Of a stretch of DNA of 64,000 bases, positions 1 through 64,000 are shown piece after piece. The DNA comes from Yaniella halotolerans DSM 15476. Lineage in GTDB: Bacteria; Actinomycetota; Actinomycetes; Actinomycetales; Micrococcaceae. Location of the stretch: contig NZ_ATVQ01000001.1 in NCBI RefSeq assembly GCF_000420805.1, positions 434,001 to 498,000 of the forward strand, read 5' to 3'. Made by a program: the position numbers and the translations under genes. The notes beneath the pieces are model-generated. The model saw nothing but the letters and a program-made list of their open reading frames with translations, was not told the origin of the DNA and made no database searches. Each line of letters opens with the position of its first letter. Position 1 is the first letter of the stretch.

Positions 1-1032
1 AGCAGAGTATCCCCGCCGCCTCCAGCTCCGCATCGCAAAGGCTTCGGTATCGCATCGATGGTCGTGGGCATTATCGCCGTCCTGTTGGCCTTCATCCCCA
101 TTATCGGTATGGCCTCATTTGTGCTGGGCCTCGTCGCCATTGGGCTTGGGATCTTTGCAGTCATCAAGCAGCGAGGCAAAGGCCAAGGCATCGCCGGTAT
201 TATCACCGGCGCGGTCTCAATCGTGGTTGCCCTCGCCGTCGCCATCTTCACCAGCGCATTCTTGTCTATCGTGGACGAAGAGTTGGAGAACCCCGAAGAC
301 TTGTTTGAAATGGAACCCTAAGAGCTAGAGGAGTTCATCGAGGATCCTGACGAGGATATCGACGCTGCATTGGACGACTCTGCTGATGCGCTCAGCACTC
401 CCCTGGCGTATTCATCCCTGACCACCCTCGGAGATGAAGACGCACTGCCTGAAGGTGAAGCAGGAGAAGTCTCCGTCGTTGCGATCAATGCCTCAGAGAA
501 CAACACCACGTTCCCCTTTATTGTGCACAACCAGACCGATGAGACCGTATCTCGCATTGAAGTCAGCGGCCGCGCAGTCGATGCTGATGGCGAGACGCTA
601 GGGACCGGCTCTTCCCACGACGTTTCTCCGAACGTTGTGGCACCGGGCGACTACGCCTTTGGCTACGTTTACGTTGATTCTTCAGACCACACGCTGCCGT
701 CAGGTTCGACGATCCCGGACCTGCGCGTGGACTTCACCGAGGGACTCGGCAGCTTTGAAAGTATCGTCACCCTTGATATTGAGAATTTCGAAGAGCTATC
801 AAATGGTGATCTGACGGGTGATGTGGCAAACCCGCATGACATCACGGTCGGCGGGCCTATCGGTATCGATACCGTGTGCTTTTCCGACGATGACAGTGTT
901 ACGTACGATGAGACCTATGCGGACAACGACGACGTGGATGCTGGCGACTCTGCCACGTGGACCTTGTCCTCATACCGCGACACTCCCGAATGCGCCGTTC
1001 GGTTGGTTAGTGCTTCGGGGTACGACTGGTAG
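1..1032 (+). pseudogene. Proline-rich membrane protein gene interrupted by an in-frame TAA; 5' end outside window
   Basis: One reading frame is open from base 1 to the stop at 1032 except for a TAA at 319-321. Before the stop: a Pro-rich segment (SPPPPAPHRKGFG), then two hydrophobic helices joined by a short basic turn (KQRGKGQG), the layout of DUF4190-type membrane anchors. After the stop the frame resumes with the same acidic linker style (ELEEFIEDPDEDID), followed by a roughly 180-residue beta-rich extracellular domain with a Val-Ala-Pro-Gly-like strand pattern resembling FxLYD/DUF5067 modules. The continuous acidic linker across the TAA argues for one ancestral gene with a nonsense mutation rather than two genes; no ribosome-binding site precedes the second half. 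A sequencing error is the alternative. Function unknown; probably a surface-exposed protein. Confidence 0.7.
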
Positions 1033-1044
1033 AGCCCCTGCTGG

Positions 1045-1524
1045 TCAGTCCTGTTCCATCTCTACAGTTGAGGACTCCCCCTGGATGCTCACGGTGAAGT
1101 GAAGTACACCATCTTCATACGTGAAGTCTTTAGAATCAGCGGTGGACGCCAGCAATGCGGTATCCGTTGCTTCAGCATCTCGCTGGGAACTCCAGCTATA
1201 TGGATCTGAAGCGTCGTCAGGAGCGGTGAAGCTACCAACCCAATAGATCGCAGTCATAGATCCGTCACCGTTGTCATCCAAGGCTGGCGGTATTTCTGCA
1301 GAGTCTAACTCCCAATCAACCGAGATTGTGTCGTCCGTTATTTCAGCAACCATAAAATCGGATTCGCTCTCCGAATTGGTCTGCGTCCAAGCACCTGTGA
1401 GCTCAGGCGGCTGCGTCGCTTCTTCAGCAGGGGCACTGCCTGTAGAACTTTCGGAATCGGTACTGCCACAACCGACGAGCATGCAAGTAGCGGCCACAGT
1501 GATAAGCGTGAGTGTCTTTTTCAT
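1045..1524 (-). CDS. Small secreted lipoprotein of unknown function
   Basis: This 159-residue protein starts with a lipoprotein signal: MKKTLTLITVAATC, then lipobox L-V-G-C with Cys19 as the predicted lipidated residue. A Ser/Thr/Glu/Pro-rich linker follows (about residues 20-40), then a compact acidic domain beginning near LTGAWTQTNSE. The LTGxW opening is typical of small lipocalin-like or DUF-type exported domains that measure or bind something outside the membrane, but I do not recognise the family. It converges on the broken gene to its left with only 12 bp between their stops. It should be anchored on the outer face of the cytoplasmic membrane. Confidence is high for the gene and for lipidation, none for function. 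Confidence 0.8.
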   Translation of the reverse strand: MKKTLTLITVAATCMLVGCGSTDSESSTGSAPAEEATQPPELTGAWTQTNSESESDFMVAEITDDTISVDWELDSAEIPPALDDNGDGSMTAIYWVGSFTAPDDASDPYSWSSQRDAEATDTALLASTADSKDFTYEDGVLHFTVSIQGESSTVEMEQD

Positions 1525-1740
1525 GTAGCTATCTTTACACGGGGGCTTCGTTCTGGGACATTTGCGACCAGCTTGGGGTGCGAACTTAGCGATTGAACAC
1601 CACGCTCACGACATGGAGGTTTGTAATCCACAAGGTGGATTTATATCAATGTCCGACTAAGAGATTCACGTGTCAGATGTCCTCGGAGGAAACGCTCACC
1701 GTTCCGGACGGATCGTGCGCGGGCACCGGGTGGTGCTCGC

Positions 1741-1893
1741 TCACGCTGACTGTGCGCCTGACTCCTGGCGGGGTAGGAGGCGCCGGATGGCGTCCTGGAA
1801 CGTGATGACGCCAAGCGCCCCGGTATCGCTGGTGACGACGGCCAGCTGTTCACTGGCATGACGCATGGTTCGCAACGCCTCATGTAACGGGCC
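1741..1893 (-). pseudogene. C-terminal remnant of a CBS-domain (CNNM/HlyC-CorC type) protein
   Basis: On the minus strand a 50-codon open stretch without a start codon reads LHEALRTMRHASEQLAVVTS, followed by DTGALGVITFQDAIRRLL and a short tail before TGA at 1741-1743. This matches the second CBS motif and C-terminus of HlyC/CorC-type membrane transporters (known pattern: ...QLAVVxDxxGxxxGVxTxxDxxxxLL). The frame is closed immediately upstream by a TAA that lies inside the left arm of a perfect inverted repeat (1889-1908), so the rest of the gene is absent. I infer a deletion or insertion relic, not a functional gene. Confidence 0.65.
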
Positions 1894-1951
1894 TTATTTC
1901 TTTTTCAGCTTGAGGTCTGGACCGCCCTGCTCTGAAAAAGAAATAAGGCCC
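1889..1951. repeat. Perfect 20-bp inverted repeat with 23-nt spacer
   Basis: GGGCCTTATTTCTTTTTCAG at 1889-1908 is repeated in exact inverse complement at 1932-1951. The spacer 1909-1931 has no clear structure. It adjoins the truncated CBS-domain relic. It could be a terminator (no following T-run on either strand beyond the arm itself), a mobile-element end pair, or the footprint of a deleted element. The rest of 1952-2106 shows no gene. Confidence 0.8.
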
Positions 1952-2106
1952 CGGAACTCAAATCCTGGGCCTCATAACTGTCATCACTCACACTTTGAAG
2001 AGTAATTTATAGTCTAAGAAATCTTCCTGAGTATTCCCTCGAATTCACCATAGAGTCGAGCAGGACTATCTCAGCAAACCCTGAATTGTCAATAGGCGCT
2101 CAGGTT

Positions 2107-3762
2107 CTATGCCCGGTCAACTAACAGATCGATCGCCACCCCCTCGGGCATCGCACCGTATGCTTGTCCACGTCCCGAACCAAGTCGCGCGATGATGTAG
2201 GACTCCGCAATTTGGGCTGGTGCATAGTTGAGCAAGACAGCAGCCTGCAGCATGACCGCAAGATCCTCCACGAGCACTCTGCCTCGACGCTGCAATTTCT
2301 CCATCATGGTGGGATCTTGCGCTGAGGTTGCTGCGAGCGCGTCCTGCATTTCAGCAGCAAGCGATTCGAACCGCGCATCATAGGCGGCATGCCGACCCAG
2401 CCCCGTTTCGAAAAACGCCATGAGTTGTTTGGCAGTCTGCGGATCCCGTGCCATCGCCCGGAGCACATCGAGCACGATCACGTTGCCTGACCCTTCCCAG
2501 ACTGCAAGCACTGGTTGTTCGCGATAGCGTCGAGCAAGCGGGAAATCTTCTGTATACCCGTTGCCGCCCAAGCATTCGAGTGCCTCATACGCGTGTCCCG
2601 GACCGCGCTTGCAAATCCAGTACTTGGCGATTGCTGTTGCTATCCGACGGAATGCTCGACCATCTGAGGAATCATCGTCATGAGCGGCTGCCAGATGCAT
2701 CATGGTCCAGGTGGCGGCTTCAGATTCCAGCTGCAGGTCAGCTAGCACCGAGCGCATGAGTGGTTGATCAATGAGTTTCGTTCCGAAAGCTTCTCGCTCG
2801 CGTGCATGCCAAGCGGCTTCGGCTACAGACTGTCGCATTCCCGCAGTAGAACCGATCACACAGTCCAGTCGGGTTCGCGCCACCATTTCAATAATGGTGC
2901 GTACACCTGCACCGGGCTCCCCTACCAGCCAGCCTTTGGTGTTGTTCAGTTCGATTTCGGATGAGGCATTGGATTTATTGCCGAGTTTGTTTTTGAGTCG
3001 TTGAATGAAAAACGGATTCCGGTCTCCTCCGGGCAATACTCGTGGAACAAGGAAACAGCTGACTCCTTCGGGCAATTGTGCTAGGACCAAGAAGGCATCA
3101 GATTGTGGTGCCGAACAGAACCACTTATGGCCGGTTAGCAGGTAATGATCCCCTGCTGGTTCGGCGACCGTAGAATTTGCTCGGACATCGGATCCACCTT
3201 GTTTTTCGGTCATCGCCATGCCGAACGTGACGGCCGTTTTTTCTGCAGGATCAATCAGTCGTGGATCATAGGCGGTGCTGGTCAGTCGGGGTACCCAGAA
3301 TTCCTCCAGATCTGTCCCGAGTAGTGAGGGAACCACGGCGTGGGTCATAGAGATCGGGCAGGCGTGGCCTGGCTCAATCTGAGCGAACAGGGAGAAGCGC
3401 GCTGCCCTATCAGCGTTGGCGCCTTCTTCGTCGTTTGTCCAAGCATAACTGTGGTTGCCATAACTCAGCGAGGCACGCATGATCTCGTGATAGGCCGGAT
3501 GAAATTCCACATGATCGATTCTGTTGCCCCAGCGATCATGAGTCTGGAGCTCTGGGGTTTGCGTATTGACGATCTCGGCTTGCTGTTGGAAGGCTTCGGC
3601 GCCGACGTGGGCTCCTATCTCACTGAGCACGTTGGTGTCAGCTTGCGGCGCGAAAGCCGCAACGGCTTCCACCAGTGCTTGGTTGGCGGTGTATTCGTTG
3701 ACGTCAACGCGTGGGGTTGGCTGGTTTGTCACAGCGTGTGTGGTTTCGACAAACGTGCTCAT
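2107..3762 (-). CDS. AidB-like acyl-CoA dehydrogenase
   Basis: A 551-residue flavoprotein of the acyl-CoA dehydrogenase superfamily. The segment MAMTEKQGGSDVRANST is diagnostic of the AidB branch (E. coli AidB, alkylation response), and the 551-residue size fits that branch rather than the roughly 390 of ordinary dehydrogenases. The C-terminal helical domain contains ALECLGGNGYTEDFPLAR and the substrate/flavin region VWEGSGNVIVLDVLRAM. The start at 3762 is preceded by GGAGG with 8-nt spacing; the TGA of the upstream TetR gene overlaps it as ATGA, so the two are translationally coupled. With an acyl-CoA ligase divergently transcribed beyond the regulator, a role in oxidation of an acyl-CoA is more likely here than DNA protection, but the substrate is not visible. 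Confidence 0.9.
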   Translation of the reverse strand: MSTFVETTHAVTNQPTPRVDVNEYTANQALVEAVAAFAPQADTNVLSEIGAHVGAEAFQQQAEIVNTQTPELQTHDRWGNRIDHVEFHPAYHEIMRASLSYGNHSYAWTNDEEGANADRAARFSLFAQIEPGHACPISMTHAVVPSLLGTDLEEFWVPRLTSTAYDPRLIDPAEKTAVTFGMAMTEKQGGSDVRANSTVAEPAGDHYLLTGHKWFCSAPQSDAFLVLAQLPEGVSCFLVPRVLPGGDRNPFFIQRLKNKLGNKSNASSEIELNNTKGWLVGEPGAGVRTIIEMVARTRLDCVIGSTAGMRQSVAEAAWHAREREAFGTKLIDQPLMRSVLADLQLESEAATWTMMHLAAAHDDDSSDGRAFRRIATAIAKYWICKRGPGHAYEALECLGGNGYTEDFPLARRYREQPVLAVWEGSGNVIVLDVLRAMARDPQTAKQLMAFFETGLGRHAAYDARFESLAAEMQDALAATSAQDPTMMEKLQRRGRVLVEDLAVMLQAAVLLNYAPAQIAESYIIARLGSGRGQAYGAMPEGVAIDLLVDRA

Positions 3763-4391
3763 GGTCGTCCTCCAATGTGGTGTGGCAGGCCAATCATCTT
3801 GCGACACAATATTTGTAATGTGGAAATGAATTCTTGGACCGGTAGATGTGTTCGTTCCACGGTGGCGTGATGCAACCGTGGCAATAAATTTTCGGATAGC
3901 GCGCCGGTCACGCCGGTAGCGACAATCACGGTGTTCTGCTGCTCCAGTTGTTCATTGGCAATTGCTTGATCAAGTCGTTGGGATAGTGCGTGGGTCCAAG
4001 AACGTCTGAACCGCAATCGCTCTTCTTCAACCAACGGCGGTAGCGCTTCGAATAAGAGCGCATCCGCAAGCCTTGGCCCCTGCAGGGACCGGCCAATAAA
4101 GATCTTGACTGCGGTGTCCATGGCCTGGCCGATGTCCTGGTACTGTTCAAGGCCGCGGCTAAATATCGACAACTCATATGCGGATATATGTGCAAAGGCT
4201 CCCTTGAGTAGATCCTCAGCATTGCGAAAATATTGGTAGATCAACCCGGTCGAGCAGTTTGCGCGAACGGCCACGGCTTTCACCGTTGCTGAAACGAACC
4301 CGCCTTCAGTGATTTGCAACCGAGCAGCTTCAGCGATGGCAGCACGACGCTTCCGGGCGTTCTCCAGGGTTTTTTCAGTGACGCGATACAT
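3759..4391 (-). CDS. TetR-family transcriptional regulator
   Basis: A 210-residue regulator. The N-terminal helix-turn-helix spans about residues 10-55, with AARLQITEGGFVSATVKAVA and the recognition helix NCSTGLIYQYFRNAEDLL. The C-terminal ligand domain is all-helical. I place the start at the ATG giving MYRVTEKTLENARKRR; in-frame codons further upstream would run through the operator region. It overlaps the acyl-CoA dehydrogenase start by 4 nt (ATGA). A 16-bp perfect palindrome lies between it and the divergent acyl-CoA ligase and is the expected operator. By analogy with fatty-acid TetR regulators the effector is probably an acyl-CoA made by the ligase; this is inference. Confidence 0.88.
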   Translation of the reverse strand: MYRVTEKTLENARKRRAAIAEAARLQITEGGFVSATVKAVAVRANCSTGLIYQYFRNAEDLLKGAFAHISAYELSIFSRGLEQYQDIGQAMDTAVKIFIGRSLQGPRLADALLFEALPPLVEEERLRFRRSWTHALSQRLDQAIANEQLEQQNTVIVATGVTGALSENLLPRLHHATVERTHLPVQEFISTLQILCRKMIGLPHHIGGRP

Positions 4392-4438
4392 CGGGGCTGC
4401 ACTTCCTACTATTTTTGTTCGAGGCCTTCCCTCAAGCT

Positions 4439-4454
4439 TTGAATCATGATTCAA
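4439..4454. promoter_or_regulatory. Putative TetR operator (16-bp palindrome)
   Basis: TTGAATCATGATTCAA is a perfect palindrome lying 48 bp upstream of the TetR start and 35 bp upstream of the divergent ligase start. Size, symmetry and position fit a TetR-dimer site controlling both directions. Confidence 0.7.
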
Positions 4455-4489
4455 TGTGAACGGTATCACAATACAACCGTGAGGGACGC

Positions 4490-5998
4490 ATGAAAATTAA
4501 CTCCATTTTGAAATCGGGCGCTATTCGACACCCAAACAAGGATGCGCTGGTGACACCACAGCGGACGTGGACATACCGCCAACTCCAGGAGGACGCCGCA
4601 AAAACTGCCACCCTGTTCACAGACCGCGGTGCCGGTGAAGGCTCGACGATCGCCGCCATGACCTATAACGAAGCGGAATTTGTCATTACCGCATTCGCCA
4701 CCTGGATGCTTGGGGCAACATTTGTGCCGGTAAACCATAAATTCGCCACCCCCGAGGCCAAATACATCCTGGAACACTGTGAAGCCACCCTCGGTGTCGT
4801 CTCACCCGAACTCTTGGAAACGGCCACCGAGGCGGCACCGGGTATGCAGTGGCTTCAAACCGGCGACGATGACAGTTTCCTGCAGGACATTGCCCACTTA
4901 GCACTCCACGAGGAAGAACACGAGAACGATCAGGATGCCGCTCTGATTCTGTACACTTCCGGGACTACCAGCTCACCCAAAGGATGCGTACACACCCACG
5001 AGGGCATTTCTCGTCTGATGCCACTGCTAGCACACGCACTCGATTATCACTCCAATACACGAACCCTGGTCGCAATGCCTATCTGGCATTCCGCACCGCT
5101 GAATGTCAGCACGATGCCCACCCTGTTCGTCGGCGGCACCGTCATCTTGGAGCGGGAATACCACCCTGTCGAAACAATGCAACGCATCGGCGCCGAGCGG
5201 GTGACCAACTTTTTTGGTCCCAGCATCGCATTTCTGGCACCACTGCAAATTGCCAAAAAAATGGGCATCGATTTCAGCGACTACGATTTTTCGAGCATGG
5301 AAACGTGGACATTTGGTGGGGCTCCAGTCGACGAAGCCACCACCAAGACGATCATGGACCACTACCAGCCGGGCACGCACCGCCAGCTTTACGGAATGTC
5401 TGAACTTGGCCCAGCAGGCTCCGAACTTCGGCCCGAGGATCAGCTCCGCAAGGCTGGCAGCATCGGAAACTACGCGATGGTCGGACTCGAAATGCGGGTG
5501 GTCACAGCAGACGGCACCGACGCCGTAGCGGGCGAAACCGGCGAAATCTGGTACAAGTCTGACACCCGCATGAAAGAGTACCTCCATAACCCCGAAGCAA
5601 CCAGAGATGCGTTCGTTGGACCCTGGTATCGCACCGGAGACATAGCGCGCATGGATGAGGATGGCTACTACTACATCGTGGACCGGATGAAAGACATCAT
5701 CATCGTCGGTGGCGAGAACGTATTCTCCCTGGAGGTCGAAGAAGCCATCGCCCAGCATCCCCTCGTGACAGATGTAGCCGTGGTGGGACAGCCGGACCCC
5801 GACTGGGGTCAACAGGTCACCGCATTTGTCACCACATCAGACGCAGAGCCGCTCGAGACCAATGAACTACAAGAATTCCTGAAGGCACACATCGCGCGCT
5901 ACAAAATGCCACGAAGGGTGAACACTGTGGACGAGCTACCCCGCAACCCCAGCGGCAAACTCCTCAAACACGTCCTACGAGACAAAGTCGCCAACTAA
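4490..5998 (+). CDS. AMP-dependent acyl-CoA synthetase/ligase
   Basis: A 502-residue member of the ANL (adenylate-forming) family that activates a carboxylic acid to acyl-AMP and then acyl-CoA in the cytoplasm. The P-loop YTSGTTSSPKG is at residues 155-164, the A5 region reads YGMSELGPAG, A7 is YRTGD, the hinge A8 region is DRMKDIIIVGGENV, and the catalytic lysine lies in A10 (PRNPSGKLLK). GAGGGA precedes the ATG. It is divergent from the TetR-AidB-like pair with the shared palindrome between them, suggesting a small regulon for activation and oxidation of one acid. The substrate cannot be read from sequence; medium-chain, branched or aromatic acids are all possible. Confidence 0.92.
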   Translation: MKINSILKSGAIRHPNKDALVTPQRTWTYRQLQEDAAKTATLFTDRGAGEGSTIAAMTYNEAEFVITAFATWMLGATFVPVNHKFATPEAKYILEHCEATLGVVSPELLETATEAAPGMQWLQTGDDDSFLQDIAHLALHEEEHENDQDAALILYTSGTTSSPKGCVHTHEGISRLMPLLAHALDYHSNTRTLVAMPIWHSAPLNVSTMPTLFVGGTVILEREYHPVETMQRIGAERVTNFFGPSIAFLAPLQIAKKMGIDFSDYDFSSMETWTFGGAPVDEATTKTIMDHYQPGTHRQLYGMSELGPAGSELRPEDQLRKAGSIGNYAMVGLEMRVVTADGTDAVAGETGEIWYKSDTRMKEYLHNPEATRDAFVGPWYRTGDIARMDEDGYYYIVDRMKDIIIVGGENVFSLEVEEAIAQHPLVTDVAVVGQPDPDWGQQVTAFVTTSDAEPLETNELQEFLKAHIARYKMPRRVNTVDELPRNPSGKLLKHVLRDKVAN

Positions 5999-6015
5999 AC
6001 CTCCCACATTCACAA

Positions 6016-6052
6016 CCCCTGTCAAGGTTGATTCATTCGACCGTGGCAGGGG
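6016..6052 (+). terminator. Hairpin after the acyl-CoA ligase
   Basis: CCCCTGTCA at 6016-6024 pairs with TGGCAGGGG at 6044-6052 with one wobble. No strong T-run follows, so termination is moderately supported. The remaining bases up to 6280 contain no supported gene. Confidence 0.45.
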
Positions 6053-6292
6053 CGTCCTCGTTACTTCAAACTCGTACTTGTGGAACCAAGCTTTGTTCTG
6101 GCGAGTGCAAAATCCTCGATGATCGTTAGGAAATTGAACAGCCGTTGCTGGGTGAGCCAGGTGACGTTGCGCGATCTTGTAAAACCTAGCTGTAGTCTTC
6201 GTCGGTAGTGCTGCAATAGTGATATCGAGGTAATGCCGCGTAATTATCGCATTTTTTGCGCCAGGCGGTTTTCATAATCTGAGGTGAGTGTG

Positions 6293-7180
6293 ATGAGTCA
6301 GATTTGGTGGGTTAACCAAAAGGTAAAAATTGATGGTCGAGTAGCAAATGAAGTGGTGTGGTCTCCTACAGGCGAGAAAGAATCTTGGCACTGGGCAACC
6401 ATGTGGGAAGTAGAGCCCGGGGACATCATTGTGCACTATACAGACCAGCACATCGTGGCTGTTAGCGAAGCCAACAATGGTGCAGTCCCATCCGCGAATC
6501 CCTTCGCCGATGAACTCCAAGATGAATGGACTGAAGAGGGTAAGCGCATCGATGTCTCATTGCGATGGCTTGAAGCCCCTATTGCCAAAACAGACATTGC
6601 TCTTGATGCGCGAAAAGAAGCCGCGAAGAACAGGGGCCCCTTTCAACGTGATGGCATCCGGGTTAAACAGGGATATTTTTTCCCGGTCTCTCAACTGCTC
6701 TGGGATGCCCTGAAGGAAGCCGCAGGTCTTGGAGAGCTTGAAAGCGCCGCGGACGATACGCAGCTTGCACCCGAAATTGACGGTGCCACCGATGTTGAGC
6801 GCTTGGCGTTAGTCCGTCGTGAACAGTATCAATTACGGAAATACTTACTCCAACGTGGGGAACTTCGTTGCGGAATCTGCGGACGAGAAATGCCTGCGCG
6901 TTATCTTCATGCCGCACATATTAAGACAAGATCAGAGGCCACAGAACGCCAACGCAAAGACATTGAGAACATCGTGATGTGGGCATGCACTTTAGGGTGT
7001 GATCAAGCGTTTGAATGTGGAGACATCTCCATCACACCGGACGGCACTATTGCTTTGTCGTCATTGGACCGTATCTTCTTAGAGCAGACCTTTGGTCATC
7101 TAGAAGGGCAGATGGCTCCGGCATTCAATGCGGGGAACGCTCACTACTTCGCTGCACGCAGCAACAATTTTTTAATCTGA
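6293..7180 (+). CDS. EVE-like domain + HNH endonuclease (modification-dependent restriction type)
   Basis: A 295-residue two-domain protein. Residues 1-145 resemble the EVE/PUA-like fold that reads modified bases: IWWVNQ at the start, WATMWEVEPGDIIVHY near residue 40, and GYFFPVSQLLWDAL near 128. Residues 175-265 form an HNH nuclease: Cys193-X2-Cys196, AAHIK with His209, Asn226, and the GCDQAFECG segment where the usual second His pair reads Gly-Cys-Asp. Fusions of EVE and HNH domains are known modification-dependent restriction enzymes cutting 5-methylcytosine- or hydroxymethylcytosine-containing DNA. GAGGTGA supports the ATG at 6293. It stands alone with no methyltransferase, as expected for a type IV-like enzyme, and is followed by decayed DNA, suggesting a laterally acquired defence gene. 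Confidence 0.8.
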   Translation: MSQIWWVNQKVKIDGRVANEVVWSPTGEKESWHWATMWEVEPGDIIVHYTDQHIVAVSEANNGAVPSANPFADELQDEWTEEGKRIDVSLRWLEAPIAKTDIALDARKEAAKNRGPFQRDGIRVKQGYFFPVSQLLWDALKEAAGLGELESAADDTQLAPEIDGATDVERLALVRREQYQLRKYLLQRGELRCGICGREMPARYLHAAHIKTRSEATERQRKDIENIVMWACTLGCDQAFECGDISITPDGTIALSSLDRIFLEQTFGHLEGQMAPAFNAGNAHYFAARSNNFLI

Positions 7181-7232
7181 AAAAACTGGTTCCACACAGA
7201 AACTCCTGATGGGATCACCAGCGTGTCACTGG

Positions 7233-7379
7233 TTACAGAGTGACGTCCAGCAGCTTGACCAAAAATACCCCGGCCTTATCGCCGATGTGCACGAGGCGGA
7301 CCGTCCAACCATCCTCAACGATCAGCACAGCAAGACGTCGACGCCCTTCAGCAGTCAATGGTACATTAGGGTGGAACAT
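7233..7379 (-). pseudogene. N-terminal fragment of an IS481-like transposase
   Basis: Minus-strand frame MFHPNVPLTAEGRRRLAVLI continues VEDGWTVR and then loses similarity. The opening is the characteristic N-terminus of IS481-family transposases (known pattern LTxxGRxxLxxxVxxxGWxxRxAA). Only about 28 residues are recognisable, no DDE catalytic region remains, and no terminal repeats were found. It is a relic. Confidence 0.6.
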
Positions 7380-7479
7380 GAAGACCTCCGGTTCGATGAG
7401 CGTTGTGGTAAACCCCATCTCTACCGGAGGTCTTCTTCCTACCCCAAGTGTTTACAACCTTCCGAGGAACTACAACTAG

Positions 7480-7680
7480 CTAGCAACAGAAAAAGCGTGG
7501 CTGACCAAACTCATCGACGAGCAATCGGCCAAGTTCGCCAACGACACGCAAGAGCGCCACTGGCTCCTTAGAAAAAACCACCGCCTCAACCATCCATTCC
7601 CACTAAAACCTAAGGCCAATGCAGGCACACCCAGCATCCACACACCGGCCGGCAACCCGCTGTTCAATCGAGAGCTCTAG
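7480..7680 (+). pseudogene. Orphan 66-codon C-terminal coding fragment, unidentified
   Basis: A frame without a start codon reads LATEKAWLTKLIDEQSAKFA and continues with protein-like composition to TAG at 7678-7680, ending HTPAGNPLFNREL. A TAG lies directly upstream. I do not recognise the family. Between the IS481-like relic and the catabolic cluster it is best read as the tail of a gene lost by recombination. The stretch 7181-7814 has no intact gene. Confidence 0.35.
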
Positions 7681-7751
7681 GCTGGTTTTTGGAAAGACGC
7701 ACTGCTCTCCGGTGGCGCAAAGTCCGCTGCTGATTTCACAGATCTCCCGAA

Positions 7752-7763
7752 ATCGTATACGAT
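7752..7763. promoter_or_regulatory. Putative GntR operator, copy 1
   Basis: ATCGTATACGAT, a perfect 12-bp palindrome 51 bp upstream of the FAH-RraA start. Its core TCGTATACGA recurs once more in the window I inspected, at 29196-29205 ahead of hpaH. The GntR gene lies in the operon it precedes. Confidence 0.7.
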
Positions 7764-7814
7764 CTGTATGAGGAGATTTTGATCACGCATCAACCCCATG
7801 GAGGTACGGACTCA

Positions 7815-9293
7815 ATGAACGTCACTGCTTTCGATTTCTCAGCAAAGCACAATCGTCCGGGCAAAATTGTTGCCCTTCACCTGAACTACCCGTCCCGCAT
7901 CGAACAGCGCGGACGCAATCCAAAATTCCCAGGCTACTTTCTGAAGGCCACTTCTTCGATCGCAGCCACTGGTTCGACCATTGAACGTCCGGCCGGCACC
8001 GAGCTGCTCGCTTATGAAGGCGAAATCGCGCTGGTTATCGGTAAAGATGCCCGCCGCGTTTCACCAGAAGACGGCTGGTCCTACGTTTCTGGCATCACCG
8101 CAGCAAACGACTGGGGCCTGTACGATCTGCGCCACGCAGACAAGGGTTCCAACGTCAAAAACAAATCCGGTGACAACTACACGCCGCTGGGCCCAGCGGT
8201 TATCGACGCCGAAGGCATCGATCCAGCCCAGCTGCGGGTCCGCACCTGGGTTAACGGCAAAGTCACCCAGGATGACACCACCGACGACCTGGTCTTCCCA
8301 TTTGGCCAGCTCATCGCAGACCTCTCCCAGATGATGACCCTTGAAGCAGGCGACGTCATTTTGACCGGTACTCCTGCAGGCTCCTCGGTTGCTCAGCCGG
8401 GCGACGTCGTTGAAGTGGAAGTCGATGCACCAAATGCACAGGGCGCACCATCAACCGGCCGTCTTGTCTCCAATGTTGCCGAAGCCGACTTCTCCCTGGC
8501 CGACTACGGTCACGGTCCAAAAGTTGACGACGTCCAGCGCGAAGAAGCCTGGGGCTCGAAAGCAGCAGCAGGTATCGAAGATCCACGTGCCATTCTGACC
8601 GATGAACTGCGTGAAAAAATCTCCCAGACCGCCGTTGCCACCATCGTTGCCAACATGCGCAAGCGCGGTATCAACAACTGCACCATCGACGGTCCAACCC
8701 CGATGCACCCTGGTCGTCAGATCCTGGGCTTCGCCAAAACCCTGCGCTATGTGCCAAACCGCGAAGACCTGTTCAAAAAACACGGTGGCGGTTTCAACAA
8801 GCAGAAACAGGCCATGGATTCGGTCCAGCACGACGATATCGTCGTCATGGAAGCACGCGGCGAAAAGGGCACCGGAACACTCGGTGACGTCTTGGCCATG
8901 CGCGCAAAAGTTCGCGGTGCAAACGCGATCATCACCGACGGTGGTGTTCGTGACTCCGCGGCCGTGCAGGATGTAGACATTCCGGTCTACTCCAACGGCA
9001 ACCACCCTGCAGTTTTGGGTCGTCGTCATGTTCCTTGGGAAATGGACGGCACGATTGCTTGCGGCGGCACCACCGTGCAGCCAGGCGACATCATCATCGG
9101 TGATGACGACGGCGTCGTCGTGGTCCCACCGGAGATGCTCGTCGAAATTATCGACGAATCATTCGAACAAGAACAGCAAGACGAGTGGGTCTACGAACAG
9201 GTCAAGAACGGTGCTGCCGTTGATGGCCTATTCCCACCAACGGGTGAGTGGAAAGCCAAGTACGAGGCGTACCGCGCGGAGCAAAGCAACTAA
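7815..9293 (+). CDS. FAH-family isomerase fused to an RraA-like domain (homoprotocatechuate pathway)
   Basis: A 492-residue fusion. Residues 1 to about 245 are a fumarylacetoacetate-hydrolase fold: YEGEIALVIGKDARRV, GITAANDWGLYDLR, and the end of the fold VILTGTPAGSS, the HpaG type that isomerises 2-hydroxyhepta-2,4-diene-1,7-dioate. Residues about 265-470 are RraA/HMG-aldolase-like: TIDGPTPMHPGRQI, GALxDVLA-like GTLGDVLAMRAK, the ring GGVRDSAAVQ, and GDIIIGDDDGVVVVP. In enterobacteria the decarboxylase half of HpaG is a second FAH domain; some RraA-fold proteins decarboxylate oxo-acids, so I infer the RraA half performs the 5-oxopent-3-ene-1,2,5-tricarboxylate decarboxylation. GGAGG precedes the ATG chosen at 7815. 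It leads the gntR-hpaE-hpaD cluster. Confidence 0.85.
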   Translation: MNVTAFDFSAKHNRPGKIVALHLNYPSRIEQRGRNPKFPGYFLKATSSIAATGSTIERPAGTELLAYEGEIALVIGKDARRVSPEDGWSYVSGITAANDWGLYDLRHADKGSNVKNKSGDNYTPLGPAVIDAEGIDPAQLRVRTWVNGKVTQDDTTDDLVFPFGQLIADLSQMMTLEAGDVILTGTPAGSSVAQPGDVVEVEVDAPNAQGAPSTGRLVSNVAEADFSLADYGHGPKVDDVQREEAWGSKAAAGIEDPRAILTDELREKISQTAVATIVANMRKRGINNCTIDGPTPMHPGRQILGFAKTLRYVPNREDLFKKHGGGFNKQKQAMDSVQHDDIVVMEARGEKGTGTLGDVLAMRAKVRGANAIITDGGVRDSAAVQDVDIPVYSNGNHPAVLGRRHVPWEMDGTIACGGTTVQPGDIIIGDDDGVVVVPPEMLVEIIDESFEQEQQDEWVYEQVKNGAAVDGLFPPTGEWKAKYEAYRAEQSN

Positions 9294-9968
9294 ATGGAGC
9301 CCAATGGTCTCTCCAAAGCCGATCAGGCCCACCAGCATGTGCTGGAGGGCATTACCTCCGGGCACTACCAGCCCGGTGATCGGCTCGTGCTTTCGACAAT
9401 TGCCAATGAACTTGGCATGTCGGTCGTTCCGGTGCGAGAGGCCATTCGGCGGTTGCAAACCGATGATCTGGTGCAGTTTCAACGCAACGTTGGGGCCACG
9501 GTCACCGGTATCGACCCGGTCGAATACCGCTACACCATGGAAACCCTAGCGTTGACCGAAGGCTACTCCACGGCACAGTGTGCACCGCTGGTCACCAATG
9601 AGACCCTGGAGAAAGCCCGTGGCATCAACGAGCAGATGAGAGCACTCGTTGCACAGGACTTCGCACCTGAGAAGTTCACTGAACTCAACGAGCAGTTTCA
9701 TTCGGCACTGTTTGAACACCACCAGAACCCGCACATCCTCGATCTCGTGCACCGCGGCTGGAATCGTTTGGCGGCACTTCGCTCGTCAACCTTTTCCTTT
9801 GTGCCTTCACGGGCCATCAGCTCGGTTGCCGAACACGAACAACTGCTGACACTCATCGCCGATGGCGCAGAGTTTTCGGTCATCGAATCGGCTGCTCGAA
9901 ACCACCGGCTCAATACCCTGAACGCCTATCTGAACCATCATGCGAAATCCACAACCATAGATTTTTAG
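9294..9968 (+). CDS. GntR-family (FCD type) regulator of homoprotocatechuate genes
   Basis: A 224-residue regulator. The winged helix occupies residues 8-70 (QHVLEGITSGHYQPGDRL, then the recognition segment VVPVREAIRRLQTDDLV), and residues 80-215 form the FCD effector domain with candidate metal-binding residues in ELNEQFHSALFEHHQNP and the HEQLL and ARNHR segments. Its ATG follows the stop of the FAH-RraA gene without a gap (TAAATG), so it is co-translated with the operon it most likely controls. The palindrome at 7752-7763, repeated before hpaH, is its probable target. FCD regulators usually respond to the pathway substrate or an intermediate and act as repressors; that sign is inferred. 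Confidence 0.9.
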   Translation: MEPNGLSKADQAHQHVLEGITSGHYQPGDRLVLSTIANELGMSVVPVREAIRRLQTDDLVQFQRNVGATVTGIDPVEYRYTMETLALTEGYSTAQCAPLVTNETLEKARGINEQMRALVAQDFAPEKFTELNEQFHSALFEHHQNPHILDLVHRGWNRLAALRSSTFSFVPSRAISSVAEHEQLLTLIADGAEFSVIESAARNHRLNTLNAYLNHHAKSTTIDF

Positions 9969-9987
9969 CAACATTCGAAAGGACGAC

Positions 9988-11487
9988 ATGACAAACGGCA
10001 AACCCGCAAACATGCCAGATCAAATCCGTCACTACATCAACGGTGAATGGGTCGACTCGATCGACGGCGACACCTTCGACGTACTCAACCCGGTAACCAA
10101 CGAGGCCTACATCAAGTCCTCATCCGGTAAAGTCGCCGACATCGATGCCGCTGTCAAAGCAGCAAAAGAAGCTTTCGACAACGGCCCATGGCCACACATG
10201 CTGCCACGCGAACGCTCCCGCATCCTGCACAACATTGCCGACGTCGTTGAGACTCGTCAGCAGGAACTCGCCGAAATGGAAACCTGGGACTCCGGTCTGC
10301 CGATCTCCCAGACCCTGGGCCAGGCTCGTCGCGCCGCAGAGAACTTCCGTTTCTTCGCCGACCTGATCGTTTCCCAGCACGACAACGCCTTCAAGGTGCC
10401 AGGTCGTCAGGCAAACTACGTCAACCGCAAGCCAAAGGGCGTTGCCGGTCTGATCACCCCGTGGAACACCCCGTTCATGCTGGAATCCTGGAAACTCGGT
10501 CCAGCTCTGGCAACCGGTAACACCGTGGTCTTGAAACCAGCCGAATTCACCCCGCTGTCGGCCTCCCTGTGGCCAGGCATCTTCGAAGAAGCTGGCCTGC
10601 CAGTCGGTGTCTTCAACATGGTCAACGGCTACGGCGAAGAAGGCTTCGCTGGTGACTCACTGGTCAAGCACCCAGATGTGCCATTGATCTCGTTTACCGG
10701 TGAATCGTCCACCGGTAAGCTCATCTCGGCCAACGCTGCACCATACCTCAAGGGCCTCTCGATGGAACTGGGTGGCAAATCCCCAGCCATCGTCTTTGAC
10801 GACGCCGACCTCGACGCCGCGATCAACGCAACCGTCTTTGGTGTGTTCTCCCTGAACGGCGAACGTTGCACCGCCGGCTCACGCATCCTGGTCCAGCGCA
10901 GCATCTACGACGAATTCGTCGAGCGCTACGCAGCCCAGGCCGCCAACGTCAAAGTCGGTCTGCCAAGCGACCCGAAAACCGAAGTTGGTGCACTGGTTCA
11001 CCCAGAGCACTTCGACAAGGTTTGGTCCTACGTCCAGATCGGTAAAGAAGAAGCACGCCTGGTCGCCGGTGGTGACCGTCCGGAAGAATTCCCAGAAGGA
11101 AACTTCCTGCAGCCAACCGTCTTCGCCGACGTTGCGCCAGATGCACGCATCTTCCAGGAAGAAATCTTCGGGCCGGTTGTTGCGATCACACCGTTCGACA
11201 CCGACGAGGAAGCCCTCGAACTGGCGAACAACACCCAGTATGGTCTGGCCGCATACGTGTGGACCAATGACCTGAAGCGCTCCCACAACTTCGCGCACAA
11301 CGTTGACGCCGGTATGGTCTGGCTCAACTCCAACAACGTTCGTGACCTGCGCACCCCATTCGGTGGTGTTAAGGCATCCGGCCTTGGTCAGGAAGGTGGC
11401 TACCGCTCGATCGACTTCTACACCGATCAGCAGGCAGTCCACATCAACCTGGGCGAAGTACACAACCCAGTATTCGGTCAACAGTAA
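9988..11487 (+). CDS. hpaE: 5-carboxymethyl-2-hydroxymuconate semialdehyde dehydrogenase
   Basis: A 499-residue NAD(P)-dependent aldehyde dehydrogenase. The cofactor-binding segment TPWNTPFMLESWKLGPALA is near residue 155, the catalytic Glu lies in MELGGKSP, the catalytic Cys in NGERCTAGSR, and the C-terminal LRTPFGGVKASGLGQEGG is typical of the HpaE/betaine aldehyde group. Context decides the substrate: it lies between the pathway regulator and the ring-cleaving HpaD, so it should oxidise the HpaD product to the dicarboxylate. AAAGGA precedes the ATG by 7 nt. Codon use here is strongly biased (frequent CCA, GAA, CTG), as in highly expressed genes. Confidence 0.92.
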   Translation: MTNGKPANMPDQIRHYINGEWVDSIDGDTFDVLNPVTNEAYIKSSSGKVADIDAAVKAAKEAFDNGPWPHMLPRERSRILHNIADVVETRQQELAEMETWDSGLPISQTLGQARRAAENFRFFADLIVSQHDNAFKVPGRQANYVNRKPKGVAGLITPWNTPFMLESWKLGPALATGNTVVLKPAEFTPLSASLWPGIFEEAGLPVGVFNMVNGYGEEGFAGDSLVKHPDVPLISFTGESSTGKLISANAAPYLKGLSMELGGKSPAIVFDDADLDAAINATVFGVFSLNGERCTAGSRILVQRSIYDEFVERYAAQAANVKVGLPSDPKTEVGALVHPEHFDKVWSYVQIGKEEARLVAGGDRPEEFPEGNFLQPTVFADVAPDARIFQEEIFGPVVAITPFDTDEEALELANNTQYGLAAYVWTNDLKRSHNFAHNVDAGMVWLNSNNVRDLRTPFGGVKASGLGQEGGYRSIDFYTDQQAVHINLGEVHNPVFGQQ

Positions 11488-11519
11488 AACCTGGTTGGAA
11501 CCATAACCGAAGGAACATC

Positions 11520-12683
11520 ATGAAGATTGATAAAAACAAACGCACCAAAACCAGTTCGGGCTTCTACGTGTCACAGCACGCGTCAGTAAACTCGGACAAC
11601 CCTGTCCCAACCCCGAAAGCCGAAGCTCCGGATGTATTGCGGGTAGCGTACATGGAACTGCAGGTCACTGACCTTGCCGCTTCACGCAAATTCTATGTTG
11701 ACGTCTTGGGACTCCACGTATCCCACGAAGATGACAACGAGATCTACCTTCGCTCCTCGGAAGAATTCATCCACCACAACCTGCTTTTGAAAAAAGGCCC
11801 GGTTGCTGCCGTCGGTGCATTCTCCTACCGTGTACGTTCACCAGAAGACGTCGACAAAGCCGAAGCTTTCTACCAAGAGCTGGGCTGCCGCACAGAGCGT
11901 CGTAAAGATGGCTTCGTCCGCGGTATCGGCGACTCACTGCGCGTAGAAGATCCACTGGGCTTCCCATACGAGTTCTTCTACGACGTCGACCACATGGAAC
12001 GCCTCGCATGGCGCTACGATCTGCACGTACCAGGCGCCCTGGTCCGTCTCGATCACTTCAACCAGGTCACCCCAGATGTGCCACGCGCTGCCGCCTACAT
12101 GCAGGATCTCGGCTTCCGCGTCACCGAAGAAATTGCAGACGGCGAGACCGTTTACGCTGCTTGGATGCGTCGTAAACCAACCGTGCACGACACCGCAATG
12201 ACCGGTGGCAACGGTCCCCGCATGCACCACGTAGCCTTCGCAACGCACGAGAAGCACAACATCCTAGCGATTTGTGACCGTCTCGGTGCACTGCGCCAGT
12301 CGGATGCCATCGAACGCGGCCCAGGTCGCCACGGTGTCTCCAACGCGTTCTACCTCTACCTGCGTGACCCAGACGGTCACCGCGTAGAAATTTACACCCA
12401 GGACTACTGGACCGGCGACCCAGACAACCCTGTTGTTTCCTGGGACGTGCACGACAACCAGCGTCGTGACTGGTGGGGCACCCCGGTTGTACCTTCCTGG
12501 TACACCGATGCTTCATTGGTTCTGGACCTGGACGGTAACCCACAGGAAGTCGTTGAACGTACGCACGACAGCGAAATGGAAGTTACCATCGGCGCCGATG
12601 GTTTCTCCTACACTCGTGCAGACGATGAAGAAGAAATGCCAGACTGGAAGAAGGGCGAGTTCAAACTCGGCAACCAGCTCTAA
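11520..12683 (+). CDS. hpaD: Homoprotocatechuate 2,3-dioxygenase (extradiol, vicinal oxygen chelate type)
   Basis: A 387-residue ring-cleavage enzyme that opens 3,4-dihydroxyphenylacetate next to its hydroxyls. Two VOC modules are visible (residues about 40-160 and 170-300). Metal ligands align with the characterised Brevibacterium and Arthrobacter enzymes: His179 (RLDHFNQV), His237 (MHHVAFAT) and Glu290 (HRVEIYTQDY); the catalytic second-sphere His is His223 (PTVHDTAM). The metal may be Fe(II) or Mn(II); sequence alone does not decide. It is longer than the 365-residue relatives because of an N-terminal extension. GAAGGAAC precedes the ATG. It is the last gene of the operon, followed by a strong hairpin. 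Confidence 0.95.
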   Translation: MKIDKNKRTKTSSGFYVSQHASVNSDNPVPTPKAEAPDVLRVAYMELQVTDLAASRKFYVDVLGLHVSHEDDNEIYLRSSEEFIHHNLLLKKGPVAAVGAFSYRVRSPEDVDKAEAFYQELGCRTERRKDGFVRGIGDSLRVEDPLGFPYEFFYDVDHMERLAWRYDLHVPGALVRLDHFNQVTPDVPRAAAYMQDLGFRVTEEIADGETVYAAWMRRKPTVHDTAMTGGNGPRMHHVAFATHEKHNILAICDRLGALRQSDAIERGPGRHGVSNAFYLYLRDPDGHRVEIYTQDYWTGDPDNPVVSWDVHDNQRRDWWGTPVVPSWYTDASLVLDLDGNPQEVVERTHDSEMEVTIGADGFSYTRADDEEEMPDWKKGEFKLGNQL

Positions 12684-12710
12684 GGCTGCGACACACTAAC
12701 GTGTGAGCAT

Positions 12711-12754
12711 ACGACGATGCCTGCGAACCTTGTGGTTCGCAGGCATCAGTCGTT
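12711..12754. terminator. Strong bidirectional terminator between hpaD and the MFS gene
   Basis: GATGCCTGCGAACC (12716-12729) pairs perfectly with GGTTCGCAGGCATC (12734-12747) around a TTGT loop; ACGAC/GTCGT extends the stem past a one-base bulge. It lies between convergent genes and is flanked by T/A residues. Confidence 0.88.
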
Positions 12755-12764
12755 TAATTGGGTT

Positions 12765-14111
12765 CTAGTTGGTGGCGTCTGAACCGACCCGTTGCGGCCG
12801 ATGGTTTGCTTCCACGTTGGCGCCGCGCATACCGAAGAGCACCGCCGTGGCCAGCAGAATGATGACGCCGACCAGAATATAGATGGCTTGCGGAGTCCAG
12901 CCTTGATCTTGTAGCGCGCCGGTTACCGTCGGAGCGATAATGGCGCCGATCCGGCCGATACCAATCGCCCATCCGGCCCCGGTGGAACGTAGGGCAGCCG
13001 AATACGACTGCGGCGTCAACACGTAGAGCCCTGCAATACAGCCGTTGATAAATACCCCGACCAGCAGGCCAAGCAGCAACACCAAGACGAGGATCTGGGC
13101 GGTAAAGATGAAGATCATCATCAATACCGAGGCAACCACGGTAAACCAGGTCAGGACTGTTCGGGTCGACCAGCGGGCCGTAAAGAGCCCAAAGGAGACC
13201 GAACCGATGGCTCCCCCGAGGGTCAGCGCAACGGTGACGAACATTGACAAGGTCTCGCTCAGTCCGGTTGTCGTCATGAGTCGCGGCGTCCACGAGTTCA
13301 CAAAATAAAAGCCAAACATAATGACGAAGAACGCCGTCCAGATCACGAAGGTCACCCGACGGTTCTCTGGGCTGAACAGATCCATGATGCTGGTTTTCGA
13401 CTCGGTACTCGTTGGCTGTCCAACGGCGTCCAAGTCGTATTTCTCACGGTATCCCAACCGTTGGACGATCGTGTCGATCCGGCGCTGCGCCCCTGCAGGA
13501 CGACGCGAATACAGAAATGACGGAGACTCCGGCAACAGCAACACGACAAGTATCAAGACAAGTGCGGTCGCAATGCCTCCGGCGAGGAAGACCGATCGCC
13601 AGCCAAACGCGTTGATGAGTCCGACCATCGCGGTACCACCCACAGAGGCGCCAATACCGTAGCCGGCGGCATAGATACCGATGGCCAGACCGCGTCGTTT
13701 TCGAGATGCGAATTCAGCGCTGATGACATTTGTCCCAACGAGAATACCACCGATCCCAAGACCGGTGAGGACGCGCCAGATCCCCAACTGGAAAGCTGAC
13801 GAAGCAGTGGCTGAGAGCAAGAGCCCGGCGATATTCATGACCACGGCGATGATCGTCATCTTGCGGCGACCAATCCGGTCGGCGACCGGCCCTAGAAAAA
13901 GCGCCCCGATGGCCATGCCGACCAGGGCTGAACTCATGAGCAGTCCCAGCGCTAGGCCAGATAACTGAAATTCCTCGGTGATTTGGTTCGAGGCAAATGA
14001 TATGGCCAGGACGTCATAACCATCCAGCGCATTCAATAACGTACAGATCCCAATGATGAGCCACTGGTACCCGGTCATCTTGGTCGAGTCGATTTTTTCC
14101 CGAAGGTCCAC
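12765..14111 (-). CDS. MFS aromatic-acid:H+ symporter
   Basis: About 448 residues with 12 predicted membrane helices. The first helix carries LLNALDGYDVLAISFA, matching the DGYD/DGFD signature of the aromatic-acid:H+ symporter (AAHS) branch, and the loop between helices 2 and 3 has GPVADRIGRRK, the standard MFS motif. I prefer the GTG at 14111, which has GGAG upstream; an ATG at 14165 lacks a ribosome-binding site and lies among non-conserved residues. Placed convergently after hpaD, it is a good candidate for uptake of hydroxyphenylacetate or homoprotocatechuate, but no palindrome of the HPA type lies in front of it, so regulation may differ. Confidence 0.88.
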   Translation of the reverse strand: MDLREKIDSTKMTGYQWLIIGICTLLNALDGYDVLAISFASNQITEEFQLSGLALGLLMSSALVGMAIGALFLGPVADRIGRRKMTIIAVVMNIAGLLLSATASSAFQLGIWRVLTGLGIGGILVGTNVISAEFASRKRRGLAIGIYAAGYGIGASVGGTAMVGLINAFGWRSVFLAGGIATALVLILVVLLLPESPSFLYSRRPAGAQRRIDTIVQRLGYREKYDLDAVGQPTSTESKTSIMDLFSPENRRVTFVIWTAFFVIMFGFYFVNSWTPRLMTTTGLSETLSMFVTVALTLGGAIGSVSFGLFTARWSTRTVLTWFTVVASVLMMIFIFTAQILVLVLLLGLLVGVFINGCIAGLYVLTPQSYSAALRSTGAGWAIGIGRIGAIIAPTVTGALQDQGWTPQAIYILVGVIILLATAVLFGMRGANVEANHRPQRVGSDATN

Positions 14112-14261
14112 TACCCGGTTCTCCGTTCCGCTGTATCGCGCATCACAAAAACTACCTATGCTCATAGATAGTACATGTCGCAGAACACTCGATCAATTGC
14201 GGCGCATCACAGTGGTTGCGGGCGGTAGACTGCGACTCATACCCCGTATATTGGAGGACTC

Positions 14262-14942
14262 TTGGCCACGCGCACACCACCACCCGAAGTTTCTGTCGAT
14301 GAAGTACTGACGGAATTGGCTGAGCTGGAAGATCCCAAAGCCCGTGCCGTCAATGAACGCCACGGCAACGATATCGGCGTGAACCTCTCGAAGCTTCGGG
14401 CTATCGCCAAGCGACTCAAAACGCAGCACGACTTTGCCGCAGAACTCTGGGACACCGGCGACACCCAGGCACGGCTTGTTGCGCTATTAATTAGCAGCCC
14501 CAAGAAGTACACCGCCGAGCAACTGGACACCATGCTGCGTGAGGCTCGGGTACCAAAAGTCCACGACTGGCTCGTCAGCTACATTCTGAAAAAGAACCCC
14601 GAGGCCGAAAACCGACGACTGGCATGGATGGGTGATCCAGACGAGGTTGTCGCAAGCGCCGGCTGGGCACTGACCAGTGCTGCCGTTGCCAAGGATGCTG
14701 CGCATCTGCAGTTGGATGAGCTCCTCGATATGATCGAAGGCGAAATGCAGCAGGCCCCTGCTCAACTTCAGTGGGCTATGAATGAGTGTTTAGCCAGCAT
14801 TGGCATCCACCACCCGGAACATCGCGCTCGAGCACTGGATATTGGTGAACGACTCGAAGTACTCAAGGATTACCCCACTCCCCCAAACTGCACATCACCG
14901 TATGCCCCGGCGTGGATCAACGAAATGGTCTCCCGCCAATAA
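14262..14942 (+). CDS. AlkD-like DNA alkylation repair protein
   Basis: A 226-residue protein built from HEAT-like helical repeats, typical of AlkC/AlkD DNA glycosylases that remove bulky or charged N3/N7-alkylpurines. The KLRAIAKRLKTQHDFAAELWDTG stretch and the W-x6-H DWLVSYILKKNP region with conserved Trp and Asp residues support the family. The start is TTG at 14262, preceded by GGAGGACTC with ideal spacing. It stands as a single gene between the transporter and a PLP enzyme. Function is assigned by family only. Confidence 0.82.
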   Translation: MATRTPPPEVSVDEVLTELAELEDPKARAVNERHGNDIGVNLSKLRAIAKRLKTQHDFAAELWDTGDTQARLVALLISSPKKYTAEQLDTMLREARVPKVHDWLVSYILKKNPEAENRRLAWMGDPDEVVASAGWALTSAAVAKDAAHLQLDELLDMIEGEMQQAPAQLQWAMNECLASIGIHHPEHRARALDIGERLEVLKDYPTPPNCTSPYAPAWINEMVSRQ

Positions 14943-15069
14943 TCACCGAAGCTGTCTGGCTGGTTCATATTACGTTTGAAGTCCACTGCAACCCGCACGA
15001 CCATAGGCTTATACAACTGGCTTGCGAAAACCCTCGCGTTCTGGCAACAACGCATCTATCGTTGGGCCC

Positions 15070-16248
15070 ATGACGCATTCACCACATCCCACAGCTGACG
15101 AACTCTTTGATATATCAGATGAGCGTTTGCGTGAACGTGCAAGCCTCAAATGGTCCAACGTCGATGTTGACGTCTTACCCGCCTGGGTTGCCGAGATGGA
15201 TGTCCACCTCGCCCCGGCCATCATCGACACCTTACAAAGTGCCATCACTCGCCACGATGCCGGCTACCCCGGCTCGGCCGAGGGTGTTACGAAAGCGTTT
15301 TCCGATTTCGCGCAGGACCGCTGGGATTGGCAGATAGCACCGAATCAGGTGAGCATCCACGTCGATGCGGCCAGCGCCGCGGCGAAACTAATGCGCCACT
15401 ACGCAGGAACAGATCGTTCGGTGATGATTATGCCGCCGGTCTATAACCGTTTTTACGATTGGCTCGATGTGGGTGGTGTCCGCCCCGTGGAAGTTCCGTT
15501 AACGGACGTTGCCAATGGCGGCTTTTTCGATTTAGACGGCATTGAAGCAGGCCTCAAAGCTGGCACCAAGGTCATCCTGCTGTGCAATCCGCATAACCCG
15601 CTGGGTCGAGTCTTTTCCCGCCAGGAACTGGCCGAATTAGCCGACTTGGCTGAACGGTATGACGCCGTCGTCCTTTCCGATGAGATCCATGCACCGCTTG
15701 TCTACCAGGGTGTGAACTTCTCACCTTGGCTCACGGTCTCTGAGGCCGCCGCCAAAACCGGTATTGCGATTCACACCGCAACAAAATCCTGGAATTTCGC
15801 GGGACTGAAATGCGGAATCGCCGTACGCTACACCACGGGCCCGTGGCCGGATGACTTAGATGCCAAAACCTCGCTAACCGATTCGGGGTTCTGGGGCATT
15901 TTGGCCACCGAAGCAGCCTTCAGCCAGTCGCGCGACTGGCTCGACACAGTACGCGAACACTTTGCCGCCCAGACGCAGCGGCTCCCCCAGTTGCTTGCTG
16001 ATCATCTCCCCGGGGTCAATTTCCATCCTCCCGAAGCAAGTTTCTTGGCTTGGCTGGACTTCCGAGATACCGATCTGCAGGAGGAGCCTTCCGAGTACTT
16101 CTTGCGCGAAGCGCGCGTCGCTCTCAATCCAGGCACGCGCTTCGGTGCGGTAGGTGAAGGCTATGCCCGGTTGAATATGGGGACCTCAGCCGAACGGCTT
16201 CAACGCATCATCACAGCGATGGGGACCGCCTGGCCACCAACGGCTTAG
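15070..16248 (+). CDS. PLP-dependent PatB/MalY-type C-S lyase
   Basis: A 392-residue fold-type I aminotransferase relative. CNPHNPLGRVFSRQEL carries the substrate-carboxylate Asn, LSDEIHAPLVY the PLP-ring Asp, and TATKSWNFAGLKCG the Schiff-base lysine. The opening KWSNVDVDVLPAWVAEMD is the hallmark of the MalY/PatB group, which usually cleaves cystathionine or cysteine conjugates, releasing a thiol or H2S, pyruvate and ammonia. I chose the ATG giving MTHSPHPTADE. Its stop overlaps the convergent acyl-CoA dehydrogenase stop by 4 nt (TTAG). Confidence 0.88.
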   Translation: MTHSPHPTADELFDISDERLRERASLKWSNVDVDVLPAWVAEMDVHLAPAIIDTLQSAITRHDAGYPGSAEGVTKAFSDFAQDRWDWQIAPNQVSIHVDAASAAAKLMRHYAGTDRSVMIMPPVYNRFYDWLDVGGVRPVEVPLTDVANGGFFDLDGIEAGLKAGTKVILLCNPHNPLGRVFSRQELAELADLAERYDAVVLSDEIHAPLVYQGVNFSPWLTVSEAAAKTGIAIHTATKSWNFAGLKCGIAVRYTTGPWPDDLDAKTSLTDSGFWGILATEAAFSQSRDWLDTVREHFAAQTQRLPQLLADHLPGVNFHPPEASFLAWLDFRDTDLQEEPSEYFLREARVALNPGTRFGAVGEGYARLNMGTSAERLQRIITAMGTAWPPTA

Positions 16249-17456
16249 GCGCGACGTTTCGTCGTAAATGCTGATTTGCCGGTGATGGCACGACCCACAA
16301 TCAACGCCTGCATCGAGTCAGTTCCTTCATACGTGGAGATGACTTCCATATCGGTCAGGTGACGAGCCACATGGTTTTCCAACAGCAAGCCGTTGCCGCC
16401 CATCATGTCACGGGCTTCTCGGCATACTGCTAACGCTTTACGGGACGTGACCATTTTGACCATCGATGCAATCGCTTGGTTATCTTCACCTCGGGTTTGC
16501 AGCTCGGCTAAACGCATGCACATCAGTTGCATGGTGGTGACATCTGCCAGCATGGTCGCCAGTTTTTCTTGCACCAGCTGATAGTGGGCAATTGGTGCAC
16601 CGAACTGTTCGCGACCCAGTGCATAGCGTGAAGCATGTTCGAACGCTGCCATGGCATGGCCGAGTGCTTCCCACGAAGCGCCGCCACGAGTTGCCTGGAG
16701 GACCCGGTTGACGTCTTTGAACGACTGCCCGAATTCCAGTTGGTTTGCATCAGGGACCCGCACATTGTCGATTGTGATATCAGCCTGCAGGATTGAGCGT
16801 TTGCCGACCTTCCCGTCGATGACGACGGGGTTGTATCCCGCTGGATATTCCCCTTCGAGTTTTTCGACAACGAATGCCTTCACTTCGCCGTCGGCCTCGT
16901 CGCGTGCATACACTACCGTCACATCGGCAATGTGCCCGTTGCCAATCCAGCGTTTATGACCGTTTAGAATCCACGAGTCACCGTCGCGGCGGGCGGCGGT
17001 CTCCAACGCCACCGAGTCAGATCCATGATTGGGTTCCGTGAGCGCGAACGCACCGAGTTTGTCGAGCTTTGCCATATCTGGCAACCAGCGCTGGCGCTGC
17101 TCCTCGTTGCCAAGCAAATAGATGGAGCCCATCGCGAGGTTGGCGTGCACTCCCAAGAACGTGCAAACCGAGCCATCAATTCGTCCAAGCTCCCTCGCCA
17201 GCAGACCTGCTTCACGACGTGAAAATCCTGGAGCTCCATATCCCTGGACGAAGCTGCCCACAATGCCAATGTCGTTGAGCGCTGGCAGAATCTCGTAGGG
17301 GAACTCTGCGCGTTCCCAGTGTTCGTTGATCACAGGGTGTACATGTTCGATGCCGAACTGACGGATTTTATCGCGCAGTGCAATCTCTTGGACACTGAGC
17401 TCATTGTCGAGCATGAAGAAATCCGGGTGATCGATGAGCTCGTTGGTTGCTACCAA
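16245..17456 (-). CDS. Acyl-CoA dehydrogenase, glutaryl-CoA dehydrogenase-like
   Basis: A 403-residue FAD enzyme. FALTEPNHGSDSVAL is the flavin-binding signature, and TYEGTDSMQALIVGRAITG contains the catalytic Glu in the context typical of glutaryl-CoA dehydrogenase (which reads TYEGT...ALILGRAITG in characterised members). MGGNGLLLENHVARHLTDME supports the same branch. The start is TTG at 17456 with AGGAGAGG upstream. It is followed by no partner on the same strand except the upstream thioesterase gene (15 bp apart), which probably heads the transcription unit. Substrate could be glutaryl-CoA (lysine or tryptophan degradation) or a related short acyl-CoA. Confidence 0.85.
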   Translation of the reverse strand: MVATNELIDHPDFFMLDNELSVQEIALRDKIRQFGIEHVHPVINEHWERAEFPYEILPALNDIGIVGSFVQGYGAPGFSRREAGLLARELGRIDGSVCTFLGVHANLAMGSIYLLGNEEQRQRWLPDMAKLDKLGAFALTEPNHGSDSVALETAARRDGDSWILNGHKRWIGNGHIADVTVVYARDEADGEVKAFVVEKLEGEYPAGYNPVVIDGKVGKRSILQADITIDNVRVPDANQLEFGQSFKDVNRVLQATRGGASWEALGHAMAAFEHASRYALGREQFGAPIAHYQLVQEKLATMLADVTTMQLMCMRLAELQTRGEDNQAIASMVKMVTSRKALAVCREARDMMGGNGLLLENHVARHLTDMEVISTYEGTDSMQALIVGRAITGKSAFTTKRRA

Positions 17457-17471
17457 TGTGTATGTCCTCTC

Positions 17472-17918
17472 CTAGGCGTGGTCACCGGAGTATGCCGGAC
17501 CCGCGTGGTCTTCTAGTTCCCGGCGGTACGCAGCATCATGCGGTCTGGGCTTACCAGTGACAGTATCAACAACGACCATGGTCGTCTCTGTGTAGACGCA
17601 CGGTTGGTCATTTTGGACCAGCAGATGACTCACAACGAACGAGGTGTTGCCGATACGTGAGATCCACACCCAGATCGTCGTCTGGCGCCCGTACTGTACT
17701 TCGCGATCGTACGTTGTGGTGAGCGCGCGGACAGCACGTCGATAGCCTGTCCCATCAGGGGTCGCTCCGGTCCATTGCTGCATGGCACGAACCCGGGCCT
17801 CTTCAAACAGAGTCATGATCCGCACATTATTGACGTGACCGTTGACATCTTGATCCGACCACCGAATCTGCACCTCAATGTCCGTGGCATACGACGTAAT
17901 TTCTTGGTAATCAGACAT
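17472..17918 (-). CDS. Acyl-CoA thioesterase, 4-hydroxybenzoyl-CoA thioesterase-like hotdog fold
   Basis: A 148-residue single hotdog domain. VQIRWSDQDVNGHVNNVRIM holds the conserved Asp near the start of the central helix, as in YbgC/4HBT enzymes. Longer readings upstream would overlap the divergent formate dehydrogenase gene; the ATG at 17918 has GGGAG upstream. It sits directly ahead of the glutaryl-CoA dehydrogenase-like gene, 15 bp apart, so the pair are probably co-transcribed. It should hydrolyse a short or aromatic acyl-CoA in the cytoplasm. Confidence 0.85.
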   Translation of the reverse strand: MSDYQEITSYATDIEVQIRWSDQDVNGHVNNVRIMTLFEEARVRAMQQWTGATPDGTGYRRAVRALTTTYDREVQYGRQTTIWVWISRIGNTSFVVSHLLVQNDQPCVYTETTMVVVDTVTGKPRPHDAAYRRELEDHAGPAYSGDHA

Positions 17919-18048
17919 GTGGCGTTGCTCCCTGTTTTCTCTGGCTGTCAGCGCTATTTTCCAGCTATTCTGCCACCCAAAACCACTACGAAAAACTCCC
18001 ACAGTTTGGGCCTCCCCACAAGGCAACACCTCTGCTAAGGTGGGACCC

Positions 18049-21000
18049 ATGTCACGGTTCTCAATGCTCGGATGGCCGGTCTTCCGCCAGACCAAGTCCA
18101 AAGATAAATATGGGCGCGGTCCCAGCGTGGAGTCGCCAAAATACGAGAATATGCGACCTCGCACCGAGGATGCAGACGATGTCGTCCAGAGTGTCTGCCC
18201 GTACTGTGCCGTTGGTTGTGGCCAGCGCATTTACGTTAAAGACAATGAAGTCATCCACATTGAAGGTGACCCTGACTCGCCGATTTCGCGTGGCCGATTG
18301 TGTCCAAAGGGCGCTGCCTCAGAGCAGCTAGTCAATACGCCGTCACGTCAGAAAACCGTACTTTACCGTGCACCGCGAGCTACCGATTGGGAAGAAATCG
18401 AGCTCGAGAAGGCCATGGATATGATCGCGGATCGCTTCTTGGAAGCACGCGAAAATCATTGGGAAGATTACGACGAGGAAGGTACTCCCGTCAATCGCAC
18501 CATGGGCATTGCGTCCCTCGGCGGTGCAACCATTGATAACGAAGAAAACTATCTGATCAAGAAGCTGTTCTCGGCCGCAGGCGCGGTACAGATCGAGAAC
18601 CAGGCTCGGATTTGACACTCCTCCACAGTTCCTAGTTTAGGATCTTCTTTTGGGCGTGGCGGTGCCACCCAGCCATTGCAAGATATGGCGAATGCAGACC
18701 TGATTTTGATTCAGGGTTCCAACATGGCTGAATGTCACCCTGTTGGGTTCCAGTGGGTTACTGAAGCCAAGCAGCGTGGTGCCAAGGTGATTCACGTTGA
18801 CCCGCGCTTTACGCGCACGTCCGCGGTTGCTGATAAGCACATCACCATTCGTGCCGGCTCTGACATTGTGTTGCTGGGCGCTCTGATCAACCACATGATC
18901 GAAAATGATTTGTGGTTCAAGGATTACGTTACGCACTACACCAATGCCGCCCACATCATTTCAGAAGGATTCGCCGGGCCAGAAGATCTGGACGGACTGT
19001 TCTCTGGCTACGATGACGAGCTGCAAGGCTATAACAACGAAACCTGGCAGTACGAGGAAGATCCTGATGCGGCAGATGGCATCGCCAAGGATATGACCCT
19101 GCAGCATCCTCGGTCGGTCTTCCAAATCCTGCGGCGTCACTACTCGCGGTACACACCGGAAGCCGTTGAGGACATGGCCGGCATTAGCCAAAAAGACTTC
19201 AAGTACTTGGCCGATGCCTTTGCCGAAAACTCCACTCGGGATCGGACAACTTGCATCGCGTATGCCCTGGGTTGGACACAGCACTCGATGGGTGCCCAAT
19301 TCATTCGAACAAGCGCCGTCCTACAGCTGCTCATGGGGAACATGGGTCGTCCCGGTGGTGGCATTATGGCACTGCGTGGCCATGCCACCATTCAGGGTTC
19401 CACGGATATCCCAACGCTATTCAATCTATTGCCCGGCTACCTGCCCTTCCCGGTTGCTGGCAAGCATGACACCCTCCAGGACTACTTCGACGAGTCATTT
19501 CCGCAAGACCAAAAAGGGTTTTGGCATAACGGAGACGCCTATATGATTTCGTTGCTGAAAGCCTGGTTCGGCGATGCTGCAACGGCAGAAAACGATTATG
19601 CATATCATTACTTGCCCCGTCTGACCGGTGCACATGGCACGTATCAAACGCTCATGCGCATGTTCGATAAGGGTGTGGACGGCTACTTCGTGCTGGGCCA
19701 GAACCCGGCTGTCGGGTCTGCCAATGGTCGTATGCAGCGCATGGGTATGGCGAACCTCAAATGGATGGTCGTGCGCGACTTCCAGCAAATCGAGACCGCC
19801 ACCTGGTGGCGCGATGGTCCAGAGATCCAGAGCGGTGAGTTGAAGACCGAAGAAATTGATACTGAAGTCTTCTTCATGCCCGCAGCCAACCACACAGAAA
19901 AAGCCGGCACGTTTACCCAGACACAGCGTTTAGTCCAGTGGCGTCACCAGGCTGTAACGCCACCCGGAGACGCACGCTCTGAATTGGAATTCTTCCACGA
20001 CCTCGGCAAGCGGCTCCGGGAACGCCTCCAAGACTCGACAGACCCGAGGGATCGTCCTCTGCTGGACATGACCTGGGACTACCCTGTTGATGAGCACGGT
20101 GAACCCGACGCCGAAGCCGTCATGAAAGAAATCAACGGCTTCTACACGACTGGTCCCGACGCGGGCAAACCGCTGGACAACTTCAACCAGATGAAGACCG
20201 ATGGTTCCACCGCCGGCGGCTGTTGGATTTACGCCGGTGTCTATGCTGGTGGGGTCAACCGTGCTGCACTTCGTGTACCCGGTGATAAACAGGACGAAAT
20301 GGCTCAAAAGTGGGCTTGGGCTTGGCCTGCGAACCGTCGAATTCTCTACAACCGTGCTTCAGCCGACCTAGACGGCAAACCGTGGTCGGAGCGCAAGAAG
20401 CTCGTCTGGTGGGATGAAGACGCCACGAAGTGGGTCGGTCACGACACCCCGGACTTCCCCATCGACCGTGCACCCAATGCCAAGTCAGAAAAGGGAGTCT
20501 TCGGCCCGGATGCACTGTCCGGAGATGATCCATTTATCATGCAAACCGATGGTAAAGGCTGGCTCTTTGCCCCCATGGGCATGAAGGACGGACCACTACC
20601 GACGCACTACGAACCTGCTGAGTCACCGGTAAGTAACACCATGTACCCACAGCAGGAGTCACCTTCTCGCTTGCTCATTACAGCTGAAGGAAACCAACTG
20701 GCCCCTGCTTCCGGGAACCCGGGATCAGAAGTCTACCCGCACGTGTTCACCACGTACCGTCTCACTGAGCATCACACCGCAGGTGGTATGAGCCGATTCC
20801 TGCCATATTTGTCCGAGTTGCAACCCGAAATGTTCTGTGAGGTTTCCGAAGAACTCGCCGAAGAATACGGATTGGAATCTTACGGCTGGGCGACCATTAT
20901 TTCACCGCGCGGTGCAATCGAGGCCCGGGTCCTGGTCACCCAGCGGATGAAGCCGGTGCGCGCCGGCGGCAAGACGATCCACCAGATCGGTCTGCCGTAT

Positions 21001-21306
21001 CACTGGGGCGTCGGAAAAGAGGCCCTCATTACCGGTGACGGGGCCAATGACCTACTGGGGATGACACTGGATCCCAACGTGTTCATCCAATCGGCCAAAG
21101 CCGTGGCCTGCGCTATCCAACCGGGGCGGCGTCCACGGGGCGAAGCCTTGGTGGAGTTCGTCAACGAATACCGCGAACGGGCTGGTATTACCGAAATGAC
21201 CGGTCAAAGCAGGCTCACCTATGAACGTGATCCGGAAACCATGGAAATTGCCGAACCCCCGACACTGTCTGAACCTGAGCATCACGAAGGAGACAAACTT
21301 GTTTGA
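18049..21306 (+). CDS. fdhA: Formate dehydrogenase alpha subunit, selenocysteine-containing
   Basis: A 1085-residue molybdo/tungsto-bis-PGD oxidoreductase read through an in-frame TGA at 18613-18615, decoded as Sec189. Residues 50-85 bind a [4Fe-4S] cluster (Cys50, Cys53, Cys57, Cys85). The context NQARI-Sec-HSSTVPSLGSSFGRG is the active-site motif of FDH-N-type enzymes, where Sec ligates the metal and the next His takes part in catalysis. The C-terminal pterin-binding domain contains GGKTIHQIGLPYHWG. The ATG at 18049 follows AAGGTGG; no twin-arginine leader is present, so the subunit is probably cytoplasmic. The Fe-S and NrfD-like subunits follow with overlapping frames. Sec biosynthesis genes follow within 8 kb. 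A gene finder that treats TGA as stop will split or truncate it. Confidence 0.95.
18613..18660 (+). promoter_or_regulatory. Sec UGA codon and SECIS-like mRNA hairpin
   Basis: Downstream of the TGA (18613-18615), TCCTA at 18630-18634 pairs with TAGGA at 18638-18642 around a GTT loop. The loop begins with G and lies 19 nt after the UGA, inside the spacing known for bacterial SECIS elements (about 16-37 nt, G among the first two loop bases). CCAC at 18623-18626 and GTGG at 18656-18659 could form a lower stem. The downstream selB gene encodes the factor expected to bind it. Confidence 0.75.
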
Positions 21307-22351
21307 CTTCAGAGAAAAACCCGGCCAGCTCATCGATGCCCACGGTCAGGACACCGAACGCAAGGGATTCTTCACCGACACCTCGATTTGCATTGGTTGT
21401 AAAGCGTGCGAGGTCGCTTGTAAAGAGTGGAACGAGGTGCCCATGGACGGCAACCTTGAACTGCTGGAATCATCATACGATAACACCGGTGATCTCGGGG
21501 CCAATACCTGGCGGCACGTCGCGTTCATCGAGCAAGACGAGCAACAAATTGAAAAAGCCCGTGACTCCGGTCAAAAACTCGTGAGTCTCGGGATGCCTTC
21601 CATCGGTGCCCCGGAAGCTCGTCAAAAAGAGAGCGCCAAACATATTGGTATGCCAGAGTTTGGCTCCCCCGGTACCCGCATCAAAGAAAAAGTGGATAAC
21701 CCGCCGAACCCAGACACCCCGGAATTCCGGTGGTTGATGAGCTCGGATGTGTGCAAACACTGTACCTTCGCCGGGTGTTTGGACGTCTGCCCAACGGGCG
21801 CCCTATACCGCACCGAGTACGGCACCGTAGTCGTCCAAGACGATATTTGTAATGGTTGTGGGACCTGCGTTGCCGGTTGTCCTTTCGGTGTTATCGAACG
21901 CCGCGATACAGGCACGATACATACCAAACCAGACCGGGTAGATTCCCGCTACGCCATGGACGTCAAAAACGAGGGTACCGCCAATAAATGCACGCTGTGC
22001 TATGACCGTCTAGTGGACGATCAGCAGCCAGCCTGTGCCCAAACCTGCCCGACCACCTCAATCAAGTTTGGCAATCAGTCTGAAATGGTCGAAAGCGCGG
22101 TAGAACGCGTTACCACCATGCACGCACAGGGCAGCACAGAAGCCCGCCTCTATGGTGCCAATCCAAACGACGGTGTCGGCGGCATTGGTTCGGTCTTCCT
22201 GCTGCTGGACGAACCAGAAGTCTATGGACTCCCACCAGATCCACAGGTTCCGACCAAAGACCTACCGCACATGTATAAGAAGGTCGGTATCGCTGCGGCC
22301 GGAATGCTGGCTGCTGCGGCGACCGCTTTCGTAGGAGCGCGCAAAAAGTGA
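21299..22351 (+). CDS. fdhB: Formate dehydrogenase iron-sulfur subunit
   Basis: A 350-residue electron-transfer subunit with four ferredoxin-type cysteine clusters: CIGCKACEVACKEWNE, CKHCTFAGCLDVCPTGAL, CNGCGTCVAGCPFGVI and CTLCYDRLVDDQQPACAQTCP. A single C-terminal hydrophobic segment (VGIAAAGMLAAAATAFVG) ending in RKK would anchor it in the membrane facing the cytoplasm. I place the start at TTG 21299, which overlaps the end of the catalytic subunit by 8 nt and follows AAGGAG; an in-frame ATG upstream lies deep within fdhA. It passes electrons from the formate site to the membrane subunit encoded next. Confidence 0.9.
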   Translation: MFDFREKPGQLIDAHGQDTERKGFFTDTSICIGCKACEVACKEWNEVPMDGNLELLESSYDNTGDLGANTWRHVAFIEQDEQQIEKARDSGQKLVSLGMPSIGAPEARQKESAKHIGMPEFGSPGTRIKEKVDNPPNPDTPEFRWLMSSDVCKHCTFAGCLDVCPTGALYRTEYGTVVVQDDICNGCGTCVAGCPFGVIERRDTGTIHTKPDRVDSRYAMDVKNEGTANKCTLCYDRLVDDQQPACAQTCPTTSIKFGNQSEMVESAVERVTTMHAQGSTEARLYGANPNDGVGGIGSVFLLLDEPEVYGLPPDPQVPTKDLPHMYKKVGIAAAGMLAAAATAFVGARKK

Positions 22352-23448
22352 CCCTTTCTGATTTCGACTCATATCGGCCCGCGAATGAAGGTCGCCGTAA
22401 AAAGAAACGCAACCGCCCTGCTGGCAATGGTCGCCGGCGCGGTGGTGGCGGCGATGGCGCGCGCGAAATGTCGATGGTCGATGACGTCGAATTCAGTGAT
22501 TCCTACTACGGTCGCCCGATTGTTAAACCACCACCGTGGGACGATAAGATCTCGGCCTACCTTTTCCTGGGCGGGGTCGCTGGCGGTTCAGCCATGCTCG
22601 CCGTCGGAGCACAGGCAGCAGGACTTGAAGCACTACGACGCAATAGTCGGCTCACCGCCCTGGGCGCCACCATCGGTGGTACAGGCTTTTTGATTCTCGA
22701 CCTCGGACGCCCAGAACGCTTTTTACACATGATGCGTACGTTCAAACCCTCCTCTCCCATGAACATGGGAACGTGGATACTTGGAGGATTTGGCACTGCG
22801 GCTGGTGTAGTTGCGGCCATCGAAGTCGACCGGCTGACCGGCGAAAACCTTCCGCTGGGCCCGCTTCGGGCGTTACTGCACTGGATAGAAAAACCTACCG
22901 GTGCCCTCGCCGCCCTCTTCGGAGCACCGCTAGCCTCCTACACCGGGGCGCTGCTGGCCGACACCGCCGTCCCCACCTGGAATGCGGCCAAAGACAATCT
23001 GTCATATCTTTTCGTGTCATCAGCAGCCATGGCGTCCTCCGGGGTCGCGATGATGACGACCCCGGCGTCGCAGACCCGTCCTGCACGGGCACTGGCCACC
23101 CTCGGTGCGGCCGCTGATCTGTATTTTGCTGAAAAGCTCACCGAGCCGATGCACCCAGCAGAGGCCGAACCACTGCAAACCGGTCGGGCCGGCAAAAAAC
23201 TTCGCTGGGCCAAAGGCCTCACGATTGCCGGCGGGATCGGAGCAGCACTGCTGGGCGGCAACCGGGTAGCTGCCATTGTCTCCGGTGCAGCCCTGGCTAC
23301 CGCTTCCCTACTGACCCGCTCAGGCGTGTTGGAAGCCGGTATCGAGTCGACGAAAGATCCCCGCCACGTCGTGGAACCACAAAAAGCTCGCCTCGAAGCA
23401 CGCCGCGCGCAAGGCATTGTCGACGACTCAATCACGACCGTAGGTTAA
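22348..23448 (+). CDS. NrfD/PsrC-like membrane subunit of formate dehydrogenase
   Basis: A 366-residue integral membrane protein. The N-terminal 60 residues are basic and soluble (RRKKKRNRPAG, then Gly/Arg-rich), followed by WDDKISAYLFLGGVAGGSAM, the typical first-helix region of NrfD/PsrC quinone-interacting subunits, and ILDLGRPERFLHMM, a conserved loop of that family. Further helices follow to about residue 320. The GTG start overlaps the fdhB stop (GTGA). This replaces the cytochrome b subunit of E. coli FDH-N and should deliver electrons to menaquinone. The stop overlaps the convergent selD stop by 4 nt (TTAA). Confidence 0.85.
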   Translation: MTLSDFDSYRPANEGRRKKKRNRPAGNGRRRGGGGDGAREMSMVDDVEFSDSYYGRPIVKPPPWDDKISAYLFLGGVAGGSAMLAVGAQAAGLEALRRNSRLTALGATIGGTGFLILDLGRPERFLHMMRTFKPSSPMNMGTWILGGFGTAAGVVAAIEVDRLTGENLPLGPLRALLHWIEKPTGALAALFGAPLASYTGALLADTAVPTWNAAKDNLSYLFVSSAAMASSGVAMMTTPASQTRPARALATLGAAADLYFAEKLTEPMHPAEAEPLQTGRAGKKLRWAKGLTIAGGIGAALLGGNRVAAIVSGAALATASLLTRSGVLEAGIESTKDPRHVVEPQKARLEARRAQGIVDDSITTVG

Positions 23449-24449
23449 CGCACCTCGACGACCCCGGCACGATCAGTGGTGTAACCAATCACCGGATGAC
23501 CCGGAAGTTCACCAACCACGAGCAACCCACCCGAGGTTTGTGCATCGGCCAGCACCAACAGATCTTCTTCGGTCAGGCCACTGCCGGTCTCGATATGCGG
23601 CGCAACCCAATCCAGGTTGCGTCGCGTACCGCCCGAAATAAAACCATCGCGCAGCGCTTCGGCCGCGCCATCAACCAGCGGAACCGCAGCCTTATCGACC
23701 ACCGCACCCACGTGGGAGGCACGCATCATCTTATACAGATGGCCCAACAGCCCGAATCCAGTCACATCGGTCGCGGCTTTGAGTCCGGCAACCACACTCT
23801 GTTCTGCGGCCGCCTTATTCAACGTCGTCATCGTATCGATCGCAGCTTGGAAGACCTCACCGGTTGCTTTGTGCCGGTTATTCAGCAACCCCAAACCAAT
23901 CGGTTTCGTCAGCGTCAACGGCAAACCGGCCTCGGCTGTGTCATTGCGAAGGAGCTGATCTACCTTTGCCGTACCGGTAACGGCCATACCGTATTTCGGC
24001 TCTGGATCATCGACCGTATGCCCACCAATGACCGGACATCCGGCTTCACGCCCGATGGCTAACCCACCGGCCAGCACCTCGGACATCATCTCCGCCGGCA
24101 GCACACCGCGTGGCCAGCCCATCAGGTTGATGGCCACGATCGGTTGGCCACCCATCGCATAAATATCACTGATCGCATTGGCGGCGGCGATCCGACCCCA
24201 GTCATAGGCCGAGTCGACCACCGGCGTGAAAAAGTCGGCGGTCGATAAGATCGCGGTGTCACCGTCAAGATGCACCGCAGCGGCGTCATCGCCATCATCA
24301 ACGCCCACCAGGACATTGCCATAATCCTGGCCGGCCAACTGGGCGACAGCGCCTTCAAGTTCACCCGGCGGGATCTTACAGGCACACCCACCACCTGAGG
24401 CCGTGGTGGTTAAACGCGGAACGGAAGCTTGTTCTAAAATTTCGGACAT
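23445..24449 (-). CDS. selD: Selenophosphate synthetase
   Basis: A 334-residue enzyme that makes selenophosphate from selenide and ATP, the selenium donor for Sec-tRNA. SGGGCACKIPP carries the catalytic Cys22 and Lys25, equivalent to Cys17/Lys20 of E. coli SelD; cysteine rather than Sec is used. STADFFTPVVDSAYDWGRIAAANAISDIYAMGG is the ATP-metal core, with its conserved Asp residues. It lies downstream of the GNAT-AAA gene on the same strand (81 bp apart) and converges with the formate dehydrogenase operon. Confidence 0.97.
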   Translation of the reverse strand: MSEILEQASVPRLTTTASGGGCACKIPPGELEGAVAQLAGQDYGNVLVGVDDGDDAAAVHLDGDTAILSTADFFTPVVDSAYDWGRIAAANAISDIYAMGGQPIVAINLMGWPRGVLPAEMMSEVLAGGLAIGREAGCPVIGGHTVDDPEPKYGMAVTGTAKVDQLLRNDTAEAGLPLTLTKPIGLGLLNNRHKATGEVFQAAIDTMTTLNKAAAEQSVVAGLKAATDVTGFGLLGHLYKMMRASHVGAVVDKAAVPLVDGAAEALRDGFISGGTRRNLDWVAPHIETGSGLTEEDLLVLADAQTSGGLLVVGELPGHPVIGYTTDRAGVVEVR

Positions 24450-24530
24450 ACGCCCCAGTATAGGAACGCTGGAGCAACACCGACAGTGCCCGCTCGCGGA
24501 GCAATCAACCTCGCAGAGCTCAAAAAGGTC

Positions 24531-25814
24531 CTAGAGCCGAGCGTAGGATTCGATATCTTCATCGAAGGCGTCAATATCGAGCGGTGAGACCGTGGCACGC
24601 GTGACAGATAGTGCGTCGATATAGCTGGTCGTCGTCAGTTCATCGGCGGGACGCTGCGAACCATTGCCATTGAGCGCACGCGCCAGGGCTTCCTGGGAGG
24701 CCCGTCGGGCGGCGTACTCAATGTCGGCGGGTGTCATACCCTCGCTGGCCTGGGCCAGGTCGTCGAAATTGATTTGCTCGGCGACCGATTCAGGGACATA
24801 ACGCTGCCAGATCGCGATGCGGGCTTCGGTATCGGGCAGGCCGATCGGAATGACATAGTCGAAGCGACCGTGCCGCAAAAATGCCGTGTCCAGTGCGCGC
24901 ACAAAATTGGTGGCACAGATCAGCAACAGTCCGTCTCGGTCGCGAAACTCGGCGACCTGTTTGAGCAGTTCATTCGTCACGCCCTGCGTGGGCGACGGCG
25001 GATCACCGCGACGTTGGGAGGCGACTTCTTCGACCTCATCGATAAAGACCACGGCGTGTTCCAGATCGTAGATCGCCTCGAAGGTGGTGCGAAAAGCATT
25101 GGGGAGTCCGCCGGGAAGCTCGGCCAGTCGTGAGGGGAACAGCTCGACGAAGGGCCAGCCCAGTCGTGAAGCGACCGCTTTGGCAAACGTCGTCTTGCCG
25201 GTTCCGGGTGGGCCGAACAGCATGACCGCACGGGGTGGCACCACCCCGAATTGATCGGCCAGATTCGGTTGTGACAACGGGGTAATCAGCCGCTCTTCAA
25301 GAAGGCCCTTCTCCTGCTGCATACCGCTGACCGCGTTCCAGAGACGGCGCGGCAGCACACGTCCACCCAGTTCTCGGAGTTTGTCCAATTCCCGACGCTG
25401 CACCGGCATGCCCCGTTCCAAATACCGCAGCGGGTTATGAATTTCGAAGCCATTGGCCGTTAGGGCGGCGGCTGATTCGTCCTCGAGTGACGTGAGAATC
25501 GAAAGTTTCGATAACCCCAGGGGCGCGATGCGCCGTTCCAGGGCGTCCAAGAGGCGGCCGCCAAGTTCGGGACCGGTGGAGTTTTCGAGTCCGAAAAAGA
25601 CAATCCAGCCTTGGGCGTGCGCGGCGCGGCCGACGACCGCACCAATGACACGATCGTATTCGGTGGCCACCAGGGCATAGTCGGCTTGGCATGACGCGAT
25701 GACCTCTGGCAATGAGTACACCGGCGGGGTGCCGCGCTGCTTGGCTCGCTCCCAGAGCCGCACGATGGCGTCAAGATCGTCGTCGTGAAATTCTCGAACG
25801 TGAGCGCGTTGCAT
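24531..25814 (-). CDS. GNAT-like domain fused to a classical AAA ATPase, within the selenium locus
   Basis: A 427-residue two-domain protein. Residues 1-135 have a GNAT-type acetyltransferase layout: VREFHDDDLDAIVRLWERA, DRVIGAVVGRAA, then LSKLSILTSLEDESAAALTANGF. Residues 165-427 are an AAA module with Walker A GPPGTGKTT, Walker B VVFIDEVEEV, sensor-1 LLICATNF and the arginine-finger segment RHGRFDYVIPIGLPD, closest in style to FtsH/p97-type ATPases but without protease or membrane segments. The ATG at 25814 starts the recognisable GNAT fold; an earlier ATG adds 25 unlike residues. It lies between tRNA-Sec and selD. A function is not known to me; remodelling of a Sec-pathway or FDH assembly partner is only a context-based guess. 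Confidence 0.75.
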   Translation of the reverse strand: MQRAHVREFHDDDLDAIVRLWERAKQRGTPPVYSLPEVIASCQADYALVATEYDRVIGAVVGRAAHAQGWIVFFGLENSTGPELGGRLLDALERRIAPLGLSKLSILTSLEDESAAALTANGFEIHNPLRYLERGMPVQRRELDKLRELGGRVLPRRLWNAVSGMQQEKGLLEERLITPLSQPNLADQFGVVPPRAVMLFGPPGTGKTTFAKAVASRLGWPFVELFPSRLAELPGGLPNAFRTTFEAIYDLEHAVVFIDEVEEVASQRRGDPPSPTQGVTNELLKQVAEFRDRDGLLLICATNFVRALDTAFLRHGRFDYVIPIGLPDTEARIAIWQRYVPESVAEQINFDDLAQASEGMTPADIEYAARRASQEALARALNGNGSQRPADELTTTSYIDALSVTRATVSPLDIDAFDEDIESYARL

Positions 25815-25914
25815 GAACGCACTGTAGCAGCTGACCGGTGTGCGGTCTAGAGTGCTGAAATATGTGGGCGCGCAGTGATGCTGCAGCACGGCAAACGTGA
25901 TAGTTTGATTTTTT

Positions 25915-26010
25915 GGAGGCGTTAGGGTTCCTGGTGGTCCCCGCGGTCTTCAAAACCGACGAGACCAAGTAGCTTGGTCTGGCGGGTTCGATTCCCGTCC
26001 GCCTCCGCCA
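25915..26010 (+). tRNA. selC: tRNA-Sec (anticodon TCA)
   Basis: A 96-nt tRNA gene with encoded CCA. The acceptor GGAGGCG pairs with CGCCTCC before G-CCA. The anticodon loop CTTCAAA presents TCA. The variable arm is long, AGACCAAG-TAG-CTTGGTCT, an 8-bp stem characteristic of selenocysteine tRNA. The T arm is CGGG-TTCGATT-CCCG. It stands immediately before selA, on the same strand, and reads the UGA found in fdhA. Confidence 0.96.
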
Positions 26011-26027
26011 GATTTGAAAGGTGCCCG

Positions 26028-27359
26028 GTGAGTTCAGATAGTCCCGCCACTTCAGACCCGCGCCGCGCGATCCCCTCGACTGATCGGCTGTTAGCGCTAC
26101 CGGAGGTCGTGGCTGCCGGTCAGCGATTGGCTGCGCAGGTGATTCGCCGTTTGATCACGGACATCCAGGCTGCTGCTCGACGCGGTGAGCTACCGCCAGA
26201 CGCGGTGGTACCCCGGGTGATCGAGGCTGTGCAAACCACGCAGCCAAGCGAGCTGTCGGCGGTGCTCAATGCCACCGGCGTCATTATTCATACAAATTTG
26301 GGGCGTGCCCCGTTATCCGATGCGGCACGCAATGCCCTGTTGGCTGCGGCCGGTTACGTGGATCTTGAACTGGACCTTGACGACGGCAAACGCAGTAAGC
26401 GCGGTACTTGGGCCAAAGCCGCACTGCTGGCCCAAGCACCCGATGCCGACGACGCGTTAATCGTCAACAATGGTGCCGCGGCACTGTCGCTGGCAACGAC
26501 TGGCCTAGCCGTAGCTCAGGGCACACCGGAAGTGGTGCTAAGTCGCGGTGAACTGGTCGAAATTGGGGCGGGGTTCCGTCTTCCCGATCTCATCACGTCG
26601 ACCGGTACACGATTGGCCGAGGTGGGCACGACGAATCGCACCACGCTGGACGACTATCGCGGTGCGGTCACTGAGACCACCGGCGCGCTACTGAAAGTGC
26701 ATCCGTCGAATTACTGGATCGGTGGTTTCAATTCGAGTGTGACGACGAAACAGCTGGCCACCCTGGCGGCCGAGCAAGCACTCCCGTTGATCGTAGATGT
26801 CGGGTCAGGACTATTTGAATCCGATTCGGTCCTGCCGGATGAGCCGACCATTGGCCAGGCACTGCGCGATGGTGCCGACGTGGTGATTGCCAGTGGCGAC
26901 AAGCTACTGGGCGGTCCACAAGCCGGTCTGTTACTGGGTTCTCGCACCGCGCTACAGAAGCTTGCCGCCCATCCTCTGGCGCGCGCTTTCCGAGCCGATA
27001 AGTTCACGCTGGCGGCGCTAGAAGCCACGCTCAATGCGCCCTCTACCCCGGTGTACGACGCGCTGCACGCTGATGGCGATGAGCTGTATGCCCGAAGCCG
27101 CCGGATTGCCGAAGCACTTGACGCCCAAGTGGTCGCCCACGAGGGACGCGTTGGCGGTGGCGGCGGAGCCGGCGTGCCGATTGCCGGGTGGGCGGTGCGC
27201 CTCCCCGAGCATTTCGCCCATCCGTTGCGTACCGGCAGTCCGGCGATTTTGCCCCGGGTTGCCGCTGGTCGCTGTCTGCTGGATCTCCGGTGCGTGCCGG
27301 CGGCTGAGGATGAGAGGGTGCTGCAGCGGCTCCGGCAGATCGCGGAGGGTGTAGCGTGA
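26028..27359 (+). CDS. selA: L-seryl-tRNA(Sec) selenium transferase
   Basis: A 443-residue PLP enzyme converting seryl-tRNA(Sec) to selenocysteinyl-tRNA(Sec) with selenophosphate. VIIHTNLGRAPLS and GDKLLGGPQAG (PLP lysine Lys292, E. coli Lys295) are diagnostic. The N-terminal helical domain includes the known family pattern IPSTDRLL. The start is GTG at 26028 with AAAGG upstream, 17 nt after the tRNA gene; longer readings would include tRNA sequence. It overlaps selB by 4 nt (GTGA). Confidence 0.96.
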   Translation: MSSDSPATSDPRRAIPSTDRLLALPEVVAAGQRLAAQVIRRLITDIQAAARRGELPPDAVVPRVIEAVQTTQPSELSAVLNATGVIIHTNLGRAPLSDAARNALLAAAGYVDLELDLDDGKRSKRGTWAKAALLAQAPDADDALIVNNGAAALSLATTGLAVAQGTPEVVLSRGELVEIGAGFRLPDLITSTGTRLAEVGTTNRTTLDDYRGAVTETTGALLKVHPSNYWIGGFNSSVTTKQLATLAAEQALPLIVDVGSGLFESDSVLPDEPTIGQALRDGADVVIASGDKLLGGPQAGLLLGSRTALQKLAAHPLARAFRADKFTLAALEATLNAPSTPVYDALHADGDELYARSRRIAEALDAQVVAHEGRVGGGGGAGVPIAGWAVRLPEHFAHPLRTGSPAILPRVAAGRCLLDLRCVPAAEDERVLQRLRQIAEGVA

Positions 27360-29152
27360 CCGAACAGTTTGTGGTGGCCACGGCCGGACACGTCGATCAT
27401 GGAAAATCTGCCCTGGTGCGTGCGCTGACCGGTACTGAAACCGACCGGTGGGCCGAAGAACGCGAGCGCGGCCTCACCATTGATCTTGGGTTCGCGGAAA
27501 TGTCCTTGCCGTCTGGACGCTCGGTGTCGTTTGTCGATGTGCCGGGTCATGAACGGTTTGTTGGCAATATGCTAGCCGGACTCGGGCCGGCACCGGTCGT
27601 ATGTTTGGTGGTGGCCGCAGATGAGGGGTGGCAGGCCCAAACCTCCGAACATCGCGATGCGATCAAAGCCCTGGGCATTTCGAGCGGGGTCGTGGTGATT
27701 TCTCGGCTCGACTTAGCCCCGGACAATGTTGAGGCAGTGACCGCTCAGATTCGACACGAGCTGGCCGATACGGCGCTGGCCGATGCACCAATTGTGGCGA
27801 CCTCAGCCATTGAGTATCGGGGTCTCGATGAGCTGCGCACCGTCATGGATACGGTATTCGATCAGTTGGCTGCTCCCGATCTCACCGAACCTATCCGATA
27901 CTGGATTGACCGTGCTTTCCCGGTCAAAGGGGCCGGCACCGTAGTGACCGGAACGCTAGCCGACGGGACCTTGACCGTCAATGACCGGCTCGAACTGCTG
28001 TCCAAAGACAGCTCCGAGGTGACGGTCAGGAGTTTGCAAAGTCACGGGAGCTCTGCCAACGAACTGGTCCCGGTCACCCGTGCCGCGGTGAATCTGCGTG
28101 GTATCACCGCCGATGCTGTGGCTCGTGGCGATGTGTTGGTGACCCCCGGTGCCTGGTTCAACACCGATGTCATCGACGTGGCTGGCACCCCGGATGTTGA
28201 TTTCACACAACTCCCCCAAGAATTCTCCGTCCACATCGGGACGGCCACCGTGTATGCGCACTGCCGTCCACTGGGCTCCGAATTTGCTCGGCTGTCCCTG
28301 GATCGTAGCCTGCCATTACACATCGGTGATCGATTCTTGCTGCGCGGCACCGGACAACGGCTCATTACCGGCGGCGCAACCGTCGTGGATGTCCAACCTC
28401 CTGCCCTGCGTCGTCGTGGGGCAGCCAAACAGCGCGCCGAAACACTGGCCAACCTCACGGCAGAAAATCATTTGGCACTGGAAGTCCGACGTCGTCGGGC
28501 GGTTGATCGGTCGATGATCACGGCCATGGGCATTGCGGTCCCCGACCCGCTGGCCGATGATGTGCTGGTGCATGACCGGTGGCTGGTTGATCGACAGGCA
28601 CTTGACTCGTGGCGACAGCAACTGCGCAATAGGGTCGTCGCCCAGTATAAGCGGGACCCAAGCGCCGGAGGCATCACCGAACAGGCCGCCGTCAACGCCC
28701 TGGACCTGCCGGACCGCAGCCTATTGTCCCTGGTCGTGACCGAGGCCAAGCTACAGCAATCGGCTGGGCGGATTGCGGATCCGGCACTGCGACCATCCCT
28801 CGGAGCGGCCGAAGCCGCAGTGGCTGAATTGGAACAGCGCTTTATCAACGATCCGTTTGCGGCACCGACCGCCGATGACCTGGACGAGCTGCAGCTTGGC
28901 GATAAAGAACTCGCCGCTGCCGCGGAACAACAGCGCTTATTGCGGCTCAAGGGCAACATCGTGCTGAGCCCCAAGACCCCGGCACTGGCGATGCGGCAGA
29001 TCGTACAACTCGAGCAACCCTTCACCGTCTCCGATGCACGCCAAGCATTAGGCACCACCAGGCGAACCCTGATCCCGCTGTTAGAACACCTCGATGCGCG
29101 GGGTTGGACCGAACGACTCGACGGCAACCTTCGTCAGGTCTCAGGGCGCTAG
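27356..29152 (+). CDS. selB: Selenocysteine-specific elongation factor
   Basis: A 598-residue GTPase delivering Sec-tRNA to the ribosome at UGA codons. The G1 motif GHVDHGKS is at residues 11-18, switch II is DVPGHERF, and the NKxD-type motif is degenerate (SRLDLA), as in SelB. Domains II and III follow (GTVVTGTLADG near 200). The C-terminal 230 residues are winged-helix repeats that bind SECIS RNA in characterised SelB, ending DARQALGTTRRTLIPLLEHL. GTG start overlapping the selA stop indicates coupled translation. Confidence 0.96.
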   Translation: MTEQFVVATAGHVDHGKSALVRALTGTETDRWAEERERGLTIDLGFAEMSLPSGRSVSFVDVPGHERFVGNMLAGLGPAPVVCLVVAADEGWQAQTSEHRDAIKALGISSGVVVISRLDLAPDNVEAVTAQIRHELADTALADAPIVATSAIEYRGLDELRTVMDTVFDQLAAPDLTEPIRYWIDRAFPVKGAGTVVTGTLADGTLTVNDRLELLSKDSSEVTVRSLQSHGSSANELVPVTRAAVNLRGITADAVARGDVLVTPGAWFNTDVIDVAGTPDVDFTQLPQEFSVHIGTATVYAHCRPLGSEFARLSLDRSLPLHIGDRFLLRGTGQRLITGGATVVDVQPPALRRRGAAKQRAETLANLTAENHLALEVRRRRAVDRSMITAMGIAVPDPLADDVLVHDRWLVDRQALDSWRQQLRNRVVAQYKRDPSAGGITEQAAVNALDLPDRSLLSLVVTEAKLQQSAGRIADPALRPSLGAAEAAVAELEQRFINDPFAAPTADDLDELQLGDKELAAAAEQQRLLRLKGNIVLSPKTPALAMRQIVQLEQPFTVSDARQALGTTRRTLIPLLEHLDARGWTERLDGNLRQVSGR

Positions 29153-29195
29153 TACATTGCACAGCGGAGACAAAAACCGCACCCTGCCGCCCATT

Positions 29196-29205
29196 TCGTA
29201 TACGA
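29196..29205. promoter_or_regulatory. Putative GntR operator, copy 2
   Basis: TCGTATACGA, identical to the core of the palindrome at 7752-7763, lies 34 bp upstream of the hpaH start. The 11-mer TCGTATACGAT is shared by both sites, which supports common control of the two homoprotocatechuate clusters. Confidence 0.7.
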
Positions 29206-29238
29206 TTAGGGGCAGGCTTTTCTACTCAAAGGAGTCCG

Positions 29239-30024
29239 ATGTTAGATCACGAAACACATGTCAAAATTGCTGACGAACTGCACCAGGCCAACATTGATCG
29301 GAAACCGGTCGAACTGCTGACCAAGCGCTATCCGGGCATGGTCATTGAAGATTCCTATGCGATTCAGAAAATTTGGGCAGATCGCCAAATTGAAACCGGA
29401 CGCCGCAAGGCCGGCCACAAGATCGGTCTTACCTCGAAGGCGATGCAGGCCGCAACCGGTATCGATGAGCCCGACTACGGCGTCATCTTTGACGACCAAG
29501 TCTTTGAATCCGGCCACGTTTTCGAGTGGAAGAAATACACCCACCCGCGCATCGAAATTGAGCTGGCCTTCGTATTGAAGGACGACCTGCGTGGACCAAA
29601 CGTCAATATTTTCGACGTCCTGCGGGCAACCGAATACGTCACGCCGGCGCTCGAGGTGCTCGACGCCCACATCGAGATGGAAGGTCGCACCATCATCGAC
29701 ACCATCTCAGACAACGCCGCCCTGGGTGCCATGGTGTTGGGTGGCAGCCCGGTCAAACCAGAAGACGTTGATCTTCGTTGGGTTGGAGGTGCCCTGTGGC
29801 GCAACCAGGAAATCATGGAAACCGGTCTATCCGCCGGCATCCTGGGCCATCCGGCAAACGGTGTCCACTGGCTGGCCAACCGGCTGGCCGGTCACGATGA
29901 TTACCTCGAAGCCGGCGAAATTATCCTGGCTGGTTCCTTCACCCGTTACATGTGGGTGTATGAAGGCGACTCGGTGTTTGCCGACTTCGGGCCGCTGGGC
30001 ACCATCGGCGTCCAGTTCGACTAA
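29239..30024 (+). CDS. hpaH: 2-oxohept-3-ene-1,7-dioate hydratase
   Basis: A 261-residue hydratase of the MhpD/HpaH family within the FAH superfamily. YAIQKIWADRQIETGRRKAGHKIGLTSKAMQ is the N-terminal family signature; DYGVIFDDQVFESG and HPRIEIELAFVLKDDL provide the Glu/Asp metal ligands. It adds water to the open-chain product of the FAH-RraA enzyme. AAGGAG precedes the ATG. Together with the aldolase 28 bp downstream it forms a second cluster of the pathway, separated by about 16.5 kb from hpaD, right after selB. Confidence 0.92.
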   Translation: MLDHETHVKIADELHQANIDRKPVELLTKRYPGMVIEDSYAIQKIWADRQIETGRRKAGHKIGLTSKAMQAATGIDEPDYGVIFDDQVFESGHVFEWKKYTHPRIEIELAFVLKDDLRGPNVNIFDVLRATEYVTPALEVLDAHIEMEGRTIIDTISDNAALGAMVLGGSPVKPEDVDLRWVGGALWRNQEIMETGLSAGILGHPANGVHWLANRLAGHDDYLEAGEIILAGSFTRYMWVYEGDSVFADFGPLGTIGVQFD

Positions 30025-30052
30025 TCACCAGCAACGCACAAGGAATCACACC

Positions 30053-30865
30053 ATGGCTATGACCCCTCGCCCATCATTCAAAACACTGTTCACCGATGCA
30101 GCAAAGTCCGATCGTGACCGTGCTGCAGCCGGTATGTTCTTGTCTTCCGGAGACGCCGGCATCGCAGAAATCGCGGCCGGCGCTGGGATGGACTACCTGC
30201 TCATCGACGCCGAACACTCCCCGTTGAGCCTGGAATCAGTCCAGTCCCAACTGCGCGTCATCGCAGGCTACGACTCCATTCCGGTGGTTCGTGTTCCCGA
30301 AAACAATTCGCGCATCATCAAGCAGTACCTGGATCTCGGAGCGCAATCGCTGATCGTGCCGATGATCTTCACCGTCGACGACGCCGTCAAGGCTGCCGCC
30401 TCGGTCGCGTACCCGCCGGAAGGTATTCGCGGGATCGGTTCGGCGCTGGCGCGTTCAGGTGGCTGGGGACGGTACCCGAACTACCTGACCACGGCTCGGG
30501 ATACGATCACGCTGATCATCCAGATCGAGACCGCCGAAGCGCTGGAGAACATCGACGAGATCCTAACCGTTGAAGGGATCGACGGGATCTTTATTGGCCC
30601 GTCGGACCTCTCAGCGTCCATGGGATACCTGGGCCAGCAAAACCACCCGGATGTGGTTGCCGCGGCCCAGAACGTGATTGCCAAGGCCACGGCCGCCGGC
30701 AAGATCGCCGGCGTTAACGCGTTCAACCCGGATCAGGCTGCCGACTACGTGGCCGCCGGTGCAGATTTCGTCAACGTTGGCGCCGATGTAGCCCTGTTGG
30801 CTCGTGCAACCGAAGCGCTTGCTGCCAAGTGGACCAGCACCGAAACCGAAACCACCAGCTACTAG
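30053..30865 (+). CDS. hpaI: 4-hydroxy-2-oxoheptanedioate aldolase
   Basis: A 270-residue class II (metal-dependent) aldolase of the HpcH/HpaI family that splits 4-hydroxy-2-oxoheptanedioate into pyruvate and succinate semialdehyde. DYLLIDAEHSPLSLES holds the conserved Asp/Glu/His region, QIETAEALENIDEI the metal-binding Glu, and GIFIGPSDLSASMGYLGQ the Asp ligand. AAGGA precedes the ATG. Its TAG overlaps the stop of the convergent amidase gene by 4 nt (CTAG). Confidence 0.93.
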   Translation: MAMTPRPSFKTLFTDAAKSDRDRAAAGMFLSSGDAGIAEIAAGAGMDYLLIDAEHSPLSLESVQSQLRVIAGYDSIPVVRVPENNSRIIKQYLDLGAQSLIVPMIFTVDDAVKAAASVAYPPEGIRGIGSALARSGGWGRYPNYLTTARDTITLIIQIETAEALENIDEILTVEGIDGIFIGPSDLSASMGYLGQQNHPDVVAAAQNVIAKATAAGKIAGVNAFNPDQAADYVAAGADFVNVGADVALLARATEALAAKWTSTETETTSY

Positions 30866-31305
30866 AGTCGTGCTTCGACCGCGTCCCGGATGCGCTGGAT
30901 ATCCACCGTACCCGGGCACGCGGTTGCTACGACCGAATGATGCGGGATGATCTGCGTTTGCGGATTCAGCCCGTAGTCCTCACAAATCTGCGTGCACAGC
31001 TCGATCGAGATATCGTAGGTCGATGCTGACGGCGCACGGTCCGGGGACGCCGAGTGCTCGATGCCAATGCTTCGCTGATTCATCGGAAAATCGCCCGCAT
31101 GCCAGGCAGTATTCATCTCACTGACGTACTGGTGTAGCGATCCTTCGCCGATTCCATAGTGTGCGCTGACGCCAGATGACGGATTGGCAAATGTGGCATC
31201 CGCGGCGGCAAGCGTGCCGACAATGTAGTGGACGACGATGCGATCTACGTCGGTTCCGTCGCGGCCGCTGCTGTAATTCTCTGTGGTCTTCCAAATCGCT
31301 TGCAT
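30862..31305 (-). CDS. N-acetylmuramoyl-L-alanine amidase domain protein lacking its own signal peptide
   Basis: A 147-residue amidase_2/PGRP-type domain. Zinc ligands are visible: His in IVVHYIVGT and the HHSVVATACPG segment (His and Cys before Pro-Gly). AHYGIGEGSLHQYV and SIGIEHSA complete the fold. The domain is intact but has no export signal. Its ATG overlaps the stop of the preceding Tat-signal frame (TAATG), and AAGGGG lies just upstream, so translation could be coupled. More likely the two are halves of one secreted cell-wall amidase separated by a frameshift; see the neighbouring entry. Confidence 0.75.
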   Translation of the reverse strand: MQAIWKTTENYSSGRDGTDVDRIVVHYIVGTLAAADATFANPSSGVSAHYGIGEGSLHQYVSEMNTAWHAGDFPMNQRSIGIEHSASPDRAPSASTYDISIELCTQICEDYGLNPQTQIIPHHSVVATACPGTVDIQRIRDAVEARL

Positions 31306-31517
31306 TACAGCCCCTTACCGAGCGGGCAGCCCAGTCTATTTTCGGGGTTCTCCTCTTGTGCCGCGCGATCCGCCGCGGTGGCACTGCCCAGCGGTTGTTC
31401 ACCAGGTTGCTCAGCAAGCTCTGCGGCGTGCGCACCCGGAGCCGCCACCAAACCTGCGGTTGCGACCGTGGCCGACGCAGCACCGAGCGTAAACAGTTTC
31501 CGTCGTGAAAGTTCCAT
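31305..31517 (-). CDS. Tat signal-peptide frame preceding the amidase
   Basis: A 70-residue frame, MELSRRKLFTLGAASATVAT, then AGLVAAPGAHA: a twin-arginine motif (SRRKLF), hydrophobic core and signal peptidase site (AHA). A short Gln/Glu/Pro-rich linker follows and the frame ends at TAA 31305-31307, overlapping the amidase ATG. On its own it encodes only an exported peptide. Such a leader normally continues directly into an amidase domain, so a single-nucleotide frameshift near 31307-31330 is the simplest explanation. Confidence 0.6.
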   Translation of the reverse strand: MELSRRKLFTLGAASATVATAGLVAAPGAHAAELAEQPGEQPLGSATAADRAAQEENPENRLGCPLGKGL

Positions 31518-31666
31518 GTAGGTCAGGTTAACCATCCGACGAAACACATGACAAGCTGCAGCGTATGAACTTCTCGTAAACCAGCAATGCTCTGACATGC
31601 CAGGGCGCTCTAGTAGCCTAAGCAGCAGAGCACTTTACAGTCGCATGACCCAGAAGGAAGTTATTC

Positions 31667-32098
31667 ATGAGCATTTGGTTCGGTCAGCCGACCCTCGACG
31701 ACATCACCCCGTTGAACCAGGGCACGGTGGGCGAAGTCCTGGGCATCGAGTTCAGCCGCATCGGGGACGATTCCTTGGAAGCCACCCTGACTGTCGATGA
31801 TCGCGTGCTGCAACCCACCGGTATTCTCCACGGCGGGGTCTCGGTGGTGTTGGCTGAATCCGTGTGCTCGATTGGCGCCTCGCTGACCATAGATCTGAAC
31901 AAACAGTTTGCCGTGGGACAAGAAATCAACGCGAACCACATCCGTCCGGGCATACCGGGCGACGTCATCACCGCGCGCGCCACACCGGTCTCCCGCGGAC
32001 GTCGCTCCCAGGTGTGGGACATCCGCCTGCATAACCAGGACGGCAAGCTCGTGTGCATTTCCCGCTGCACGATGGCCATTTTGGACCACGAACAGTAA
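31667..32098 (+). CDS. PaaI-type hotdog thioesterase
   Basis: A 143-residue hotdog-fold enzyme. GILHGGVSVVLAESVCSIGA is the PaaI/EntH/YdiI active-site motif, with the catalytic Glu in the central helix, and IRPGIPGDVITARATPV a conserved strand. Members hydrolyse aromatic or stray acyl-CoA and acyl-carrier thioesters. AAGGAAG precedes the ATG. The downstream threonine aldolase starts 37 nt later on the same strand, so they may be co-transcribed, although no functional link is obvious. Confidence 0.85.
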   Translation: MSIWFGQPTLDDITPLNQGTVGEVLGIEFSRIGDDSLEATLTVDDRVLQPTGILHGGVSVVLAESVCSIGASLTIDLNKQFAVGQEINANHIRPGIPGDVITARATPVSRGRRSQVWDIRLHNQDGKLVCISRCTMAILDHEQ

Positions 32099-32134
32099 TT
32101 GGCATTTCATCGTCGACCAGACAAGAATATTGCT

Positions 32135-33190
32135 ATGCAACACTCGCGACGATTCCGGCTACCCGGCACCGATCCACACTTCGCCTCCGACAATATCTCC
32201 GGCGCACACCCGGAGATCATGGCCGCGGTCATGGAAGCCAACCTCGATACCCCGGCCTATGGTGGCGATCAGTTCACCGATGATTTCCATGAGATGCTCG
32301 ATACGCAATTTGGTACGGGGGCATATGGTTTTCCGGTGTTTAACGGAACGGGTGCCAATATCGTCTCGCTGCAGGCTGTCTCCCATCCGTACAGTTCGGT
32401 GATCTGTACCGATACCTCCCACGTCTATACTTCAGAGGCGTCGGCTCCGGTACGTGCTGGCATCAGCCTCAAGCCACAACCGCACCTTGACGGCAAACTC
32501 CGGCCCGAGGATATCGCGAAGGTGGTTGCCTCAGATTTGGGTAATCCTCAAGCGACCCAACCGACGGCTGTGACGGTTTCGCAGGTCACCGAAATGGGCA
32601 CGGTCTATACACCCGAAGAGCTCACCGCGATATGCAACGCCGCCCACGACGCCGGCCTGGCGATCCACATGGACGGCGCCCGGCTGGCACCGGCTGCGGC
32701 GGCACTCGGACTCGATTTGCACGGGGCCACAACCGCCCTGGGAGTCGACATTTTGTCATTAGGCGCCACCAAGAACGGCGGGCTGGGTGCCGACGCCGTC
32801 GTCGTACTGTCGAACCGGGTGCCCGAGGATACGCTGACACCGATTATCAAATACACCACCCAGCTGTCCTCCAAGACCAGCTACCTGTCGGCTCAGTTGA
32901 CCACCATGTTTAGTACCTCCCTGTGGCATCGCAACGCGACCACGGCCAATGCGGCAGCCACCCGGTTGGCGCAGGGTCTGGGAGATATTGCCGGCGTCGA
33001 GGTGCAAACACCACAGGCCAATACCGTGCTGGCCGCGATGCCCGACAACCTGGTGACCAGACTGCGTGAACACTACGTGGCCCATCTGTGGGGACACAAT
33101 ACCGCCGGACTACCAATTGTTCGGCTGGTCTGTTCGTGGGCTACCACCGATGCCAAGATCACCGACCTGTTGAAAGTCTTGGCCGCCTAG
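32135..33190 (+). CDS. Low-specificity L-threonine aldolase
   Basis: A 351-residue fold-type I PLP enzyme splitting threonine or allo-threonine into glycine and acetaldehyde. SDNISGAHPEIMAAVMEAN and FNGTGANIVSLQA are N-terminal family motifs, IHMDGARLAPA contains the PLP-ring Asp, and LGATKNGGLGADAV the Schiff-base lysine. I chose the ATG that begins MQHSRRFRLPG. Other beta-hydroxy-amino acids could be substrates. Confidence 0.88.
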   Translation: MQHSRRFRLPGTDPHFASDNISGAHPEIMAAVMEANLDTPAYGGDQFTDDFHEMLDTQFGTGAYGFPVFNGTGANIVSLQAVSHPYSSVICTDTSHVYTSEASAPVRAGISLKPQPHLDGKLRPEDIAKVVASDLGNPQATQPTAVTVSQVTEMGTVYTPEELTAICNAAHDAGLAIHMDGARLAPAAAALGLDLHGATTALGVDILSLGATKNGGLGADAVVVLSNRVPEDTLTPIIKYTTQLSSKTSYLSAQLTTMFSTSLWHRNATTANAAATRLAQGLGDIAGVEVQTPQANTVLAAMPDNLVTRLREHYVAHLWGHNTAGLPIVRLVCSWATTDAKITDLLKVLAA

Positions 33191-33277
33191 TCTGCAGCAT
33201 TGCGCCACAGGACAGCTGCATGAGCTGGGCCACACTATATTGGTCACAGCCCCACTTTGCCCACATCAGGAGAATTC

Positions 33278-34072
33278 ATGAGCACCACACCAACACGATC
33301 GACCCTGGCACAACTGGCCGTAGGACTGGCCGACAAGGCCGTGCAAATCGTCGACCTGACCAATACGCTGTCGTCTTCTACGCCGACCCTGCAGCTACCC
33401 GAACCATTTGCGAATCTAGATGACTTCAGTCTGGAGGAGGTTGCGTGCTTTGATGATGCCGGCCCCATGTGGCGCCACAACAACTTTTCCCAGGGTGAGC
33501 ACGTCGGCACCCACATCGATGCGCCGATCCACTGGATCTCCGGTAAGGATGGCAAAGATGTCTCTGAGATCGAGCCTGAGCGGTTGGTCGGGCCCGCCGT
33601 CGTTTTGGACTTCGTCGCCGAATCCGCCGAGAACCCAGATTTTCTGATCGAAGTTGAACACATTCAGGCCTGGATTGCCGAACACGGGCCCCTGCCAAAG
33701 AATGGCTGGCTGCTGTTTCGTACCGGGTGGGATCAGTACGCCCAGGATAAGGAAGCCTTCCTGAACACCGATGAAAACGGTTCACATACGCCCGGCTTTT
33801 CGGCCGAGTGCTCACGCTGGTTAGCCGAGGAAACCATGATTTCCGGGATCGGTGTCGAGACCGTAGGGATTGACCAGGGCAATGCTGCGGAACTGGAGCC
33901 GCCGTTTCCGATGCACTATCACCTACTGGGCCATGACAAATATGGCATCACCTCGCTGCAGAATCTGGCCAAGTTGCCGACTCGCGGAGCCATCATCATT
34001 GTGTCCCCGCTGCCCATCGTTGGTGGAACCGCTTCACCGTGCCGGGTTTTTGCACTGGTGGAGGCCGCATGA
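33278..34072 (+). CDS. Cyclase-family metal-dependent hydrolase (kynurenine formamidase / isatin hydrolase-like)
   Basis: A 264-residue member of the cyclase superfamily. GEHVGTHIDAPIHW is the HxGTHxDxPxH metal-binding motif; a C-terminal His in MHYHLLGHDKYGI is also typical. The length and the PLPIVGGTASPCRVFALV ending resemble isatin-hydrolase-like members more than short KynB. AGGAGA precedes the ATG. The stop overlaps the start of the TPP-dependent enzyme (ATGA), so the two act together; the product of the hydrolase is probably an oxo-acid that the TPP enzyme decarboxylates, which is inference. Confidence 0.82.
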   Translation: MSTTPTRSTLAQLAVGLADKAVQIVDLTNTLSSSTPTLQLPEPFANLDDFSLEEVACFDDAGPMWRHNNFSQGEHVGTHIDAPIHWISGKDGKDVSEIEPERLVGPAVVLDFVAESAENPDFLIEVEHIQAWIAEHGPLPKNGWLLFRTGWDQYAQDKEAFLNTDENGSHTPGFSAECSRWLAEETMISGIGVETVGIDQGNAAELEPPFPMHYHLLGHDKYGITSLQNLAKLPTRGAIIIVSPLPIVGGTASPCRVFALVEAA

Positions 34073-35709
34073 CCACGGTTGCACAACAACTCGGTGCGCT
34101 GCTGGGTCAGCTGGGCGTCGGCCACGCATTTGGTGTGGTGGGGTCCGGGAACTTTCATCTCACCAATGCGCTGCGTCAAGCCGGCATCCCGTTTACCGCC
34201 ACCCGCCATGAGGGTGGCGCGGCCACGATGGCCGATGCGTATGCGCGGATGTCCGATCAGGTCGCCGTCGTGTCACTGCACCAGGGGTGCGGGCTTACCA
34301 ATGCGGCCACCGGGATCGGCGAGGCCGCAAAATCCGACACCCCGGTTCTAGTCTTGGCCGCCGAAGCCTCCCGCGGTGCGGTACATTCCAACTTTGCGAT
34401 GGATCAAACGGGGTTTGCGACCAGCCTTGGAGCAGATGCCCACCGGGTCCACACACCCGCAACTGCCATCACCGACACACTGCGTGCCTACCGAACCGCA
34501 GTGCGACAGCGCAGAACCGTGGTGCTGAACCTCCCCCTCGATGTCCAAGATGCACCGTCTGTCGGCGCTATCACCGATCTTGCCGTCGACGAGGCACCTG
34601 CGCAGCGTCCAGACCAGCGTGCACTGGCCGAATTTGTTGCCCTGTTGGAATCTTCGCGCAAGCCCGTCTTCATAGCCGGCCGCGGCGGTCGAGGAGCAAA
34701 ATCAGAAATTACCGCGCTCGCCCAACAATCCGGCGCACTACTGGCCACCAGTGCGGTGGCCAAAGGACTGTTCAACGCCGACCCCTACAACCTTGGGATC
34801 TCCGGTGGCTTTTCTTCACCGCTGACCGCCGAACTGATCACCGAGGCCGATCTTATCGTGGCTTTCGGCAGCGCGCTCAATATGTGGACCATGCGCGGCG
34901 GCAAACTCATTGGTGCGGACACCAAGGTCGTCCAAATCGATACCGACGACACTGCCATCGGTGCCCACCGACCCGTCGACCTAGGCGTGGTCGCTGATGC
35001 CGCTGCCACCGCGACCGATGCCATGGCAGCCCTGGCCCACAACCAGCCCAGCCGCTACCGGACCGACGAGGTGCGGCAACGCATCGCAACCGGTGCGCGC
35101 TGGGATCAAACCCCAACCGAGGATCTCTCGGTGTCGGGCGAACTGGTCGATCCGCGCGAAGTGACACGACGGCTCAACGAGCTGCTGCCCCACCAACGGG
35201 TCGTGGCGATCGACTCGGGCAACTTCATGGGCTACCCATCCCAGTACCTGGATGTCCCGGATGAGTTTGGGTTCTGTTTCACCCAGGCCTTCCAGTCCAT
35301 CGGGCTAGGCCTCTACACTGCCCTGGGCGCAGCCTTTGCCCAGCCCGACCGGCTTCCCGTGCTGGGTACCGGTGACGGCGGGTTCCTCATGGCTGTCCAC
35401 GAGTTAGAAACCGCGGTTCGGTATCAGATTCCCCTGGTCGTGCTGGTCTACAACGATGCTGCCTACGGTGCAGAAATCCACCACTTCGGTACCGATCATG
35501 ATCTAGAACCGGTGACGTTCCCGGACACCGATATCGCCTCGATCGCCCGTGGGTTCGGCGCCGAAGCCATCACGGTTCGCGATCTCCCCGATCTCGAAGC
35601 GGTCAGCACCTGGTTGGGCTCCTCCCCGACCGTTCCGTTGGTCATCGATGCAAAGATTGCCAACGATGGCGGCTCGTGGTGGTTAGCCGAGGCTTTCCAA
35701 GGGCACTGA
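34069..35709 (+). CDS. Thiamine-pyrophosphate-dependent decarboxylase/synthase
   Basis: A 546-residue enzyme of the acetolactate synthase/benzoylformate decarboxylase group. TRHEGGAATMADAYARM carries the catalytic Glu near residue 49, the central FAD/NAD-like domain spans about 190-320, and GTGDGGFLMAVHELETAVRY to VYNDAAYG is the TPP-Mg motif (GDG...N). It overlaps the preceding cyclase-family gene (ATGA). No small regulatory subunit is present, so acetolactate synthesis for branched amino acids is unlikely; a catabolic 2-oxo-acid decarboxylase is more probable. The exact substrate cannot be read. Confidence 0.85.
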   Translation: MTTVAQQLGALLGQLGVGHAFGVVGSGNFHLTNALRQAGIPFTATRHEGGAATMADAYARMSDQVAVVSLHQGCGLTNAATGIGEAAKSDTPVLVLAAEASRGAVHSNFAMDQTGFATSLGADAHRVHTPATAITDTLRAYRTAVRQRRTVVLNLPLDVQDAPSVGAITDLAVDEAPAQRPDQRALAEFVALLESSRKPVFIAGRGGRGAKSEITALAQQSGALLATSAVAKGLFNADPYNLGISGGFSSPLTAELITEADLIVAFGSALNMWTMRGGKLIGADTKVVQIDTDDTAIGAHRPVDLGVVADAAATATDAMAALAHNQPSRYRTDEVRQRIATGARWDQTPTEDLSVSGELVDPREVTRRLNELLPHQRVVAIDSGNFMGYPSQYLDVPDEFGFCFTQAFQSIGLGLYTALGAAFAQPDRLPVLGTGDGGFLMAVHELETAVRYQIPLVVLVYNDAAYGAEIHHFGTDHDLEPVTFPDTDIASIARGFGAEAITVRDLPDLEAVSTWLGSSPTVPLVIDAKIANDGGSWWLAEAFQGH

Positions 35710-35803
35710 CGACGCCCCAAGCGTGTTCACCCGTGACGCAGCCACTACCTTCAGCGTCTGCCGGCTGAGTATCCTGGAGGCACCACATCGTTTAGGAGCG
35801 GAT

Positions 35804-37255
35804 ATGACCAGCCTGCCCAACCTGAGCTCAGAGTATGCTGAGGTCTTCCCCGAACTCGTCAAAGCCGCCGCACCAGCTCCCACCCCCGAACCACAACTGG
35901 TGGTGCTCAATCACGAGTTGGCCCGTGACTTGGGGCTGGATCCTGAGTGGTTGGCCACCGACGAGGGGATCGATTTTCTCCTTGGACACCGGCTCCCGGA
36001 TGCAGCAACATCGGTTGCCCAGGCGTATGCCGGTCACCAGTTTGGTGGGTACGCACCAGTATTGGGCGATGGTCGCGCCATCCTGACCGGCGAACTGACC
36101 GTTGATGACCAGCTGGTCGATATTCATATCAAGGGTTCCGGTCCGACCCCGTTTTCCCGTCCCGGTTCGGATGGTTATGCCGCCTTAGGACCAATGCTGC
36201 GGGAATACTTGGTGTCCGAGGCCGTACATGCCCAGGCCATTCCGACGGCTCGGGCGCTGGCAGTCATCACCACCGGTGGCACGATTCTTCGTGAAACCGA
36301 ACAGCCCGCAGCGGTTTTAGTGCGCACCGGGCCCTCGCATATTCGAGTGGGCACCTTCCAGTATGTTCGGGCACAAAATGATCTCGAGCTGCTTCAGCGT
36401 TTGACCGGCTACAGTCTGCAACGTCACTATCCTGCAGCCACGGGCGAGAACCCTGGCCTGACCCTGTTGGCCCAGGTGGTCGAACATCAGGCCAAACTGC
36501 TCTCAGATTGGATGCACGCCGGCATGATCCACGGTGTGATGAACACGGATAATATGACGATCGCCGGGCATTCCATTGACTTCGGACCGGTCGCTTTCCT
36601 GGATGCATTTGATCCCAATGCGGTATTTTCTTCCATCGACTTTGCCGGCCGCTATGCCTACGGTAATCAGCCGGTCATCGCTGAATGGAATCTTGCTCGG
36701 TTTGCCGAGGCACTCCTACCGGCCATTATGCAGCCTGCCGATGAGCAGGTCATGTCGCAGGATGAGGCGATCCGTGAAGCGACCGAAGCGGTGGTTACGT
36801 TCCGCCACATCTACTCGACGACCTGGGCTGACAGGTTTAATCGGCGATTGGGGATTCCGCAGGCTGGTACCGCTGAGCTTGGGACCGATTTGTTGGAGCA
36901 GTTGCGTGCTGCGGACGCGGATTTCACGTCGTTTTTTGCCAATCTGGCGGACGTTGCCCGAACCGGGACGATCCCCGAAGAGACCTCACCGGAATTGTCG
37001 ACCTGGTATACCCAGTGGTTGCAACTGCAGCCGGACGCCGACCAGGTGGCAGCATTGAATCCGGTGTATGTTCCAAGAAATCATCTGGTGGAGGAGGCCC
37101 TCACCGCTGCGGTGACAGATCACGATTTCAGTGTTTTTCACACACTGTTAGCAGCGGTGACCACCCCCTATGAGCGCCACGACGCCTTTGCGCACTTGGA
37201 GCAACCAGCGTCCATGGCGTATTCGCTCAATTACCAGACGTTCTGTGGAACCTGA
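35804..37255 (+). CDS. selO: Protein adenylyltransferase SelO (pseudokinase fold)
   Basis: A 483-residue SelO/YdiU protein, which transfers AMP to proteins in a redox-dependent way. YAGHQFGGYAPVLGDGRAIL is the glycine-rich loop region, DIHIKGSGPTPFSRPGSDG the family hallmark, GVMNTDNMTIAG the catalytic-loop equivalent, and IDFGPVAFLD the metal-binding DFG-like segment. The C-terminus reads NYQTFCGT, with Cys where eukaryotic SelO carries Sec. GGAG precedes the ATG. Although encoded near the Sec machinery, it uses cysteine, so it is not itself a selenoprotein. Confidence 0.93.
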   Translation: MTSLPNLSSEYAEVFPELVKAAAPAPTPEPQLVVLNHELARDLGLDPEWLATDEGIDFLLGHRLPDAATSVAQAYAGHQFGGYAPVLGDGRAILTGELTVDDQLVDIHIKGSGPTPFSRPGSDGYAALGPMLREYLVSEAVHAQAIPTARALAVITTGGTILRETEQPAAVLVRTGPSHIRVGTFQYVRAQNDLELLQRLTGYSLQRHYPAATGENPGLTLLAQVVEHQAKLLSDWMHAGMIHGVMNTDNMTIAGHSIDFGPVAFLDAFDPNAVFSSIDFAGRYAYGNQPVIAEWNLARFAEALLPAIMQPADEQVMSQDEAIREATEAVVTFRHIYSTTWADRFNRRLGIPQAGTAELGTDLLEQLRAADADFTSFFANLADVARTGTIPEETSPELSTWYTQWLQLQPDADQVAALNPVYVPRNHLVEEALTAAVTDHDFSVFHTLLAAVTTPYERHDAFAHLEQPASMAYSLNYQTFCGT

Positions 37256-37257
37256 CG

Positions 37258-38586
37258 TCAGGCTCCGTTTTTCAGATACTCGTCGACAAATTCGCCGATC
37301 GATGAGCCACTTTCAATGGCTCCGTCGATGAATCCCGACCAGCCGTTGGCGTAGTCTGAACCGGCTAGATAGAAGCCGTTGCGTGGCTGACGAACTGCCT
37401 TGCCGTATTTGGTGAGTTGATTTTTCCGCAGCACAGACCAGGTGCCTTTGGAGAATTCATCTTCGTCCCACTTATGGCCTGTGCAATCGATGACTTCAAT
37501 ATCGGGTATCCAGTTCCGCAGCAGTTCTTGTACTTGCGCCTTGTTGGTGACGTCGAGTTTGTTGGTGTTGGAAACGTAGGCCATGATGATGCCCTCGTTC
37601 GTTTCCTGGTCAAAGAACTGCGTGTGCATACTGCTGACGGGATATGCAGGTGCCGTGAGCCGAAAGGTATCGGTAATGCTCGGACCTCGGACTTTTGCCC
37701 ATAATTTTCCACCGTTGGTTGTTGACTGATTCTCGCGAGAGAATTGGTGGATCTCGTCGGCTAGTGCTGGTTTGAACTCGATATTGTTGATGGTATTGGT
37801 TGGAATGGCCGCGATCACCGCGGTGGCCGTATATTCGTCACCGTCTTTGGTAGTGACTTTCTGACCGTGTTCTGTTTCTTCGATGGTCGTGACCGGTGTT
37901 GAGAGTTTGAGCTCTGCGTTGCCGTCATGGAAAATACTCTCGAGCAAGGATTTGGTTCCGTGCTTGAATTTGTAGAGTTCAAAGATGTCTTCCATGACGT
38001 CCCAGTCGTTATAGGACATCGCGACCCAACGATATAACTGTGTCAACGCTGGTTCTTCCAAATCGTCTGTACAGAAATATGCACACCAGTAAGCTGTCAG
38101 GATGTCACTAACTTCCTTACTGACTTCTGATTCGATTTCTCTGAGTCGATCGGCCACCGACAGGTGATCAATTTCTTTGACCGCGGCTTCATTATAGAAG
38201 GGCTCAAATGGCCGGGGAAAGTATTTTTCCGCGTCTCTGGCCAGGACTTTCATTCCCTCTCTCATGAGGGCAAATTCATCATCCTGGGTCCCTTCTTTCA
38301 CCTGGCCATCGGTAATCCAATATGCCTGGTGAAGATCGATGAGCTTCACCACTTCCAGGTTATAGCGCATCGTTTCGTGCCAAACGTTCGGCTGGAACCA
38401 ATGGATGAAGGTGCCACCCATTTCGAGGTGTTCGCCTAGGCGTTCGTCGTACCAAGTTCTGCCTCCCATTCGGTCTCGGCCTTCTAGGACAAGGGTCTTA
38501 TGCCCTTTCTGGCTGAGATTTCTGGAAGCTGTGACTCCTGCAAATCCTGCACCGACGATAATGACATCATATTGATTCGTGGACAA
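37258..38586 (-). CDS. Flavin monoamine oxidase
   Basis: A 442-residue FAD amine oxidase. The N-terminal dinucleotide motif VIIVGAGFAGVTASRNL is followed by EGRDRMGGRTW, the MAO-family signature, and the C-terminal GSDYANGWSGFIDGAIESG closes the FAD site. The start is TTG at 38586 with AAGGAG upstream; a GTG nine bases earlier sits against the ribosome-binding site. The APC permease lies 94 bp upstream on the same strand. Together they suggest import and oxidation of an amine; tyramine is attractive because its product would lead towards hydroxyphenylacetate, but the sequence does not prove the substrate. A putrescine or other amine is equally possible. Confidence 0.88.
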   Translation of the reverse strand: MSTNQYDVIIVGAGFAGVTASRNLSQKGHKTLVLEGRDRMGGRTWYDERLGEHLEMGGTFIHWFQPNVWHETMRYNLEVVKLIDLHQAYWITDGQVKEGTQDDEFALMREGMKVLARDAEKYFPRPFEPFYNEAAVKEIDHLSVADRLREIESEVSKEVSDILTAYWCAYFCTDDLEEPALTQLYRWVAMSYNDWDVMEDIFELYKFKHGTKSLLESIFHDGNAELKLSTPVTTIEETEHGQKVTTKDGDEYTATAVIAAIPTNTINNIEFKPALADEIHQFSRENQSTTNGGKLWAKVRGPSITDTFRLTAPAYPVSSMHTQFFDQETNEGIIMAYVSNTNKLDVTNKAQVQELLRNWIPDIEVIDCTGHKWDEDEFSKGTWSVLRKNQLTKYGKAVRQPRNGFYLAGSDYANGWSGFIDGAIESGSSIGEFVDEYLKNGA

Positions 38587-38680
38587 CGATCTCACTCCTT
38601 ATGGCTTGAGATACGGGAGGTGTCTGCTACTGAAGAGTTATGTCAGTTGAATCATGCGGCATCAGGCGACCTTTCGTCAC

Positions 38681-40153
38681 TTAATTATTCTGGACAGTCT
38701 CAGTCGAAGTCTCAGTCGTTGGGGTGGTCCTATACCGGCGGGCTTCGTTTTGTGAATAGAACCAGATCGGAATGTAAGCCCCCAAGACGATGACGCCCAC
38801 CCAGGTGGAAGTCCAACCGATTTCCAGGCTGTTGAGGTAGATCACGCCGACAAGACAGAATGGCAGGTTGAACAGTCCAAACATCAAGCCAACGTATTTC
38901 CAGCTCTTGGGAGCCTTGAACGGACGCTCCAGTTTGGCAAACGCCGTATCTTTCTTGCGAGCCTTGACGAAGGCAAAGAGGCTAATACCGTTGGCACAGG
39001 TGTAACCGATGGCCGACGCCGCGAGAATCGCTGCCGGGTTGCCCATGGAGATCAACGCCAGGTTGAAGACCGCAATGACTGCCATGGTGACAAACGGCGT
39101 ACCGTTGCGGTTTGTTGTACCCAGAACGCGTGGCAGGTTGCCTTCTGTCGACATCGAGTGCATGGCCCGTGACGAACCGAGGAAGGCGGTCTGAATCACC
39201 AGGATCATTGCGCCGATCAACATGAAGATCGTGATCATCGCACCGACCTCGCCAAAGATCGTCTGAGCGACCGAGAGCAACGGGGAAATGGCTTCATCAA
39301 CAACGCCGTCGACGCCGAGAACACCGAGAACAGAGGTCTGGACCAGTAGGTAGAGCACCAGGCAGATCAGGCCAACAGCCAAGAGTGCCTTAGGAACATC
39401 TTTTGATGGGGTCTTATATTCCGGCCCGTAGATCGCAGCGGTTTCCCAAGCACAGGCACTCCACTGAGCAATCGCAAAGACACCAAACAGCAGCATGATG
39501 TGGTGCATGTCCCAGGCGAAGTCTGCGGGGAGCCAGTTCTGGCTAATATTCGACATATCGACGTGACCGGTCACAAACGGAGCAACCGACAACACGATCA
39601 ACGGGATCAAGGCGCCGATACCTAGCACATACCCCACGATGGCACCTTCTTTGAGCCCAAACCAGTTGATGATGAACAGAGCGGCAAAGATCACAATGCC
39701 TGCCAGCAGTGAGAGCTGATACTCAGTGAAGGTCTCAGCCAGGGTTGGGAAGAGTCCGTAGAGATAATTCCCGACGAGCAGGGAGAAGATGGCCATGACC
39801 GGGTTCCACGCAAACCAATAGCTCCAGGCGCTAAAACCGCCGATGAGTTTGCCTCGGTCGTATTTGCCCTGATGGTTTTCAGCCCGAAAAACGTGTTGGG
39901 CGAACCCTGGCAGACCCGAGGCTCGCGGGAAGGTGGTGGCCATTTCGGCATAGGCCGTGTTTTGTAAGAACCCCTGCAGCACGGAGAGTCCCCAGATCAG
40001 GACTGCTGCTCCGGCAAAGTACATCGGCATGTAGCCGAGCGAGGGCAAGATCAACATGGGAACGCCCAGTGCGATGGCTAGTCCCTGTTTCCAATCGATC
40101 GACCGCTGCAACCGCTGGTGCTGGTCGACTTCTACCGTCCCAAATTCACTCAC
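38681..40153 (-). CDS. APC-superfamily amino acid/amine permease
   Basis: A 490-residue transporter with about 12 membrane helices. AYAEMATTFPRASGLPGFAQH is the family motif after helix 2, and WETAAIYGPEYKTPSKDVPKALL the conserved loop of APC permeases. The GTG start follows AAGGAAG. It lies between the glutamate-synthase-like operon and the amine oxidase, all on the minus strand, which points to uptake of an amine or amino acid used as a nitrogen source. The region 40154-40464 upstream holds no gene but carries its promoter and a palindrome. Confidence 0.88.
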   Translation of the reverse strand: MSEFGTVEVDQHQRLQRSIDWKQGLAIALGVPMLILPSLGYMPMYFAGAAVLIWGLSVLQGFLQNTAYAEMATTFPRASGLPGFAQHVFRAENHQGKYDRGKLIGGFSAWSYWFAWNPVMAIFSLLVGNYLYGLFPTLAETFTEYQLSLLAGIVIFAALFIINWFGLKEGAIVGYVLGIGALIPLIVLSVAPFVTGHVDMSNISQNWLPADFAWDMHHIMLLFGVFAIAQWSACAWETAAIYGPEYKTPSKDVPKALLAVGLICLVLYLLVQTSVLGVLGVDGVVDEAISPLLSVAQTIFGEVGAMITIFMLIGAMILVIQTAFLGSSRAMHSMSTEGNLPRVLGTTNRNGTPFVTMAVIAVFNLALISMGNPAAILAASAIGYTCANGISLFAFVKARKKDTAFAKLERPFKAPKSWKYVGLMFGLFNLPFCLVGVIYLNSLEIGWTSTWVGVIVLGAYIPIWFYSQNEARRYRTTPTTETSTETVQNN

Positions 40154-40344
40154 GATACTTCCTTATAACGGGTGGACCAATGCTTCCAGTGGCCCGGTAC
40201 TGTGTCGGCATAGCGTCGTGAACTGCGGTAAGACTCTTCAAGGTGAAGCAACTCAGAAGCTATGAACGTCTAGGTCAATCGATAGCGACTGCCTATGGAA
40301 CATTTTGTCTTGACTATCAATACAGTCACTTTAGGAGACAGTTG

Positions 40345-40356
40345 TGACGTACGTCA
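40345..40356. promoter_or_regulatory. Candidate operator upstream of the amine permease
   Basis: TGACGTACGTCA is a perfect 12-bp palindrome about 190 bp upstream of the permease start, in a region otherwise without a gene. A second short hairpin, GTCCC-ACGTC-GGGAC (40413-40427), lies beyond it. No regulator gene adjoins. Confidence 0.4.
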
Positions 40357-40464
40357 ATAACCGACCGGGCGAGTATTGGTCCAGGTATTGAGTTGAAATG
40401 CTGAGTATTCCTGTCCCACGTCGGGACCTATTTTTGGGGCGATTGGTTTTTGGGCATACAAAAA

Positions 40465-40502
40465 GGCAGGACCACCCGAGATGTTGCTCGGGTGGTCCTG
40501 CC
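40465..40502 (-). terminator. Terminator of the glutamate-synthase-like operon
   Basis: GGCAGGACCACCCGAG (40465-40480) pairs perfectly with CTCGGGTGGTCCTGCC (40487-40502). On the minus strand the stem is followed by a T-run (complement of AAAAA at 40460-40464), a typical intrinsic terminator for the operon ending at 40548. Confidence 0.93.
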
Positions 40503-40547
40503 GTGTGCGTGGTTTGAGTACCTGTTCGTAGCGGCTACGAGACGGGC

Positions 40548-41876
40548 CTAGAAGCCACCATTCTTTCCGACAACCCAGTCGGTGCCGGCCAGTGGTAAGC
40601 CAGTCATAGCTGAGGACTCCATGGTCAAAGCGACCAGGTCTTCAGGCTCGAGGTGGGTGACGTGTGACTTACCGCAGGCACGTGCGATGGTCTGTGCTTC
40701 CAGCGTCAGGACTTGCAGGTAGTTGGCCAGGCGCTTGCCAGCTGCGACTGGGTCGAGGCGTGAGGCAAGTTTTGGATCCTGGGTGGTGATACCTGCGGGG
40801 TCTTGGCCGGCTTGGAAATCATCGTAGTAGCCGGCAGCAGAACCGATCTTCTCGTATTCTTCAGCCCAGCGTGGGTCGTTATCGCCCAGTGCAATGAGCG
40901 CTGCAGTACCGATGGCTACGGTGTCGGCGCCGAGAGCAAGTGCTTTCGCGACGTCGGCACCGGTGCGGATACCGCCGGAGATGATGAGTTTCACCTTGCG
41001 GTGTACACCCATCTCCTTGAGTGCTTGGACGGCCGGACCAATGGCCGACAGGGTCGGGATACCAACGTGTTCAATGAACACTTCCTGCGTCGCAGCGGTT
41101 CCGCCCTGCATACCGTCAACGACGACGACGTCTGCACCGGCCGCAACAGCCAGTTTGGTGTCGTAATACGGACGAGAGGCAGCGACCTTGACGTGGATTG
41201 GGACTTTCCAGTCGGTAATTTCCCGCAGTTCCTCAATCTTCAGTGTCAGGTCGTCTGGACCGGTCCAGTCTGGGTGGCGGCATGCACTGCGCTGGTCAAT
41301 GCCGACCGGCAGGGTGCGCATTTCTGCCACACGTTCGGAAATTTTCTGGCCCAGCAACATACCGGAGCCACCTGGCTTTGCACCCTGTGAGACGACGACT
41401 TCAATCGCGTCTGCTTGGCGCAGGTGATCTGGGTTCATGCCATAACGGGATGGCAGCAGCTGGTAGACCAGTTTGGATGAGTGGTGCCGTTCTTCGTCGG
41501 TCATACCGCCGTCACCAGTGGTGGTAGAGGTACCCATGGCTGATGCGCCACGGCCCAGGGCTTCTTTTGCCTGAGCGGAGAGTGCACCGAAGCTCATTCC
41601 GGCAATGGTGATCGGGATGTCGAGTTCCATCGGCTGGGACGCCGTGTCTGCACCCATGGTGACGTCGGTGTCGCAGCGTTCGCGGTAGCCTTCCATCGGG
41701 TAGCGCGAGATGGCTGAGCCGAGAAAGAGCAGGTCATCAAAGTGTGGGACCGCACGCTTGGCGCCCCATCCACGGATATCGTAGACGCCGGTTTCGGCGG
41801 CGTGCTGGATGGCGGCAATGGATGCTTTATCAAAAATTGCGGACTGGCGGAGTCCACGATCTTCAGGACTTCTCAT
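40548..41876 (-). CDS. FMN-binding glutamate-synthase-like subunit (N-methylglutamate synthase subunit C type)
   Basis: A 442-residue protein equal to the FMN synthase domain of glutamate synthase: FGALSAQAKEALGRGASAMG, TGDGGMTDEERHHSS, and PIHVKVAASRPYYDTKLAVAAGADVVVVDGMQGGT, with Fe-S-like cysteines near GIDQRSACRHPDW and the C-terminal ARACGKSH. Size matches MgsC/GlxD. It begins directly after the stop of the GXGXG-domain subunit (TAA-ATG). In the N-methylglutamate pathway the three-subunit enzyme makes N-methylglutamate from glutamate and methylamine; in other bacteria the same trio is called GlxBCD and its role is unsettled. Confidence 0.85.
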   Translation of the reverse strand: MRSPEDRGLRQSAIFDKASIAAIQHAAETGVYDIRGWGAKRAVPHFDDLLFLGSAISRYPMEGYRERCDTDVTMGADTASQPMELDIPITIAGMSFGALSAQAKEALGRGASAMGTSTTTGDGGMTDEERHHSSKLVYQLLPSRYGMNPDHLRQADAIEVVVSQGAKPGGSGMLLGQKISERVAEMRTLPVGIDQRSACRHPDWTGPDDLTLKIEELREITDWKVPIHVKVAASRPYYDTKLAVAAGADVVVVDGMQGGTAATQEVFIEHVGIPTLSAIGPAVQALKEMGVHRKVKLIISGGIRTGADVAKALALGADTVAIGTAALIALGDNDPRWAEEYEKIGSAAGYYDDFQAGQDPAGITTQDPKLASRLDPVAAGKRLANYLQVLTLEAQTIARACGKSHVTHLEPEDLVALTMESSAMTGLPLAGTDWVVGKNGGF

Positions 41877-42575
41877 TTACTCTCCAGAGTTGAAGTGGTA
41901 GAGGGTACGTGCGGAGCCGTAACGGGTGAAAGAGTTGACGTAGTCGTCGTCGTTGGCTTCGTCTTCCATGCCGGCATCTTTGAGTAGCTGTACCAGCTCT
42001 TCGCGATGCTCATCACGCATTTCTTTGGCGATGCAGTCGGCGCCGAGTGAGGCGACCGTACCGCGCACGTAAAGACGAGCTTCGAAGATCGAGTCGCCGA
42101 GTGCCTCTCCTGCGTCACCGCAGATAACCATGCGTCCGGCCTGTGCCATGAACGCGCTGAGCCCGCCGATGTTGCCTTTGACAACGATGTCGCCGCCCTT
42201 CAGCGAGATGCCGCAACGGGTGGAAGCGTTGCCGTCGACCACGAGCAGACCACCGTGGGCGGTTGCTGCAGCGGACTGTGAGGCGTGACCCTTGATGTGG
42301 ATTTTGCCCGACATCATGTTCTCGCCGACGCCTGGTCCGGCCATGCCGCTGACCGTGAGGTTGCCCTTCTGGTGCATACCGCCGCAGAAGTAGCCGACGT
42401 CGCCGTCAACCTCTACGTCAATTTCGTCTTTGATACCAACGGCTACGGAGTGCACACCCTGCGGGTTTGTCACGTGGTAGCTCTTGGCGGTGGGTGCGTG
42501 GAGTGCAGCGTTGAGATCCCGAACCGTTTTTTCGTTCAGGTCAATGTTGACCGTCGTGTCTGTTAGTGATTCCAT
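41877..42575 (-). CDS. GXGXG-domain glutamate-synthase-like subunit (N-methylglutamate synthase subunit B type)
   Basis: A 232-residue protein made of the right-handed beta-helix seen at the end of glutamate synthase: repeats such as MHQKGNLTVSGMAGPGVGE, KIHIKGHASQSAAATAHGG and LKGGDIVVKGNIGGLSAF. Size and order match MgsB/GlxC. I chose the ATG with GGGAAGG upstream; it overlaps the end of the amidotransferase subunit by 13 nt, so translation is coupled. It holds the other two subunits together in the complex by homology. Confidence 0.85.
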   Translation of the reverse strand: MESLTDTTVNIDLNEKTVRDLNAALHAPTAKSYHVTNPQGVHSVAVGIKDEIDVEVDGDVGYFCGGMHQKGNLTVSGMAGPGVGENMMSGKIHIKGHASQSAAATAHGGLLVVDGNASTRCGISLKGGDIVVKGNIGGLSAFMAQAGRMVICGDAGEALGDSIFEARLYVRGTVASLGADCIAKEMRDEHREELVQLLKDAGMEDEANDDDYVNSFTRYGSARTLYHFNSGE

Positions 42576-43459
42576 GTGTAGACCTTCCCTGGCTCTGGTT
42601 CGAAAATTTTGGCGTCTTCGATACCTGGCAGATGCGAAATGGCCTGGAATTCCGAGGCCATGGCAACCCACTTGGGATGTTCTGCAACGATGGCTGGTTT
42701 GCAAGCAAACTCATCGCGAGCCACGGCAAAACCGTTTTCGGTGGTGACGAGCAGGGTGTAGAAGCCGTCGAATGTGCGGCTGAGTTCTTTCAGCGCGGAG
42801 TCAAGGTCGTCGCCTTTTTCTTCCATACGGTAGGAGATGAAGCGGGCTGCCACCTCGGTGTCGTTCTGGGAGTCGAATTCGACGCCTTCGTCTTCGAGTT
42901 CACGACGGATGGTGGCGTGGTTGGAGAAGGAACCGTTGTGCACCATGGACAGGCCGTTACCGACCGAGTATGGGTGGGCACCTTCTGCATCAACAGCAGA
43001 TTCGGTTGCTAGACGGGTGTGGATGACACCCTGCCAGCCGGTTGCTTCGGAGAGACGGTAGGTTTCGCGCAGGTCCATTGGGTTGCCGACGCCTTTGTAG
43101 ACGACGCTGTCGTCACCGGTGCCGATGATCATGGCATCTGGGGCAACTTCGCGAACGACCTGTGCCAGTTCTTTGGAGAAGACTTTTGCACGAACGAACG
43201 TGGTTTCAGCGAATTCTTCGACACTGACGTCAGCGTTCTGCGGCAGTTTGTCAGCAACGAGCTGCTTGATGTCGTTCGGGGCGTCGAGCATGGATACAGA
43301 TGAATAGTCTTCAGGGAGACGATGACGGTCACCGTACAGCGCTAGCCCAGCGGAGTCGGGTCCGCGTACAACGATACCTTCGACCATGTCATGCATGAGA
43401 GACCCTAACTGCGGCACGAGTGATTCGTCGCGCAGGTGGATTCCAGCGATTCCACACAT
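42563..43459 (-). CDS. Class II glutamine amidotransferase subunit (N-methylglutamate synthase subunit A type)
   Basis: A 298-residue protein starting MCGIAGIHLR, with the N-terminal nucleophile Cys2 of class II amidotransferases. VVRGPDSAGLALYGD, IHTRLATESAVDAEGAHPY and SMVHNGSFSNHATIRRELE are the glutamine-site motifs. The order A-B-C and sizes equal mgsABC and glxBCD operons. Upstream to 43761 there is no gene; this 302-bp stretch carries the promoter and a short palindrome. Confidence 0.86.
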   Translation of the reverse strand: MCGIAGIHLRDESLVPQLGSLMHDMVEGIVVRGPDSAGLALYGDRHRLPEDYSSVSMLDAPNDIKQLVADKLPQNADVSVEEFAETTFVRAKVFSKELAQVVREVAPDAMIIGTGDDSVVYKGVGNPMDLRETYRLSEATGWQGVIHTRLATESAVDAEGAHPYSVGNGLSMVHNGSFSNHATIRRELEDEGVEFDSQNDTEVAARFISYRMEEKGDDLDSALKELSRTFDGFYTLLVTTENGFAVARDEFACKPAIVAEHPKWVAMASEFQAISHLPGIEDAKIFEPEPGKVYTWNH

Positions 43460-43581
43460 GGATAGACCTCCTAGTGTCTTTAAGATTTGTAAGTTTGTGT
43501 CTGCCTTTGGCAGGACCGGTAGCTGACACTTCCACTTCGGCGCAGCGTCGCGGCATCATCACATAGCTTAGTCGGTTCCAG

Positions 43582-43594
43582 CCTGTTCAACAGG
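43582..43594. promoter_or_regulatory. Short palindrome upstream of the amidotransferase operon
   Basis: CCTGTT-C-AACAGG, a perfect 6+1+6 inverted repeat about 123 bp before the operon start. It is a possible regulator site; nothing else supports it. The rest of 43460-43761 shows no gene. The short GC stem at 43740-43756 (GGGCG/CGCCC) just before the ligase stop may help terminate that gene. Confidence 0.3.
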
Positions 43595-43761
43595 TTAAAA
43601 CTCGAAAAGATTCCCGGTCGGTGTGCGGTTACAATGACGCCCACAAACCGCAACGGCCTGGGCCGTCAGCGACGCCTTCAGCGTTTGGAGTATCGCCAAC
43701 GATCCCAGGCACACAGTTGAGTTACACTTCGTTGCCTTCGGGCGCGATCACGCCCGATGGC

Positions 43762-45156
43762 TTATGGGAAGCGCAGGTAGCGATCGATTTCGTGTGAGGT
43801 GACCTCGTCGGTGACCTCGTGGTACTCGGCGCGCTTGATGCGTGCGTAGTAGTCAACGAAGTCTTCGGTGTCGTCGGATGCCTCACCGTATGGGCCGTCA
43901 ATTGGGACTTCGCCAAATGCTTCGCGCAGGACGTCGTCCTTGCTGAGGTAGTGGACGGACTCCATCAGGGAGTGTGGCAGCATCCGAATGCCGCGACGCG
44001 CGATCTCCTGCTGTGGAGCAATGTAGAGGTCCATGTCGTTTGGCTCGCCTGGATCCAGTTTGCGCTTCACACCGTCCATGCCAGCGGCCAGGGCAGCGGT
44101 AAAGCCGAGGTATGGGCTACCTGCGAAGTCCGGTGTACGGTCTTCGATCGCACCCGAGCGGGCGATGCGCAGCATCTGGGTACGGTTATTGCCACCGTAG
44201 GTGATGGCCACAGGAACCCAGGTACGGATGAGTTCGGTACCGGCCTTGAGGCGCTTATAGGAGTTCACGGTTGGAGCGACCATGGCCATGTAGCCACGTG
44301 CGTGGTCCAGGATACCGGCAGAGAACTGGTAACCCAGTTCTGACAGGTCCAGGCCGCGTGGGTCGTTTTCGTCCAAGAACAGGTTTTCGTCGGTCTCGGA
44401 ATCCCAGAGACTCATGGTGTAGTGGAAGCCGTTACCGGTGTTATCGGTGAATGGCTTCGGCATGAAGGTAGCGATCATGCCGTGCTGTTCGGCCAGGGAG
44501 TCGACCATGTAGCGGAAGAAGATCGCGCGGTCTGCGGTCTCAAGAGCGTCGGCGAAGGTAACGTTAATTTCGAACTGGCCGTTGCCATCTTCGTGGTCAA
44601 CTGCGTAGTTTTCCCAGCCGAGTTCGGTGACGTACTTGGACAGGGTGGTCATGAGTTCGTACTGACGTGAAAGAGCTTTAACGTCGTAGCAAGGACGGGC
44701 CCAGTTGTCGTATTTGTCTGCAACTTCAAGCTTGCCGTCTTCGTCGAAGTCGACGAGCATGAATTCAGCTTCGAAGCCGAGTTTGAAGACGTAGCCCTGT
44801 TCTTTTGCCTTTTCCATCTGGTTTTTCAGGATGGTACGTGGGCAGTACTCCCATGGCTTGCCTTCAACGGTGACGTCACCGATGACGTGTGCGAGGCCTT
44901 TCTGCCATGGAACAATGCGGAAGGTCGTTGGATCAGGAATGATCTCAACGTCTGGGCTCTGTGGGCCCTGGCCGATGTGACCGGCGGCGAAGCCGGCGAA
45001 ACCAACACCCTCGGAGAACAGCTCGTCAACCTGGCTGGCTGGAACGAGTTTAGCGCTGGATTTACCCTGCACTTCGGTGAACGAGGCAAAGATAAATTCA
45101 ATGTCATGTTCTTTGATTAGTTTTTTGACATCTTCTACAGACTGGGGTTGTGCCAC
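43762..45156 (-). CDS. GlnT/GMAS-type glutamine synthetase homologue (gamma-glutamylamide ligase)
   Basis: A 464-residue glutamine synthetase superfamily enzyme. GFEAEFMLVDFDEDG and HEDGNGQFEINVTFAD are the metal/glutamate-binding segments, FMPKPFTDNTGNGFHYTMSLWD the ATP-binding KPF-like motif, and NRTQMLRIA a substrate Arg region. Its annotation is usually type III glutamate-ammonia ligase (GlnT), and gamma-glutamylmethylamide synthetases fall in the same group. Next to an N-methylglutamate-synthase-like trio, methylamine or another primary amine is a good candidate co-substrate. The dehydrogenase MgdABCD of the known pathway is not in the window. No adenylylation loop Tyr typical of GlnA is evident. 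Confidence 0.82.
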   Translation of the reverse strand: MAQPQSVEDVKKLIKEHDIEFIFASFTEVQGKSSAKLVPASQVDELFSEGVGFAGFAAGHIGQGPQSPDVEIIPDPTTFRIVPWQKGLAHVIGDVTVEGKPWEYCPRTILKNQMEKAKEQGYVFKLGFEAEFMLVDFDEDGKLEVADKYDNWARPCYDVKALSRQYELMTTLSKYVTELGWENYAVDHEDGNGQFEINVTFADALETADRAIFFRYMVDSLAEQHGMIATFMPKPFTDNTGNGFHYTMSLWDSETDENLFLDENDPRGLDLSELGYQFSAGILDHARGYMAMVAPTVNSYKRLKAGTELIRTWVPVAITYGGNNRTQMLRIARSGAIEDRTPDFAGSPYLGFTAALAAGMDGVKRKLDPGEPNDMDLYIAPQQEIARRGIRMLPHSLMESVHYLSKDDVLREAFGEVPIDGPYGEASDDTEDFVDYYARIKRAEYHEVTDEVTSHEIDRYLRFP

Positions 45157-45630
45157 GGACTGCTCCTTCAGTGATGCTTGAACTCAGGGTCGCTCCCCGC
45201 TCATACGAGCGAAGAGTCTGATTCGGACGTAAATGTCTGAGGTCGACTCAGTGATCAAAGGTTACTTTTCCAGGCCCTCCCGACGGTGTCAACCACGAGA
45301 TTGCGGACCAGCTGAGCGCCATTTAGGTATAGACACAACCAAGTTTTCATGTTACCACTGCCAAAAGGATCGTTTTTGATATGAGAATAATGACCCAAAA
45401 TATGTCGCATAGATCACATATTTCTCACGGGCTAGGAAGCATCGAAGCTGTCATGACACTTTCCGTCAGAGGCGTGTTGCACGGGGCGACGAACCGCAGC
45501 ACTACAGAAAACCCTGAGTGCGGCCCTGAGTCGTATTGTCGAACATTCCTGAGCCCTGTTTCGAAAAGAATTACACGCCCGAGACTTTCGGTTCGGTAAT
45601 AGCGAAAACCCACAACAGCATTAAACGCCA
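45157..45630. other. Gene-free region upstream of the GlnT-type ligase
   Basis: Short open frames here lack start signals and protein-like composition. The right end is the 3' flank of the catechol dioxygenase gene; the left part must hold the ligase promoter. On the minus strand TATACC near 45325-45330 is a possible -10 element, but I see no clean -35 box or riboswitch. Confidence 0.5.
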
Positions 45631-45655
45631 CGAGAGGCGGAGTTTCCGCCCCTCG
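45631..45655 (-). terminator. Hairpin after the catechol 1,2-dioxygenase gene
   Basis: CGAGAGGCGG pairs with CCGCCCCTCG around AGTTT, with one A-C mismatch. It sits 30 bp past the stop of the minus-strand gene and is followed on that strand by a T-rich stretch. Confidence 0.7.
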
Positions 45656-45685
45656 CAACGTTTGTAGCACCTGGGTGCAGCAAGA

Positions 45686-48222
<2,537 letters not shown>

Positions 48223-48260
48223 TTCTGCACTCCTTGCACAACGACCACCTCTTACGTGAT

Positions 48261-48326
48261 AGTGATCACTTGAGAATGCGTACAGCCTACCGACAGATTT
48301 GAGATCGTATAAATACTAGATCTGTC
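48261..48326. promoter_or_regulatory. Palindromic sequences in the divergent AAA / ABM-domain intergenic region
   Basis: AGTGATCACT at 48261-48270 is a perfect 10-bp palindrome, 38 bp upstream of the AAA start. GACAGAT (48292-48298) is repeated inversely as ATCTGTC (48320-48326), flanking the AT-rich CGTATAAATACTAG. Both are candidate regulator sites in a divergent promoter. Confidence 0.4.
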
Positions 48327-48456
48327 TACATTCATACGTGGAGGCTATATGTCAGTGGTGTCAGCACTTGCTCCACGCCCCAGGCCGTGCCACGCTAGAA
48401 CTGTGGGTGGTCAGCACAGACGGTCACCGTCGGATTTCGCCTAGGAGGCAACGTCA

Positions 48457-48777
48457 ATGATTTTTATCGCTGCAAAGTTCAAGGTCAAGCCCGAATACGC
48501 AGACCAGTGGCCCGAACATACTCGCGCTTTCACCGAAGCCACACGTGCTGAACCGGGCAATCTGTGGTTCGACTGGTCACGCAGTGTTGAGGATCCCAAC
48601 GAATATGTGCTGCTGGAGGCATTCCAAGATGATGCTGCCGAAGCCCATGTAACATCGGATCACTTCAAACAAGCCCAAGAGGATCTGCCGCAGTTGCTGC
48701 AGGAAACCCCAAAAGTTCGCAACATGATGCTCGAAGGCGAGCATTGGGATGAACTCGGCGAAATGAAAGTGAACTAA
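48457..48777 (+). CDS. Antibiotic-biosynthesis-monooxygenase (ABM) domain protein
   Basis: A 106-residue ferredoxin-like alpha+beta barrel of the ABM/YgiN type: MIFIAAKFKVKPEYADQW, then EPGNLWFDWSRSVEDPNEYVLLEAF with conserved Asn and Trp, and HVTSDHFKQAQEDLPQLL carrying the characteristic His. Members act as quinol monooxygenases or reactive-species scavengers without metal. AGGAGG precedes the ATG. The deacetylase follows 6 nt after its stop, so the two are one transcription unit. Confidence 0.85.
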   Translation: MIFIAAKFKVKPEYADQWPEHTRAFTEATRAEPGNLWFDWSRSVEDPNEYVLLEAFQDDAAEAHVTSDHFKQAQEDLPQLLQETPKVRNMMLEGEHWDELGEMKVN

Positions 48778-48783
48778 TTCGCT

Positions 48784-49515
48784 ATGTCCCAGCCCACCGA
48801 ACACACGGCCCCTGCACTGGCTCGCTTAGACGATAGTGCGTTTACACGCGTCTTGGTGGTCGTAGCCCACCCCGACGATGCAGAATACGGGACCTCGGCT
48901 GCCGTAGCGATGTGGACCGAACGCAACATCGAAGTCGGTTACCTGCTGGTGACCGCCGGTGAGGCAGGTATGCAACGGCCGCCGTTCGAAGCTCGCAAGG
49001 TCCGCGCAGCAGAACAACGCCAGGCCTGCGATATCGTGGGCGTGAAGCACCTGACGATCTTGGACTTTCCCGACGGGCTCGTTGAGTACGGGGTGGAGTT
49101 GCGCAAGGCCATCGCCCGGGAAATCCGTGCATTCCAGCCTGACGTCGTGGTCAGTAGCGCCGGCGAGCTGCAGGTGGCCTGGGGGCTTGATCACGCGGAC
49201 CACCGTGCGGTGGGACTAGCGACCATCGATGCGGTTCGAGATGCCGGCAACCAGTGGTTATTCACCGAACAGTTTCACGAGGGGCTGACCACGTGGCAGA
49301 CCCAGACCATGTTGTTGACCGGGACGGCGCCAACCCATTTTGTGGAGGTCTCTCAGACCGGGGTGGACAACGCCGTAGCGTCGTTGGCAGCGCATAAGGA
49401 ATATCTGACAGATATTCCTGAACATCCTGTTCCGGCCGACTTTGTGCCACAGATGCTGGCTGAGACTGGACGCTGGGCCGGGGTGGACTACGCCATGGCG
49501 TTTGCCGCCTACTAA
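48784..49515 (+). CDS. PIG-L family metal-dependent deacetylase
   Basis: A 243-residue LmbE-like protein. VLVVVAHPDDAEYGTSAAV carries the AHPDD zinc/catalytic motif, and WGLDHADHRAVGLATIDAVR the third zinc ligand (HxDH). Members deacetylate N-acetylglucosaminyl compounds; MshB and Mca act on mycothiol precursors or conjugates in actinobacteria. This protein is shorter than MshB/Mca and may act on another sugar or amide. It is followed by a strong terminator shared with the convergent ECF operon. Confidence 0.85.
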   Translation: MSQPTEHTAPALARLDDSAFTRVLVVVAHPDDAEYGTSAAVAMWTERNIEVGYLLVTAGEAGMQRPPFEARKVRAAEQRQACDIVGVKHLTILDFPDGLVEYGVELRKAIAREIRAFQPDVVVSSAGELQVAWGLDHADHRAVGLATIDAVRDAGNQWLFTEQFHEGLTTWQTQTMLLTGTAPTHFVEVSQTGVDNAVASLAAHKEYLTDIPEHPVPADFVPQMLAETGRWAGVDYAMAFAAY

Positions 49516-49543
49516 TGTCGCCCTCGACAGTTGGGCACACACC

Positions 49544-49590
49544 AGCCGGCGAGCACTTCGAGCATTGCAGCATCGAGGTGCTCGCCGGCT
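49544..49590. terminator. Bidirectional terminator
   Basis: AGCCGGCGAGCACTTCGA (49544-49561) pairs with TCGAGGTGCTCGCCGGCT (49573-49590) with one T-G wobble, followed by TTTTT on the plus strand. It lies between the convergent deacetylase and EcfT genes. Confidence 0.93.
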
Positions 49591-49608
49591 TTTTACTGCA
49601 GACAACTG

Positions 49609-50448
49609 TTAGCGCAGTAGGTCTACGTGGTACACGGGCCACACCTGACCACACCAGAAGGCGCCGGCCACCAGGATGATCGTCACGGCCACAACCGCCA
49701 GATCTAGGGCGCCAACCTTGAGGTAGGCCAGCCGGATATTTCTGCCGCGTTGATCGACGGTGGCGTAAGTGAAACCTCGGGTTTCCAAGGCTTCAACCGT
49801 GGTCCGCACGGATTGGGCGGTATTGAGGAAAATTGGGTAGAACGCCAAGATGGCCATTTTGATCCAATGCGCAATCGAGCGGAAGCCTAAAAATCCTGGT
49901 TTCTCGGGCGGTGCAGAACGCAGTCGATAGTTATCAAAGACCGTGTTGAACTCTTCCACCAAAATCGGCAGCATTCGATATCCGTAGCTGACGGCAAATG
50001 CCAGCAATGCCGGAGCACGCAGTGCCAGGAGAGCATCTGAGAGTTTTTCAGGATCCAATGAGACAAAGGCGGCCATTGAGGCCATCGAGATGGTGCCGAG
50101 TTTCAGAGTGAGTTCCAGCAGGGCCATGATCGTGGTGAGATCCCCGCCGAAAAATATTGCTGCAATGAAGATATAAACGGCCTCGGTCAAGAGTCCGAAG
50201 ACGAATAATGCCAGGATCAGTGGGCCGACCCGGGCCAAGGCAACCGAGATTGCGGCCACCACAAACAGCACCGCCAAAACGGTGAGGTTGTGGGTGAACC
50301 ACGGGATGATCGCCAGAATGAGGTACCAACCCAGCACCATCCGGGGGTCCATAACCGAAAAGAGGCCACCGCGAGTAGCATACGCCGTACGAATTAGTTC
50401 AAGTTTGACCCATTCCACGCTGAGAACATCGCGTTGCTTACGGGCCAT
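49609..50448 (-). CDS. ecfT: ECF transporter transmembrane subunit EcfT
   Basis: A 279-residue membrane protein with about six helices and the two coupling-helix motifs of EcfT: the region DPEKLSDALLALRAPALLAF and the later EALETRGFTYATVDQR, matching the known Ala-Arg-Gly pattern. Its ATG overlaps the stop of the ATPase gene (TAATG). It transmits ATP hydrolysis to the S component encoded upstream. The longer frame upstream of this ATG is antisense to coding sequence and unlikely. Confidence 0.88.
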   Translation of the reverse strand: MARKQRDVLSVEWVKLELIRTAYATRGGLFSVMDPRMVLGWYLILAIIPWFTHNLTVLAVLFVVAAISVALARVGPLILALFVFGLLTEAVYIFIAAIFFGGDLTTIMALLELTLKLGTISMASMAAFVSLDPEKLSDALLALRAPALLAFAVSYGYRMLPILVEEFNTVFDNYRLRSAPPEKPGFLGFRSIAHWIKMAILAFYPIFLNTAQSVRTTVEALETRGFTYATVDQRGRNIRLAYLKVGALDLAVVAVTIILVAGAFWCGQVWPVYHVDLLR

Positions 50449-52184
50449 TACTGTTTCACCCCTACTGATTTCGTCCAACCAGTCCCGACCAGTTCGTCGG
50501 GTTGAAACCGGGCAATGAACTCTGCAACCGACAGCGGTGCCGGTGAGAGTCCCACGGCTTGACCTAGCTGTGCGATTTGGGGTGGCACCAGATGGGCTTC
50601 GGCTAACAGCTCCGGATAGTCGAAGAGGGCTCGCGGGGTCAGGTCGGCGGCGACCTGACCGTTGCGCAGCACGACCACCCGGTTGGCCCATTCCGACACC
50701 AGGCTCATGTCATGGGTTGCCACCACAGCACTGGCGATGACATCCGAGAGTTCATCGAGCATGCTAATCACCGCATCGCGGCTGGTGATATCCAATGAGG
50801 CAGTCGGTTCGTCCAACACCAAGAGTGTCGGCTGCATGGCCAAGCCGATGGCCAGCGTGGCGCGACGTTGTTGCCCGCCGGACAGACTACGGCCGTCACG
50901 GTGAGCGAATTGGGTCAAACGTACTTGTTGCAGAGTGTGTTGCACGAGGTGTTGCCAGTCGGCGACTTTGCGTTCTTTGGGGTACAGCGCAATATCGGCT
51001 TCGATGGATTCTTTCAGGAACATTTGCTGAGGGTGCTGCCATAGGTAGGCGGCATGCTCGGACAGTCGCGTCGCCGAGCGGGATCGGGTGTTGATTCCAT
51101 TGACTTGTATCTCGCCTTGACGCGCAACCATGATGCCCGACAGCAGTTTCAACAAGGTGGTTTTACCCGATCCGTTGCCACCCACCAGCGCAATGCGGTC
51201 GCCCCGATGGACTTGTAAATCCAGGCCGTTGAGCACCGGCTGCAGCGAAGATTTCACGGTGCGGTAACTGTGGTGCACCTTGGACGCTGCAGCAACCACC
51301 GGTCGCTGCGCTGCATGCTCTTCCTGGTCCGCTACGGCATCGGACTGGAGCGTTGCAACTGCTGGACCGATCAGCTGTGCGGCGTCTTTGACCGTGCGTG
51401 GTGATTGATCGTAGCCCAGGGCCTGGACCGCTTGGACGACCTGCGGTGCCGGGATGCCGTGTGCTTCCAGTTGACTCGAACGGTTCACGGCCTCTTGGAC
51501 CGGCAGGTGCCAGACGGGGCTCCCCTGGTCCATCAGCACCACAGATTTGGCGAACTGGGCAATGAACTCGGCGTGGTGTTCGATAGTGACCACGGTGATG
51601 CCGTGCTGCTGGTTCAACACTTCCAAGCGCTCATATATCTCCAGGGCACGGGCTGGATCAAGTTCAGCGACGGGTTCATCAACCACAATGATTTCCGGGC
51701 GCATGGCCAGCACCGAGGCTAAGGCGGTGAGATGTCCCTCGCCGCCGGAAAGTTGCCACACGAACCGGTCAGCTAAGTCGGTAATCCGCAGCATCTCGAG
51801 CGCTTCGGCGGTTCGTTCGGCGTGATCGGGCATCCCGAAATTGATGGGGCTAAACGAAATCTCGTCGCGCACAGTTGGCCGGACCAGTTGGTTCATGAAG
51901 TCTTGGTAGACATAGCCCACACGCGAGGACAGTTCCGCGACGTTAGAGGTATAGGTGTCAATGCCGCAGACTTCCGTCACACCGGCGAAATCGCCGGACC
52001 AGTAATGCGGGACCAGCCCGTTGAAGGTTTTGCACAGCGTGGTCTTGGCCGAGCCGTTGCCACCAACAACGGTTACGAAGTCTGCTGTGTCGATGGTGAG
52101 GTTGACGTTTCGTAGCGTGTCCTCGTCGGCGCCGGGATACCGAAATGACACGTCGTGTAAGGCAATTGCGGGGGTCGTGGTCAT
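50448..52184 (-). CDS. Fused ECF ATPase (two ABC domains in one chain)
   Basis: A 578-residue ATPase joining EcfA and EcfA'-like halves. Half 1 has GGNGSAKTT at residues 41-49, in which the Gly before the Walker A Lys is Ala, the signature LSGGEGHLTALASVLA and Walker B IIVVDEPVAELDP. Half 2 has the canonical GGNGSGKTT, the signature LSGGQQRRATLAIGLA and LLVLDEPTASLD. A roughly 80-residue linker rich in Ala, Gln and Val joins them. The Walker A change in half 1 may lower hydrolysis there; fused, asymmetric ATPases are common in actinobacterial ECF systems. It starts 1 nt after the S-component stop. Confidence 0.9.
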   Translation of the reverse strand: MTTTPAIALHDVSFRYPGADEDTLRNVNLTIDTADFVTVVGGNGSAKTTLCKTFNGLVPHYWSGDFAGVTEVCGIDTYTSNVAELSSRVGYVYQDFMNQLVRPTVRDEISFSPINFGMPDHAERTAEALEMLRITDLADRFVWQLSGGEGHLTALASVLAMRPEIIVVDEPVAELDPARALEIYERLEVLNQQHGITVVTIEHHAEFIAQFAKSVVLMDQGSPVWHLPVQEAVNRSSQLEAHGIPAPQVVQAVQALGYDQSPRTVKDAAQLIGPAVATLQSDAVADQEEHAAQRPVVAAASKVHHSYRTVKSSLQPVLNGLDLQVHRGDRIALVGGNGSGKTTLLKLLSGIMVARQGEIQVNGINTRSRSATRLSEHAAYLWQHPQQMFLKESIEADIALYPKERKVADWQHLVQHTLQQVRLTQFAHRDGRSLSGGQQRRATLAIGLAMQPTLLVLDEPTASLDITSRDAVISMLDELSDVIASAVVATHDMSLVSEWANRVVVLRNGQVAADLTPRALFDYPELLAEAHLVPPQIAQLGQAVGLSPAPLSVAEFIARFQPDELVGTGWTKSVGVKQ

Positions 52185-53087
52185 TTAGCGGTTGTCCTTG
52201 TGTTGTGCTTTGCGGAAGAACATGATGGCCAGGCCGGTGACGACCACGATGGCGATCACGGAGATCCAGAGGAAGCCGTTGCCATATTCTTCGAGGAATT
52301 CGGGTTCAAAGGCACCGATGCTCACGTCCCAGGCTTCCAGGAAGGCGAAGAAGAATGAGGCGATAGACAGTAACACGGCAGCGCCAACGAAGAGGCCCGA
52401 GTTTGGCATTTTGCCCGGGATCGGTTCACCAGCCACGCGTGGGCGCATCCCCATAAGTGGTTCGATCTTGCCGTGGAGAGCTGGGATCAGCCACATGGCC
52501 GGCAGGATTCCGAACAGGATGCCCGAGATGATCAGGTCGACACCAAAACCAACGCCTTCAAGCAGCAGCATGGATTCTGGGAGGCCTTCAACGTATTCGG
52601 CTTCTTCAACTCCGACCCAGACTTTGGCCAGGTCGACTGCCGCGGACAAGAACTTGTCGACGACCACGATCAGCAGGGCGCCGATAGCAATCTGGACGCC
52701 ATTGCCTGGGTTTCGGATGGCCGATCCAGCGATGTAGATGGCCAGGAACATTTGGATGAAGCCTTCGATTTCAGACAGGCCTGAGAAGTCGCCCATGAGC
52801 AGATCGGTGAAGATGATTTCACCAAGCGGTGCGCCAAGAGCGACCCAGAACGGGCTGAAGAGTGCGGCCATGGTGAGCGGGATGAACACGAAGTATGCAA
52901 CCGAGATATCAACGGGGCCAATGTGGATGTCCGGGATGATTTCCAACAGGATGTTCGACAGGCCAAACAGTGCCATCGACAAGACGAAGATCATAAGTTT
53001 TTGCGGGTTGGAGAGGTCATAACGGGGTTTGTTGCCTGCTGTTGTGGCACCGCGCAGTGTGCCTGCGCGCTGGTATACGGCGTTCAT
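52185..53087 (-). CDS. ECF transporter substrate-binding membrane (S) component, substrate unknown
   Basis: A 300-residue integral membrane protein, longer than most S components (about 180-200). Helices begin at LMIFVLSMALFGLSNILLEI; FIPLTMAALFSPFWVALGAPLGEIIFTDLLMGD resembles the core S-component loop, and an extra C-terminal pair of helices extends to FFRKAQHKDNR. It lies between the HAD gene and the ATPase in one operon. I cannot assign the vitamin, base or metal it binds; no riboswitch was seen upstream. Confidence 0.8.
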   Translation of the reverse strand: MNAVYQRAGTLRGATTAGNKPRYDLSNPQKLMIFVLSMALFGLSNILLEIIPDIHIGPVDISVAYFVFIPLTMAALFSPFWVALGAPLGEIIFTDLLMGDFSGLSEIEGFIQMFLAIYIAGSAIRNPGNGVQIAIGALLIVVVDKFLSAAVDLAKVWVGVEEAEYVEGLPESMLLLEGVGFGVDLIISGILFGILPAMWLIPALHGKIEPLMGMRPRVAGEPIPGKMPNSGLFVGAAVLLSIASFFFAFLEAWDVSIGAFEPEFLEEYGNGFLWISVIAIVVVTGLAIMFFRKAQHKDNR

Positions 53088-53136
53088 ATGAGGAGTTCTG
53101 CCTTTCAAAATGCTGTGGAGTGTGGCTGAGACGGGT

Positions 53137-54798
53137 TTAGGACAGTGTTCGGTGGTGTGCGGCTGCCTGTTGCATGATCGGCAGCAAGTCGCGGGGTGTA
53201 TCAACAATGTGGGTCGCAACGCTTTGATCAAGTGCCGCTTGAAGTGCGGACTCTGCGGTGCTGCCACCCCGTACAAGGACGCGCTGTCCAATGCCGCAGG
53301 CCTGGGCCCCGAGTCCATCGGTTTGGGGTTTATCTCCAAGGAAGTAGGTGTGGTGTAGGTCGGCGTCTGCGATATCCAGGGCGGCTTGGACGATGGCGGG
53401 ATGTGGTTTCCGTAAACCGATTTCGTCAGAGGCCACAACGGCTGTGACGTATTGCGCAAGGCCGTGTTTTTGCAGTTGAGCACGCACGGCAGCACCGGAG
53501 ACGGTATTGGTCACCACGACCACGGGATATCCCTGCTCGGTACACCAGGCCATGAGCTCGTCTACTCCCGACCGCATGATGCGGCGGGATTTTGCTTGAC
53601 CCCAGTGGGCCATGAGTCGAGGGGCTTCGCAGCGTAGCAATGCGGCAACCGCTGGTTTCTGGTGTTTGGCACCGTAGGTGCCCCAGAATGTCGCGGGGGT
53701 AACCTCGCTGTGGTCACCGCGCTCTTGGCGTTCGCGTTTGCCGTGGCGATGGCCCGCGGTCGCGTTGGCCAGGATGTTGGCAGCAAGCTGATGCGGGTCA
53801 TTCACACCGTCAACCGGTCGCATCAGATCGGCGAGTTCGTCTACGAACTCTGCCTGGGCTTCCGGATCGTCCTGCGAGTGGGAGATCACGCCACCGTGGT
53901 CGATGAGCAATGCGAATCTGGGTGGTTTGTCTCCGGCAGGTTCGGGTGGCGCTGGAGTCTGCTGGGTCGCTTGTGCTAACAGGTTCACCAGTCCGCTGGG
54001 AGTATCCAGGATGACGTCGGCACGATCTCGTACCGCAAATGGCGGTGTATCGGTGTGATGGCAGCGGGTCAGTACGACGGCGCCGACTCCGGCTCGACGG
54101 CCGGCGACCACGTCACGATCCTGGGTGTCGCCGACATACCAGCAGGCCCCTAGTTCTACATCGAGTGCGTTGGCGGCCAACGTCAACATCTGGGGGTGTG
54201 GTTTTCGGATGCCGACTTCATCGGAGTAGACCTGGACCGAAAACGCGTGGTCCAATCCGTGGTCAGCAAGGATCTGGCGGTGTGAGGCTCCGGAATGTGC
54301 ATTGGAAACGATGCCTAACGGGATCTTGCGCCGGGCACACGCTGCAATGAGCTCGGGGATTCCAGGGCGCAGGTGATGATCCGAGATCAGGAAGTTTTGT
54401 TGTTTGACCAGCTCGTGAGCATGACTGCCAAGAAATTCTCGCAGACCGGCTGGCAAATCGGACATCATGAACTCTGTAATCACTTCGCGATGGGTCAGTT
54501 CGCGAGGTGTCAGCGTGCGACTCGAGGCGTTTTTCCAGGATTTCAGCGCGCTCAGTCCGGCATCAATGCTTTCACGTAACCGTCCAACGGTGTAGTCGAT
54601 ATTGATGTCGGCCAGCAGGTTGGCATAGAACGCAGCCAGCCGATCGCGGCCGTCTGGATATTTCGAAGTTTCGAAGATGACTCCCCCAAAGTCCAGCAGA
54701 ATGGCCTGCGGTGACGGCAAGCCGGATGCAGTGGGGGTCGTGGTGTCGGTCGCTGTCGCGGCAAGCGCGGCGACATTGGAGGTAATCAGTGAACTCAT
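53137..54798 (-). CDS. Tandem HAD-superfamily hydrolase (two complete HAD domains)
   Basis: A 553-residue protein with two HAD domains. Domain 1 (residues 28-275): AILLDFGGVIFETSK with nucleophile Asp, the Ser/Thr motif in LGIVSNAHSGAS, and GIRKPHPQM plus WYVGDTQDRDVV. Domain 2 (about 300-545): ALLIDHGGVISHSQ, VVVVTNTVSGAA, LRKPHPAIVQAA and YFLGDKPQTDG. Both keep the catalytic residues, so both may be active. The first gene of the ECF operon, it probably dephosphorylates the imported compound or its derivative. The ATG at 54798 is the first plausible start; longer readings run across the operators. Confidence 0.88.
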   Translation of the reverse strand: MSSLITSNVAALAATATDTTTPTASGLPSPQAILLDFGGVIFETSKYPDGRDRLAAFYANLLADINIDYTVGRLRESIDAGLSALKSWKNASSRTLTPRELTHREVITEFMMSDLPAGLREFLGSHAHELVKQQNFLISDHHLRPGIPELIAACARRKIPLGIVSNAHSGASHRQILADHGLDHAFSVQVYSDEVGIRKPHPQMLTLAANALDVELGACWYVGDTQDRDVVAGRRAGVGAVVLTRCHHTDTPPFAVRDRADVILDTPSGLVNLLAQATQQTPAPPEPAGDKPPRFALLIDHGGVISHSQDDPEAQAEFVDELADLMRPVDGVNDPHQLAANILANATAGHRHGKRERQERGDHSEVTPATFWGTYGAKHQKPAVAALLRCEAPRLMAHWGQAKSRRIMRSGVDELMAWCTEQGYPVVVVTNTVSGAAVRAQLQKHGLAQYVTAVVASDEIGLRKPHPAIVQAALDIADADLHHTYFLGDKPQTDGLGAQACGIGQRVLVRGGSTAESALQAALDQSVATHIVDTPRDLLPIMQQAAAHHRTLS

Positions 54799-54852
54799 GG
54801 CTCTGAGCCTAAGAGCCCATCTTGACTTGAGCGTGTCAGCCAGGTGAACAAT

Positions 54853-54887
54853 CTGGAACGTTCCAGCTATCTTTTGGAACGTTCCAG
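54853..54887. promoter_or_regulatory. Two identical LacI-type operators
   Basis: TGGAACGTTCCA occurs at 54854-54865 and again at 54875-54886, 21 bp centre to centre (two helical turns). The first copy extends to CTGGAACGTTCCAG. They lie between the divergent tandem-HAD/ECF operon and the LacI gene, 56-89 bp from the HAD start. Confidence 0.85.
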
Positions 54888-54952
54888 GATTTTCGGCTAC
54901 GGAAAGCACAAACTGTCTGATCTTGGCGGTGAATCATGCTAAAAGTAGCAGC

Positions 54953-55978
54953 ATGGAATCCTCTGCACCCCCCGGACGCTCACGCCCGACCATCATTGAT
55001 GTGGCACGTGCCGCCGGTGTCTCGAAATCGTTAGTGTCACTAGCCCTGTCCAATAAATCCGGCGTCAGTCAAACCTCCCGTGCCAAAATCCTGAAGGCCG
55101 CCGATCAGATTGGCTACACCTCCAATCCATGGGCCCGTTCGCTGGTTCGAGGCCGCACGCGTTTGATAGGTGTCGTAGCAACCGATATTGCCAGCGCCTA
55201 CAACGCTGATGTGGTGGTCGGCATCGAGGATGAGGCAGCCCAAGAAGACTATGAAGTGCTGGTGACCCACGGTCGGCGCGATCCTGACCACCTGGCCCGT
55301 GGAGTGCAACGCATGTTGCAGTTGGGTGTCGACGGGCTCATTGTGGTGTCCTCTAGAGTTCCGCAAGCAGTCTTGGACGATGCGGCTCGCCGCCGTCCAG
55401 TGGTGGTGGTAGGGCGACCAACTGGTGCCAGCGAATTCGTGGATGTGATCCATAACGACGACGAACTTGGCGGCGCACTAGCCATTGAGCACCTGCACAC
55501 TCAGGGCCACCGCCGTATCGGTTTTATCGCCACGTCAACCCAGGCAGCAGTCCGCGCACGCGGGGCCGCATATGAGCAAACGATGCAACGTTTGGGTCTG
55601 GACTATCGGTGGCAACTGCCCACAGATTTTCCGAAGGATCCAGGATTTGCGCAACGAGTCTTTGACCTAGTGGCCGAAACACCGAGCAAAGATGCTCCGA
55701 CCGCGCTATTTGTGGCAACCGATGGCACCGCAATCCGACTGCTCGGGGAAGCATTGGACCGCGGACTGCGGGTTCCACAGGATATGGCGCTGGTGGGTTA
55801 CAACAATTCCACTGTGGCCTCGACGATGCGCCCGGGGTTGACCAGCGTGGATCAACCCCGCAACGACATGGGCAGCCTTGCAATGCGGTACCTTTTGCAG
55901 CGCATTGCAGGGCGCACCGAATATCGCGTGGAGATTATGACGCCACAGTTAGTGCAACGCAATTCGTCAACTGCCTGA
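54953..55978 (+). CDS. LacI-family transcriptional regulator
   Basis: A 341-residue LacI/GalR protein. The N-terminal HTH reads TIIDVARAAGVSKSLVSLALS, followed by the hinge helix NPWARSLVRGRT, and a periplasmic-binding-protein-like effector domain (IGVVATDIASAYNADVVVGIE through VGYNNSTVASTMRPGLTSVD). It is divergent from the HAD-ECF operon with two matching palindromes between them, so it should be the local regulator, with the imported compound or a metabolite as effector. I chose the ATG at 54953; a TTG at 54923 would add ten residues without a ribosome-binding site. Confidence 0.9.
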   Translation: MESSAPPGRSRPTIIDVARAAGVSKSLVSLALSNKSGVSQTSRAKILKAADQIGYTSNPWARSLVRGRTRLIGVVATDIASAYNADVVVGIEDEAAQEDYEVLVTHGRRDPDHLARGVQRMLQLGVDGLIVVSSRVPQAVLDDAARRRPVVVVGRPTGASEFVDVIHNDDELGGALAIEHLHTQGHRRIGFIATSTQAAVRARGAAYEQTMQRLGLDYRWQLPTDFPKDPGFAQRVFDLVAETPSKDAPTALFVATDGTAIRLLGEALDRGLRVPQDMALVGYNNSTVASTMRPGLTSVDQPRNDMGSLAMRYLLQRIAGRTEYRVEIMTPQLVQRNSSTA

Positions 55979-56122
55979 ACTTATCCTCGATTGAGCCCCA
56001 CAGCGTGTGACTGTTGGAGACGGCGCTGCTGAGTATGGGCTGAATATCTGCTGGGCATGACACTCAGCCTCCTTTGCTAATGTCACCGAGAATCACGATT
56101 TCAACGTTAGGAAGTGCTGAAA

Positions 56123-56881
56123 ATGCCGAAGAAGTTGCTTTTGAGTCTCGCAGCAGCCGCTGCGGCCTTCACCCTGGCAGCATGCGGAGCAGACGGTGAA
56201 GAAGAGGACGGCGGCCAGGCCGAACAGAGCCAGGAACAGGGTCAACAGGCGATGCCGGAACCGGATCTTGAAAACATTCCAGATGTCGTTGCGGAAATTG
56301 ATGGCGAAGAGATCTCCGGTGAAGAATTCTCGCAGAACTACGAAGCACAGTTCCAGCAACTGTCCATGCAGTCCCAGATGACCGGCGAGGAACCGGATCA
56401 GGATGAAATTAAGCAGCAGGCTCTGGAGATGATGATCAACAGCGAGCTGCTGGTCAATGAAGCCGAAGAGCAGGACTTCACAGCCTCCGACGAGGACGTC
56501 GATGAGTATCTTTCGACCATGGCTGAGGAAAATGGCATGGAATCATCTGATGAACTGGTGACGCAGTTTGAAGAACAAGGCCTCGACGAAGAACGTGTTC
56601 GTGAAGACGTCCGCAAGGAAGTGCTCATGGACCAGGTCGTCGAAACCGTTGACGTTGAAGAACCATCAGATGAAGACATCAAGGAAATATACGACACTCA
56701 GGTCGAACAGCTCGAGGCCATGAATGAGCAAATGGAAGAAGGCCAGGAACAAGAGGTCCCATCCTTTGAAGAGTTGAAACCCGACCTCGAGGAACAGGCC
56801 GCCCAGCAGAAGGAAAACGAAGCCGTCTCAGCTCATTTGGAGACACTCCGTGAGGACGCTGAGATCGAAACACATATCTAA
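56123..56881 (+). CDS. SurA N-terminal-domain lipoprotein, strongly acidic
   Basis: A 252-residue lipoprotein: MPKKLLLSLAAAAAAFTL then lipobox A-A-C. After an acidic linker (EEEDGGQAEQSQEQGQQ), VVAEIDGEEISGEEFSQNYE opens a SurA-N/trigger-factor-like chaperone domain with IKQQALEMMINSELLVNEAE. No parvulin PPIase core is recognisable; the C-terminal third is Glu/Gln-rich helix. AGGAAG supports the ATG at 56123. It probably acts as a chaperone for exported proteins on the outer face of the membrane. Confidence 0.82.
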   Translation: MPKKLLLSLAAAAAAFTLAACGADGEEEDGGQAEQSQEQGQQAMPEPDLENIPDVVAEIDGEEISGEEFSQNYEAQFQQLSMQSQMTGEEPDQDEIKQQALEMMINSELLVNEAEEQDFTASDEDVDEYLSTMAEENGMESSDELVTQFEEQGLDEERVREDVRKEVLMDQVVETVDVEEPSDEDIKEIYDTQVEQLEAMNEQMEEGQEQEVPSFEELKPDLEEQAAQQKENEAVSAHLETLREDAEIETHI

Positions 56882-56916
56882 ACTGACGATCACGTCAGCC
56901 CCGGTGCATGAAAAGA

Positions 56917-56960
56917 CTTCGGCCGCGGTGTACGGGTAAAACCGTGCACCGCGGCCGAAG
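56917..56960. terminator. Bidirectional terminator
   Basis: CTTCGGCCGCGGTG (56917-56930) pairs with CACCGCGGCCGAAG (56947-56960); ACGG/CCGT extends the stem inward past a T-G-side mismatch. It separates the convergent SurA-N lipoprotein and SseB genes. Confidence 0.9.
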
Positions 56961-56977
56961 CTATTTGAAGAAGTCTC

Positions 56978-57400
56978 TTATTCTTGTTCTTGACCCATCT
57001 GGGAAACGATTTCGTTACGGACCGCTTCGATCTGCTCTTGGGCAAGTCCGAACTGGTGGTCGGCACCAAAGTCAAGCACAATGCCGGCGTCTGTCACAGA
57101 CTGAATAATCGCCGAACCCGGGACCACACTCACATGTGGGGCAGCCTCGGTGAAATCTTCCGGAATGCCTTCTGGATCGGTGAACAGCGGCATCACCGGA
57201 TTGCCTTCGGTGTCCTGTAACATCAGTGGGCTGACCGAGCCATCTTCGCCGGCCTGATCCACGGATGGGAAGACCACCTGTGAGTTCAAAAAGGCATTGA
57301 CGACATCCACGACGTGCTCATTGCTTGTCTCGCCTGAAGTCGCTGTGATCAGCTTTTCTCGTAGGTCCGTCTGCTCTGGAAATCCTGCGTCCTGTGTCAT
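56978..57400 (-). CDS. SseB-family protein
   Basis: A 140-residue protein with the SseB N-terminal layout: NAFLNSQVVFPSVD, a variable acidic loop, PLMLQDTEGNPVMPLFTDPEGIPEDF, and HVSVVPGSAIIQSV to DFGADHQFGLAQEQI. The known family (enhanced serine sensitivity) has no settled biochemical role; in actinobacteria such proteins often accompany secretion genes, which is not the case here. ORF boundaries are supported by the convergent terminator on one side. Confidence 0.8.
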   Translation of the reverse strand: MTQDAGFPEQTDLREKLITATSGETSNEHVVDVVNAFLNSQVVFPSVDQAGEDGSVSPLMLQDTEGNPVMPLFTDPEGIPEDFTEAAPHVSVVPGSAIIQSVTDAGIVLDFGADHQFGLAQEQIEAVRNEIVSQMGQEQE

Positions 57401-57508
57401 CTCAATACCTCAATTATTCTTTCATCGGGGACCTGCTGTCCACAGGCATAACGACCTCCACGCTACGCAATACAAGGCCTCGTGTGAAATCGTTGAGCAT
57501 CGTCGGCT

Positions 57509-58882
57509 TTATTGTTCTGCTATACGCTCTGATGCGCGCTCGACCTGACGAGCCTGGTTCTCTTGTTCAGGAGTCAAAGGAGCACCTTTCGGTTCGCGAA
57601 TCGACAAGATTGCTAGACCAGAGATAACTGCCATAAGGGTCAAGTAGATACCCACTGATCCAACCCATCCGGTTGCGCCGGTCAGATACTGCGCGATGGT
57701 GGGAGCGAACGCGCCACCAATAACAGCGCCGATGGCATAAGAAATTGAAACGCCAGACAACCGAGTACGCGAAGGGAACATTTCTGAGTACATGGCAGAT
57801 TGTGGACCGTAGCTCAAACCGATCGGAATCGTGAAGACCATGACAGAAAATACGATCAGAGGCATGCTCCCCGTGTCGATCATGAGGAACATCGGGATCG
57901 ACCAGACAACCTGGAATCCGAAGCCAATCAAATATGTTGGACGCCTACCAATGCGGTCCGAAATCACACCTGCAAACAGCGTGGTGAATATCCAGACCGC
58001 GGCCGCAGCGGAGACCAACATCAACATGTCGCTTTCCGAGACACCGTGAGTCGAAGTCACATACCCTAAGACAAAACCGCCGGTGACCATATAGCCGGCT
58101 GCGTTATTCCCAGCAAACGCAAGTGCAGCCTTGATGACAGTCCGCCAATCATCTTGGAAAAGCTGCTTTAGTGGTGTCTTGGTTTGCGTGGCACTGTTCC
58201 GAAGCTCTTGGAACACCGGAGTCTCAGCTACTTTGCGACGAATATAGTAGCCAACGAAAATCAGAATAAATGATAAAAGGAAGGGGACTCGCCAGCCCCA
58301 CTGCTGGAATTGCTCTTCGGTAAGTACCATCGAACAGACGCCGAGGATAGCGGAAGCCAGGAGCATCCCGAGCGGCACACCAATCTGCGGGTAGGCGCCA
58401 AAGAGTCCACGTTTAGGCGTTGGAGCATGCTCCACGGCCATCAACGCGGCACCTCCCCACTCACCGCCGGCTGATACACCCTGCAGAATCCGCAGCAGAA
58501 TCAGCGTAATCGGCGCCCACACACCAAGAGTTGCATAGGTAGGCAGCAAACCGATGAGTGTGGTGGCCACACCCATGAGCCCAAGGGTGAGCATCAAGAC
58601 CATACGCCGACCGAACTTATCGCCGACCCAGCCTGCAATGACCGCTCCCAGCGGGCGAAAGAGAAATGATATCCCCACTGATGCATACGAGAGTAACTGC
58701 GCCAACTGGGGGTTCTCTTGACCGACTGGACCGAAATATTGTCCCGCAAAAATAATGGCTGCGGCGTTTGCATAAATAAAGAAGTCGTACCATTCGACGG
58801 TGGTGCCGACCAGTGTTCCCCCAAGAACACGTTTCTGTTCACGGGAGAAACCAGCCTTGTGACTCTGCGCTTGTGCTGTCAT
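57509..58882 (-). CDS. MHS-family (shikimate/alpha-ketoglutarate type) H+ symporter
   Basis: A 457-residue MFS transporter. LVGTTVEWYDFFIYANAAA is the first-helix signature of the metabolite:H+ symporter family, and GWVGDKFGRRMVL and SDRIGRRPTYL are the two MFS loop motifs. GVSAGGEWGGAALMAVEHAP is diagnostic of MHS members. GAGGAAAAG precedes the ATG at 58882. It is followed upstream by the P450 gene on the same strand, so it may import the aromatic substrate of the P450 or export a product. Confidence 0.92.
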   Translation of the reverse strand: MTAQAQSHKAGFSREQKRVLGGTLVGTTVEWYDFFIYANAAAIIFAGQYFGPVGQENPQLAQLLSYASVGISFLFRPLGAVIAGWVGDKFGRRMVLMLTLGLMGVATTLIGLLPTYATLGVWAPITLILLRILQGVSAGGEWGGAALMAVEHAPTPKRGLFGAYPQIGVPLGMLLASAILGVCSMVLTEEQFQQWGWRVPFLLSFILIFVGYYIRRKVAETPVFQELRNSATQTKTPLKQLFQDDWRTVIKAALAFAGNNAAGYMVTGGFVLGYVTSTHGVSESDMLMLVSAAAAVWIFTTLFAGVISDRIGRRPTYLIGFGFQVVWSIPMFLMIDTGSMPLIVFSVMVFTIPIGLSYGPQSAMYSEMFPSRTRLSGVSISYAIGAVIGGAFAPTIAQYLTGATGWVGSVGIYLTLMAVISGLAILSIREPKGAPLTPEQENQARQVERASERIAEQ

Positions 58883-58963
58883 ATTCTTTTCCTCAATTTT
58901 GAGCTGTATTCGTGGGACTCTTCGCACCCGTGAACGCAGCGGTTAATTTTATACGTCGCGCTT

Positions 58964-60163
58964 CTACCAGGTGACCGGCAACGTTGTAAGTCCCCGGAAA
59001 ACCCAGCCGTGCCATTTCGGCTGGCGCACCGGATCAAGCTCCAGGTTCGGTAAACGCTCATACAACCGAGGTAGAGCATGTTCGGCTATAGCATTCTTGG
59101 CAGCCAATTTGCCTGCACAAAGGTGGACTCCACTACCGAAACCAAGGTGTCCCCCGGCAGCTCTACGGATATCATATGTATCTGGGTCGACAAATGCCTG
59201 GCTATCCCGGTTGGCACTCGCCAAGAGGAGCCCTACATTCGTTCCCTGTTCCAGATGCACCCCGAAGAATTCGGTGTCGGCTGCGACCTCCCGAGGTATC
59301 ATCCCGATGGGAGACTGCCAACGGACTGTTTCTTCAAAGGCATGATTCCACTGGGCGCTTCCGTCCAGCAGTAGGTCTCGCTGTTGTGGATGTTTCGATA
59401 AAGCCCACACCATGTTGGAGATCATATGCTGCGGCTCGTTCATGCCGCCAGAGATTGTGAGTTTTGCGTTTGCCCTGACTGATTCTTCAGGCAGTCCAAC
59501 TTCTAGCAGGTGGGAAGTGATTGAACCGTCTGGTTGTTTACGCAATCGAGGCAAAAGATCGTCTAGGATCTCGTCTACCTCTTCCCGGCTCTGGTCACAA
59601 CGTCGCCAAATCTCCTGATCGTCCAGCAGATTGCCGGTGCCAGCAATAAAATCTATTGACCATCTGCTCATGTCCTCGACTCCCACAGACTCAGGGAATC
59701 CCAAAAGGTCAATAAGATTCTGGCTTGCAACCGGGGCTGCGAAATCAACATTTATATCTGCATCGGCGGGGCCTTTTTCTATGAGGTAGTCCAACCATTT
59801 TTCAACAGTTTCTTTGAACTTCGGAGACCATAAATTCTTGATAGCTCGTGGACGCAACGTTGGGTTAATCGCCTGACGTTCAGTCGCGTGCTCTGGATCG
59901 TCTTTACGCAACATCGGCCGGGCCCCAATGGCCCGCATCATGGTCAAGTTTGTCTCTGAATACGAGCTAAAGATTTCCGGATGATGTTCGGCTTCCTTCA
60001 CTGCTTCGTGGGTCGTGACCAAAACCCTCGCCACCGCAGGAGCATAAACTACAGGTCCCACTTCGCGGAGCCGCTCATACTGGGGGTATGGGTCGACCAT
60101 CGCTTCCTGTGGATCAAACCACTGTGCAACAGGGAGGTTCGTCCGACTGGGTGTTGTAGTCAT
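58964..60163 (-). CDS. Cytochrome P450, class I bacterial type
   Basis: A 399-residue soluble P450. The haem-binding motif FGSGVHLCAGK contains Cys349, the K-helix ExxR is ETVR (278-281), and PHxH-like RKDDPEHATERQAINPTL marks the C-helix. The I-helix reads ISGGMNEPQHM at 238-248, where the usual Ala/Gly-Gly-x-Asp/Glu-Thr acid-alcohol pair is replaced by Met-Asn-Glu-Pro. A ferredoxin and its reductase, needed by class I P450s, are encoded 1.2 kb away across the LysR gene. With a LigM-like demethylase at the window edge, O-demethylation of a methoxy-aromatic is the most likely reaction; this is inference. Confidence 0.9.
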   Translation of the reverse strand: MTTTPSRTNLPVAQWFDPQEAMVDPYPQYERLREVGPVVYAPAVARVLVTTHEAVKEAEHHPEIFSSYSETNLTMMRAIGARPMLRKDDPEHATERQAINPTLRPRAIKNLWSPKFKETVEKWLDYLIEKGPADADINVDFAAPVASQNLIDLLGFPESVGVEDMSRWSIDFIAGTGNLLDDQEIWRRCDQSREEVDEILDDLLPRLRKQPDGSITSHLLEVGLPEESVRANAKLTISGGMNEPQHMISNMVWALSKHPQQRDLLLDGSAQWNHAFEETVRWQSPIGMIPREVAADTEFFGVHLEQGTNVGLLLASANRDSQAFVDPDTYDIRRAAGGHLGFGSGVHLCAGKLAAKNAIAEHALPRLYERLPNLELDPVRQPKWHGWVFRGLTTLPVTW

Positions 60164-60300
60164 AGTGCAACTCCTAAAGGCGTTTTCCGAAACAACGATG
60201 TGATTCGAGCGTGATTTGCGTCATATATTGCGTAGTAGTGCTCATTCTGCAAACTCTTGACACCGCGTGACAAGCGGTATTTTCCGTGTAACTTCCACGC

Positions 60301-61269
60301 TTACAACGAGGATTCGTCACCTTTATCCATGGCACCAACGAGGTCCGCGCTAATGGACTGCGCGCAATCAACCACTGCCCTAACGCGCGGCGGGATGGTC
60401 TCCAGTTTCCAACTCATCTGAACGCCCACCGCTCGCGGAGCAGGATCGATGGGCAAATACACAACCTGCTTGCCGTCCCAGGTGTCCCTGGAGACCTGTC
60501 GGCGCATTAAAAGCGTGTACCCCAAGTTTCTACCAACAAGAGAGCGACATAACTCGTAGTCCGGAGTGCGATACTTAATCCGAGGCGTCACTCCCCGGGC
60601 GGACATCAGCTCCAACGTATGGGTTCGACTGGACAGAATGTCGAGCAGAACCATATCTTCATCAGCTACTTCACTAAGCGAAGCAGATTCCCGATCCGCT
60701 AGACGATGATCAGAGGCGACGACCAACATTGCTCGGGTCGTTGACAATTGGACATTTTCAAATTCCGGCGGAACATCTATATCGAAGGAAACTACGAGGT
60801 CCAATTCTGAGTTCTCGATTTTTGCAATCATCGGCGCCAGATCATCCGTGTGGTACTCAAGCTCAATTCCCGGGAACCGATGACCGACTTCCACGATCAA
60901 CTGCGGCAGGATCAGGCTAGCAAGCGTTGGACTACAACCGATTCGAACAGGACCAACCACCGCCCCCGCGTCGCGCCCAACCGCAGCAGTCAGCTCGGCG
61001 CCATCCGCAAGGATCCGCCGTGCAAGCGGCAGGACCGTTCGGCCATCCGAAGTCAGTGTGGCGCCGTGCGATCGCCTCCGCTGAAAAAGTTTTGCCCTCA
61101 AAGACCTTTCCATCGCCGAGATCGCATCGGCCACCGTTGAGTCGGAAGCGCTAAGCAAGATGGCTGCTTTTGCAATTGAACCGGCTTCTGCAACCGCAAG
61201 GAAGCATTCAACTTGTCGCAACGTAAACCGCAATGACGATGCTGGTTGTTCAAAATGCTCATCCACCAT
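60301..61269 (-). CDS. LysR-family transcriptional regulator of the P450/ferredoxin locus
   Basis: A 322-residue regulator. The winged HTH is near residues 15-75: LRQVECFLAVAEAGSIAKAA, then LSASDSTVADAISAMERSL and the wing FQRRRSHGATLTSDGRTVL. The effector domain follows (VRIGCSPTLASLILPQLI). It stands between the P450 gene and the divergent ferredoxin genes, and a perfect 11+1+11 palindrome lies 18 bp from its start, so it probably controls the ferredoxin-reductase operon and itself, with the aromatic substrate as inducer. Confidence 0.9.
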   Translation of the reverse strand: MVDEHFEQPASSLRFTLRQVECFLAVAEAGSIAKAAILLSASDSTVADAISAMERSLRAKLFQRRRSHGATLTSDGRTVLPLARRILADGAELTAAVGRDAGAVVGPVRIGCSPTLASLILPQLIVEVGHRFPGIELEYHTDDLAPMIAKIENSELDLVVSFDIDVPPEFENVQLSTTRAMLVVASDHRLADRESASLSEVADEDMVLLDILSSRTHTLELMSARGVTPRIKYRTPDYELCRSLVGRNLGYTLLMRRQVSRDTWDGKQVVYLPIDPAPRAVGVQMSWKLETIPPRVRAVVDCAQSISADLVGAMDKGDESSL

Positions 61270-61286
61270 GCCAACACTCCACTTCC

Positions 61287-61309
61287 TATCCCCGGGTTAC
61301 CCGGGGATA
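61287..61309. promoter_or_regulatory. Perfect 23-bp palindrome between LysR and ferredoxin genes
   Basis: TATCCCCGGGT (61287-61297), one central T, then ACCCGGGGATA (61299-61309). Every base of the arms pairs. It lies 18 bp upstream of the LysR start and 92 bp upstream of the ferredoxin start. A regulator dimer site is likely; a short hairpin RNA is the alternative. Confidence 0.75.
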
Positions 61310-61400
61310 TAAAACGATTATTCCCGCTTCCGTACGGGTATGACTTAGATCATAATCGAAGGTAGCGGACAATATTCGACCAAAGAGTTAGGAATCAAAG

Positions 61401-61721
61401 ATGTCTAAGATTACTTTTGTACACCCGGATGCAACCGAAGAGACCGTCGAAGCCCCCGCGAATCAGAGTGTTATGCGCACCGCCATCCTGAATTCTGTAT
61501 CAGGAATCGTTGGTGAATGTGGTGGCCAAGCCATGTGCGCAACCTGTCACGTATACGTCGAAGACGTCGAGGGCGAACTTCCCGAGATCAGCGAAGACGA
61601 AGAAGAAATGCTCGAGTGCACTGCTGATGAACAGTTGCCAAATAGCCGACTCGGATGTCAGTTATCCGCCGAGACGCACTTCAACCAGATCACAGTACGA
61701 CTGCCAGAAAGTCAGGTGTAG
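61401..61721 (+). CDS. [2Fe-2S] ferredoxin, adrenodoxin/putidaredoxin type
   Basis: A 106-residue ferredoxin with Cys40-X5-Cys46-X2-Cys49 and Cys86 (GECGGQAMCATC and SRLGCQLS), the spacing of vertebrate-type ferredoxins that reduce bacterial P450s. DEEEMLECTADEQLPNSR is the acidic partner-binding loop. AGGAATC precedes the ATG. It overlaps nothing, but the reductase starts 2 nt after its stop, so both are translated from one message. It should pass electrons to the neighbouring P450. Confidence 0.93.
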   Translation: MSKITFVHPDATEETVEAPANQSVMRTAILNSVSGIVGECGGQAMCATCHVYVEDVEGELPEISEDEEEMLECTADEQLPNSRLGCQLSAETHFNQITVRLPESQV

Positions 61722-61723
61722 AA

Positions 61724-62917
61724 ATGACTACTAATGTCGTCATCATTGGAGCTGGACAAGCAGGCGTCACAGCCGCTCTATCGCTTCGCGACCAGGGATG
61801 GGACCAAGAGATTCACATCATTGGAGCAGAAGGTCACGTCCCGTATCAGCGTCCGCCTCTGTCGAAAGGCTATCTTGCAGGCACCGAGGATATATCTGAC
61901 CTGGCACTGTGTTCAACTGCGGCGCTGGGCAATCAACAGATCACAACGCACTTTGGTGTGGCAGTAACTCAACTGCATCGTGAACAAAAAGTCGTCGTCC
62001 TCGACAATGGCAAAAGACTCCAATACCGTTGGCTAATCATCGCAACAGGCTCGGAACCCCGTGATCTCATGGTGCCCGGCAAGGAATTATCTGGGCTTCA
62101 TTCCGTTCGCACGGTGGAAGATGCCGATGCCCTGCGAGAATGTTTCACTAACGGTGGGCATACGGTCTTTATCGGCGGCGGATTCTTGAATCTTGAGGTG
62201 GCAGCTGAAGCCGCCCGCCACGGTTCAGTCACCGTTCTGGAAGTCGCACCACAAATCCTTGGACGTGTGCTGAGTCGCCCAGCCGCTGAGGCATTAGCCA
62301 AACACCATCAACAGCTTGGTGTCGACATCCGGTGCGGTACCTCAATACGAGCTATCCTTGGCGAAAACAATAAAGTCGCCGCAGTAGAGCTGGAAGATGG
62401 CGAACGTATAGCTGCAGCGCGCGTAGTAGTTTCGGTTGGAGCTACGGCGCGCGATGAGCTTGCAGCTCAAGCGGGTCTGGTGACCGATGCAGGGATCATT
62501 GTCGATGAACAACTTCGGACCAGCGATGACAGTATCTTTGCTATTGGCGATTGCGCCGTCTTTCCAAGCGTTTATGCAGACAGCACTATGCGTGTGGAAT
62601 CTGTCCAAAATGCGACTGACCAAGCACGACACGTCGCCTCGGTCATAACAAAGGGCTCACTGGAAGATTATCAGGCGCTCCCGTGGTTCTGGAGTATTCA
62701 GGGAACCCAGCGCGTACAGATTGCAGGTCTGGCACTTCCTGACGACGACACAAGAGTTGTACAGCACGATGAGGCCACAGGAAAGCTAGTCGTTGAGCGT
62801 CTGCGAGACGATCGTCTGGTAGCAGTTGAAACTATCAACGCTCCTGGCCCTCACATGAAGGCCAGGAAAACGCTCGCAGCCTCGGTAACGCATCTGGCGT
62901 CTCAAGTAGCGAGCTAA
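61724..62917 (+). CDS. FAD-dependent ferredoxin reductase (putidaredoxin reductase type)
   Basis: A 397-residue flavoprotein: N-terminal FAD motif VVIIGAGQAGVTAALSL, NAD-binding motif VFIGGGFLNLEVAAEAA, and the FAD-ribose motif SIFAIGDCAVFP. YQRPPLSKGYL is the hallmark of the oxygenase-coupled ferredoxin reductase group. The ATG is 2 nt after the ferredoxin stop. It completes an NADH-reductase-ferredoxin-P450 chain with the neighbouring genes. Confidence 0.94.
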   Translation: MTTNVVIIGAGQAGVTAALSLRDQGWDQEIHIIGAEGHVPYQRPPLSKGYLAGTEDISDLALCSTAALGNQQITTHFGVAVTQLHREQKVVVLDNGKRLQYRWLIIATGSEPRDLMVPGKELSGLHSVRTVEDADALRECFTNGGHTVFIGGGFLNLEVAAEAARHGSVTVLEVAPQILGRVLSRPAAEALAKHHQQLGVDIRCGTSIRAILGENNKVAAVELEDGERIAAARVVVSVGATARDELAAQAGLVTDAGIIVDEQLRTSDDSIFAIGDCAVFPSVYADSTMRVESVQNATDQARHVASVITKGSLEDYQALPWFWSIQGTQRVQIAGLALPDDDTRVVQHDEATGKLVVERLRDDRLVAVETINAPGPHMKARKTLAASVTHLASQVAS

Positions 62918-62925
62918 TGTCAGAG

Positions 62926-62964
62926 TAATGGGCGGTGACGGGAAATTCCCATCACCGCCCATTA
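62926..62964. terminator. Convergent terminator after the ferredoxin reductase
   Basis: TAATGGGCGGTGA (62926-62938) pairs with TCACCGCCCATTA (62952-62964), extended by GGG/CCC past one mismatch. It lies between the reductase and the LigM-like gene. Confidence 0.9.
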
Positions 62965-62976
62965 TGCACCGGGTGG

Positions 62977-64000
62977 TTATGCGCGATATGTAGTGCGAGC
63001 GAATTCCGTCAGTGGAGCTGGTTGGACCGTTGCACGGATCTGCACCTGCACGTGATCTTCGACCTGCAACTTCGACGATGGGGTGTCTTCACCCCATTTC
63101 ACCACCACTTCGGTTCCCGGTTCCGCAAATTGTGGATCAACCACAGCCAGGGAGAGCATGGCCCGTTCATTGGCGGAGTATCCCGTCCACGTGGACAGCC
63201 CAATGGTCCGTCCATTGACCTCGACCCGGTCGAAATGGAATGTATCATAGAGCGCCATCGGCAGATTGATGAATTTCGCGCCCGGGCCATCTTGAAACAT
63301 CGAGGCATACGCTTTGCCGACGTCGTCACCGTTCCACACCAAGGTCACTTTCTGACGGGCTCCCTCTGCTGACGTGTGTTCAAGGGCGTCACGACCGATA
63401 AAGTCATGGTCAAAGGAAATGATCTTGCCGTAGTCGAGTTCATACGGTGTGAAGTAGTAGTCTTCAATGTTTTCGGAATAAAAGCTCCCACCCAGTGGCG
63501 AGATGGTCTCGTAGGCGTTGTCATCCAGCCACCGACGGTAGTCGGCGAGTCGTTCACCGGTATAAATGGCAGGCAGGGGTCGCGGTAGCCACCCTGATTC
63601 TAGTGCGTTGGTGTGATAAGCGCGTGCACCGACCTGGACGAGGCCGTGCTGTTTCCCGGAGGCCAAGATGGCACCGTGTACCGCGTCGTGATGCTCCCAC
63701 GGTCCCCAAATTTCAACACCGGGCTCCCCCGCCATGCCGTGACGCAGCACGCGCACGGGCTTATCGGCGATGGTCACCGTGGTCATGTTGAAGAATTTGA
63801 GCTTCGGCGGTTGTGCGCCCATGGCCTCGGCCAGCACTTCCATAGCGCCGGGGCCTTGGAGCTGATAGCGGTACAGTTCTGGTGGTCCTTGGCGGACCGC
63901 GGAGCTGTCGTCGCGGCGAATTTCGACGTCATAGTTACCAGTTTCGGCGTGATACTGCATCCAGTTGATCGACGGCGGAATGCCAACCGCACGATATTCG
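62977..64000 (-). CDS. LigM-like tetrahydrofolate-dependent aromatic O-demethylase, partial (N-terminus outside window)
   Basis: The C-terminal 341 codons of a GcvT/aminomethyltransferase-fold protein are open to the window edge (the frame runs on past 64000, reading EYRAVGIPPSINWMQYHAE). LPAIYTGERLADYRRWL, SPLGGSFYSENIEDYYFTPYE and SFDHDFIGRDALEH match the vanillate/3-O-methylgallate O-demethylase LigM and relatives, which move a methyl group to tetrahydrofolate. LigM is about 470 residues, so roughly 130 are missing. Other GcvT-like demethylases (DmdA, sarcosine or dimethylglycine enzymes) are alternatives. It converges with the reductase gene, next to a P450 system that may attack the same kind of methoxy group. 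Confidence 0.82.
   Translation of the reverse strand, partial: EYRAVGIPPSINWMQYHAETGNYDVEIRRDDSSAVRQGPPELYRYQLQGPGAMEVLAEAMGAQPPKLKFFNMTTVTIADKPVRVLRHGMAGEPGVEIWGPWEHHDAVHGAILASGKQHGLVQVGARAYHTNALESGWLPRPLPAIYTGERLADYRRWLDDNAYETISPLGGSFYSENIEDYYFTPYELDYGKIISFDHDFIGRDALEHTSAEGARQKVTLVWNGDDVGKAYASMFQDGPGAKFINLPMALYDTFHFDRVEVNGRTIGLSTWTGYSANERAMLSLAVVDPQFAEPGTEVVVKWGEDTPSSKLQVEDHVQVQIRATVQPAPLTEFARTTYRA

Follow-up and report, generated by a model that had tools for sequence, protein, structure and literature searches.

A formate dehydrogenase gene with an in-frame UGA, very probably read as selenocysteine, beside a complete set of sel genes in Yaniella halotolerans

The 64,000-nucleotide stretch of Yaniella halotolerans DSM 15476 analysed here (the window) raises the question of how a long frame that resembles a formate dehydrogenase gene and has a stop codon inside it is to be read. 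Yaniella is a member of the Micrococcales. The frame (18049-21306, + strand) opens with the ATG at 18049 and ends with a TGA at 21304-21306, and its sole internal stop is a TGA at 18613-18615, preceded by the residues NQARI and followed by HSST. An earlier sequence-only reading had given these positions and had taken the gene to be a selenocysteine (Sec)-type formate dehydrogenase read through UGA; the positions match the sequence, and the frame is otherwise free of stops. It also expected standard gene calling to miss the gene. A mechanical list of open reading frames does split the frame in two (17917-18615 and 18676-21306), but a curated NCBI model, NF041513, exists, so that this expectation holds in part.

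Joined through the UGA, the frame encodes a protein of 1085 residues identified as an fdnG-type, Sec-containing formate dehydrogenase alpha subunit (fdhA). Over its full length it scores 1825 bits against NF041513 (NCBIfam formate_DH_Act), where the cut-off is 1400; TIGR01553 (formate dehydrogenase-N alpha) gives 966 bits with a cut-off of 814. Molybdop_Fe4S4, Molybdopterin and Molydop_binding domains are present. The two best matches among solved structures are 1h0h and 1kqf; the latter, FdnG of Escherichia coli FDH-N, covers query residues 46-991. In both, the alignment runs through the UGA position, and each shows opposite it the letter X, which denotes a modified residue. The source genome contains a single full fdhA match and two weak ones elsewhere (32% and 27% identity). 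Among the best 80 of 428 related loci, the nearest named one is from a Yaniella metagenome assembly, with 95% identity over residues 46-1085.

E. coli FDH-N carries a Tat signal and has a cytochrome b partner. The window differs from it in having an NrfD-like membrane partner and no RR pair at the N-terminus of FdhA (18049-18190), as judged by a simple count of such pairs. An RR pair lies within the first 45 aligned residues in 16 of 101 distinct fdhA genes. The lack of an N-terminal RR together with the NrfD-like partner suggests that the active site of the alpha subunit may face the cytoplasm, whereas that of E. coli FDH-N is on the periplasmic side.

Genes for the other two subunits follow on the same strand. 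The 4Fe-4S beta subunit (fdhB, 21299-22351) matches TIGR01582 (FDH-beta) with 154.6 bits, below the cut-off of 334.7; the open reading frame is longer, beginning at 21221, and the start is probably the TTG at 21299, which has GGAG upstream. The NrfD-like membrane subunit (fdhC, 22348-23448) matches PF03916 with 69.9 bits (cut-off 25.8). On the opposite strand lies the selenophosphate synthetase gene (selD, 23445-24449, - strand; TIGR00476, 366.8 bits), whose product contains the sequence GGGCACK and which we take to be of the Cys type. The tRNA-Sec gene with anticodon TCA (selC, 25915-26010, +) was found by ARAGORN and by RF01852 (73.6 bits, E 3.4e-13). It is followed by selA (26028-27359, +), for which the listed frame scores 391.1 bits against TIGR00474; the listed TTG start at 25974 would fall within the tRNA gene, and translation is likely to begin at the GTG at 26028. 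The Sec-specific elongation factor gene (selB, 27356-29152, +; TIGR00475, 298.7 bits) includes a winged-helix domain (PF09107 SelB-wing_3, 51 bits). The bacterial Sec insertion set selA, selB, selC and selD is therefore complete in the window, all of it less than 8 kb downstream of fdhA, and none of it figured in the earlier reading. The maturation protein FdhD is encoded elsewhere in the genome.

Two further genes lie in or beside this cluster. Between selD and the tRNA-Sec gene, a frame at 24531-25889 (- strand) encodes a protein of 452 residues, GNAT-like in its N-terminal part and carrying an AAA ATPase domain, which PADLOC IetA models match. The gene was not found in any other compared locus longer than 9 kb. 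A homologue with 94% identity adjoins the tRNA-Sec gene in one genome (G110), and one with 87% identity lies about 37 kb from it in another (G073), which suggests that the gene has changed its place with respect to the cluster. Directly after selB, and overlapping it in the mechanical list, is a frame (29104-30024, +) resembling 2-oxo-hept-4-ene-1,7-dioate hydratase (343 bits, slightly under the cut-off).

The gene order recurs among the 80 named loci, which are the best of 428 and some of which end early: fdhB and fdhC are both present in 77, selD in 74, the tRNA-Sec gene in 68, selA in 67 and selB in 58. The 12 loci with no nearby tRNA-Sec gene were considered as possible exceptions; nine of their genomes were searched whole (all but those of L048, L049 and L087), and all nine have a strong tRNA-Sec elsewhere, so these nine do not stand as exceptions.

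The codon at the UGA site is TGA in all 110 fetched related rows that cover it, among them loci of Arthrobacter, Kocuria, Brevibacterium, Leucobacter and Mycobacterium. The rows include duplicates (the window itself is L001, and L004 equals L041) and are biased towards close relatives; with the named loci being the best of 428, the uniformity is partly a matter of selection by similarity. Cys-type fdhA paralogues (L121-L129) occur in nine genomes of the family and have TGC at the site in all nine. Six of these genomes carry both types of copy and have a strong tRNA-Sec, and in the three where only the Cys copy was found (G104, G150 and G162) there is no strong tRNA-Sec.

This association was followed through 197 genomes of the family, of which 55 have a UGA-bearing fdhA, 53 have a tRNA-Sec of at least 72 bits and 52 have both. 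Of the 55, 30 were read at the codon (G148 included) and 25 were assigned from a count of one TGA over the N-terminal stretch. The threshold of 72 bits sets aside matches of 47.5-48.5 bits, which exceed the Rfam cut-off and are likely to be other tRNAs; at E 0.001 the search was positive in every one of the 197 genomes and also in all 14 controls, and that tally is uninformative. In the three genomes with a UGA fdhA and no strong tRNA-Sec (G021, G148 and G155) the fdhA match lies close to a contig end, for G155 as judged from the match breaking off. Conversely, G110 has a tRNA-Sec and a partial fdhA, and was left out of the UGA count because its match begins after the codon.

Reading UGA as Sec in bacteria would call for a SECIS element, and the sequence-only reading had placed a hairpin with a loop G 19 nt past the UGA. 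A hairpin with its loop G at that distance is indeed predicted, at 18628-18644 (+), as the apical part of a bacterial SECIS with a stem of six positions and a loop at 18634-18638, and it is conserved; its stability is unremarkable. The folding energy has a z of -0.64 against shuffled sequences, 47 of 200 of which fold at least as well, and 1910 of 5000 synonymous codings are at least as stable. Folding alone was accordingly rejected as proof of a SECIS. The stem has one U-U mismatch (18629/18643), and its energy of -4.6 shares last place among 75 distinct sequences, whose mean is -11.9. All six stem positions are paired in 70 of the 75 and five positions in the other five, the window included.

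Conservation, pairing and codon constraint support a SECIS hairpin just after the UGA. One stem pair is C-G in 69 of the 75 sequences and U-A in six, both sides being changed by synonymous codons, so that pairing is kept where the window has U-A and most relatives have C-G. Seven of the eight same-genus genomes in which the codon was read, counting that of the window, have the U-A form, which is absent from the rest of the set; the change between the two forms may have been a single event. Of 107 genes, 101 that are distinct and nearly full-length were compared for codon choice. All 101 use GTT for Val194, a codon whose share at 25 other conserved Val positions never exceeds 12%. For Gly198, 95 use GGA, which reaches no more than 28% at any of 72 other positions. 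In the Cys-type copies, the hairpin Val codon is GTT in none of nine and the six stem positions are fully paired in one of nine. On comparison of these sequences, the TGA and the letters of the hairpin are conserved far beyond chance. The Rfam model RF01989 (SECIS_3) matches 18610-18666 with 30.8 bits (E 2.2e-5 in 201 bases) and does not reach its gathering cut-off of 63, which none of six related loci searched reached either; the element is thus SECIS-like and outside the threshold of the curated model.

The exception within the genus is G021 (L011), whose fdhA is 68% identical to that of the window and has the C-G pair. This copy may have been transferred, or may belong to another lineage. 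A second TGA in this gene was considered as a second Sec codon and rejected, as it is the end of the gene's own reading frame.

We give a probability of about 97% to fdhA being a functional selenoprotein gene, a reading that agrees with the earlier one and is supported by the protein family, the solved structures, the sel genes, the conserved TGA, the Cys paralogues and the constraint on the hairpin. A ribosome reaching the UGA at 18613 would meet SelB bound, with Sec-tRNA-Sec, to the hairpin directly downstream, and Sec would be inserted as residue 189, with translation ending at 21304. Sec would be supplied by SelD, SelA and the tRNA-Sec of the same cluster. From knowledge of the family, Sec189 is expected to be an active-site ligand of Mo or W, and FdhA, the 4Fe-4S FdhB and the NrfD-like FdhC would together oxidise formate.

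The Cys paralogues have TGC at the site, one base away from TGA, and a nonsense mutation in a former Cys-type gene could have left a pseudogene of this appearance. Such a mutation is scarcely credible in a gene whose compared relatives in several genera all share the same TGA, whose frame runs open before and after that codon to give a joined protein above the 1400-bit family cut-off, and which adjoins the Sec machinery. Read-through that places Trp or Cys there instead of Sec, whether by a near-cognate tRNA or through reassignment of UGA, is just as improbable: the analysis found no support for it; UGA is not simply reassigned, since fdhA itself stops at TGA; the gene is linked to a complete Sec set; and the hairpin Val codon separates all the compared UGA copies from all the compared Cys copies.

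Somewhat less remote, though still very unlikely, is a Sec gene whose SECIS has decayed in this lineage, making insertion inefficient. The U-U mismatch and the weakness of the window hairpin point that way. Against decay, the mismatch is common to four same-genus genomes (the window, L004/L041, L005 and L006) and two Brevibacterium loci (L048 and L057), fdhA is 87-95% identical among the same-genus copies that have it, and pairing was kept at the stem pair that is U-A here and mostly C-G elsewhere. A speculative and unlikely extension of the selenoprotein reading is that SelB of the Yaniella group accepts U-U in the apical stem, SelB and hairpin having drifted together away from those of most other Actinobacteria.

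One described system for comparison is that of A. chiangmaiensis, of the genus Actinomycetospora. Strain DSM 45062 is reported (PMC7176365) to have a membrane-bound FDH1 with a Sec-containing alpha subunit of 1078 residues, encoded in one cluster with beta and gamma subunits, selA and selB, as in the window; selenite addition nearly abolished formate accumulation. It differs from the window in that selD is listed there without an FDH cluster and in having three Sec FDH systems. In Corynebacterium aurimucosum, PMC2830990 describes a recoded UGA fdnG clustered with selA, selB, selD and selC, as here, in an order called highly conserved; the window is from another genus and has the GNAT-AAA gene between selD and selC. 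For the Mycobacterium ulcerans ancestor, PMC3434033 lists a Sec-containing formate dehydrogenase and selA as absent. Among 25 families of bacterial selenoproteins surveyed in PMC1794560, FdhA counts 103 members, the largest figure among the table rows available. A search of one literature collection for Yaniella and selenocysteine found no paper.

A Sec formate dehydrogenase with clustered sel genes is a well-known arrangement in this bacterial group, and the window adds an example from the Yaniella group to this known class. For annotation, the lesson is to read fdhA through the UGA and to label the cluster as one Sec unit. Related genomes that carry both UGA and Cys copies offer a natural and clean comparison for the hairpin.
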